DNA of 36,519 bases from an uncultured Alphaproteobacteria bacterium (GTDB taxonomy: Bacteria > Pseudomonadota > Alphaproteobacteria > CAAHEQ01 > UBA3637). Of this stretch, positions 1 to 36,519 are shown one piece after another. Below the pieces are notes generated by a model that worked only from the letters and a program-made list of their open reading frames with translations, was not told where the DNA came from and did no database searches. The stretch spans positions 1-36,519 of the forward strand of contig CAJOPC010000051.1 of assembly GCA_905236245.1 (NCBI GenBank), in the 5' to 3' direction. The first letter of the stretch is position 1, and each line of letters opens with the position of its first letter. Made by a program: the position numbers and the translations under genes.

Positions 1-87
1 GCATATGGTGTTTCGGCTTCTGTGATTTCCTACATTGATCGTGAAAATCGCACCAAGGCCAATATCGGCTTTAAGTGGAAATTCTAA
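1..87 (+). CDS. C-terminal end of an outer-membrane beta-barrel protein (partial)
   Basis: Reading frame 1 is open from the first base to a TAA at 85-87. It encodes 28 residues ending in NIGFKWKF. The pattern of alternating polar and hydrophobic residues and a terminal phenylalanine is the usual last strand of an outer-membrane barrel, recognised by the BAM machinery. The 5' part lies outside the window, so the family (porin, autotransporter or trimeric adhesin) cannot be told. The call is inferred from the C-terminal pattern only. Confidence 0.55.
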   Translation, partial: AYGVSASVISYIDRENRTKANIGFKWKF

Positions 88-113
88 ACTTTTGTTTCCT
101 TGTTTTAAGAGAG

Positions 114-142
114 TTGTAAAATAGCTTATGATAGGGTATAAT
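114..142 (+). promoter_or_regulatory. Sigma-70-type promoter of the 149 lipoprotein gene
   Basis: TTGTAA (114-119) and a perfect TATAAT (137-142) are separated by 17 bases. Transcription should start at about 148-150, which coincides with the ATG at 149, so the message would be leaderless. Confidence 0.7.
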
Positions 143-148
143 GTCCCT

Positions 149-880
149 ATGCAAAGAATTTGGTTGATCGTATTATTTTTCTTGTGTGGATGTCATGGTA
201 TTGTTGTGCCGGATAATTTTACATATCAAGAAATTCAAACAGATACATATAAATTGGCCTCTTGGCAAAAAATAACCGATTCTAATGCGCTGGTTCGTAT
301 TTATATTGAAGGAGATGGCAATGCTTTTAATCATGCAGGGCAGCCAACATCCAATCCGACCCCTCGGGGGACTTTTTTGCGTAAAATAGCTTTTAATGAC
401 CCAAACCCAAATGTGGTTTATTTAGCGCGTCCTTGCCAATATGTGAAAGATATGCGGTGTCAACAAAGGGATTGGACCACAGGGCGTTTTTCGGCTCAAA
501 TTGTGGACGCAACAGTCCAAGCAATTAAAGATATTTCAAATAAACGGCCACTTGTATTGATTGGTTATTCCGGAGGAGCATTATTATCGGGTTTGGTTAT
601 AGAAAAATATCCTAAAATCCCCGTTAAAAAATGGATAACGATAGCGGGAGTGTTGAATCACGGAAAGTGGACGAAAGAATTAAATTTGCCCCCTTTGAAA
701 GATTCTATTGATTTGAAAAAATTACCGACGGTTTCACAAATGCATTTGATTGGCGATAAAGATAAAGCTGTGCCAGCTACTTTGACAGAAAAACTGGTTC
801 AATCGAAAAATTTAATTGTTATTCCCGGGGCGACACACAGTCGCGGATACGAACCGTATTATGACCTTATTTATCAATAA
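149..880 (+). CDS. Alpha/beta-hydrolase lipoprotein
   Basis: Predicted 243-residue lipoprotein with an alpha/beta-hydrolase fold; substrate unknown. The N-terminus MQRIWLIVLFFLCGC has a short charged start, a hydrophobic core and a lipobox-like LCGC, so the protein is probably lipid-anchored. Catalytic features are the nucleophile elbow GYSGG in the middle, an acid loop GDKDKAVP and a late histidine in GATHSRGY. An upstream in-frame ATG at 128 is less likely: it lies before the -10 box at 137-142, neither ATG has a Shine-Dalgarno sequence, and only the 149 start gives a clean signal peptide. The 3' end overlaps the convergent metallophosphoesterase by 14 bases. It could be an esterase or lipase; I cannot narrow this. 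Confidence 0.8.
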   Translation: MQRIWLIVLFFLCGCHGIVVPDNFTYQEIQTDTYKLASWQKITDSNALVRIYIEGDGNAFNHAGQPTSNPTPRGTFLRKIAFNDPNPNVVYLARPCQYVKDMRCQQRDWTTGRFSAQIVDATVQAIKDISNKRPLVLIGYSGGALLSGLVIEKYPKIPVKKWITIAGVLNHGKWTKELNLPPLKDSIDLKKLPTVSQMHLIGDKDKAVPATLTEKLVQSKNLIVIPGATHSRGYEPYYDLIYQ

Positions 881-1676
881 TACCATTTTTGTTGATTTCA
901 ATAAGAAACCGTTTTTTAAAGCCAGAATCTTGATGAAAACACGGATATCCTCTGGGATTGCAAATAACGCGACATCCGCCGATGTAATAATCTTTAAAAG
1001 AATGAATATGGCCGTGACACCATAGCTTTATATTTGGGTGATTTAAAATAAATTTATTTAAATTACTGGCACAACTAGGAGTAATATCTGCCTTCAAATA
1101 AGGCTTATCAATAGATAAAATGCTGGGCGCGTGATGGGTGATCACCACAATAGGTTTGTTAGGATATTTTTCACAAACTCGACCAATATATGCTACAGAT
1201 TTTTGAAAGGCATTGATGCAATATTCTGGCGTTAAAGGAACTACTTTGCCGCGTTGAAAAACTTGTCCGTATCGGAAATCATCTTTAATTTTACTAAATA
1301 AAGCACAATGTTTATAAAAATTGAGACGTTGACAGCCAAATAATTTAAAATCAGCCCACAATGTACATCCGATAAACACAATGCCATTTATCATTTTAAA
1401 TCTGTTGTTTAAAAAAGAAACAGAATTTGCAAGAGGATATTTTGTTGTATAGATTTTTTGAATTTGTTCGATGGTTAAGTCAGGCTCAGTATAAAACATG
1501 TGATTCCCTGCAATGAATAAGCCGTTATGTATGTTTTTATCAAGCCATTGGGATGTTTTTTTTATTGAGCCAGAGATATCCCCACAAAGAATTGTAAAGG
1601 TATCTTTATCATATAATTTGAAAGGATAATGCCTATTTTCGATGAGGTGTAAGTCCGATAAAATTCGTATTTTCAT
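867..1676 (-). CDS. Calcineurin-like metallophosphoesterase
   Basis: A 269-residue cytoplasmic phosphoesterase. The ordered metal-binding motifs of the family are all present: SDLHL near residue 8, GDISGS near 32, GNHMFY near 58, THHAPS in the second half and CHGHIHSF near 220. The substrate cannot be told from sequence. The start is supported by AAAAGGA seven bases upstream on the minus strand. It is convergent with the hydrolase gene and overlaps its end by 14 bases, with no terminator between them. No partner gene lies behind it. Confidence 0.88.
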   Translation of the reverse strand: MKIRILSDLHLIENRHYPFKLYDKDTFTILCGDISGSIKKTSQWLDKNIHNGLFIAGNHMFYTEPDLTIEQIQKIYTTKYPLANSVSFLNNRFKMINGIVFIGCTLWADFKLFGCQRLNFYKHCALFSKIKDDFRYGQVFQRGKVVPLTPEYCINAFQKSVAYIGRVCEKYPNKPIVVITHHAPSILSIDKPYLKADITPSCASNLNKFILNHPNIKLWCHGHIHSFKDYYIGGCRVICNPRGYPCFHQDSGFKKRFLIEINKNGIIDK

Positions 1677-1794
1677 TTTGGCATCCTTTTCCCATAGACT
1701 AAACTAGTATATTTTTGTATTTAAAAGCAAGGAATATTTTAATTTTATGGACATGATGCTAAGAGCTGAGAGTGTGTTTGTTTTATATTTTTAC

Positions 1795-1823
1795 TTGACT
1801 TTCCCCGTGGAAGCAAGTATACT
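1795..1823 (+). promoter_or_regulatory. Sigma-70-type promoter of trcR-gapR
   Basis: TTGACT (1795-1800), 17 bases, TATACT (1818-1823). It lies 33 bases before the chosen trcR start. Confidence 0.8.
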
Positions 1824-1856
1824 AAGCTCGAATTAATTTTAATGAAAGGATTTTTT

Positions 1857-2384
1857 ATGACACTTCCTTTAATGCCGAAGGCAACAGCCGTATGGTTGGT
1901 TGAAAACACTGGTTTAACATTTCAACAGATTGCTGATTTTTGTGGAATGCACTCATTAGAGGTGCAGGCTATTGCTGATGGTGATGTAGCATCTAATATT
2001 ATGGGATTGAATCCTATTGCAAATGAACAATTGACCGAAGAGGAGATTAAGCGTTGTGAAGCGGATCCTCAGGCGGCATTGCAATTAAGTGCTCATCCTG
2101 AAATTGAAAAATTGCTCAATAAAGGGTCTCGTTATGTGTCCCAATCTAAGCGTTTGGACCGTCCTGCCGGTATTTTGTGGCTTGTGAAAAATCACCCCGA
2201 ATTGTCTGATTCTCAGATTGTTAAATTATTAAAGACAACAAAACCAACGATTGTGGCAATTCGCGAAAAGACACATAAAAATTTCCATAACATTCAGGCC
2301 CGTAATCCTGTTACTTTGGGATTGTGTTCTGAAACCGATTTAAATGCCGCAGTTGCAATGGCAGTTAAAATTGTCAAGAAATAA
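1857..2384 (+). CDS. trcR: Cell-cycle transcriptional regulator TrcR (DUF1013)
   Basis: A 175-residue protein matching the alphaproteobacterial DUF1013/TrcR family. The N-terminal stretch LPLMPKATAVWLVENTGLTF, followed by QQIADFCG, is characteristic. Helix-turn-helix-like segments appear at both ends (LTFQQIADFCGMHSLEVQAI and LSDSQIVKLLKTTKPTIVAI). Family members are conserved in alphaproteobacteria and act with RNA polymerase in cell-cycle gene control. The ATG at 1857 is chosen over 1842 because GAAAGGA, the likely ribosome site, lies between them at 1844-1850. gapR follows after 17 bases, so the two are probably cotranscribed from the promoter at 1795-1823. Confidence 0.88.
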   Translation: MTLPLMPKATAVWLVENTGLTFQQIADFCGMHSLEVQAIADGDVASNIMGLNPIANEQLTEEEIKRCEADPQAALQLSAHPEIEKLLNKGSRYVSQSKRLDRPAGILWLVKNHPELSDSQIVKLLKTTKPTIVAIREKTHKNFHNIQARNPVTLGLCSETDLNAAVAMAVKIVKK

Positions 2385-2401
2385 GTATTGAGGAGGGGGA
2401 G

Positions 2402-2656
2402 ATGACAGAAGATACGGCTGTTACAAGTGATGCAGGTAAGTTGAATACGTTTATTGATCGCATTGAACGTTTGGAAGAAGAAAAGCGTGAGTTAGCAACG
2501 GATATCCGAGAGGTTTTTGCGGAAGCAAAAGGTGCCGGCTTTGATGTCAAGGTAATGCGGCAGGTTTTGAGATTAAGAAAAATGGATCCCGCGGATCGTG
2601 CCGAGACAGAGTTTTTGCGAGATGAATATAAAAAATTATTGGGAATGACTGAGTAA
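2402..2656 (+). CDS. gapR: Nucleoid-associated protein GapR (DUF2312)
   Basis: An 84-residue protein of the DUF2312/GapR family, near the family's normal length. GapR binds AT-rich and overtwisted DNA ahead of replication and transcription forks and helps topoisomerases. Visible features are the N-terminal coiled coil (LNTFIDRIERLEEEKRELAT), the conserved IREVFAEAKGAGFDVKVMR and the tail RKMDPADRAE with LRDEYKKLLG. A strong GGAGGGGGAG precedes the ATG. It is the second gene of the trcR unit. Confidence 0.93.
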   Translation: MTEDTAVTSDAGKLNTFIDRIERLEEEKRELATDIREVFAEAKGAGFDVKVMRQVLRLRKMDPADRAETEFLRDEYKKLLGMTE

Positions 2657-2667
2657 TTTTTTGTTTG

Positions 2668-2696
2668 TTGACAAGAGTAAAATTTTAGGATAGCAT
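2668..2696 (+). promoter_or_regulatory. Sigma-70-type promoter of the 2717 outer-membrane protein
   Basis: A perfect TTGACA (2668-2673), 17 bases, then TAGCAT (2691-2696). The leader would be about 15 bases and carries AAAAAAGGAGG just before the ATG. Confidence 0.78.
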
Positions 2697-2716
2697 GTAA
2701 GAAAAAAGGAGGCCCC

Positions 2717-3265
2717 ATGAAGAAGTTTTTATTGTTGTGTCTTGTCTGTTTGATGGCAACATCGGCGTGGGCATCCCATCCGTTGCGGAGTGGTTTTTAT
2801 TTGAATGCAAAAGCAGGTGCTATGCGTGTTGATATGGATACGCCTTCTCAAAAGGGAGACGATGTCCCGTTTGTTATGGCGATTGCTTTGGGTGGCAGAA
2901 TTCGGCATTTCCGTATTGAGGCGGAATATAGCTTTGGCACACGGGCTAAAATGAAGGATTATTCACAAGAAATGGAAATTGTTTCTGGCCAATTGTATTT
3001 TGATATTCCGTTTAAGTCTGCGGTTAGGCCGTTTGTGAATGGTGGTTTTGGTCGTCATGAAACAAGAATTACTCAAGGAAAAGAGAAAGAGACCCGTAAA
3101 GGTTCTGTTTGGAATTTAGGTGGTGGTGTGACATGGAATGTCAGCAATGCTGTCAATATCGATTTGGGGTATCGTTATATTGAAACCGGGGATTTCAAAA
3201 CACGTAGTGGTACAGTCGAATCTCAAAATCACCTTGTGTATATCGGTTGGCGATATGTCTTTTAG
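2717..3265 (+). CDS. Outer-membrane beta-barrel protein, Opa/OmpA-barrel type
   Basis: A 182-residue secreted protein. A clear signal peptide MKKFLLLCLVCLMATSAWA is followed by a mature part of alternating strands. It starts HPLRSGFYLNAKAGAMRVD and ends HLVYIGWRYVF, with a terminal phenylalanine as in outer-membrane barrels. The size and the motif VNIDLGYRYIETGDF suit a small eight-stranded surface barrel. Porin, adhesin or purely structural roles cannot be separated. It has its own strong promoter and a strong ribosome site, so it is probably well expressed. Confidence 0.82.
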   Translation: MKKFLLLCLVCLMATSAWASHPLRSGFYLNAKAGAMRVDMDTPSQKGDDVPFVMAIALGGRIRHFRIEAEYSFGTRAKMKDYSQEMEIVSGQLYFDIPFKSAVRPFVNGGFGRHETRITQGKEKETRKGSVWNLGGGVTWNVSNAVNIDLGYRYIETGDFKTRSGTVESQNHLVYIGWRYVF

Positions 3266-3348
3266 TTGATAAAGTTTCTTAATTGATATTTTTTTAGTGC
3301 AATTTATTCCTTTTTGATGTACGATGTTTTAAAAGGAGGAGTCGCTGT

Positions 3349-5388
3349 TTGCCTAAAAATCAATTATTCGTTGAAATCGCAAAAGTAGGGCGATTGATTG
3401 GTATTGCCGGCGTTTTAGGCGTTCTGGTCATTTATTTATGGGCGAGCGCCTTTTTTTCTAGGCCCGTTTCTTTTGCTTTTTTGTGGCATCAATTTACATC
3501 ACGATGGTTGTTGATGGTCATCGGCTTTATGTTTTTGGCCTTTGTCTTGTTTGTGGCCGGACGATTGATTTACTTGATCTCTCACATTACGATGCAGCTG
3601 GCCTTTGATCATAGATGGCATCGTCTTTCGAAACAAAAAGAAGCATTAGAAAAAGAATTAAAGCAGTTTTATGCCGCCTTAAAACAGGTTCGGTTCCCAA
3701 TGGTTATTACTCGGGGGAGAAAGGTTGTTTGGTTGAATGATGAAATGCGCCAAATAGTTCATCAAAAAACAATCGATATGAGCGATATGGAAGAGTTTTT
3801 CCCTCAGATGGATCTATCTCATAAAATATCTGCCATTATTCGTAGTTTAAAAATCAAGCGGGGCTATATAAAACAAGTTTTTTGGAATTTAGATGGACAT
3901 ATGTTGCCGGTATGGATATCGGCCGTTTGTTTAAAACCACATCATCCCGAAAAAGGTGTTTTGTGGAGTTTCGACGATGCTTCATCCGAGTATCAAAATA
4001 TGGCTATGGAAAAATATTATGATGCTGTTTTTAGTTCGTTAAAACTGTTCCACATTATTGAAAGTCCCGAACAAGAACGTAAAAAAATGGATAAAATGTT
4101 AAAAGAGGTTAGTCGGGCCTATAATTTAACGCTTGCAGGTATTTTGTCATTAGAAGGTAATCATTTAGTGACCAGAAGTATTTATTCAAATGGTAAGTTT
4201 TCATCTATTCCCAGCCAGTTTGATTTGCATGATCCGGTGGTCAGAACGTCGGCTGTTGCAAGGGCAATCAAAACTAAACAATGTGTTGGGTATGCGGATG
4301 TAGCGCCATTGCCTTATTATCAGTTTTTACAAAAAACAAATCAAGAAATCCCGCAATCAACATGTGCTTTTCCAATTATCATAAATCATAAATTAGAAGG
4401 CGTGATTACTTTATATGGATCACAGCGTAATTTCTTTTCTCCGCAATTGTTGCGTAAATTAGGACAATTATTTAACGAAATCTTTGAGGCAATCGGTTCG
4501 GCGAGGTGGAGATATGCTAATAAACAGGCTATGGCGACATATGAAAAACAATTAAAAGTCCAGGTGGCTGAGTTGGAAAAAGGAAAGCGTATTTTAAAGC
4601 GACAGGCGCGCGAAATGAATGGCGTGGTAAAGGATTTAATTGTTGCCCGGAATCAAGCGGAAGAAGCCAGCCGTGTGAAAAGTGAATTTTTAGCGAGTGT
4701 AAGTCATGAGTTAAGGACGCCGTTGAACGCTATTTTAGGCTTTTCGGAGGCGATGGAGGAAGAAACATTTGGTCCAATGGCGAACGATCGATATAAAGAA
4801 TATACTCGCTATATTTACACAAGCGGTAAGTATTTGTTATCGCTGATAAATGATGTGTTGGATTTGAGTGCTGTTGAAGCCAAAAAGAAAAAACGTGAAG
4901 AAACAGCGATAAATTTGGCGGCATTAGTTAACGAAAGTTTAGATGTTATCAAAGGCTATCCAGATGGAGATAAAAAGACCTATATTGTTCATGTGCCGGA
5001 TGATATTTTCTTATGGGCGGAAGAACGTTCTATTCGCCAAATTTTATTGAATATTCTTTCTAATGCGGTTAAATTTACAGGTGATAATGGACAAATAGAA
5101 ATAATTGCTCGTCGGAATTCTGCACATGATTTAAGGGTGGTTATTTCAGACAATGGTGTTGGTATTCCAAAAGATAAAATCAAAACTTTATTCCAACCGT
5201 TTGTTCAAGTTGAAAATGTGATGACTCGCGAACACAAAGGGAGTGGTCTGGGATTGGTTTTGGTTAAAAAATTGATGGAGTCTTATCAAGGAACGGTTTC
5301 TTTGTCATCAAAAGAAGGCGTTGGAACAAAAATGGTTTTAATTTTTCCACAAAAAAGATTGGTTAAAGAAGGAGTAAAACATGAATAA
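3349..5388 (+). CDS. Membrane sensor histidine kinase, DivJ/PleC-like
   Basis: A 679-residue sensor kinase. Two membrane segments lie at about residues 14-36 and 50-75. A PAS-like region (near MVITRGRKVVWLNDEM) follows, then a GAF-like region (about 230-390), a coiled coil (about 395-440) and HisKA with H-box FLASVSHELRTPLNAILGFS, phosphoacceptor His about 453. The ATPase has N-box NILSNAVKFT, G1 DNGVGIP and G2 GSGLGLVL. The sequence after the H-box (EEETFGPM...YKEYTRYIYTSGKYLLSLINDVLDLS) resembles the alphaproteobacterial DivJ/PleC subfamily. There is no receiver domain, so the partner regulator is elsewhere. The start is TTG, supported by AAAAGGAGGA eight bases upstream. The last bases overlap the next gene by 8, implying translational coupling with a periplasmic binding protein. 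Confidence 0.9.
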   Translation: MPKNQLFVEIAKVGRLIGIAGVLGVLVIYLWASAFFSRPVSFAFLWHQFTSRWLLMVIGFMFLAFVLFVAGRLIYLISHITMQLAFDHRWHRLSKQKEALEKELKQFYAALKQVRFPMVITRGRKVVWLNDEMRQIVHQKTIDMSDMEEFFPQMDLSHKISAIIRSLKIKRGYIKQVFWNLDGHMLPVWISAVCLKPHHPEKGVLWSFDDASSEYQNMAMEKYYDAVFSSLKLFHIIESPEQERKKMDKMLKEVSRAYNLTLAGILSLEGNHLVTRSIYSNGKFSSIPSQFDLHDPVVRTSAVARAIKTKQCVGYADVAPLPYYQFLQKTNQEIPQSTCAFPIIINHKLEGVITLYGSQRNFFSPQLLRKLGQLFNEIFEAIGSARWRYANKQAMATYEKQLKVQVAELEKGKRILKRQAREMNGVVKDLIVARNQAEEASRVKSEFLASVSHELRTPLNAILGFSEAMEEETFGPMANDRYKEYTRYIYTSGKYLLSLINDVLDLSAVEAKKKKREETAINLAALVNESLDVIKGYPDGDKKTYIVHVPDDIFLWAEERSIRQILLNILSNAVKFTGDNGQIEIIARRNSAHDLRVVISDNGVGIPKDKIKTLFQPFVQVENVMTREHKGSGLGLVLVKKLMESYQGTVSLSSKEGVGTKMVLIFPQKRLVKEGVKHE

Positions 5389-6325
5389 GAAAAATATATT
5401 CGGTGCAGTTATGGTGGCTATCACAGCATTGTCTTTGATTCCATTTATTTCAAATGCACAACCTAAACAACAAGCCAATGGTATCATTATTGGCGGCGAG
5501 GAGGTGGAAGTGCATCAGCCTCGAAAGGTGGCTATTGCCGAATGTGGTTTTAAACGTCCGATACGTGTGGCCTCGTTTGTTTCGAATCCGCCGTTTGGTT
5601 GGGTGGAAACTTATCAAGGAAGCATGGAAATTCAATATGTCAGTCATGGATTTGGAATGGATATATTTGATAAAATTGCCAAAAATTTGGGGATAAGATA
5701 TACATCTACAGGTTATGTATCTTATCAAAAAGCCGTTAATGCTTTAAAAAGAGGAGAATTAGATTTGTTAATCGGGGTGTATACGCCGGGCGGTATTGGT
5801 CGTGGCACACAACCTGTTTACCCCAGTTTTTTCAAAAATTTATTTGCTATTTACTATCCAAATGATCGGTCATTCCCGGCTTATTCTTTTGAAAGTTTAG
5901 AGGGGAAAAAGGGAATTATTCGTCGTGAGGAAAATATTTATCCCTTGTTTTCAAGCCATGTCAGAGATGGGTTGAATATTAGTTTGGTGAATACAGCCAA
6001 AAAAGCTTTTGAAATGTTGATGAACGGTGAGGCAGATTATCTGATTGGAAGTCCTTATTCTGTGGAGGCAGAATTGCGTCGGTATAAGTTGCATGAAGAC
6101 ATTGTGCCTGCGGATTGGATCGTGTTGGAAGCTAATATGTTTTTTGTGTTGACAACAAATACAGATTGCTTCAAGTTGCGGAATCTTTTGAGTAAAGAAA
6201 TAGAACAATATATTTCAGATCCTAAAAATGTAAACAAAGATATCACAGATATCATCAATGCGTGGGGTGAACGCTTCCGTGAAGATGCTCCTTTGATCGA
6301 TACCCAAGGTGATGAAGAAAATTAA
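5381..6325 (+). CDS. Periplasmic solute-binding protein, family 3 (SBP_bac_3)
   Basis: A 314-residue exported protein. The signal peptide runs to about residue 26 (ALSLIPFISNA). The mature part has the family-3 binding-protein fold: VASFVSNPPFGWVE near the start, then GFGMDIFDKIAKNLGIRY and ALKRGELDLLIGVY in lobe one. Lobe two contains KKAFEMLMNGEADYLIGSPY. Such proteins bind amino acids or small anions for ABC uptake or sensing. No permease or ATPase gene is nearby. It overlaps the sensor kinase by 8 bases, so a role in signal detection is plausible but inferred. Its TAA shares bases with the stop of the convergent M23 gene. Confidence 0.85.
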   Translation: MNKKNIFGAVMVAITALSLIPFISNAQPKQQANGIIIGGEEVEVHQPRKVAIAECGFKRPIRVASFVSNPPFGWVETYQGSMEIQYVSHGFGMDIFDKIAKNLGIRYTSTGYVSYQKAVNALKRGELDLLIGVYTPGGIGRGTQPVYPSFFKNLFAIYYPNDRSFPAYSFESLEGKKGIIRREENIYPLFSSHVRDGLNISLVNTAKKAFEMLMNGEADYLIGSPYSVEAELRRYKLHEDIVPADWIVLEANMFFVLTTNTDCFKLRNLLSKEIEQYISDPKNVNKDITDIINAWGERFREDAPLIDTQGDEEN

Positions 6326-7770
6326 AACGGTTTAACAGGAGGCACTGGTGGGATTTTTCCTGCTAAGTGTATCTTGAAATCCGGGTGGATACTTTCTGCC
6401 CAAGATTGGAATTTTTCTAACTCAAATCCGGACAATTGTGTGCTTCCAATTTTGTTGTCGCCAAAGGGGTTGACAACTTGGCCCTTTTTAATAACTTCAA
6501 AGTGCAAATGCGGTCCGGTAGAGCGTCCCGTAGTTCCGACATAGGCAATGACTTCTCCGCGTTTTACTCGGCTGCCAACTTTTAAGTCTTGACGATAACC
6601 ATTTAAGTGCGCATAGGCCGTTTGGTATCCGCCTTTGTGTCCTAAGCGAATATATTTGCCGTAGGAACCTTTACGCCCGATGGTTTCAATGATGCCGTCG
6701 GCGGCTGCCACAACAGGAGTATTTTTAGGAACAGCTAGATCTACACCTTTGTGAAAAATTTCATATTGCAAAATTGGATGCCGTCTTTTCCCAAAGGGAG
6801 AGGACAGACGAGGCCGAGCCTTTAATGGGCGTTTCATAATCGTTTTTGCCGTTGTTCGTCCGTGGGCATCATAAAAAGTATTCCCATAAGCATATTTATG
6901 AATTTCTTTTGTCGCGGTTCTTAAACCCACATATAAAACTTGACGATTTCCAATCTCTAACCCTGCTTGAGTCACTTTCGATTCCATAATAATATCGACT
7001 TTGTCTTTGGGGCGAATATCTGCGGTAAAATCAAATTCTCCGTCAAATGCCCCGATAATTTGATTGATAACGGATGTGGGTACGCCGGCTTTTTGGGCGG
7101 AGCCAGAAAAGGTGCGCTCAATTGTCACTTCAACGCGTTCTTGTTTTGTTTCAACACGACCGGTTTGTGAAAAAGTGACCCAGGAGCCATCCTTTTCCCG
7201 TAGCACCGAAAGGGTTTCATTTTGCTTTTGTGCCAAGGAAACGCCGACCAAAAGCCCATCTTTTTCATGAAAGAAAATAAAGCTTAAACCCGGGCGCAAA
7301 GTCTTTAAATCTAAAATTGCTTCAAAAGCATCCACAATAGCAACACGCTCTGTCGGAGAAGCGTTTTGTTTTGCTAAAAGCCCTAATAAACTGTCGCCCT
7401 TTTGCATGGTGACCATCGTGGCAGTTAACTCACCAATAGCTGCTCGTTTTTCGACCTCATCTAAGGAAAGCTCTTCTTGTTCTTCAACGGGCTCATCCCC
7501 AAAATCTTCATGAACAACCTCTAATTCCGTGGCTGTTTCTTCCTCTTCTTCGGGAGCGCTTTCTTCAAAGGGAATGCCTTGTGGAGTAATTTCGTCAGGT
7601 TTGTGTGTCGGCAAAAATGCCAAAGGCAGTGTCAATAAACACAAAAGAACCCAAAATAACATGAGTAGTGCAAATTGACGATTAATCAAACCAAGCCGTT
7701 TTCGCAACATCTTATGTGTACGACGAAGTTGGTCGGATAAAGTCTGGACATGCTTCTTAAACTTGCTCAT
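6322..7770 (-). CDS. M23-family peptidoglycan endopeptidase, membrane-anchored
   Basis: About 482 residues. One N-terminal membrane helix (ALLMLFWVLLCLLTLPLAF) puts the rest in the periplasm. A very acidic linker with many Glu residues follows, then a LysM/OapA-like region near MVTMQKGDSLLGLLAKQN, and a C-terminal M23 domain. Zinc ligands are visible in FHKGVDL, in YAHLNG and in the HLHFE signature. The layout resembles MepM/YebA, which cut peptide cross-links during wall growth. A TTG at 7788 and an ATG at 7779 are alternative starts, and none has a Shine-Dalgarno sequence. The ATG at 7770 gives the usual MSKFKK start. The gene has its own TTGACT element at 7802-7807. Confidence 0.88.
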   Translation of the reverse strand: MSKFKKHVQTLSDQLRRTHKMLRKRLGLINRQFALLMLFWVLLCLLTLPLAFLPTHKPDEITPQGIPFEESAPEEEEETATELEVVHEDFGDEPVEEQEELSLDEVEKRAAIGELTATMVTMQKGDSLLGLLAKQNASPTERVAIVDAFEAILDLKTLRPGLSFIFFHEKDGLLVGVSLAQKQNETLSVLREKDGSWVTFSQTGRVETKQERVEVTIERTFSGSAQKAGVPTSVINQIIGAFDGEFDFTADIRPKDKVDIIMESKVTQAGLEIGNRQVLYVGLRTATKEIHKYAYGNTFYDAHGRTTAKTIMKRPLKARPRLSSPFGKRRHPILQYEIFHKGVDLAVPKNTPVVAAADGIIETIGRKGSYGKYIRLGHKGGYQTAYAHLNGYRQDLKVGSRVKRGEVIAYVGTTGRSTGPHLHFEVIKKGQVVNPFGDNKIGSTQLSGFELEKFQSWAESIHPDFKIHLAGKIPPVPPVKPF

Positions 7771-7811
7771 AGCAATCATTGATGCCAAAGTTTTAAAGAA
7801 AAGTCAAGCCT

Positions 7812-8756
7812 TTATTTCATGAGTAGCGTTAAAATTCGCACGGCGTTTTGGATAGCTCCTGTTTGTAAATAGTCTTGTAAAATCCAAAAGTGTAATTCGT
7901 TTTTTCTGAGGGAAAGATTTTGAATAAAAATTTTTTCTTCGGCTAATAAATCTTGGGTGGAAATTAAATCATTATTTGTCACTAAATGACACATGCCAAC
8001 TTGATTGTATATGTCGGCAATTTTGCTGAATCGAGGGCTTTTTTGAAAACAAGCTCTAACATAAAATATACCGCCACGGACGGATGGAGCAAAGCAAGTT
8101 TTAAACCGAATTGTTGCGCGCGAAAAACATTTCATCTGGTGTGTGATAAGGGATGTGATCCCTTGAAAATAATCAGGTATTAAATTAAAGGCTAATGTTG
8201 GGCTATCAGATTGAAAGGAGTTTTGTGTGAAAAAACACCGAGTTTCTTGAATCAATCTTTCCGGCGCTTGCGAATTGTAATACCAAGCCCCCATAATACC
8301 CATAACTTCAGCTGTTATTAGGTTATATTGACGATCCAATGGAACAAGTGCTTGTGCCATGGCAATAGCGGCAGATTGAGGGGCACAAAGGCACTTTGTT
8401 CTGAGCGAGCGAGATGTATGAACGTTGAGATCAGGAATAATACATTTTGCTTGGTCGATTTTACCGGTGCAATCAATCAGCCAATTTTTTCCGTGCAACA
8501 AGTGATGAGGATATCGATCAAAAATGCGCGGATCACACAGAAATAAAATATACGGATGTGCTAAATCAAATAAATCTAAGGCGGCAGAGGTTAAAGTTTG
8601 TCCTTTATAATAAAAAGATTTTCCCGCTTCTTGATGTAAATCTAGGGGATAAATGTGGTCGGCCGGATAATTTTGGCGGTCGAGTTCCGCCAATAAAGCT
8701 TGACCAATAGGATTTTGTGTTCCCAACACGCCGATTGTATAATTTTTTTGTTGCAT
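7812..8756 (-). CDS. Aspartate-semialdehyde-dehydrogenase-like protein lacking the catalytic Cys
   Basis: A 314-residue protein related to the aspartate-semialdehyde dehydrogenase / USG-1 family. The N-terminus YTIGVLGTQNPIGQALLAEL is the NADP-binding motif (G-x-x-G-x-x-G type), and WLIDCTGK and the late helix fit the family. The segment that normally reads PNCSTIQ is APQSAAIAM here, so by my alignment serine replaces the active-site cysteine. The protein is therefore unlikely to be a working dehydrogenase. No Shine-Dalgarno sequence is visible before the ATG. It lies behind the M23 gene and divergent from lpxC. It could be a pseudo-enzyme or a dehydrogenase with altered chemistry. Confidence 0.7.
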   Translation of the reverse strand: MQQKNYTIGVLGTQNPIGQALLAELDRQNYPADHIYPLDLHQEAGKSFYYKGQTLTSAALDLFDLAHPYILFLCDPRIFDRYPHHLLHGKNWLIDCTGKIDQAKCIIPDLNVHTSRSLRTKCLCAPQSAAIAMAQALVPLDRQYNLITAEVMGIMGAWYYNSQAPERLIQETRCFFTQNSFQSDSPTLAFNLIPDYFQGITSLITHQMKCFSRATIRFKTCFAPSVRGGIFYVRACFQKSPRFSKIADIYNQVGMCHLVTNNDLISTQDLLAEEKIFIQNLSLRKNELHFWILQDYLQTGAIQNAVRILTLLMK

Positions 8757-8806
8757 GTGTTGTAAATAGAATTTTTATAGTAAAAAAACAGATATTCTTT
8801 GGAATG

Positions 8807-8835
8807 TTGCTTTTTTTGGTCATTTATGCTAAGAT
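8807..8835 (+). promoter_or_regulatory. Sigma-70-type promoter of lpxC
   Basis: TTGCTT (8807-8812), 17 bases, TAAGAT (8830-8835), followed by AAGGAGG just before the lpxC ATG. Confidence 0.65.
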
Positions 8836-8856
8836 TAAAAACAACAAGGAGGATAT

Positions 8857-9726
8857 ATGACATACCAAAAAACCATCAAAAATAACGTATCTGTTCAAGG
8901 AATTGGCTTGCATTCCGGAAAGCCTATTGAAATGCAACTTAAACCCGCAGAGCCAAATACGGGCATTGTTTTTTATAGGGTGGACGAACCTTCAAAAAAT
9001 ATGGAAATCCCGGCGCGATGGAATTGTGTTGTTGATACTCGTATGAATACATGTTTGGGAAATGCTGACGGTCTTGTGATTTCGACCGTGGAACACTTTA
9101 TGGGGGCGTTGGCTGGCCTTGGTATTACAAATATTCGTGTTGAATTAAACGGACCGGAAATGCCTTTGATGGATGGATCGGCACGTGATTTTGTGAAGTT
9201 ATTAGAATCGGCCGGAGTGGCATCCCAGAATCAACCGGTTAAAGCACTCAAAATTTTAAAACCTGTGTCTTTCAAAGATGATAAAGGTGCTGAGGTTCGT
9301 TTAGAGCCCGCAGAGGCCGGTTTTAAATTAAATTTTGAAATTGATTTTCCTCAAACAAAAATTATCGGACATCAGGAAATTAAGGTCGATTTTAATGAAG
9401 AAAATTTTAAAAAATTAATTGCGCCGGCTCGGACATTTGGTTTTGTGGCAGAATTGGAACAATTGCGTGCAATGGGATTGGCCAAAGGCGCAACATTGGA
9501 AAGTGCTATCGCAATTCAAGGAGATGGCGTTTTGAACCCGGATGGTTTGCGCGATCCCAATGAATTTGTAGAACACAAAGTTTTGGATGCTATCGGTGAT
9601 TTATATCAAGCCGGCGGTCCTATCATCGGCATATTTTCCGGTGTTAAATCAGGCCATTACCATAACAACCAACTGTTACGGCAAGTGTTTGCGGATGCCA
9701 GTAATTATGAGTGGGTAGAATTATAA
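8857..9726 (+). CDS. lpxC: UDP-3-O-acyl-N-acetylglucosamine deacetylase LpxC
   Basis: A 289-residue zinc enzyme that removes the acetyl group from UDP-3-O-acyl-GlcNAc, the committed step of lipid A synthesis in the cytoplasm. The zinc ligands are visible: His about 80 in VEHFMGAL, and His about 240 with Asp about 244 in EHKVLDAIGD. The catalytic histidine lies in SGHYHNNQLL near the end. The N-terminal IGLHSGKPIEM is also typical. Length is near the family norm of about 300. An AAGGAGG ribosome site supports the start. The last six bases overlap the convergent HIT gene. Confidence 0.96.
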   Translation: MTYQKTIKNNVSVQGIGLHSGKPIEMQLKPAEPNTGIVFYRVDEPSKNMEIPARWNCVVDTRMNTCLGNADGLVISTVEHFMGALAGLGITNIRVELNGPEMPLMDGSARDFVKLLESAGVASQNQPVKALKILKPVSFKDDKGAEVRLEPAEAGFKLNFEIDFPQTKIIGHQEIKVDFNEENFKKLIAPARTFGFVAELEQLRAMGLAKGATLESAIAIQGDGVLNPDGLRDPNEFVEHKVLDAIGDLYQAGGPIIGIFSGVKSGHYHNNQLLRQVFADASNYEWVEL

Positions 9727-10074
9727 TTTGTCACCCAATTTTTGACCTGCTAAAATGTGGGCATGCAGGTGGGGGACTTCTTGTCCTGAATCACGGCCTG
9801 TATTGAAAACAAGGCGATAGCCGGATTCCTCTAATTGAAGGGTGCGAACTGTGGCCAAAATGCCATTGAAAAAACCATCTTTTTCATTTGCCGGGGCATG
9901 TTGAATAAAGTCTTGAAAGTCAACATACTGTCCTTTTGGAATGACCAAGGCGTGGATTTTGGCTTTTGGATATAAATCATAAAAGGCCAATACAAAATCA
10001 TCTTCGTAAATTGTTTTGTTTGGAATTTCTTTGCGTAAAATTTTTGCAAAAACATTATTGATATCATAGGACAT
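9721..10074 (-). CDS. HIT-family (HinT-like) nucleotide hydrolase
   Basis: A 117-residue protein with the histidine-triad signature PHLHAHILAG near the C-terminus, plus FAKILRKEIPNKTIYED and HALVIPKG as in HinT proteins. These enzymes split purine nucleoside phosphoramidates in the cytoplasm. The length is normal for a HinT. An AAAAGGAGG ribosome site lies before the ATG on the minus strand. It is convergent with lpxC and overlaps its stop, and divergent from the DUF2066 gene. Confidence 0.93.
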   Translation of the reverse strand: MSYDINNVFAKILRKEIPNKTIYEDDFVLAFYDLYPKAKIHALVIPKGQYVDFQDFIQHAPANEKDGFFNGILATVRTLQLEESGYRLVFNTGRDSGQEVPHLHAHILAGQKLGDKL

Positions 10075-10092
10075 GGAAGCCTCCTTTTTTAC

Positions 10093-10121
10093 TTGCGATT
10101 TTATTTAGTTTTTATTAGAAT
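10093..10121 (+). promoter_or_regulatory. Sigma-70-type promoter of the DUF2066-perM-hdaA-ftsK-lolA unit
   Basis: TTGCGA (10093-10098), 17 bases, TAGAAT (10116-10121). It is the only good promoter seen before this run of overlapping genes. Confidence 0.6.
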
Positions 10122-10145
10122 ATACAAAAAAGGGAAAAAAATCAA

Positions 10146-11222
10146 ATGAAAAACTGTTTAACTTTTTTGGGTGTTTTGTGTGTTGTTTTATTTGGACAGA
10201 TAGGTCATTCGCTAGCTGTCTATTCCGTTAGTGGTGTAGCTGTTGAAGCAGAAGGAGATACGGCCCTGATGGCAAAGGAGCAGGCTCTTGCTGCAGGTCA
10301 GGTAGAGGCTTTTCGTCGCCTGTTAAAAGACATCGCAGGATCCAATCCGATTGGAACGACTGAATTAACGGTAGAGGAGGTTTTACCTTTTGTAGAAGGG
10401 ATTTCTATTGAAAGTGAAAAAACAACAGCAACAAAATATATTGGAACAATTGGTGTGCAGTTTGATGAAAAGGCAGTTCGGTCATTTTTGTCGACACAAC
10501 AGGTGCAGCATTTGACGACATTCCCGCCGTCTTTGTTGGTGATCCCTCAATATGTTAAAGGAGATACTACATTAACTTTAGGTTCGGAAAATCCATTGTA
10601 TGCTGCTTTGCAGGGGCAACGTGATTTCGCTCCATTTTATCGTGCCGTCATTCCTAATGGCGGAGCAGATGAAATTGCACAGATAGAGGCAGGATTAGCC
10701 TCGGAAGGATTGCCCAGTTTGGCCCCCTTGCTATCAACGTATAAAAAAGATTGTGTGATGCTTTTGCGTATGGAGGAGAACGAAGGAGGATATTGGACAA
10801 TCAGTAGTTCTTTTTATCCCCAAAGGATGATGGAAAGTCAAACGGTATACAAGAAATTTAAGTCGGATTCTTCTAACAAACAAGCGGTGGCATCGTATAT
10901 GAGTAAGGCTGTATTTCAAGAGATGGAGTCCAAGTGGCGCCAAAATAAAACAGATTCTTTAAACGGCAAACAGGTTTTATATTTGCGTGTGCCCGTTTCT
11001 TCTTTAGAAGAGTGGCATCAAATTGAAAAGCAAATAAATGGCTGGTCCTTTTTCGATTCTGTGGTGTTGAGAGGTATTTACTTGCCTCAGGTTTTGGTGG
11101 AAGTTTCTTACAAAAGCAGTATTAGTGATGTGGAGCAACAATTATTTAAACTGGGTTGGAAATTGACGCCAGATGCTTCCGGTAATGGGGCTATGTTGAC
11201 GCGGAGAATCGTTTATGAATAA
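10146..11222 (+). CDS. DUF2066 domain protein, exported
   Basis: A 358-residue protein with an N-terminal signal sequence (MKNCLTFLGVLCVVLFGQIGHSLA), so probably periplasmic. The start of the mature part, YSVSGVAVEAEGDTALMAKEQALAAG followed by QVEAFRRLL, is characteristic of DUF2066, whose biochemical role is not known. AAGGGA lies before the ATG. It is the first gene of a run in which each following gene overlaps its neighbour. Its last 8 bases overlap perM. Confidence 0.82.
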   Translation: MKNCLTFLGVLCVVLFGQIGHSLAVYSVSGVAVEAEGDTALMAKEQALAAGQVEAFRRLLKDIAGSNPIGTTELTVEEVLPFVEGISIESEKTTATKYIGTIGVQFDEKAVRSFLSTQQVQHLTTFPPSLLVIPQYVKGDTTLTLGSENPLYAALQGQRDFAPFYRAVIPNGGADEIAQIEAGLASEGLPSLAPLLSTYKKDCVMLLRMEENEGGYWTISSSFYPQRMMESQTVYKKFKSDSSNKQAVASYMSKAVFQEMESKWRQNKTDSLNGKQVLYLRVPVSSLEEWHQIEKQINGWSFFDSVVLRGIYLPQVLVEVSYKSSISDVEQQLFKLGWKLTPDASGNGAMLTRRIVYE

Positions 11223-12261
11223 AACAATTTTTTTACTTGTTGGAGCGTTTTTAGTTTTTTGCTTTATTTGTCAAATTAGTGGTATTTTATTGCCGTTTGT
11301 ATTGGCGTTCCTTTTGGCCTATGCTTTGTCACCATTAGTCAAAAAAATGTCCCGTCATATGTCACGAACGGTAGCAACTACGATTATTGTTTGCAGCGTT
11401 TTAATTTTCGCCGTATCGCTGATTTTGGTCGTGGCGCCTGTTTTACAGGCGCAATTAACGGATTTTATTGTAAAAATTCCAAAATTAGTTAATTTAGTTT
11501 GGGATAAATTGAAAGACATTTTGACATATGGTCGTCAAAATATGACAGAACAACAGCTGTATCGTTTGTCCGATTCTGTTTCAGAAACGGCATTAAATAT
11601 TTTCCAAGGTTTTGGTTCTGCTATGACGCGGGTTATTTCCGGAGGCATGGCGATTTTTAGTATTGTTTCATTATTATTGATTACGCCGGTTGTGTTGTTT
11701 TATGTTTTACGAGATTGGGGAATAATTTTAACAAATATAAAGGAGATGATACCCATGGCAAAACGTCATAAAGTTGAACAATTGGTAAAAGAGATTAATG
11801 CAACATTAGCAGGCTTTATTCGTGGGCAGGCGAGTGTTTGTTTGATTTTAGCAATTTATTACGCTACGGCGTTATCTTTAGTGGGATTAGAAATGGCGAT
11901 TTTGGTCGGTATTTTGACGGGCCTTTTAATTTTTGTGCCATATATCGGATTTTTTACTGGTTTGTTATTGAGTATTATCTTAGGAGCTTTGCAAGGTTTG
12001 TCTGGCTCTCAATGGTTATGGCTAGGTGCGGTTTTCTTGATTGGTCAAATTGCCGAAGGTTATTTTTTAACGCCATATTTGGTTGGGAAAAAGGTCGGAT
12101 TGCATCCTGTTTGGATTATTTTTGTGTTGCTTGCTGGTGGTATGGTGGCCGGTTTCTTGGGTGTTTTATTAGCTGTGCCGGTGGCCGCTGTTTTAGGTGT
12201 GTTAATTAGGCATTTGCTAGCTTGGTATAAGACAACAACTTTTTATAAGGGGCAAGAATGA
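11215..12261 (+). CDS. AI-2E/PerM family membrane transporter
   Basis: A 348-residue inner-membrane protein with about seven to eight hydrophobic helices, in pairs at the two ends and with a soluble middle (about residues 70-130). Motifs such as LPFVLAFLLAYALSPLV near the start, GFIRGQASVCLILAIYYA and LVGILTGLLIFVPYIGFF are typical of the family. Substrates vary in this family and cannot be assigned. It overlaps DUF2066 by 8 bases and hdaA by 4 (ATGA), so translation is probably coupled. Confidence 0.88.
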   Translation: MNKTIFLLVGAFLVFCFICQISGILLPFVLAFLLAYALSPLVKKMSRHMSRTVATTIIVCSVLIFAVSLILVVAPVLQAQLTDFIVKIPKLVNLVWDKLKDILTYGRQNMTEQQLYRLSDSVSETALNIFQGFGSAMTRVISGGMAIFSIVSLLLITPVVLFYVLRDWGIILTNIKEMIPMAKRHKVEQLVKEINATLAGFIRGQASVCLILAIYYATALSLVGLEMAILVGILTGLLIFVPYIGFFTGLLLSIILGALQGLSGSQWLWLGAVFLIGQIAEGYFLTPYLVGKKVGLHPVWIIFVLLAGGMVAGFLGVLLAVPVAAVLGVLIRHLLAWYKTTTFYKGQE

Positions 12262-12911
12262 CGGAACAATTGGTACTTGATTTTCCTTCTCGCCCTGCTT
12301 TTGGTCGATCCAATTTTTGGGTGGCGCCATGTAATCAGGAGGCGATTGCTTGGATTGACAAATACCCCGAATGGCCGATGCATGCGCTATTGATTTATGG
12401 TGAGGCGGGTTCCGGAAAGACTCATTTGGCCTCTATTTTTTCGGAAACAAAGATTGCGGCCAAAGATCTAAAGGAAGATTTTATCCCGGATCAAGAAAAG
12501 ATTGTTGTGGAAAATTTAGAAGAGTTGCAAGATGAAAAGGCCTTGTTTCATTTATTCAATCGCGTTCAAGAAAAACAAGGCGGTTTGTTGTTGACATCGC
12601 GTTATGTGCCACAATTTCAGCTGCCGGATTTACAATCTCGCATTGGGATGATTCCAAAAGCGGAAATCCAAATGCCGGATGAAGATACGATTGTATCAGT
12701 TTGTGCTAAGATGTTTGCGGATAAACAAGCCATTGTTGAGCCGTCTGTTTTGACATATATTGCAACTCATATTTCACGATCGTTTGAAGCAGTTTCCGAA
12801 GTAGTTAATGCGGTGGACACTTTGTCCTTATCAAAGGGGCGCCGTATCACAATTTATTTGGTTAAAGAGGTTATCGATAACCTTTCTCGGCCCGGAGGCG
12901 TAGATGCGTAA
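12258..12911 (+). CDS. hdaA: DnaA-related regulator HdaA (Hda family)
   Basis: A 217-residue AAA+ protein related to the ATPase part of DnaA but without its DNA-binding domain. It starts MTEQLVLDFPSRPAFGRSNF, containing the QLVLDF clamp-binding-type motif of Hda proteins, and has Walker A GEAGSGKTHL at about residue 48. Hda with the sliding clamp stimulates ATP hydrolysis by DnaA and so limits re-initiation of replication. The neighbour order (perM before it, ftsK after it) overlaps at both ends. Confidence 0.9.
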   Translation: MTEQLVLDFPSRPAFGRSNFWVAPCNQEAIAWIDKYPEWPMHALLIYGEAGSGKTHLASIFSETKIAAKDLKEDFIPDQEKIVVENLEELQDEKALFHLFNRVQEKQGGLLLTSRYVPQFQLPDLQSRIGMIPKAEIQMPDEDTIVSVCAKMFADKQAIVEPSVLTYIATHISRSFEAVSEVVNAVDTLSLSKGRRITIYLVKEVIDNLSRPGGVDA

Positions 12912-15108
12912 AAAGAAAAAGATAGTTTTGCCACGTTGGATCAAGAGCATTTTGGCCCTGTTGATTGGTGTGACGCTAGGATTGAGTTTAATCAGCTACC
13001 ATGGATGGGACAGTTCGTGGAACACCGTTTCGTATTTGTCGACACGAAATTGGTTGGGTTTTTGTGGTGCATTTTTAGCTGATTTATTGCTTCAATTATT
13101 TGGTGGAGCGGCCTTCTTTATCCCGGTTGCTTTTTTGGTGTTAGGGTTTATGGCCTTGATCGGAGGACAATCTGTCAGATGGCGTCGTTTGTGTGCTTTT
13201 ATTGCTTTGCTTTTAGGATGTTGGGTCCTGGCAAATTACCAAGTTCATTCAGATTGGTTTAAAGCGGGTTTAGGAGGTTTTGTCGGTCAATATTTAATTG
13301 CGTGGTATCGTCCGACTTCTTTCTTTATTTGGTGTGGTTGGGCGGTTGTTGCTTTAATGGTAATTTTAATTTTTAAGTTGCCTGCACTTAAAATTTTATT
13401 ATTGTTAGGAACAGGACTTTTATGGATTTGTAAAAAAATCCACATCAGATTGCCTCATAAATTTATAGGGAAATTACATGCATTTTGTGAAAAAGCAAAA
13501 GATACTAAAATTAAAAAATTGCCAGTTAAAGTAAAGAGCAAAACGCCTGCTCCTGCGAAAAAGAAAGTCGCAGATGTTGTGGTTGAATTGCATGAACCAA
13601 GCAAATATGAATTGCCTTCAAGCACGTTGTTGGCGCCTGTAAAGGTTTCTTCCGGTCAAACTTTAAGCAAAGAGGTCATGGCCCAAATTTCCGAAAAATT
13701 GGAAAGTGTTTTGCGCGAGTTCCAAGTGCAAGGTAAAATTACCAAAGTGGCTCCGGGACCGGTTGTTACGTTGTATTCGTTTGAGCCTGCTTCTGGTGTC
13801 AAAGTGTCTCGGGTGATTTCTTTGGCCGAAGACGTGGCGCGTGAAATGATGGTGCCTTCTGTGCGTATGGCGGTCATTTCTGGGACAAATGCTATTGGTA
13901 TTGAAATGCCAAATCCGACACGAGAGACTGTTTATATCCGAGAGATGGTCGAGCAAGTCTCTTTCCAAGAGCATGTGGGAGCCTTACCGATTATTTTGGG
14001 CAAAGATATCGGAGGGCGTCCAATATATGCTGATTTAGCGAAAATGCCGCATTTATTGGTGGCAGGAACGACCGGTTCCGGTAAATCAGTTGGAATCAAT
14101 ACGATGATTTTATCGTTGTTGTATCGATTCACCCCCGAACAATGTCGGTTGATTTTGGTTGATCCAAAGATGGTTGAATTGTCTGTATATAACGGTATTC
14201 CACATTTATTAACGCCTGTCGTGACGGAGCCACAAAAAGCATTGATGGCGTTAAAATGGGCGGTGCATGAAATGGAAGATCGTTATCGTTCTATGAGCCA
14301 GTTAGGTGTGAGAAATATCACAGGCTTTAATGAAAAATTAAAACAGGCAAAGGCGGAAGGATTGGAATTGAAACGTCGTGTGCAAACGGGCTTTGATGCT
14401 GCGACAGGTGAACCGATTATAGAAGAGCAAGCCTTTGATTTAACTCCATTACCGTATATTGTTTTCATTATTGATGAAATGGCCGACTTAATGGGCCAGT
14501 GCGGCAAAGAAGCAGATCCTTTGATTCAACGTTTGGCACAAATGGCACGTGCTGTGGGTATTCACTTGGTCTTGGCAACGCAGCGTCCGTCTGTGGATGT
14601 GATCACCGGAACAATTAAATCTAACTTCCCATCACGTATTTCTTTCCAAGTTAGAAATAAAATTGACTCGCGCACAATTTTGGATGAGCAAGGAGCAGAG
14701 CAATTGTTGGGACGTGGTGACATGTTGTATATGCCTGCCGGAAACAAACCGACACGTGTGCATGGACCATTTGTATCGGATGAAGATGTGTTGGCTGTGG
14801 TGAAGCATTGGTCTCATCAAGGAAGCCCGGAGTATGTGGATGCTATTGTGTCCGAATCGGCTAATATGGCTTCCGGCGGAGCATTGGGGGGCGCTGGAAA
14901 TAGTGGTGATGAATTATATGATAAAGCGGTGCAAATCGTTTTGCGTGATAAAAAACCGACGACAAGTTATATTCAAAGACGCCTTTCCATTGGCTATAAT
15001 AAAGCGGCAGATTTGATTGATCGCATGGAGCAAGAAGGGGTTATTTCCGCCCCAAATACAGCTGGTAAACGTGAGATTTTAGTCCCCAGTGGAGGTGGAG
15101 AGGGATGA
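12904..15108 (+). CDS. ftsK: DNA translocase FtsK
   Basis: A 734-residue septal DNA pump that moves chromosome ends during division. The N-terminus has about four to five membrane helices (residues 12-160), then a short linker. The motor has Walker A GTTGSGKSVGIN at about 388 and Walker B YIVFIIDEMADLM near 518, with LATQRPSVDVITG after it. The C-terminal winged-helix gamma domain (from about 667, ending KREILVPSGGGEG) would read KOPS-type sites. The linker is short compared with E. coli FtsK. It overlaps hdaA by 8 bases and lolA by 4. Confidence 0.96.
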   Translation: MRKKKKIVLPRWIKSILALLIGVTLGLSLISYHGWDSSWNTVSYLSTRNWLGFCGAFLADLLLQLFGGAAFFIPVAFLVLGFMALIGGQSVRWRRLCAFIALLLGCWVLANYQVHSDWFKAGLGGFVGQYLIAWYRPTSFFIWCGWAVVALMVILIFKLPALKILLLLGTGLLWICKKIHIRLPHKFIGKLHAFCEKAKDTKIKKLPVKVKSKTPAPAKKKVADVVVELHEPSKYELPSSTLLAPVKVSSGQTLSKEVMAQISEKLESVLREFQVQGKITKVAPGPVVTLYSFEPASGVKVSRVISLAEDVAREMMVPSVRMAVISGTNAIGIEMPNPTRETVYIREMVEQVSFQEHVGALPIILGKDIGGRPIYADLAKMPHLLVAGTTGSGKSVGINTMILSLLYRFTPEQCRLILVDPKMVELSVYNGIPHLLTPVVTEPQKALMALKWAVHEMEDRYRSMSQLGVRNITGFNEKLKQAKAEGLELKRRVQTGFDAATGEPIIEEQAFDLTPLPYIVFIIDEMADLMGQCGKEADPLIQRLAQMARAVGIHLVLATQRPSVDVITGTIKSNFPSRISFQVRNKIDSRTILDEQGAEQLLGRGDMLYMPAGNKPTRVHGPFVSDEDVLAVVKHWSHQGSPEYVDAIVSESANMASGGALGGAGNSGDELYDKAVQIVLRDKKPTTSYIQRRLSIGYNKAADLIDRMEQEGVISAPNTAGKREILVPSGGGEG

Positions 15109-15728
15109 GAAAATTGATTTTATTGTGTTTAACTTTGATTTTTGCAATGCCCAGTTTTGCTTTGGTGGATAAAAAAATTGATACGCCGGCGAATCGTGCA
15201 ATTTTAACAAAGGTGGAAAAAGCCTATAACAAGATGAGAACGCTTCAGGCCAAATTCGCGCAATTTAATTCCAAGATGAAGGATGAATTGCATACAGGTA
15301 TTATTTATATTTCCAGACCTGGCCAAATGCGTTTGCAATATGAAAAGGGATCGCCGTTGGAATTTGTGGCAACCAAAGGATTTTTTATTTATCATGATAA
15401 AGATTTAGAAGAGGTGAATTATTTTGATTTAAACAATACGCCGGTTGAATGGATTTTGCGTGAAAAATTGGTATTTGATGATCCCGGATTTGTTGTCACA
15501 GATGTAAAAGATGTTTTGGATGAATACTTTATTACAGCCCATAAAAAAGATGCCAAAGAATTGGGAGAATTGACACTTGTTATTGATAAAGACGAAATGA
15601 CTTTGAAACAATGGGATGTTTTGGATGTTCAAGGAATTAAGTCCACAGTATCGCTTTTTGATATAAAACAAAATATTCCTGTTGACAAAAAGATTTTTAT
15701 GTTCCAAAATCCATATGAGAAGAAGTAG
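15105..15728 (+). CDS. lolA: Outer-membrane lipoprotein carrier LolA
   Basis: A 207-residue periplasmic protein with signal peptide MRKLILLCLTLIFAMPSFA. The mature part follows the LolA pattern: MRTLQAKFAQFNSKMKDELH near the start, then GIIYISRPGQMRLQYE and FVATKGFFIYHDKDLEEV. LolA carries lipoproteins from the inner membrane to the outer membrane. It follows ftsK with an ATGA overlap, a common pairing in alphaproteobacteria. Several lipoprotein genes in this window would be cargo. Confidence 0.9.
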   Translation: MRKLILLCLTLIFAMPSFALVDKKIDTPANRAILTKVEKAYNKMRTLQAKFAQFNSKMKDELHTGIIYISRPGQMRLQYEKGSPLEFVATKGFFIYHDKDLEEVNYFDLNNTPVEWILREKLVFDDPGFVVTDVKDVLDEYFITAHKKDAKELGELTLVIDKDEMTLKQWDVLDVQGIKSTVSLFDIKQNIPVDKKIFMFQNPYEKK

Positions 15729-15747
15729 AAAGAAGGGGGAGATATCC

Positions 15748-16392
15748 ATGAAAAAATTATTGTTATTATCCATTTGTACTTTAAGTTTGCCTGTATGTGC
15801 TCAAAGATATGGGGATTGTGCATATACATTGTTGCAGAATTTAGTGATGAATGCGCGTAGCGCAGAGGAAATTCAGGCGCCGATTTCAAGAGGTGTGGCC
15901 TTTGATGAACAAGTGCGTTGCGGTGGTTCTTTGGTGCAATTGGCAATTCGTCGTGGTAATCCGGATGTTTTACAGGCCATTTTACAGCAAGATCAAAAAA
16001 GGGCCAGTGCTGTCGTGGATTTAACTGCTTTCCCGATACAAAATGGACCAAGACAAATCCCGGTGATTTTGTTTGCCGCTTATTATGCACCTAACAAGGA
16101 AATTGTACAATTGCTAATAGCTGCCGGTGCAGATATTAATGTTTCAGATGATGGCGGTCGTAATATTTTATGGTATTTGGATAAGAATCCTGTGTTGAAA
16201 AATACGGCCTTAGTGGATGAAATCCAAAAGAATTTGTTGTATGGAATGGCTTCTCCGCAAAATATGGCGGCTCCTCAGGGCCAACAACAGCAAGCTGCGC
16301 CTCAACAAAATCCTCAGGGGCAACAACAGCAAGTTGCACCTCAACAACAGGTGCCGGCTAAGAAAAATAGCGGTTTGATCGACGAATCGTAA
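15748..16392 (+). CDS. Exported ankyrin-repeat protein with a Gln-rich tail
   Basis: A 214-residue protein. The ATG at 15748 is chosen because AAGGGGGAG lies just before it and it begins a signal peptide, MKKLLLLSICTLSLPVCAQ. A longer frame from 15682 would overlap lolA. Ankyrin-like repeats occupy about residues 45-155, clearest in VQLAIRRGNPDVLQAIL and EIVQLLIAAGADINVSDDGG. The tail is rich in Gln, Pro and Ala and carries two copies of a 13-residue unit. It follows lolA by 19 bases and probably shares its message. The partner bound by the repeats is unknown; a periplasmic role is inferred from the signal peptide. Confidence 0.8.
   Translation: MKKLLLLSICTLSLPVCAQRYGDCAYTLLQNLVMNARSAEEIQAPISRGVAFDEQVRCGGSLVQLAIRRGNPDVLQAILQQDQKRASAVVDLTAFPIQNGPRQIPVILFAAYYAPNKEIVQLLIAAGADINVSDDGGRNILWYLDKNPVLKNTALVDEIQKNLLYGMASPQNMAAPQGQQQQAAPQQNPQGQQQQVAPQQQVPAKKNSGLIDES
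16273..16350 (+). repeat. Two tandem copies of a 39-base unit
   Basis: The unit begins CCTCAGGG at 16273 and again at 16312, each running through CAACAACAGCAAG and CCTCAACAA. It encodes PQGQQQQAAPQQN and PQGQQQQVAPQQQ. The copies differ at a few bases and keep the frame, as expected from in-gene duplication. Confidence 0.85.
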
Positions 16393-16399
16393 ATAATAG

Positions 16400-16930
16400 C
16401 TATTTTAAAATAAATAGGCCGTCTTTATTTTGGACGAGTTTGTCTGCGTCCTTGCCGAGCTTTTGTTTAAGGGCGTAAAGATGGCTTTCAAGCGTATGTG
16501 TTTGAGTGGTTGGTTTATATTTCCATACTTTTTGCAGAATAAGGTCTTTTGATGCTTGATGATCGGGTTGTTTTAATAAGAAAAGTAAGAAATCATTTTC
16601 TTTTTCTGTGAGAGGTATTGCGTGATGTTTTTTCTTGTTCACTAAAAAGCGTCTTTGGGCATCGAAGCAGAAAAAATCATTTTCATAAAGCGGATTGGAC
16701 GAGGAAGCATTTTTGACGATCTCTATCCATTCAGATTGAGAAAGTGGGAGTGCAATATCCTTTAAACAGATGACTTGGTCAACTTTTGCATTTTGAGGCA
16801 TTTTTGTGTTTTCAAGCCATAAAACCATCGTATAAGCATGATCCGGTTGGTATGATTCTGCCTCGAATCCTTTTAACAATAAAATCAATTGTTCTTCGGT
16901 TTGCTTATTTTGTGTGTGTATGCCAATCAT
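16400..16930 (-). CDS. OmpR-type winged-helix regulator without a standard receiver
   Basis: A 176-residue protein. The C-terminal half has the OmpR/PhoB DNA-binding fold: IPLTEKENDFLLFLLKQPDH, then LILQKVWKYKPTTQTHTLE, SHLYALKQKLG and a final wing strand. The N-terminal part (about residues 1-85) has the rough length and pattern of a receiver but lacks the conserved acidic pair and the phosphoacceptor Asp, and starts MIGIHTQNKQTEEQ. It may therefore bind DNA without phosphorylation. AAAAGG lies before the ATG. The gene is divergent from waaA, and the two upstream regions overlap, so it might control the lipid A genes; this is inference. Confidence 0.75.
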   Translation of the reverse strand: MIGIHTQNKQTEEQLILLLKGFEAESYQPDHAYTMVLWLENTKMPQNAKVDQVICLKDIALPLSQSEWIEIVKNASSSNPLYENDFFCFDAQRRFLVNKKKHHAIPLTEKENDFLLFLLKQPDHQASKDLILQKVWKYKPTTQTHTLESHLYALKQKLGKDADKLVQNKDGLFILK

Positions 16931-16952
16931 ATGTTGCCTTTTTGTTCCAAGT

Positions 16953-16980
16953 TTGATACAATACCTACTTATAGTATAGC
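16953..16980 (+). promoter_or_regulatory. Likely promoter of waaA-lpxK-lpxL
   Basis: TTGATA (16953-16958), 16 bases, TATAGC (16975-16980). It sits in the 63-base gap between the divergent regulator and waaA, so a regulator bound here could affect both genes. Confidence 0.5.
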
Positions 16981-16993
16981 AAAAGAGAGAAAA

Positions 16994-18259
16994 ATGATAC
17001 CTTTATTTTTATATCGTCTTGGATTTATTATCGCTATTCCAGGTTTGGTAGTGTTGTTTTTGTTGCGTAAAATAAAGGGCAAAGAAAGCAAAACGCGCTT
17101 TTGTGAGCGATTGGGATATCCTAAATTGCCTCGTCCGGAAGGAAAATTGATTTGGATGCATGGTGCCAGTGTTGGTGAGTGTTTATCCATGATGCCCTTG
17201 ATTCACAAGTTGTTAGATCGAGATCCTAATTTGCATATTATGGTGACCAGCGGAACGGTTTCTTCCGCGGATTTAATGGCAAAAAGATTGCCAGATCGTG
17301 CTTTTCACCAATTTATTCCGATTGATTCTCCTTGGGGGGCTAGACATTTTGTGCGTCATTTCCATGCCGATGCCGTGTTGTGGTTTGAGTCAGATTTTTG
17401 GCCTAATTTATTAGCCTCTATTCATGCAGCAAAAATTCCCTTGGTGCTGTTAAATGGGCGTATTTCTGATAAATCGTTTAGACGTTGGAATCGTCACAAA
17501 TGGTTTATTCGTCCGCTTTTGCAAAAATTTACATTGGCTTTAGGGCAATCTGTTGAAAATATGAATCGTTTAAAGGCGTTGGGAGCTCCCGTTGTCGATT
17601 GCGTTGGAAACATTAAATACGCTGCGCCGCCTTCTCCATACGATGCTGAGGAGTTAGCAAATCTTTTAAAACAAATTGGATCCAGACATTGTTGGTGCGG
17701 TGCGTCGACTCATGATAATGAAGAAGAACAAATGGCAGATGTGCATTTAAAGTTAAAAGCTGTTATGCCGGATGTTTTGACGATTTGTGTGCCGCGTCAT
17801 CCCCCTCGGGCAAATGATATTGAAAAGATGTTTGTAAAGAAAAATTTGGTTGTGGCGCGTCGATCTAGGGGCGAGAAAATTACCCCAGAAACAGATGTTT
17901 ATTTGGCCGACACAATTGGTGAAATGGGTTTGTTATATCGTTTGGCGCCCATCGTTTTTGTCGGTGGCAGTTTGGTGCCATTTGGTGGTCAAAATATGTT
18001 AGAGCCTATGAGTTTGGCACGAGCCGTTGTTATTGGGCCTCATGCTTTTAATTTCCGTGAAATTGTTCAGTTTGCGCGGGAAAATTTGGCTTTGATTGAG
18101 GTCGCAGATAAAGAAGTTTTGGCAGCGACGGTTCAAGCGTTATTGTTAAGTCCAGCAAAACGTCAAGAATTAGCAGAAAAGGCTCAAATAACTGCTACTT
18201 CCGAGATGGCGGTGTTGGATCGTTTGGAAGAATGTTTGGCTCTAAGGGGGATTATTTAA
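16994..18259 (+). CDS. waaA: 3-deoxy-D-manno-octulosonic acid transferase WaaA (KdtA)
   Basis: A 421-residue membrane-associated glycosyltransferase (GT30) that adds Kdo to lipid IVA. An N-terminal hydrophobic helix (FLYRLGFIIAIPGLVVLFLL) anchors it. WMHGASVGECLSMMPLI near residue 55 and FVGGSLVPFGGQNMLEP in the C-terminal half are family signatures. The ATG at 16994 is preferred over an open frame reaching 16889, because the longer frame would run back through the promoter and the divergent regulator. The TAA shares bases with the lpxK ATG (TAATG). Confidence 0.94.
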   Translation: MIPLFLYRLGFIIAIPGLVVLFLLRKIKGKESKTRFCERLGYPKLPRPEGKLIWMHGASVGECLSMMPLIHKLLDRDPNLHIMVTSGTVSSADLMAKRLPDRAFHQFIPIDSPWGARHFVRHFHADAVLWFESDFWPNLLASIHAAKIPLVLLNGRISDKSFRRWNRHKWFIRPLLQKFTLALGQSVENMNRLKALGAPVVDCVGNIKYAAPPSPYDAEELANLLKQIGSRHCWCGASTHDNEEEQMADVHLKLKAVMPDVLTICVPRHPPRANDIEKMFVKKNLVVARRSRGEKITPETDVYLADTIGEMGLLYRLAPIVFVGGSLVPFGGQNMLEPMSLARAVVIGPHAFNFREIVQFARENLALIEVADKEVLAATVQALLLSPAKRQELAEKAQITATSEMAVLDRLEECLALRGII

Positions 18260-19266
18260 TGAGAGCGCCAAAATTTTGGGATCAAACGGATAGCTTTTGG
18301 GCAAAAATTTTGAAGCCTGCTGGTTCTTTGTATGCATGGGCTGTTGCACGGAGGCTTTGCCGTAAAAAAAAGTATCATGTCCCTATGCCGGTTATATGTG
18401 TAGGCAATATCTCTGTTGGTGGGGTTGGTAAAACTCCTGTGTGCCTGGCTTTGGGAGATTTGTTTCATTCTAAGGGGAGAGATTTTGTATATCTCAACCA
18501 CGGTTACAAAGCAAAAAAGCAAGGGATATTGGTTGATAAAATGGTTCATACAGCAATGGATGTTGGTGATGAGGCATTATTGTTGGCCGAGGTAGCTCCT
18601 ACAATTGTGAGCTCCAATCGGGCAAAAGGCGCCCAAGTGGCTGAAAAAATAGGGGCAAAAGCCATTATCATGGATGATGGTTTTCAAAATCCTAGTTTAT
18701 ATAAAAATTTCTCATTTGTCGTTGTAGATGGGCGAAAAGGTTTTGGTAATGAGTGTGTGTTGCCCGCAGGTCCTTTGCGTGAGCCTGTTTTGGAAGGACT
18801 TAAACGAGCAAACGCTATTATTTTGGTCGGTGAGGATACCTGGGGTGTTCGGTTTTATTTAGAAAGACATCAAATACATTTGCCTGTGTTTACCGGCTCT
18901 TTTACATTGGATGAAACCGTCGTTTCTTTGTTTAATGGTAAGAGAGTTTTTGCATTTGCAGGCTTAGGCAATCCAGGGAAATTTTATGATTCGTTGCGAC
19001 AAAAAGGCATTGAGGTTATGGGCACGATGGATTTCCCGGATCATTATTATTACACAAGATTTGATATTGAAAATATTAAATATAAAGCCAAAGGATTGCC
19101 GTTATTGACAACGGAAAAGGATGCTGTAAAACTGCCCAAAGATATGCGTCGCAATGTGTTTGTTATGCCAGGACAGTTTATTTTTGATGATCCCAAAGGT
19201 ATTTTAAAATTGATTCAGGAGGTATTAGATGGCCCAAGTGCGTCAAGCAAAAAGATCGTGGATTAA
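18259..19266 (+). CDS. lpxK: Tetraacyldisaccharide 4'-kinase LpxK
   Basis: A 335-residue inner-membrane-associated kinase that phosphorylates the 4' position of the lipid A disaccharide. It starts MRAPKFWDQ, with GNISVGGVGKTPVCLAL (P-loop) near residue 50. IIMDDGFQNPSL and LTTEKDAVKLP are further family motifs. The start at 18259 overlaps the waaA stop by one base and has TAAGGGGG upstream; an earlier ATG at 18232 would lie inside waaA. The end overlaps the acyltransferase gene by 38 bases. Confidence 0.95.
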   Translation: MRAPKFWDQTDSFWAKILKPAGSLYAWAVARRLCRKKKYHVPMPVICVGNISVGGVGKTPVCLALGDLFHSKGRDFVYLNHGYKAKKQGILVDKMVHTAMDVGDEALLLAEVAPTIVSSNRAKGAQVAEKIGAKAIIMDDGFQNPSLYKNFSFVVVDGRKGFGNECVLPAGPLREPVLEGLKRANAIILVGEDTWGVRFYLERHQIHLPVFTGSFTLDETVVSLFNGKRVFAFAGLGNPGKFYDSLRQKGIEVMGTMDFPDHYYYTRFDIENIKYKAKGLPLLTTEKDAVKLPKDMRRNVFVMPGQFIFDDPKGILKLIQEVLDGPSASSKKIVD

Positions 19267-20149
19267 TTTGTGGTTTATTGACCCATTAGTTGGTCTTGTT
19301 GTTGGATTGGTTGTTTTAATTTTATGGTTATTGCCTTTGCCTGTAGCCCGATATTTGGGGGCAGGAATAGGCTCATTAGCCGGGCTTGTTTCCAGACGCC
19401 GGAATCAGATTGCTTTGAAAAATATGTCTGTTGGTTTGCCGGAGCTTTCCGTAGCAGAACATAAAAAAATTGTAAAGAAAATGTGGCAACATTTCGGAAT
19501 GTTATTTGCGGATGTGGCTCATGGAAAAAGAGTTCTGAAAGAATCAACCCCTGTCAATATTCAAATGTTGCGAGATGCCCAAAAACAAGGAAAAGGTGGT
19601 TTTGTTTGTTCGGCACATTTTGGTAACTGGGAGCTGGATGTTGCTAAATTGGTTGGTCCAGAATTTCATTTGGATCCCGTTTATCGTAAAGCCAATAATC
19701 CATGGCTCAATAAATTGATGTTTGAACGCAGAACTGGTGTCAAAATTCCAAAAGGAAGTTTAGGCGCTCGGATGATGTTGGAATGTTTAGGCCGTGGAGA
19801 TTTTATTGCTATTTTGTGTGACCAAAAATTGCGTGAAGGAATGGAAGTTCCGTTTTTTGGTAAGCCTGCAATGACGGCAACCGGGATGGTTGCTATTGCC
19901 ATCAAAAAAGATATTCCGATTTTTCTTGTAAAATCTTTAAGAAACCCAGATAAAACTTTTACTTTTTCCGTAGAGCAAAAAGTTGAAATTCCAAAGGGAT
20001 TAGAGTATCAAGAAACATTAAAATCAGTGATGACGACAATCAATAATATCTATTGGGAGTGGATTAGAAAGAACCCAGAGCAATATCTATGGCTACATCG
20101 ACGCTTTGATAAATCTTTTTATTTAACAGATAACGATAAAAAAGGTTAG
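19229..20149 (+). CDS. Lipid A biosynthesis acyltransferase (LpxL/HtrB family)
   Basis: A 306-residue inner-membrane enzyme that adds a secondary acyl chain to Kdo-lipid A. An N-terminal membrane helix (about residues 17-38) is followed by the catalytic HxxxxE motif, CSAHFGNWELD, with His about 130 and Glu about 135. Later CDQKLREGMEVPFFG fits the family. CAGGAGG precedes the ATG, which lies inside the end of lpxK. Which acyl chain it adds (LpxL or LpxM role) cannot be told. It shares four bases with the convergent gene downstream. Confidence 0.9.
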   Translation: MAQVRQAKRSWINLWFIDPLVGLVVGLVVLILWLLPLPVARYLGAGIGSLAGLVSRRRNQIALKNMSVGLPELSVAEHKKIVKKMWQHFGMLFADVAHGKRVLKESTPVNIQMLRDAQKQGKGGFVCSAHFGNWELDVAKLVGPEFHLDPVYRKANNPWLNKLMFERRTGVKIPKGSLGARMMLECLGRGDFIAILCDQKLREGMEVPFFGKPAMTATGMVAIAIKKDIPIFLVKSLRNPDKTFTFSVEQKVEIPKGLEYQETLKSVMTTINNIYWEWIRKNPEQYLWLHRRFDKSFYLTDNDKKG

Positions 20150-20814
20150 CGCTTAGTTTTATACCATTTTCCCCGTCGGAGTAAAAAGATATTCCGAATG
20201 GCCTCCCATGAAGAGGCATAGCAAAAGCGTAATGCAACAACAGGTATATGATTGTCAATACAAATACTCAGTCTGTGATGACCATCGTCCAGTGTGTCTT
20301 TTAGGCCATTTGTGCGGCACAGCATAACGCGCATAGGGAATTTATCGTCATAGCCTTTTTTCATGTCCTGAACGAGTTTTTGATAACGATTCCGTTGTTG
20401 TGTTGGATTAAAGGTATGTTTTCTACTGGTTAATTGATAAGCGTTTGAGGCATTGCGTTGGATGCGCTCTAATCCACTGGCCCTTAAGAATTCCGGGGCA
20501 ACATGGTAGGTATTTGTTCCATTTGTTTTCCATTTGTAACGCACAATTTTTAACAAGGCAAACGCAGCACCAATTTTGACGGGTACAGAAAAAGCGATAC
20601 GCACTGAAATAATTTTTTGTTTGCGTTTAATTGCTTGTTGAATTTTGGATCTTCCCGCCAATAAACAATCTTGTTTAACACAAGAATTTCCTCCTAATAA
20701 TATCACAGGAATATCCTGGTCGGTATAGGAAATATCTGCGTCCGGCAGATTAATCAAATCGCTTGCCTGTAATGGATAGACTTCTGAAGATAAGCTAAGC
20801 ACATAAAATGACAT
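20146..20814 (-). CDS. Uncharacterised protein with two ParB-fold-like segments
   Basis: A 222-residue protein. The C-terminal half has LDDGHHRLSICIDNHIPVVA, the DGxHR-type motif of ParB-like and sulfiredoxin-fold proteins. The N-terminal half shows a similar layout: IPVILLGGN, then LLAGRSKIQQAIKRKQKIIS followed by VRI. A basic middle region (about 110-165) separates the two. I do not recognise a named family. ParB-fold proteins include CTP/DNA-binding and nucleotide-hydrolysing enzymes, so function is open. AAGGGA lies about 13 bases before the ATG, a weak ribosome site. It is convergent with the acyltransferase gene. Confidence 0.6.
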   Translation of the reverse strand: MSFYVLSLSSEVYPLQASDLINLPDADISYTDQDIPVILLGGNSCVKQDCLLAGRSKIQQAIKRKQKIISVRIAFSVPVKIGAAFALLKIVRYKWKTNGTNTYHVAPEFLRASGLERIQRNASNAYQLTSRKHTFNPTQQRNRYQKLVQDMKKGYDDKFPMRVMLCRTNGLKDTLDDGHHRLSICIDNHIPVVALRFCYASSWEAIRNIFLLRRGKWYKTKR

Positions 20815-20921
20815 AATATTTATTTCCCTTATATCCTACCGTATATGAAATACTTTATACTAAATTTTTATTATTTGCAACTATTGGGCTTATTTTGTGT
20901 AAAAGGTTTGGAAAATTTGTA

Positions 20922-20950
20922 TTGTAATTTATGCAAAATTTTATTACTAT
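20922..20950 (+). promoter_or_regulatory. Sigma-70-type promoter of the GNAT gene
   Basis: TTGTAA (20922-20927), 17 bases, TACTAT (20945-20950). AAGGAG follows before the ATG at 20971. Confidence 0.6.
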
Positions 20951-20970
20951 AAGGAATAAGGAGCATCTAA

Positions 20971-21801
20971 ATGTTTAAAGAGATTAAAAGAGATGATGCT
21001 ATATTTAAATCTGAAGCGCTTTTAAAGGATGAAATCGCTTATAGTGTCATGTTTTCCATTTTAAAAGAGGCAGAAAAATATCCGGCAACGAAATGTTTTT
21101 CTGATGGTAAAGATTGTGTGATGATTAATTCTGATCCTAATCATGCAATTATCGTTTGGACTGCTGGTAATTTTCAAGAATATGGATTGCTTTACGATTT
21201 TATCAAAAACGAGTTTCGTTTAAACAAGCCGTTTATGATTATGGCCCAAAAAGATTTTTATGATTATTTAGTGAAAAATCAAATTATTCCAGAATTAAGA
21301 GGTCAAAAGACGGAAGATGGGCGAGATAAACTGCAAACATTGGGCGCTTGGTCGTGTTCAAAGTTAAATGATGTCCCATACAATGGTCATCCGGATCAAG
21401 CAAAGCCAGAAGAAGTGCAAAAAGTTGCCGAGATGATGGTGGATTTTGATGTGGAAACAAAAGAGGATCCCAACGCTAAAATGTCCGATGATTACATCAA
21501 GTTGGCCCAAAAATTTGTCTCTAATCCGTTGTATTTTGTGTGGCGTGATAAAAATGAAAAAGTTGTTGCAACGGCAACACTTAATGTCAGCGGAAAATAC
21601 CCACGCATAGGACGCGTCTTTACTGATAAAGATGAACGAGGAAAAGCTTATGCAAAAATGCTGGTGCATTATTTGACTGCCAAGGTGTTAAGTGAAGGAA
21701 AAACGGCCATGCTTTATACCGATTATGATTACGCTCCATCTAATCGTTGTTATCAGGGAGTAGGCTATCAATTAAACCGCACGCTTGTTAAATTTTTCTG
21801 A
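20971..21801 (+). CDS. GNAT-family N-acetyltransferase
   Basis: A 276-residue cytoplasmic protein. The C-terminal part (about residues 145-276) has the GNAT fold: acetyl-CoA-binding motif DERGKAYAKMLVHYL, preceded by a beta strand with VVATATLNVSGKYPRIGRVF and followed by the late motif APSNRCYQGVGYQL. The N-terminal 140 residues are not clearly matched and may hold another GNAT-like half. The substrate is unknown. ATAAGGAGC precedes the start. It stands alone, with no strong terminator on its own strand. Confidence 0.82.
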   Translation: MFKEIKRDDAIFKSEALLKDEIAYSVMFSILKEAEKYPATKCFSDGKDCVMINSDPNHAIIVWTAGNFQEYGLLYDFIKNEFRLNKPFMIMAQKDFYDYLVKNQIIPELRGQKTEDGRDKLQTLGAWSCSKLNDVPYNGHPDQAKPEEVQKVAEMMVDFDVETKEDPNAKMSDDYIKLAQKFVSNPLYFVWRDKNEKVVATATLNVSGKYPRIGRVFTDKDERGKAYAKMLVHYLTAKVLSEGKTAMLYTDYDYAPSNRCYQGVGYQLNRTLVKFF

Positions 21802-21832
21802 TTTGTTCTATCGAATTTTTCAAAACGCTTGT

Positions 21833-21858
21833 AAAAAAGCTCCTGTTTTTACAGGAGC
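21833..21858 (-). terminator. Rho-independent terminator of tRNA-Thr
   Basis: GCTCCTGT (21839-21846) and ACAGGAGC (21851-21858) form an 8-pair stem with a 4-base loop. On the minus strand it is followed by six T, so it ends the tRNA transcript. Confidence 0.8.
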
Positions 21859-21866
21859 TAAAATAA

Positions 21867-21942
<76 letters not shown>

Positions 21943-21951
21943 ACAGAGCTT

Positions 21952-21980
21952 ATTATGCCATAAATAAGAGAAAAAAGCAA
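21952..21980 (-). promoter_or_regulatory. Promoter of tRNA-Thr
   Basis: On the minus strand TTGCTT (21975-21980), 17 bases, CATAAT (21952-21957). It lies nine bases before the mature tRNA 5' end. Confidence 0.7.
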
Positions 21981-22031
21981 GCTTTTAATTTGGAGACATT
22001 ACTGTCGGAATTCAACCGCCGATTTCGAAAG

Positions 22032-22217
22032 TTACTTCGCCGAGACCTTGTGAGCTTTGGCCAATTTAACAGACTTTGTTGTGACCTTTAAAGCATTTTT
22101 ACAAATAGGCAAGCCATTGAGGTTTTGTTCTTGTTCTTTTGTGTTTTCAACGCCGCTGGCAAACACAACGGCCTGAGTTTTGAAAAAGTCCGAAAGGGCT
22201 AATTTTTCTTCCGCCAT
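22032..22217 (-). CDS. Small uncharacterised protein, 61 residues
   Basis: A short gene with a strong AAAGGAGG ribosome site at the right distance from the ATG, which argues that it is real. The protein starts MAEEKLALSDFFKTQAVVFA and has a Lys-rich, Val/Ala-containing tail (KVTTKSVKLAKAHKVSAK). It has no signal peptide or membrane segment and probably stays in the cytoplasm. It lies between the PAS protein gene and tRNA-Thr on the same strand. I do not recognise the family. Confidence 0.6.
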   Translation of the reverse strand: MAEEKLALSDFFKTQAVVFASGVENTKEQEQNLNGLPICKNALKVTTKSVKLAKAHKVSAK

Positions 22218-22304
22218 ATAACCTCCTTTGCTCGTTTAATTGGGCGTCAATTTAACACATAAAAACAAATAAGTCAACCCTAAAAATGAAAAAAAATAAA
22301 AAGA

Positions 22305-23357
22305 CTATGTTTGTTCTTCATCCAATAAAATGACACTGCCTTGTACATAAGGAATCATGGTGCGTTGAATAATTTTTCCCGAGGGTAAATATAGGAATAA
22401 TTGATTGACTTCGCTTAGGCGTGCAAAATTTTCTCGTTGCTGACGTTTATAATCTGCAAAGTCAGCTACGCGAGATAAAAGTCCGCTGTCTTGAATAGTG
22501 TCCCAAAAGTCTTCGTAATTTGGTTCTGAATCAATCCAGGTCTTTTTTAATTGCCATAATTTTGCAAACTGAGGAGAACAAGCCAACATTTTCCCGGCGG
22601 CATTGAACAGGCAAACTGCACAAGGCAATTGTGCACACAATCGACGCTGGGCGGTAATGATGTTTTCCAAAATAATTCTTAATTCTTCTTCTGTTTTTGT
22701 TTCTTGGCCATATGTCAGGGTGAAAAATTCATTGGCTGCCTGAAAGGAAAAGCTCAGCCAATTAAGGTCATTTAAGGTGGAAGTTTTTTCTTGATTGACA
22801 GAAGTGTTCGCAAAGAAACTTAATCCTTTGGAATCGCGAATAAATAATGGAAAGGGTAAACTTTCCATCGCTGCAGCCAAGATGTTTTTGTGGCGCTCCA
22901 ATAAGTTGGAAAGTTGTAATTTTCGAGCTAGGTCGGATACGTCAAAAAACATAATAATAAGGGCATGTTCATGGGCGTTATGAACAACTTGTCCCGTTAC
23001 GACAAAGTGAAATGTTGTATCTGAGGTTGTCAAAAGATGAGAAAAAGATTGCCCTGTTTTTTGCAATAACTGATAAGAATTTTGCAGTTGGGTTTGATCT
23101 TCGCCTGCAAATTTTTCCAAAATTTGAGCCCATTGCGCTGTATTTTTTAGGTGAAAAGCGTTGGCTAACAATTGTGAAATAAAGGTATGATGCGCGTCAT
23201 GAAGATCTTGATAAAAGAGTCCCGCCGGCATTTGAGAAAGCATAAGGTGGGAAAATTGTAGCCGTTGATTAAGCTTTCGATGAAAATGGAAATAGACCAT
23301 CCAACTGATGAACAGTCCTAGTAACAACCCGCCAATTCCTGTTAGTATCAAGAACAT
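22305..23357 (-). CDS. Membrane PAS-domain protein without kinase domain
   Basis: A 350-residue protein with one N-terminal membrane helix (FLILTGIGGLLLGLFISWMV) and then PAS-like regions at about 30-145, 160-230 and 240-345. The last region (LPCAVCLFNAAGKMLACSPQ, FAKLWQL, FLYLPSGKIIQR) resembles the PAS region of large alphaproteobacterial sensor kinases. There the next part would be HisKA and ATPase domains, but this protein stops right after VILLDEEQT. It begins 2 bases after the comM stop, so both are probably cotranscribed. It may be a truncated kinase or a sensor acting through another protein. Confidence 0.7.
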   Translation of the reverse strand: MFLILTGIGGLLLGLFISWMVYFHFHRKLNQRLQFSHLMLSQMPAGLFYQDLHDAHHTFISQLLANAFHLKNTAQWAQILEKFAGEDQTQLQNSYQLLQKTGQSFSHLLTTSDTTFHFVVTGQVVHNAHEHALIIMFFDVSDLARKLQLSNLLERHKNILAAAMESLPFPLFIRDSKGLSFFANTSVNQEKTSTLNDLNWLSFSFQAANEFFTLTYGQETKTEEELRIILENIITAQRRLCAQLPCAVCLFNAAGKMLACSPQFAKLWQLKKTWIDSEPNYEDFWDTIQDSGLLSRVADFADYKRQQRENFARLSEVNQLFLYLPSGKIIQRTMIPYVQGSVILLDEEQT

Positions 23358-23359
23358 TT

Positions 23360-24877
23360 TTAGAGCTCCCCTTTAGTTGTAGATTTTTTAAAAGATAACG
23401 CTTCTTCCATATGAATAGGCAAAATAGTTTCAGTCTGATCCATATCGGCAATTGTACGCGCCACTCGGATCATGCGGTGGAATCCGCGGCCCGATAAATG
23501 AAGTTGTTCCGCTGTTCGAATCAATAAGTTTCGGGCTTCGTCAGATAGCTGTGCAATTTGCTCCAAAATGCGGCCATCGGCTTCGGCATTGGTTGTAATC
23601 GGTAAATTTTTGAAGCGGTCTTTTTGAAATGCGCGTGCCTGCATAACGCGATCCAAAATTGTGGCAGAATCTTCACCTGTGGACAAACTTCCGAGTTCCC
23701 ATGGGCTGATTAAAGGAACTTCGATTTGAATATCAATTCTGTCTAATAAAGGGCCGGAAACTTTGGATTGATATTCTTCTGCGCAACGTGGCGCACGGGA
23801 ACATTCATGCCCCGGAACACCCAAATAGCCGCATCGGCAAGGGTTCATTGCTGCAATAAATTGGAAGCGTGCTGGATAGGTAATATGCGAATTTGCTCTA
23901 GCAACAGAAACTTCCCCTGTTTCTATCGGTTGCCTTAAAGCTTCCAATGTTTGACGCGAAAATTCCGGCAATTCATCCAAGAATAACACCCCGCGGTGTG
24001 CTAAAGAAATTTCCCCCGGTTTGGCCTTTAATCCGCCCCCGACCATGGCCGGCGTGCTGGCGTTATAGTGTGGGGCACGAAACGGTCTGCTTGTAATTAA
24101 TTGGCCGTCCTTTAACAATCCGGCCACAGAATGGATTTTGCTGAGTTCTAACATTTCCGGGGCGCTTAAAGGTGGTAAAATGGTTGGTAATCTGGCGGCT
24201 AACATAGATTTTCCGGATCCTGGCGGCCCGATCATTAACATATTGTGTCCGCCAACTGCGGCAATTTCTAAAGCCCGTTTGGCACGTTCTTGCCCTTTGA
24301 TATCTTTCATATCTATGGAAAAAGTATTCAGCGGTTTTTCCGGCAATGGTGTTGGTTCCGGTAAAATTTGTTGACCCTTTAAATGATTCATCAAATCCAA
24401 CAAATTTTTGGGTGCTAAAATAAGGCGATTTCCGGACCATAAGGCCTCTGGCCCTTGTTCAAAGGGGCAAACAAAACCCATGTTGGCACCTGTGGCGGCC
24501 ATACTTGCTGGTAAAATGCCGGAAACCGGGCGGATAGTACCATCCAAGCCTAATTCACCCAACATTAGATAATTGAAAATGGTGTCTGGTTCTAAAATGC
24601 CCATAGCACCCATTAAAGCGATAGCAATCGGTAAGTCATAATGGGTTCCTTCTTTGACAACATCTGCTGGTGCCATGTTGACGGTAATGTGATTGGCAGG
24701 CAAAGATAATCCGATGGCATGTAATGCGGCACGGACACGTTCGCGACTTTCCGCAATAGCCTTATCACCTAAGCCGACAATCGTAAAGCTGGGCAAGCCC
24801 TTTGTAATTTGCACTTCTATGCTAATTTTTAAAACATCAATACCTGCAAAGGCCACAGAGTGAGTACAAGAAATCAT
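23360..24877 (-). CDS. comM: YifB/ComM family Mg-chelatase-like ATPase
   Basis: A 505-residue AAA+ protein. The N-terminal part FAGIDVLKISIEVQITKGLP and GLGDKAIAESRERVRAAL is the family's Lon-like domain. The ATPase has Walker A GPPGSGKSML near residue 220, LFLDELPEF (Walker B) and a zinc-type cluster AAMNPCRCGYLG with the following Cys residues. ComM is a helicase that extends strand exchange during natural transformation. GAGAGGAT precedes the start, and a good promoter lies at 24903-24931. Confidence 0.93.
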   Translation of the reverse strand: MISCTHSVAFAGIDVLKISIEVQITKGLPSFTIVGLGDKAIAESRERVRAALHAIGLSLPANHITVNMAPADVVKEGTHYDLPIAIALMGAMGILEPDTIFNYLMLGELGLDGTIRPVSGILPASMAATGANMGFVCPFEQGPEALWSGNRLILAPKNLLDLMNHLKGQQILPEPTPLPEKPLNTFSIDMKDIKGQERAKRALEIAAVGGHNMLMIGPPGSGKSMLAARLPTILPPLSAPEMLELSKIHSVAGLLKDGQLITSRPFRAPHYNASTPAMVGGGLKAKPGEISLAHRGVLFLDELPEFSRQTLEALRQPIETGEVSVARANSHITYPARFQFIAAMNPCRCGYLGVPGHECSRAPRCAEEYQSKVSGPLLDRIDIQIEVPLISPWELGSLSTGEDSATILDRVMQARAFQKDRFKNLPITTNAEADGRILEQIAQLSDEARNLLIRTAEQLHLSGRGFHRMIRVARTIADMDQTETILPIHMEEALSFKKSTTKGEL

Positions 24878-24902
24878 AAATTATCCTCTCTTATGTCGCC
24901 TC

Positions 24903-24931
24903 ATTATACTCAAAAAATGGTTTTTTAACAA
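24903..24931 (-). promoter_or_regulatory. Promoter of comM and the PAS gene
   Basis: On the minus strand TTGTTA (24926-24931), 17 bases, then a perfect TATAAT (24903-24908). Confidence 0.75.
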
Positions 24932-24960
24932 GATATTTTTGTTCCCAAAGGGGGTGTGAT

Positions 24961-24989
24961 TTGCTTTTTATGTCAAATATGGTTATAAT
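24961..24989 (+). promoter_or_regulatory. Promoter of the lplT-plsC-aas fusion gene
   Basis: TTGCTT (24961-24966), 17 bases, a perfect TATAAT (24984-24989). The open frame reaching back to 24961 therefore covers the promoter itself. Confidence 0.75.
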
Positions 24990-25011
24990 GAAAAACAAAA
25001 AAGGAGTAGTT

Positions 25012-28000
25012 ATGAGTGAGCAAGTTTTAAGTAAGCGATTTTTACCATTATTGTGGTCTCATTTTTTATCAGCGTTAAATGATTCTTTTGTTCGGACATT
25101 GTTTGTCTTTTTTATCACTTATCAATTAGCTATTGCAACGCCGTTTGTGGTTATTCCTGCGGCCATTTTCTTTGCTTTGACTTTTTGTGTTGGCAGTACA
25201 TTTGCGGGTAGCTGGGCAGATAAGATTTCTAAAAAGTATTTCTTATTGATTGCGCGCTCTGCAGAAGTTGTTGTGGCCGGTATTGCTTGGGCAGCGTTTA
25301 GTTTTTCGTCTATCTCATTGTTCTTAATTGTTGCGGCGATGATGGGATTTTTAGCCGCATGCGTTCGTGTTGCCAATTATTCTTTGATCCCCGATTTAGT
25401 TCCGGATAAAAAATGGGTGCATGCCAATGCATGGATTAAAAGCGCAACGGTTTTAGGTGCTGCCGCGGCGGCTATAGGGTTGTCCGTTGTTTTAAAGGAA
25501 GATGTGACGCCCAACGGAGTTTGCTTTGCATTTTTCTTATTGGCTGTTCTAAGTTTAGGAGTCACTTGTTTGCTTCCAAATCAAAAAGCGGCAGATGCGG
25601 AGGCCCCGGTTGTCAAAAATCCGTTGGATGTGTTTGATCAATTAAGTCAATCACTGCGGTTTCAATATGATAAATGGGCTTATATTGTTGGTATCGCATG
25701 GTTTTGGGTGATTGGTATCTTGGTGCTGATGTTGTCGGGAGAATATGGCCAGACAATTTTAAAAGCGCGTTGGTCCGTGGTGGCTTTCTTGTCCGCAGGT
25801 GTTTTCCCCGCAGGTTATTTGATTGGTTCGTATTTGAGTGTTTTGTATGCTAAACGCAAACCTTTGGGTGCGCAGGTCGTCATTGTTGGCGCCTTGATTT
25901 CTTTGGCGTTGTTTGATTTCGCTTTTGCGACACGTGCATTAGCGAACATTCAAGTGGATAAAGCAATTACCGTCTTTAAATTATTGACAAAACACGGTCG
26001 TTATTGGCGTGTTATTGCGGATGTATTTGCCTTTGGTATTTTGTTTGCCATGTATAGCATTCCGTTTTATACGCTTTTGCAAAAGCACACAAACAAAAAA
26101 GAGATGGGGCGTATGATGTCGTTCAGTGGCTTGGTTAATGCTGTGACGGTATCGGGGGCTTTGTTGGTTGTTTTGAGCTTGAGATTATTAAGCGTCAGTT
26201 TGGTTGGCGTCGTGTTATTTTTTGCTGTTGCAAACTTAGTCGTGACAGTATACATGGTGCGGTTATTACCCGTGGCAGAACGTCGCCGGTTGGTGCGTAA
26301 AGTTTTGACATGGTTGTTCCATGCAAAATTAGAAGGTTTGTCAAATTTAGAAAAGGCTGGTAAACGGGCGTTGATTGTGACCAACCATACTTCCTTTATG
26401 GATGTGTTGTTAATTTCGGCCTTTATTGATAAGCCGATTGTTTTCACCATCAGTGAACAAAAGATGAGTCGTTTAGTGGTGAAATTCATGACATCTTTAG
26501 TGGAGGTAAAGCCTTTGGATGCGCGCTCACCTATGGCGGTGAAAGCAATGGTGGAAGAGTTGCGTCAAAACAAGTTGTGTATGATTTTCCCGCAAGGTTT
26601 GGTTGAAGGCGGAAATAGCCGTATGAAAATTTATGAAGGTGCCGCTATGATGGCAATGATGAGTGATGCCCCAATTTTACCGATTAAAATTACGGGCGCT
26701 TGTTATACCTTCTTTTCGCGCGTGATCGGGCGGCGTTGTGAGCGCAGATGGTTCCCAAAAATTTCATTGGATATTTTGCCACCTGTGTCGTTTAAGTATC
26801 CAGATGATATGCCAAACAGAGAAAAACGTGAAAAGTCTTCTTCTAAACTGTATGACATTATTACAAATATGGCGTTTGAAAGCTATGATTGTGATCGGAC
26901 CGTTTTTGAGGCGGTGGCAGATTGTATGAAAATGCGTGGACGCTTTTTCCCGATGTTGGAAGATACGGCACGTCAACCGGCCAAGTTTATGGCTGTCTTT
27001 TTGAAGTCTATTGTTTTGGGTCGACTTATTCGTAAAATGGCCCCGCAAGACAATATCGTCGGAGTGATGATTCCGACTTCTAGTGCTTGTGCCTTAGCGG
27101 TTATGGGATTGCATTCTGTGGGAAAAGTTCCTGCCATGATCAATTTTACGAGTGGGTTAAAAGCTATTGTTGCGACGTGCAAGACGGTTGGGATAGAGAC
27201 GGTTATTACAGCGCATAAAGTTGTTAGCTTGGCCAAATTAGAGCCCGTTGTGGAAGAATTAGAAAAAAACAATGTTAAAGTTTTATATTTGGAAGATGCT
27301 AAGCCTTTGTTGAAAACATGGGATAAACTGGTCGGCGTGGCTGGTGCATTAGCCCCCAAAATGTTGTATCGCCGAGTTAAAGAAAAAATGAAAATTACAC
27401 CAGATAATCCGGCAGTAGTGTTATTTACTTCCGGTTCGGAAGGGTTGCCAAAGGCTGTTTTCTTGACTCATAAAAATATCTTGTCCAACTGTTTACAAGT
27501 GTGGTCGCGTTTTGATGTCAGTAAGCAAGATGTCTTGTTGAACTGTTTGCCGATGTTCCATTCATTTGGTTTGACAATTGGTATGTTCCTGCCACTTTTA
27601 TATGGATTAAAAACATTCCTGTATCCGACACCATTACATTATCGGATTATTCCGGAAATTGCAGCGGGATGTAAAGCAACAATTTTCTTCTCGACAGATA
27701 CATTTTTATCTGGATACGCTCGTTGTGCTAATCCATATGATTTCAATACACTACGTATTGTGGCGGGTGGTGCTGAAAAGATTAAAGATGAAACTCGAAA
27801 AGTATGGCAAGAAAAGTTTGGTGTTCGTTTGTTCGAAGGATATGGTGCAACCGAATGCTCGCCGATTATTTCGGTTAATACTTTCTTGCACCAAAAAAAT
27901 GGTTCCGTGGGACGTTTGGTGCCGGGTATTGAATATAAATTGGTGCCAGTTGATGGTATTAAAGAAGGTGGCGAGTTGTGGTTGAAAGGTCCAAATGTGA

Positions 28001-28440
28001 TGAAGGGCTATATGCGCCATAATGATCCGTTGAAGTTGGATCCGCCTAAAGATGGTTGGTATGATACCGGAGATATTGTAGATGTTGATGAAGATGGCTT
28101 TATCTTTATCAAAGGACGCTGTAAACGCTTTGCCAAAATCGGTGGCGAAATGGTCTCTTTGTTGGCGGTAGAGCAGGTCATTGCAAAAGAGTTCCCGGAT
28201 GTTATCAGCGGGGCGGTCAGTATCCCCGATGACAAGAAAGGTGAACAAATTGTTTTAATTACCACAAGCAAAGAGATTACAAAAGAACGGTTGATCGAAT
28301 TGTTTAAGCGTGTCGGTATGACAGAGTTAGGTTTGCCAACGCGTATTATTACAACAAAAGAGCCGCCTTTGCTTGGAACGGGTAAGTTTGACTATGTGAC
28401 GGCCAAGGAGATGGCGTTGGCAGAGGCCAAGAAGGTTTAA
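25012..28440 (+). CDS. Fused lysophospholipid transporter, acyltransferase and acyl-ACP synthetase (LplT-PlsC-Aas)
   Basis: About 1142 residues in three parts. Residues 1-415 form an MFS transporter of LplT type (LLWSHFLSALNDSFVRTLFV at the start) that flips lysophospholipid inward. Residues 430-620 form a PlsC-type acyltransferase with NHTSFMD (His about 459) and FPQGLVEGG. Residues 650-1142 form an AMP-binding ligase with LFTSGSEGLPKAVFLTHKN near 805, YGATECSPIISVN near 943 and YDTGDIVDVDEDG. Together these re-acylate lysophosphatidylethanolamine at the inner membrane. In E. coli lplT and aas are separate; full fusions are known in other proteobacteria. AAGGAG precedes the ATG at 25012. Confidence 0.9.
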   Translation: MSEQVLSKRFLPLLWSHFLSALNDSFVRTLFVFFITYQLAIATPFVVIPAAIFFALTFCVGSTFAGSWADKISKKYFLLIARSAEVVVAGIAWAAFSFSSISLFLIVAAMMGFLAACVRVANYSLIPDLVPDKKWVHANAWIKSATVLGAAAAAIGLSVVLKEDVTPNGVCFAFFLLAVLSLGVTCLLPNQKAADAEAPVVKNPLDVFDQLSQSLRFQYDKWAYIVGIAWFWVIGILVLMLSGEYGQTILKARWSVVAFLSAGVFPAGYLIGSYLSVLYAKRKPLGAQVVIVGALISLALFDFAFATRALANIQVDKAITVFKLLTKHGRYWRVIADVFAFGILFAMYSIPFYTLLQKHTNKKEMGRMMSFSGLVNAVTVSGALLVVLSLRLLSVSLVGVVLFFAVANLVVTVYMVRLLPVAERRRLVRKVLTWLFHAKLEGLSNLEKAGKRALIVTNHTSFMDVLLISAFIDKPIVFTISEQKMSRLVVKFMTSLVEVKPLDARSPMAVKAMVEELRQNKLCMIFPQGLVEGGNSRMKIYEGAAMMAMMSDAPILPIKITGACYTFFSRVIGRRCERRWFPKISLDILPPVSFKYPDDMPNREKREKSSSKLYDIITNMAFESYDCDRTVFEAVADCMKMRGRFFPMLEDTARQPAKFMAVFLKSIVLGRLIRKMAPQDNIVGVMIPTSSACALAVMGLHSVGKVPAMINFTSGLKAIVATCKTVGIETVITAHKVVSLAKLEPVVEELEKNNVKVLYLEDAKPLLKTWDKLVGVAGALAPKMLYRRVKEKMKITPDNPAVVLFTSGSEGLPKAVFLTHKNILSNCLQVWSRFDVSKQDVLLNCLPMFHSFGLTIGMFLPLLYGLKTFLYPTPLHYRIIPEIAAGCKATIFFSTDTFLSGYARCANPYDFNTLRIVAGGAEKIKDETRKVWQEKFGVRLFEGYGATECSPIISVNTFLHQKNGSVGRLVPGIEYKLVPVDGIKEGGELWLKGPNVMKGYMRHNDPLKLDPPKDGWYDTGDIVDVDEDGFIFIKGRCKRFAKIGGEMVSLLAVEQVIAKEFPDVISGAVSIPDDKKGEQIVLITTSKEITKERLIELFKRVGMTELGLPTRIITTKEPPLLGTGKFDYVTAKEMALAEAKKV

Positions 28441-28472
28441 AAAATTCCCCGCAAAACGCGGGGATTTTTTTA
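28440..28472. terminator. Bidirectional terminator between aas and rnr
   Basis: CCCCGC (28447-28452), 5-base loop, GCGGGG (28458-28463), followed by a run of T on the plus strand and preceded by A on the other side. The T run includes the rnr stop codon. Confidence 0.88.
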
Positions 28473-30632
28473 TTTCTTTTTGTTTTTTCGTGTGGAAAAT
28501 TGGATTTTCTTATTTAATGGTTTGAAAATCATGCTGCCTGTTTCTGGTGTGCATTCAACTAAAATCACACGAATAGTATCACCCATTTGGAAGGTTTTCC
28601 CTGAGCCACGACCAACTAAACGTTGCGCTTCGTCATCATATTCATAATAATCGCCTGTCATTAAACGGAAAGGAATAAAGCCGTCAGCCCCATATTCGTC
28701 AATAGCTACGAACAGACCAAAAGCGGTAACACTGGAAATACGGCCTGTAAATACTTCGCCCTCATGGCCGGCCAAGAAGCTGGCGGTATAGCGATCTACT
28801 GCATCCATTTCCGCGGCTGCAGATTGACGCTCCGTGGCGGAAATATGTTCGGCGATGTTGTCGAAAGTATCCGCTTCTTCGCTTGTTAAAGCGCCGGCGC
28901 CTAAGTTCAAAGCCTTAATCAAGGCACGGTGCACCAACACATCTGCATAGCGACGAATTGGCGAAGTGAAATGCGCATAATGCGATAAAGCCAAACCAAA
29001 GTGTCCGATATTTTCGGGTGAATACTGTGCCTGTGATTGACTGCGTAAAACAAATTCGTTGATGGCATAATCTTGCTTTGTGCCGTCTGCTTTGGTCAAA
29101 ATAGCATTGAAGTCTTTCGGCGAGGCATCTTCGCGCACACCTTTGTAATGTAAGCTTTGCAAAAAGGTATTTAGGCGTTCACGTTTCTCGTCTGACGGGC
29201 GATCATGCACACGATACATGGTTGGGACATCCGCGTTTTCCAAAGTTTCTGCTGCCGCCACATTGGCCAAAATCATCAGCTCTTCAATCAGCTTCATACT
29301 GTCCAACGATTCGCGCAGTTTAATGGCTTTCACTTTGCCTTTCTTATCCAAAATCACTTGACGTTCGGGGACATCCAATTCCAACACACCACGATTTTTC
29401 CGTAATTTTGCTAATACACGGTAAACTCGATTCAATGTGTCAATTTCTTTTTCCATACCAGCAATGGGTGTTTTGCCATCCAAAGCCGCTTGCACCTCGG
29501 GATAGGTTAGACGCCGCACAGATTTAATTAATGCCCGGCGGAAAGTATGCCGCAATTTTTTGCCTTGTTTGTTCAGCCATACTTCACACACCATTGCGGC
29601 GCGTGTTTCATTAGGATTGAGTGAGCACACACCATTAGAAAGTTCAAATGGCAGCATGGGTAAAACGCGATCCGGGAAATAAGTGCTATTTCCACGCAAC
29701 CGTGCGTCCATATCCAATGCAGAGCCGGGATGCACATACCAGGCAACATCTGCAATAGCCACCATCACATGAAAACCTTCGGCGTTTTCTTCTGCCCAAA
29801 CGGCATCGTCGAAATCGCGTGCATCCGCTCCGTCTATTGTCACAAAAGGAATCTGGCGCAAATCTTCATGCGTTTTATCTACGGGTGGTACTTTCAGATT
29901 TTGTGCCTGTTTTTCGGTCGCTTCTGTAAAGGCCACGGGTAAACTATGTTGATAAATCGCAATCAAAGTGGGTGCAAAAGCCTCGGCAAAATTCCCAATT
30001 TTTTTGATAAAAGTTGCGCGTGGATTTTTGTCCCGCACCATGGGAATATCTGCGACCACAATATCTTTGTTTTGTAATTTGATAGAGGGAGGGATATGCA
30101 CCAATTCAAAGTCGCGTGATAACCGGCGATCTACGGAATGGACATAGCCGTCCTCGTAAATACCGACCATGTGATTTTCACCGGCGGTCATGCGACGTAA
30201 AGTCGCCCCTTCATACAATTTATTGCCAATAGGTTTTACGGAAACTTGCACCACATCGCCAACTCCGGCAGGCGGAATTAATTTGTCGGCCGTAATTGTA
30301 ATCTGAGGCATAGGCTTATCGGCGGGCCATTCCAACGGACGCGCAAGTAAATCGCCCATAGAATCCAGTCCGGTAATTTCCACAACCACGCGTTCAGGCA
30401 GGGCATCTGTTATGCCGATTTTTCGGCCACCGCTACCACCTTGAATTTCGTTTTTTTCTTTTAAATCTTTTAGAATTTTTTTGAGGTGGATTCTATCATT
30501 TCCCTTGATATGAAAAGCACGTGCCACATCCCGTTTTGTGGTGGGTGTAGATTGCGATTTCAAATACGCCAACACCTCTTCCATTGTGGGAAGCGTTTTG
30601 GGAGCAGAAGTCTTTTTTTCTTTTTTAGCCAT
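28470..30632 (-). CDS. rnr: Ribonuclease R
   Basis: A 720-residue 3'-to-5' exoribonuclease that degrades structured RNA. An N-terminal helix-turn-helix-like segment and cold-shock domains come first. The RNB catalytic motif TIDGADARDFDDAVWAE lies near residue 270, with the metal-binding Asp cluster. GLALSHYAHFTSPIRRYADV is the second signature, and an S1 domain (GRISSVTAFGLFVAIDEYGA) is near 635. A basic tail (KKIQFSTRKNKKK) follows. No Shine-Dalgarno sequence is seen; the -10 box ends six bases before the ATG, so the message may be leaderless. Confidence 0.94.
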   Translation of the reverse strand: MAKKEKKTSAPKTLPTMEEVLAYLKSQSTPTTKRDVARAFHIKGNDRIHLKKILKDLKEKNEIQGGSGGRKIGITDALPERVVVEITGLDSMGDLLARPLEWPADKPMPQITITADKLIPPAGVGDVVQVSVKPIGNKLYEGATLRRMTAGENHMVGIYEDGYVHSVDRRLSRDFELVHIPPSIKLQNKDIVVADIPMVRDKNPRATFIKKIGNFAEAFAPTLIAIYQHSLPVAFTEATEKQAQNLKVPPVDKTHEDLRQIPFVTIDGADARDFDDAVWAEENAEGFHVMVAIADVAWYVHPGSALDMDARLRGNSTYFPDRVLPMLPFELSNGVCSLNPNETRAAMVCEVWLNKQGKKLRHTFRRALIKSVRRLTYPEVQAALDGKTPIAGMEKEIDTLNRVYRVLAKLRKNRGVLELDVPERQVILDKKGKVKAIKLRESLDSMKLIEELMILANVAAAETLENADVPTMYRVHDRPSDEKRERLNTFLQSLHYKGVREDASPKDFNAILTKADGTKQDYAINEFVLRSQSQAQYSPENIGHFGLALSHYAHFTSPIRRYADVLVHRALIKALNLGAGALTSEEADTFDNIAEHISATERQSAAAEMDAVDRYTASFLAGHEGEVFTGRISSVTAFGLFVAIDEYGADGFIPFRLMTGDYYEYDDEAQRLVGRGSGKTFQMGDTIRVILVECTPETGSMIFKPLNKKIQFSTRKNKKK

Positions 30633-30638
30633 ACGAAT

Positions 30639-30667
30639 AGTTTAACTTGTTTTCCCTTTATGCGCAA
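30639..30667 (-). promoter_or_regulatory. Promoter of rnr
   Basis: On the minus strand TTGCGC (30662-30667), 17 bases, TAAACT (30639-30644), then six bases to the ATG. The -35 box overlaps the T-run of the groEL terminator. Confidence 0.6.
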
Positions 30668-30703
30668 TAAAAAAATAAAAAAGCGGCACCGAATGGCACC
30701 GCT
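30665..30703 (-). terminator. Terminator of groESL
   Basis: On the minus strand AGCGGTGCC and GGTGCCGCT (30682-30703) form a 9-pair stem with two G-U pairs and a 4-base loop, followed by a run of T. It lies 21 bases past the groEL stop. Confidence 0.85.
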
Positions 30704-30724
30704 TTCGTTGAGGTTTTCTTGGGT

Positions 30725-32675
<1,951 letters not shown>

Positions 32676-32706
32676 TTTTTTATGCTCCTTTTTGATAGCA
32701 TAAAGT

Positions 32707-32734
32707 ATATAGTATTTTAGGGTAAAAAGTCAAG
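32707..32734 (-). promoter_or_regulatory. RpoH (sigma-32)-like promoter of groESL
   Basis: On the minus strand CTTGAC (32729-32734), 16 bases, CTATAT (32707-32712). This matches the known alphaproteobacterial RpoH pattern of CTTGA and CTATAT boxes. It also partly fits sigma-70. Confidence 0.65.
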
Positions 32735-32739
32735 AGAAA

Positions 32740-33333
32740 TCAGAATAATTTTACCAAGAAAAAGGCGCCTACAAGCAGGATAAAAAATAAAATGCTGAGC
32801 CAGCTTAGATTTTTTTCTATAAAGCGGCGCATTGGTTCGCCCCATTTATATAAAGCCCCTGCCACTAGGAAAAATCGGATGCCTCGGCCTATGACAGATA
32901 CCCCCATAAATAAAGCAAAATTCATGCGCATGACGCCGCTGGCAATAGTGACTAATTTGTACGGGAAAGGGGTAATGCCGGCACCTAATACAATCCAGGC
33001 ACCATATTGGACGTAAGCTTGTTTGACTGTTTCAAATTCTTCCATCCATCCAAAATAATTTAAAAATGGAACGGCAAAAACATCATATAGACCACATCCT
33101 ATGATATACCCGAAAGCTCCACCAATGACGCTAAACAATGTGCACAAAAAAGCAATGCGGAAGGCTTTGTCGCGTTGTTTTAAAACAAGCGGAATCATTA
33201 AAACATCTGGAGGAATAGGGAAAAAGGAGCTTTCTGCAAATGATAAAGCACATAGAGCAGTGATTGCTCCTTTGCCGGACATTAGGCGCATAGACCAATT
33301 ATACAAAGATTTAACACATTTTGACCACATCAT
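32740..33333 (-). CDS. YqaA/DedA-type (VTT domain) membrane protein
   Basis: A 197-residue inner-membrane protein with about five hydrophobic helices. The motif FAESSFFPIPPDVLMIPLVL near residue 32 and GAGITPFPYKLVTIASGVMR near 120 are typical of the YqaA branch of the VTT/DedA superfamily, which is linked to lipid scrambling and envelope homeostasis. Its own substrate is not known. AGGA lies before the ATG pair at 33328-33333. It ends six bases before the groES promoter. Confidence 0.85.
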   Translation of the reverse strand: MMWSKCVKSLYNWSMRLMSGKGAITALCALSFAESSFFPIPPDVLMIPLVLKQRDKAFRIAFLCTLFSVIGGAFGYIIGCGLYDVFAVPFLNYFGWMEEFETVKQAYVQYGAWIVLGAGITPFPYKLVTIASGVMRMNFALFMGVSVIGRGIRFFLVAGALYKWGEPMRRFIEKNLSWLSILFFILLVGAFFLVKLF

Positions 33334-33409
33334 AAATTCCTATTTGACAAAACGAAAAAAATAATATCCAATATACATGTTATCTTATTTTATATTGAAA
33401 GGAAATGCA

Positions 33410-33895
33410 ATGAAAAAGATATTATGTCTTATTTGTATGGCCACGGCTTTGCTGGGAGTAACTGCTTGTGGTATTGGAGATACAAACACAACCTATGACC
33501 GGGCTCAAATCGGACGTCAAGGACGGACCTCTGTTGGTCGTATTGTTTCCATGACTCAGATTGATGTTGCCGGCAGCAATGAAACTGGTGGCCTTGTAGG
33601 TGCTGGTGTCGGTGGTGCCTTAGGTGGCGTTGGTGGTAGCGCTTTGGGTGGCGGTAAAGGTAGTACATTGTTTGCTATTGGTGGCGCTGCTGTTGGTGCT
33701 TTAGCCGGCGCTGCAATCGGTAGTGCAACAGAACAAGCCATGACCAAAGATACAGCTTATGAATTTTTGGTTCAAAAAAGTGGTACAAACAATGTTGTTT
33801 CCGTTGTCCAAACAAACGAATTGGGTTTGAGACCAGGCGACAATGTGATTTTGGTTGAAATTGATGGAACAACTCGAATCCGTTCTAAATATTAA
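33410..33895 (+). CDS. Glycine-zipper outer-membrane lipoprotein
   Basis: A 161-residue lipoprotein. The ATG at 33410 has AAAGGA upstream and begins MKKILCLICMATALLGVTAC, whose last residue is the likely lipidated Cys. The middle (about residues 60-110) is a glycine zipper with many Gly/Ala-small repeats such as GGLVGAGVGGALGGVGGSA. Flanks have SVGRIVSMTQIDVAG and the late NVILVEIDGTTRIRSKY. This layout is shared with SlyB and the rickettsial 17-kDa antigen; these sit in the outer membrane. A perfect TTGACA is at 33344-33349, but the -10 box is unclear. Confidence 0.85.
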   Translation: MKKILCLICMATALLGVTACGIGDTNTTYDRAQIGRQGRTSVGRIVSMTQIDVAGSNETGGLVGAGVGGALGGVGGSALGGGKGSTLFAIGGAAVGALAGAAIGSATEQAMTKDTAYEFLVQKSGTNNVVSVVQTNELGLRPGDNVILVEIDGTTRIRSKY

Positions 33896-33906
33896 GGAGG
33901 CAATTC

Positions 33907-34044
33907 ATGAAAAAATTATTATGGATTATGTGTGTAGTATCAGTTTTTGTGGCAACAGCTTGTGCTTATCATAGTAAACAACCAGTAGATGATACCTATT
34001 ATAAACGCACACAAAGCGTGGGTTGGCCACAAGAAGCAAAATAA
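33907..34044 (+). CDS. Small lipoprotein, 45 residues
   Basis: A short gene found by eye: AAGGAGGCAATTC precedes the ATG. The protein starts MKKLLWIMCVVSVFVATAC and continues YHSKQPVDDTYYKRTQS, ending VGWPQEAK. The hydrophobic N-terminus ending in Ala-Cys suggests a lipoprotein, so the mature part would be only about 27 residues. It begins 11 bases after the glycine-zipper gene and shares the terminator that follows. Confidence 0.8.
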   Translation: MKKLLWIMCVVSVFVATACAYHSKQPVDDTYYKRTQSVGWPQEAK

Positions 34045-34060
34045 AATTTTAAAAATTTTG

Positions 34061-34092
34061 AATCCCCAAGCAATTGGGGATTTTTTATTTTT
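34061..34092 (+). terminator. Terminator of the lipoprotein pair
   Basis: AATCCCCAA (34061-34069), loop GCAA, TTGGGGATT (34074-34082), followed by a run of T. Confidence 0.88.
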
Positions 34093-34151
34093 TTATAAGA
34101 AGAATATAAAAGTAAACATTTGATGAGAAAGTTCTTGCTTTTTAAAAAAAG

Positions 34152-34166
34152 TTAATATATGGTTAA
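34152..34166 (+). promoter_or_regulatory. CtrA box in the ctrA promoter
   Basis: TTAA (34152-34155), seven bases, TTAA (34163-34166), a perfect match to the CtrA binding site TTAA-N7-TTAA. A further TTAA at 34142-34145 lies six bases upstream. The site covers the likely -10 region (TTGCTT at 34135-34140 upstream), so binding could block or adjust transcription. Confidence 0.7.
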
Positions 34167-34184
34167 AAGAAAAAAGGAGATTTT

Positions 34185-34874
34185 ATGCGGATCTTACTCA
34201 TTGAAGATGATAAAGCAATGAATTTGAATGTGACAACGCTGCTAAAACATGCGGGGATGGTTGTCGAGTCTGCGTTGTTGGCAAAAGATGGCTTGGAATT
34301 ATTAAAAGTATACGAATATGATTTGATTATATTGGATTTAATGTTACCGGATATGACCGGAGCAGATGTATTGAAACAAATTCGGTCATATGGTATTGCA
34401 ACGCCGATATTGGTCTTGTCCGCTATGTTGTTGCCGAATAAAAAGGTTGAATGCTTGTCTGCAGGTGCGGATGATTATTTAACTAAGCCATTTAACGCAG
34501 AGGAATTGGTTGCTCGCGTCAATGCTATTGTGCGCCGCAGTAAGGGCCATGCCGAACCTGTTGTGCGTGTTGGAAAGATGGCAATCAATTTGGATACCAA
34601 AATTGTGACGGTTGATGGCAATGTGTTACCGTTGACAGGAAAAGAATATGCTTTAATTGAGTTGTTGGCTTTGAAAAAAGGATCGACTGTCAGCAAAGAA
34701 CAATTTTTAAATCATTTGTATGGCGGTATGGATGAGCCGGAAGTCAAGATTATTGATGTGTTCTTTTGTAAGATTCGTTCGAAAATTAAAGAATTGTCTG
34801 GTGGCGAAGATTATATTACGACCGTGTGGGGCCGTGGATATATTTTGCAAGATTTAACGGAAAAAACTGGCTAA
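34185..34874 (+). CDS. ctrA: Cell-cycle master response regulator CtrA
   Basis: A 229-residue OmpR-family response regulator. The receiver has the acidic pair at residues 8-9 (IEDD) and phosphoacceptor Asp51 in LIILDLMLPDM. Family-specific strings are GADDYLTKPF, AIVRRSKGHA, LTGKEYALIELL, HLYGGMDEPEVKIIDVFFCK and TVWGRGYIL. CtrA activates or represses cell-cycle genes and blocks replication start in Caulobacter; it is phosphorylated through CckA-ChpT. The C-terminus reads TEKTG, not the Ala-Ala end used for ClpXP breakdown in Caulobacter. AAAAGGAG precedes the ATG. Confidence 0.95.
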   Translation: MRILLIEDDKAMNLNVTTLLKHAGMVVESALLAKDGLELLKVYEYDLIILDLMLPDMTGADVLKQIRSYGIATPILVLSAMLLPNKKVECLSAGADDYLTKPFNAEELVARVNAIVRRSKGHAEPVVRVGKMAINLDTKIVTVDGNVLPLTGKEYALIELLALKKGSTVSKEQFLNHLYGGMDEPEVKIIDVFFCKIRSKIKELSGGEDYITTVWGRGYILQDLTEKTG

Positions 34875-34891
34875 TCACTTTGTAAGGAAAC

Positions 34892-34925
34892 AAAAAAAGC
34901 TCTCGGAAATTCGAGAGCTTTTTAA
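34892..34925. terminator. Bidirectional terminator between ctrA and rpmG
   Basis: AGCTCTCG (34898-34905), 6-base loop, CGAGAGCT (34912-34919), flanked by A on the left and T on the right, so it can act on both convergent genes. Confidence 0.88.
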
Positions 34926-34938
34926 AATAATACATCAA

Positions 34939-35109
34939 TTACTTGATGGGTTTTTCTGTGAACTCAACATGTTTGCGTGCTTTACGATCATATTTGCGCA
35001 CTTTCATTTTTTCTGTATGAGTTTTTGGATTCTTTTTGGTAATGTAAAAATACCCTGTTCCTTCGGTACTTACAAGACGAATCTCATTTTTAACGTTCTT
35101 TTTTGCCAT
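34939..35109 (-). CDS. rpmG: 50S ribosomal protein L33
   Basis: A 56-residue ribosomal protein read by eye on the minus strand. It starts [20 protein letters not shown], with [20 protein letters not shown] and ends [11 protein letters not shown]. It lacks the Cys pairs of zinc-binding L33 forms. It has a strong promoter at 35145-35173 and a shared terminator with ctrA. Confidence 0.95.
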
Positions 35110-35144
35110 AGTTATTGCCTTTTCTAAAAGTTAAAACTGACGCT

Positions 35145-35173
35145 ATTCTATTCTTTTTTTCTGTAAATGTCAA
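35145..35173 (-). promoter_or_regulatory. Promoter of rpmG
   Basis: On the minus strand a perfect TTGACA (35168-35173), 17 bases, TAGAAT (35145-35150). The -35 box overlaps the last codons of the DUF4381 gene. Confidence 0.8.
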
Positions 35174-35646
35174 GAGGAATTTTTGTTTTTAAAGACTTTC
35201 TTGATCCATAAAGGAACAAGTCGATTTAATTTTTCATGTGGAACAACCGGAACATTTGTTTGATAGGGCGCAAAAGAAATCAGGTGTGCGATTTCCTTTG
35301 TTAAAATTCCCGGAGCCACATTTAGCAAAAAATCCTGCCATTTTTGATCGCTTAAAGGTGCAATTTTGGCTCGACCGTAGACAGCGATAGAAACTTGCCT
35401 AAGGAGTTGTGAAACCTGTTTTAAATAAAGTTGATTGTTCGAGGCGCTTTGAGAAATCTTTTTGTATTGTTTGATAGCATAAACAACTGGCCGTTTTTGC
35501 CACAAATGAAAAGCAATGATTAAAAAAATAATTCCAGCGACGCATAATGCCAGCACAATCCAAAGGTTATTGCTGGGCGGCCAAAAACCTGGATCTTGGG
35601 GAATGTGTAAATCACGCAAACCAGATAAATCTATTTTGGGATTCAT
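35170..35646 (-). CDS. DUF4381 family membrane protein
   Basis: About 158 residues with one membrane helix (LWIVLALCVAGIIFLIIAFH, about residues 26-46). The N-terminal LRDLHIPQDPGFWPPSNN and the later YAIKQYKK, RQVSIAVYGR and WQDFLLN are typical of DUF4381. The start at 35646 is chosen because AAGGAG lies seven bases upstream and the ATGA overlaps the DUF58 stop. Members occur in MoxR-DUF58-DUF4381-VWA operons and are thought to act in envelope or metal-centre maturation; the role is not settled. Confidence 0.83.
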   Translation of the reverse strand: MNPKIDLSGLRDLHIPQDPGFWPPSNNLWIVLALCVAGIIFLIIAFHLWQKRPVVYAIKQYKKISQSASNNQLYLKQVSQLLRQVSIAVYGRAKIAPLSDQKWQDFLLNVAPGILTKEIAHLISFAPYQTNVPVVPHEKLNRLVPLWIKKVFKNKNSS

Positions 35647-36519
35647 GATATCACTCCTTGAAAACAAAAATGACTTAATTTTTTGATGTAATCTTCATCC
35701 GTTTTGATTGATAAAAATCCCCAACCGTATTTTTGGGCTTCTGCTTCCAATAAGCTCATTTTTTGAAGCCATTCCTCATGATATTTTTGGCGCATTTTAT
35801 CATTATTTGCAGGGATAACAAGGTTGTCATGCCCATTTGAAAAAGGCAAGCTGTCATTTGGCAAAATAGATTCTAACATATCGTAAATAGAAACCAATAG
35901 AACAGTGCTTTTTTCGGTTAGAGGCGCCAAAGAAGATGCTGTGTCGGCAGTCCAATCACAAAAGTCTGAAAAAATAAATAAAAATGAACCAGTGGGCAAT
36001 AAAGCATTTAGTTGTCTAAGCGCCATAGAAAATGAAGGATCTTTTCCCATGGCCTTAGGATTTGTCAGGGCATTTAAAAATGGTGTAACCAAATCTGCTT
36101 CATGTAAATCCCCAGAAGAAACAAGACCGTTTTCCGTCAAAATAAGATAGCCGATTTTATCGTGTTGGTGTTCAGCAATAAAGGCCATAAATGTCGCAAG
36201 TCTAGCCGCAATAACGTGTTTAAAATCACCATGGGTAGCAAAATGCATATTTTCGCGCAAATCTACAACAAAAAAGATTGTACGTTCTTTTTCTTCGGTA
36301 TAAAGCTTTGTAAAAGGTTTTCCGTATTTTGCCGTTACATGCCAATCAATTTGACGAATGTCATCACCAGGTTGATAAACGCGGACCTCTTGAAAGTCCA
36401 AGCCGTGTGATTTAAATGGCGAATAAGTACTGCCAAATCCCATTTCAGCTTTTTTGCCCGTTTGCGGCAGCATAAAAATCTGCGCCTCGTGTTTAAGGGC
36501 AATTAAATCTTTTAACAAC
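35643..36519 (-). CDS. DUF58 domain protein (5' end outside the window)
   Basis: At least 291 residues. SPFKSHGLDFQEVRVYQPGD followed by DIRQIDWHVTAKYGKP is the DUF58 signature. A vWA-like part follows, with FFVVDLRENMHF and LFIFSDFCDW. Proteins of this family partner with MoxR ATPases. The frame is open to the window edge; a TTG at 36516-36518 could serve as start, but family members usually begin several residues earlier, so the gene probably continues beyond the window. Its stop overlaps the DUF4381 start. Confidence 0.88.
   Translation of the reverse strand, partial: LLKDLIALKHEAQIFMLPQTGKKAEMGFGSTYSPFKSHGLDFQEVRVYQPGDDIRQIDWHVTAKYGKPFTKLYTEEKERTIFFVVDLRENMHFATHGDFKHVIAARLATFMAFIAEHQHDKIGYLILTENGLVSSGDLHEADLVTPFLNALTNPKAMGKDPSFSMALRQLNALLPTGSFLFIFSDFCDWTADTASSLAPLTEKSTVLLVSIYDMLESILPNDSLPFSNGHDNLVIPANNDKMRQKYHEEWLQKMSLLEAEAQKYGWGFLSIKTDEDYIKKLSHFCFQGVIS

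Follow-up and report, generated by a model that had tools for sequence, protein, structure and literature searches.

Two kinds of described systems lie closest to the locus reported here. The PdhS/DivJ/PleC kinases of Caulobacter, Agrobacterium, and Brucella are the nearest relatives by kinase type, and the external signals that enter the DivK/CtrA circuit are mostly unknown. By gene arrangement, the nearest are the sensor kinases activated by a solute-binding protein (SBP), of which LuxP-LuxQ, ChvE-VirA, and TorT-TorS are examples. Of the SBP-activated sensor kinases characterised so far, 10 of 11 are encoded beside their SBP, and two Pseudomonas kinases, AgtS and AruS, showed no binding to the SBPs encoded next to them (PMC11113362).

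The locus lies in a 36,519-nucleotide stretch from an uncultured alphaproteobacterium (contig CAJOPC010000051.1, assembly GCA_905236245.1), the whole of which we call the window. The window's genome has a size of 1.12 Mb and is 85% complete, and the contig scan returned a single close relative, an alphaproteobacterial MAG from goat abomasum. On the forward strand, a 679-aa histidine kinase ORF (3349-5388), with a TTG start downstream of a AAAGGAGG-type ribosome site, is followed by an SBP ORF of 314 aa (5381-6325) with an ATG start. The 8-base overlap of kinase stop and SBP start (5381-5388, +) claimed in the preliminary description is exact, and since overlap or close spacing recurs in most relatives, the two genes are likely coupled in translation. 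The pair is flanked by an outer-membrane barrel gene on its upstream side and, downstream, by a gene for an M23 endopeptidase in convergent orientation; as had also been claimed, neither a permease or ATPase gene nor one for a response regulator adjoins the pair in the window annotation. Farther upstream are the cell-cycle regulator gene trcR (1842-2384, +; Pfam PF06242, 4.6e-54) and the nucleoid protein gene gapR (2402-2656, +; Pfam PF10073, 4.1e-30), whereas ctrA, for a 229-aa response regulator (34185-34874, +; 325 bits with the NCBIfam CtrA model, just below its cut-off of 350), is found 28.8 kb downstream of the pair and was absent from the preliminary description. Together, trcR, gapR, and ctrA form a loose neighbourhood of cell-cycle genes. 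Elsewhere in the window, a 350-aa protein (22305-23357, -) has only a weak PAS match, and a kinase domain was not found in it.

The kinase begins with two predicted transmembrane (TM) helices, residues 16-34 (3394-3450, +) and 53-71 (3505-3561, +), all TM calls here and in the relatives being made from hydropathy alone. Between them is a short periplasmic loop of residues 35-52 (3451-3504, +), and its ~18 residues agree with the very short loop described before. This is the most variable region of the kinase, with an entropy of 2.40 versus 1.9 for the TM helices and 0.61 for HisKA. Next come a GAF_2-like domain (residues 248-377; 4090-4479, +), whose match is weak and below the cut-off, a HisKA domain (residues 444-511; 4678-4881, +; 7.5e-20) with the phospho-acceptor His453 at 4705-4707 in ASVSHELRTPLNAILGFSE, and a HATPase_c domain (residues 559-669; 5023-5355, +; 2.2e-27). 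The catalytic residues (H453, E454, P458, N568, N572, D601, G603, G605, G631, and G633) are intact and invariant. With curated models, the kinase scored 174.7 bits for PdhS (cut-off 2000) and 161.8 bits for DivJ (cut-off 1000), matches that cover the core only and are unspecific, as other kinases score equally well. Because these cut-offs far exceed what a core match can reach, missing them is no argument against a PdhS/DivJ/PleC type; and because the matches are core-only and unspecific, the type was assigned from the DHp motif and the genomic context. Here, the phospho-acceptor region HELRTPLNAILGFSEAMEEETFGPMANDRYKEYTRYIYTSGKYLLSLINDVLDLSAVEA presumably resembles that of PleC and DivJ, a comparison that we treat as a lead and not as a test, and we likewise take the HELRTPLNAI-GFSE...FGP...SG..LL.LIND.LD motif of the core to be shared with the PdhS/DivJ/PleC kinases. 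Four histidine kinases were found in the genome, namely the window kinase, CckA, a PhoR-like, and an EnvZ-like kinase, and the window kinase is the sole PdhS-like one among them.

The genome also encodes a DivK orthologue, with Caulobacter DivK (PDB ID: 1m5t) as its best PDB match (1.1e-32), and CckA (422 bits) in addition to CtrA. Across 43 genomes of the window's family (f1), whose members have small genomes, the kinase is missing in eight (G001, G003, G005, G006, G008, G009, G013, and G016), and DivK is missing in all eight, whereas DivK was found in 30 of the 35 kinase-bearing genomes. This co-occurrence has a Fisher p of 8.9e-6, a value that ignores relatedness, and spans no fewer than three distinct lineages; completeness is just ~60% for two of the eight kinase-less genomes, and MAG incompleteness may look like gene loss. 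Five genomes have the kinase without DivK (G017, G022, G025, G038, and G039), and G019, tallied as kinase-bearing, has DivK together with a displaced and interrupted kinase match away from the SBP. Moreover, the distance between divK and the kinase gene is 1.6-2.0 kb in G010, G026, and G032, and in six genomes of genus g2 ctrA is the divergent neighbour of the kinase gene, ~0.5 kb from its aligned part, with a TTAA-N7-TTAA box inside the interval. Upstream of the kinase or SBP at all loci, 7 exact CtrA boxes were counted versus 2.35 expected, which is no general signal, since six of the seven sit in the shared ctrA-kinase intergenic region of these related g2 genomes. Given DivK, CckA, and CtrA in the genome, the joint loss of kinase and DivK, and the nearby divK and ctrA genes, it is well supported that the kinase is a DivK-directed one of the PdhS/DivJ/PleC type, and the DivJ/PleC-like label given to it earlier fits by DHp motif, genomic context, and co-loss alike. 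As a side observation, a g1 subclade (G001, G005, G006, G008, and G009) has lost the kinase, DivK, and the Yej permeases and kept CtrA; G003 is also without kinase and DivK, and CtrA was not found in this 59% complete genome.

The SBP is a secreted, Venus-flytrap (VFT)-like orphan protein of the SBP_bac_3 kind by family profile and alignment, with a putative signal peptide of residues 1-26 (5381-5458, +) read from the sequence, its cut falling at ISNA/QP. By itself it scores 22.9 bits with PF00497, under the gathering score of 26.4, and an AlphaFold2 model from two sequences (window and L031) had a mean pLDDT of 42.5, too low to be of use. The family profile, on the other hand, matches SBP/VFT structures, foremost AncQR (PDB ID: 4zv1; 5e-12), and then BvgS (1e-10) and EvgS (2e-10). 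Thirteen residues are invariant (P71, W74, G90, D128, Y134, P148, N153, G178, E184, D219, E231, F254, and C263) and C55 is nearly so; such conservation, with the cysteine pair C55/C263, indicates that a function is maintained. Absent from conservation are the canonical ligand-pocket arginine (for the carboxylate) and aspartate (for the amine) of family-3 SBPs, at positions that we take to be equivalent from the alignment and the HisJ/GlnH pocket: the family alignment has no conserved arginine between residues 128 and 153, and Ser224 stands where family-3 SBPs have aspartate.

A gene-neighbour survey, suggested in the preliminary description with non-conservation in relatives as the adverse outcome, finds instead that the pair is conserved in f1 and in its sister family f39. 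The SBP was found in 42 of the 43 f1 genomes, almost always as a single copy, and the kinase is just upstream of it in 34 of these 42: directly so in 31 (mostly at -14 to +14 bases), and with one small intervening gene in three more, from g5. Such an arrangement far exceeds chance. One genome, G003, has an SBP by M23/lpxC split into two frames (L034:2580-3523) and a second, intact copy (L035:7386-8297). Both f39 genomes (G080 and G207) have the order recA, kinase, SBP, the placement seen in the f1 genera g5, g8, and g9, and this common recA-linked location means that the arrangement probably predates the divergence of f1 and f39. The gene predictions for G207 include an antisense ORF across the kinase-SBP junction, and in G016 recA is followed by the SBP with the kinase missing.

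The SBP is nevertheless not dedicated to the kinase. It is present in seven of the eight kinase-less f1 genomes, and in the g1 subclade, where this was measured, it is under purifying selection (pN of 0.22-0.40 versus pS of 0.63-0.72, ratios that are rough because synonymous sites are near saturation), with the invariant residues intact. In all ten g2 genomes, the kinase is without a TM segment (maximal 19-residue hydropathy of 1.31) and still stands beside the SBP; it is 590-601 or 282-299 aa long, and where ctrA is divergent, the ctrA-kinase spacing leaves little room for such a segment. Direct periplasmic contact with the SBP is therefore impossible in g2. These g2 loci (L042, L059, and L066-L073) show a kinase turned soluble, and in G035, G038, and G039 it is cut to the catalytic core of 282-299 aa, two of the three also being without DivK. 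At the other extreme, ~148 residues separate the TM helices in the f39 kinase of G080.

Farther afield, in the related, flagellated families f22, f32, f48, f70, and f74, the SBP has no adjoining kinase, and in 11 genomes of these five families its divergent neighbour, at 0.2-0.7 kb, is flaF, some of these loci also having flgK/flgL adjacent; we found no relevant report of a flaF-linked SBP in the literature. The class search, which sampled five f1 genomes, found no FlaF in these or in the two f39 genomes. The two contexts are connected by x140, a small cytosolic protein whose gene immediately precedes that of the SBP in f70 and f74 and, in genus g5 of f1, separates the kinase and SBP genes. 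The homology of these copies (about 1e-12) speaks for one and the same SBP gene next to flaF and next to the kinase. This orthology was judged from profile scores, single copies, and x140; in the SBP phylogeny, built to look for a single clade, the deep forks are weak and the branches long. Beyond the g5 copies, x140 occurs in the class sample in f70, f74, and f126 genomes only. The x140 family (L074:6706-7131, L133:5912-6400, L045:2969-3484, L054:6861-7256, L061:8074-8460, and L176:4076-4537) measures ~130-160 aa, is cytosolic, and has no significant Pfam match; in three lineages its gene immediately precedes that of the SBP, and the G167 copy adjoins a gene resembling a glycosyltransferase/FkbM-type methyltransferase fusion.

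On balance, and with somewhat better than even confidence, we read the locus as a sole PdhS/DivJ/PleC-type kinase that acts on DivK, next to an importer-free orphan SBP that works mainly with another partner. Most likely, the kinase would both phosphorylate and dephosphorylate DivK, which would act via CckA on CtrA, and its own input would come through the TM pair and the GAF-like domain. The SBP would be an importer-independent periplasmic protein of the Venus-flytrap type, presumably ligand-binding, that belongs to a CtrA/flagellar gene neighbourhood; in the apparently non-flagellated f1 and f39 it would be co-transcribed with the kinase without being dedicated to it, and would act mainly via a putative periplasmic or envelope partner other than the kinase's short loop. 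As the SBP outlives the kinase and elsewhere adjoins a flagellar gene, a role purely as the protein that the kinase touches is unlikely for it. Against this reading are the tight overlap kept in most lineages, which is unusual for functionally unrelated proteins, and the genomes where kinase and DivK part, that is, the five with a kinase and no DivK and G019 with DivK and no intact kinase. The preliminary description had proposed the SBP as a possible ligand-loaded co-sensor that connects a nutrient cue to the kinase; in such a view it would dock on the short loop or the TM pair, set the kinase/phosphatase balance, and so carry the cue to DivK. What stands of this is the conserved adjacency of an ancient and overlapping gene pair, as is usual for SBP-activated kinases, along with the large periplasmic region of the G080 kinase and the sensor-kinase VFT domains of BvgS and EvgS as next-best structures of the SBP profile; what does not stand is contact as a general mechanism, which is disfavoured by TM-less g2 kinases still paired with the SBP, by an SBP conserved under purifying selection where the kinase is lost, by flaF-linked SBPs that have no kinase, by the poorly conserved loop, and by the precedent of AgtS and AruS. 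We thus regard the co-sensor as rather unlikely, including its softer version, in which the ancestor had a contact of the G080 kind that then dwindled in f1 and disappeared from g2. Direct co-sensing may have taken place in kinases with a more extensive periplasmic part, such as that of ~148 residues, but cannot be general.

Equally to be weighed is whether the SBP binds a small ligand at all. It could be an envelope protein that has lost such binding, either structural or an enzyme built on the SBP fold, with the operon reflecting mere co-expression of cell-cycle-regulated genes. The unconserved alpha-amino-acid residues would suit this, as would the C55/C263 pair, perhaps a disulfide, and the persistence of the SBP in reduced genomes irrespective of whether flagella, DivK, or the kinase are present; W74, Y134, N153, E184, and E231, however, are invariant and may line the pocket, as if something were still bound, and we consider this explanation, too, rather unlikely. 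More doubtful still is that the SBP began as a periplasmic input or adaptor of a CtrA-controlled polar/flagellar programme, beside flaF, and joined the DivK-kinase operon after the loss of flagella, x140 being carried along in some lineages. An ordinary importer SBP served by a permease elsewhere, for instance one feeding the Yej peptide importer, would accord with the sub-threshold SBP_bac_3 match and with the presence of Yej in the genome, but Yej is a peptide/microcin C importer and not one for polar amino acids. In fact, YejB and YejE, beside YejF, are the genome's only permeases of this ABC type, which makes an import role unlikely, and no polar-amino-acid permease or ATPase for the SBP was found in the 85% complete genome, the permease count of which equals that of relatives that are 98-100% complete. 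In the f1 genomes searched, BPD_transp_1 permeases either form a single tandem pair or are absent (one genome has an extra short fragment), and G001, G005, G008, and G009, where they are absent, keep the SBP. We accordingly reject the importer role, to which we assign only a very slight chance, and the earlier suggestion of a role other than transport holds in that the genome has no importer for the SBP.

Returning to our preferred reading of a DivK kinase beside an importer-free SBP, the locus offers, in such a secreted protein, a concrete candidate input to the DivK/CtrA circuit, its gene being linked to that of the DivK kinase or to flaF, depending on the family. It also illustrates that an old kinase-SBP gene pair need not be a sensor pair, as the kinase can turn soluble or vanish and the SBP stays. 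In comparison with the PdhS/DivJ/PleC systems, the likeness is in DivK, CckA, and CtrA within the genome and in the co-loss with DivK, whereas the window's genome differs by its single such kinase, the GAF-like input, the very short or missing periplasmic part, and the operon with an orphan SBP. With regard to family-3 importer SBPs for polar amino acids, the fold predicted by profile (AncQR) would be shared, though the window SBP falls below the Pfam cut-off, does not conserve the ligand arginine and aspartate, and has no matching permease. GrrP (TIGR04262) is likewise an orphan, importer-less SBP-like protein; the window SBP matches it weakly (18.9 bits versus a 190-bit cut-off), and the surroundings of the SBP gene showed no GRRM context. 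In BvgS and EvgS, whose VFT domains rank with the closest solved structures by profile, these domains are fused to their kinases, unlike the separate, secreted window SBP. Finally, as in the SBP-activated kinase pairs, the kinase and SBP genes are adjacent, on one strand, and apparently co-transcribed, yet here the f1 kinase lacks a sizeable periplasmic sensor domain, the g2 kinase is soluble, and the SBP survives the loss of the kinase.
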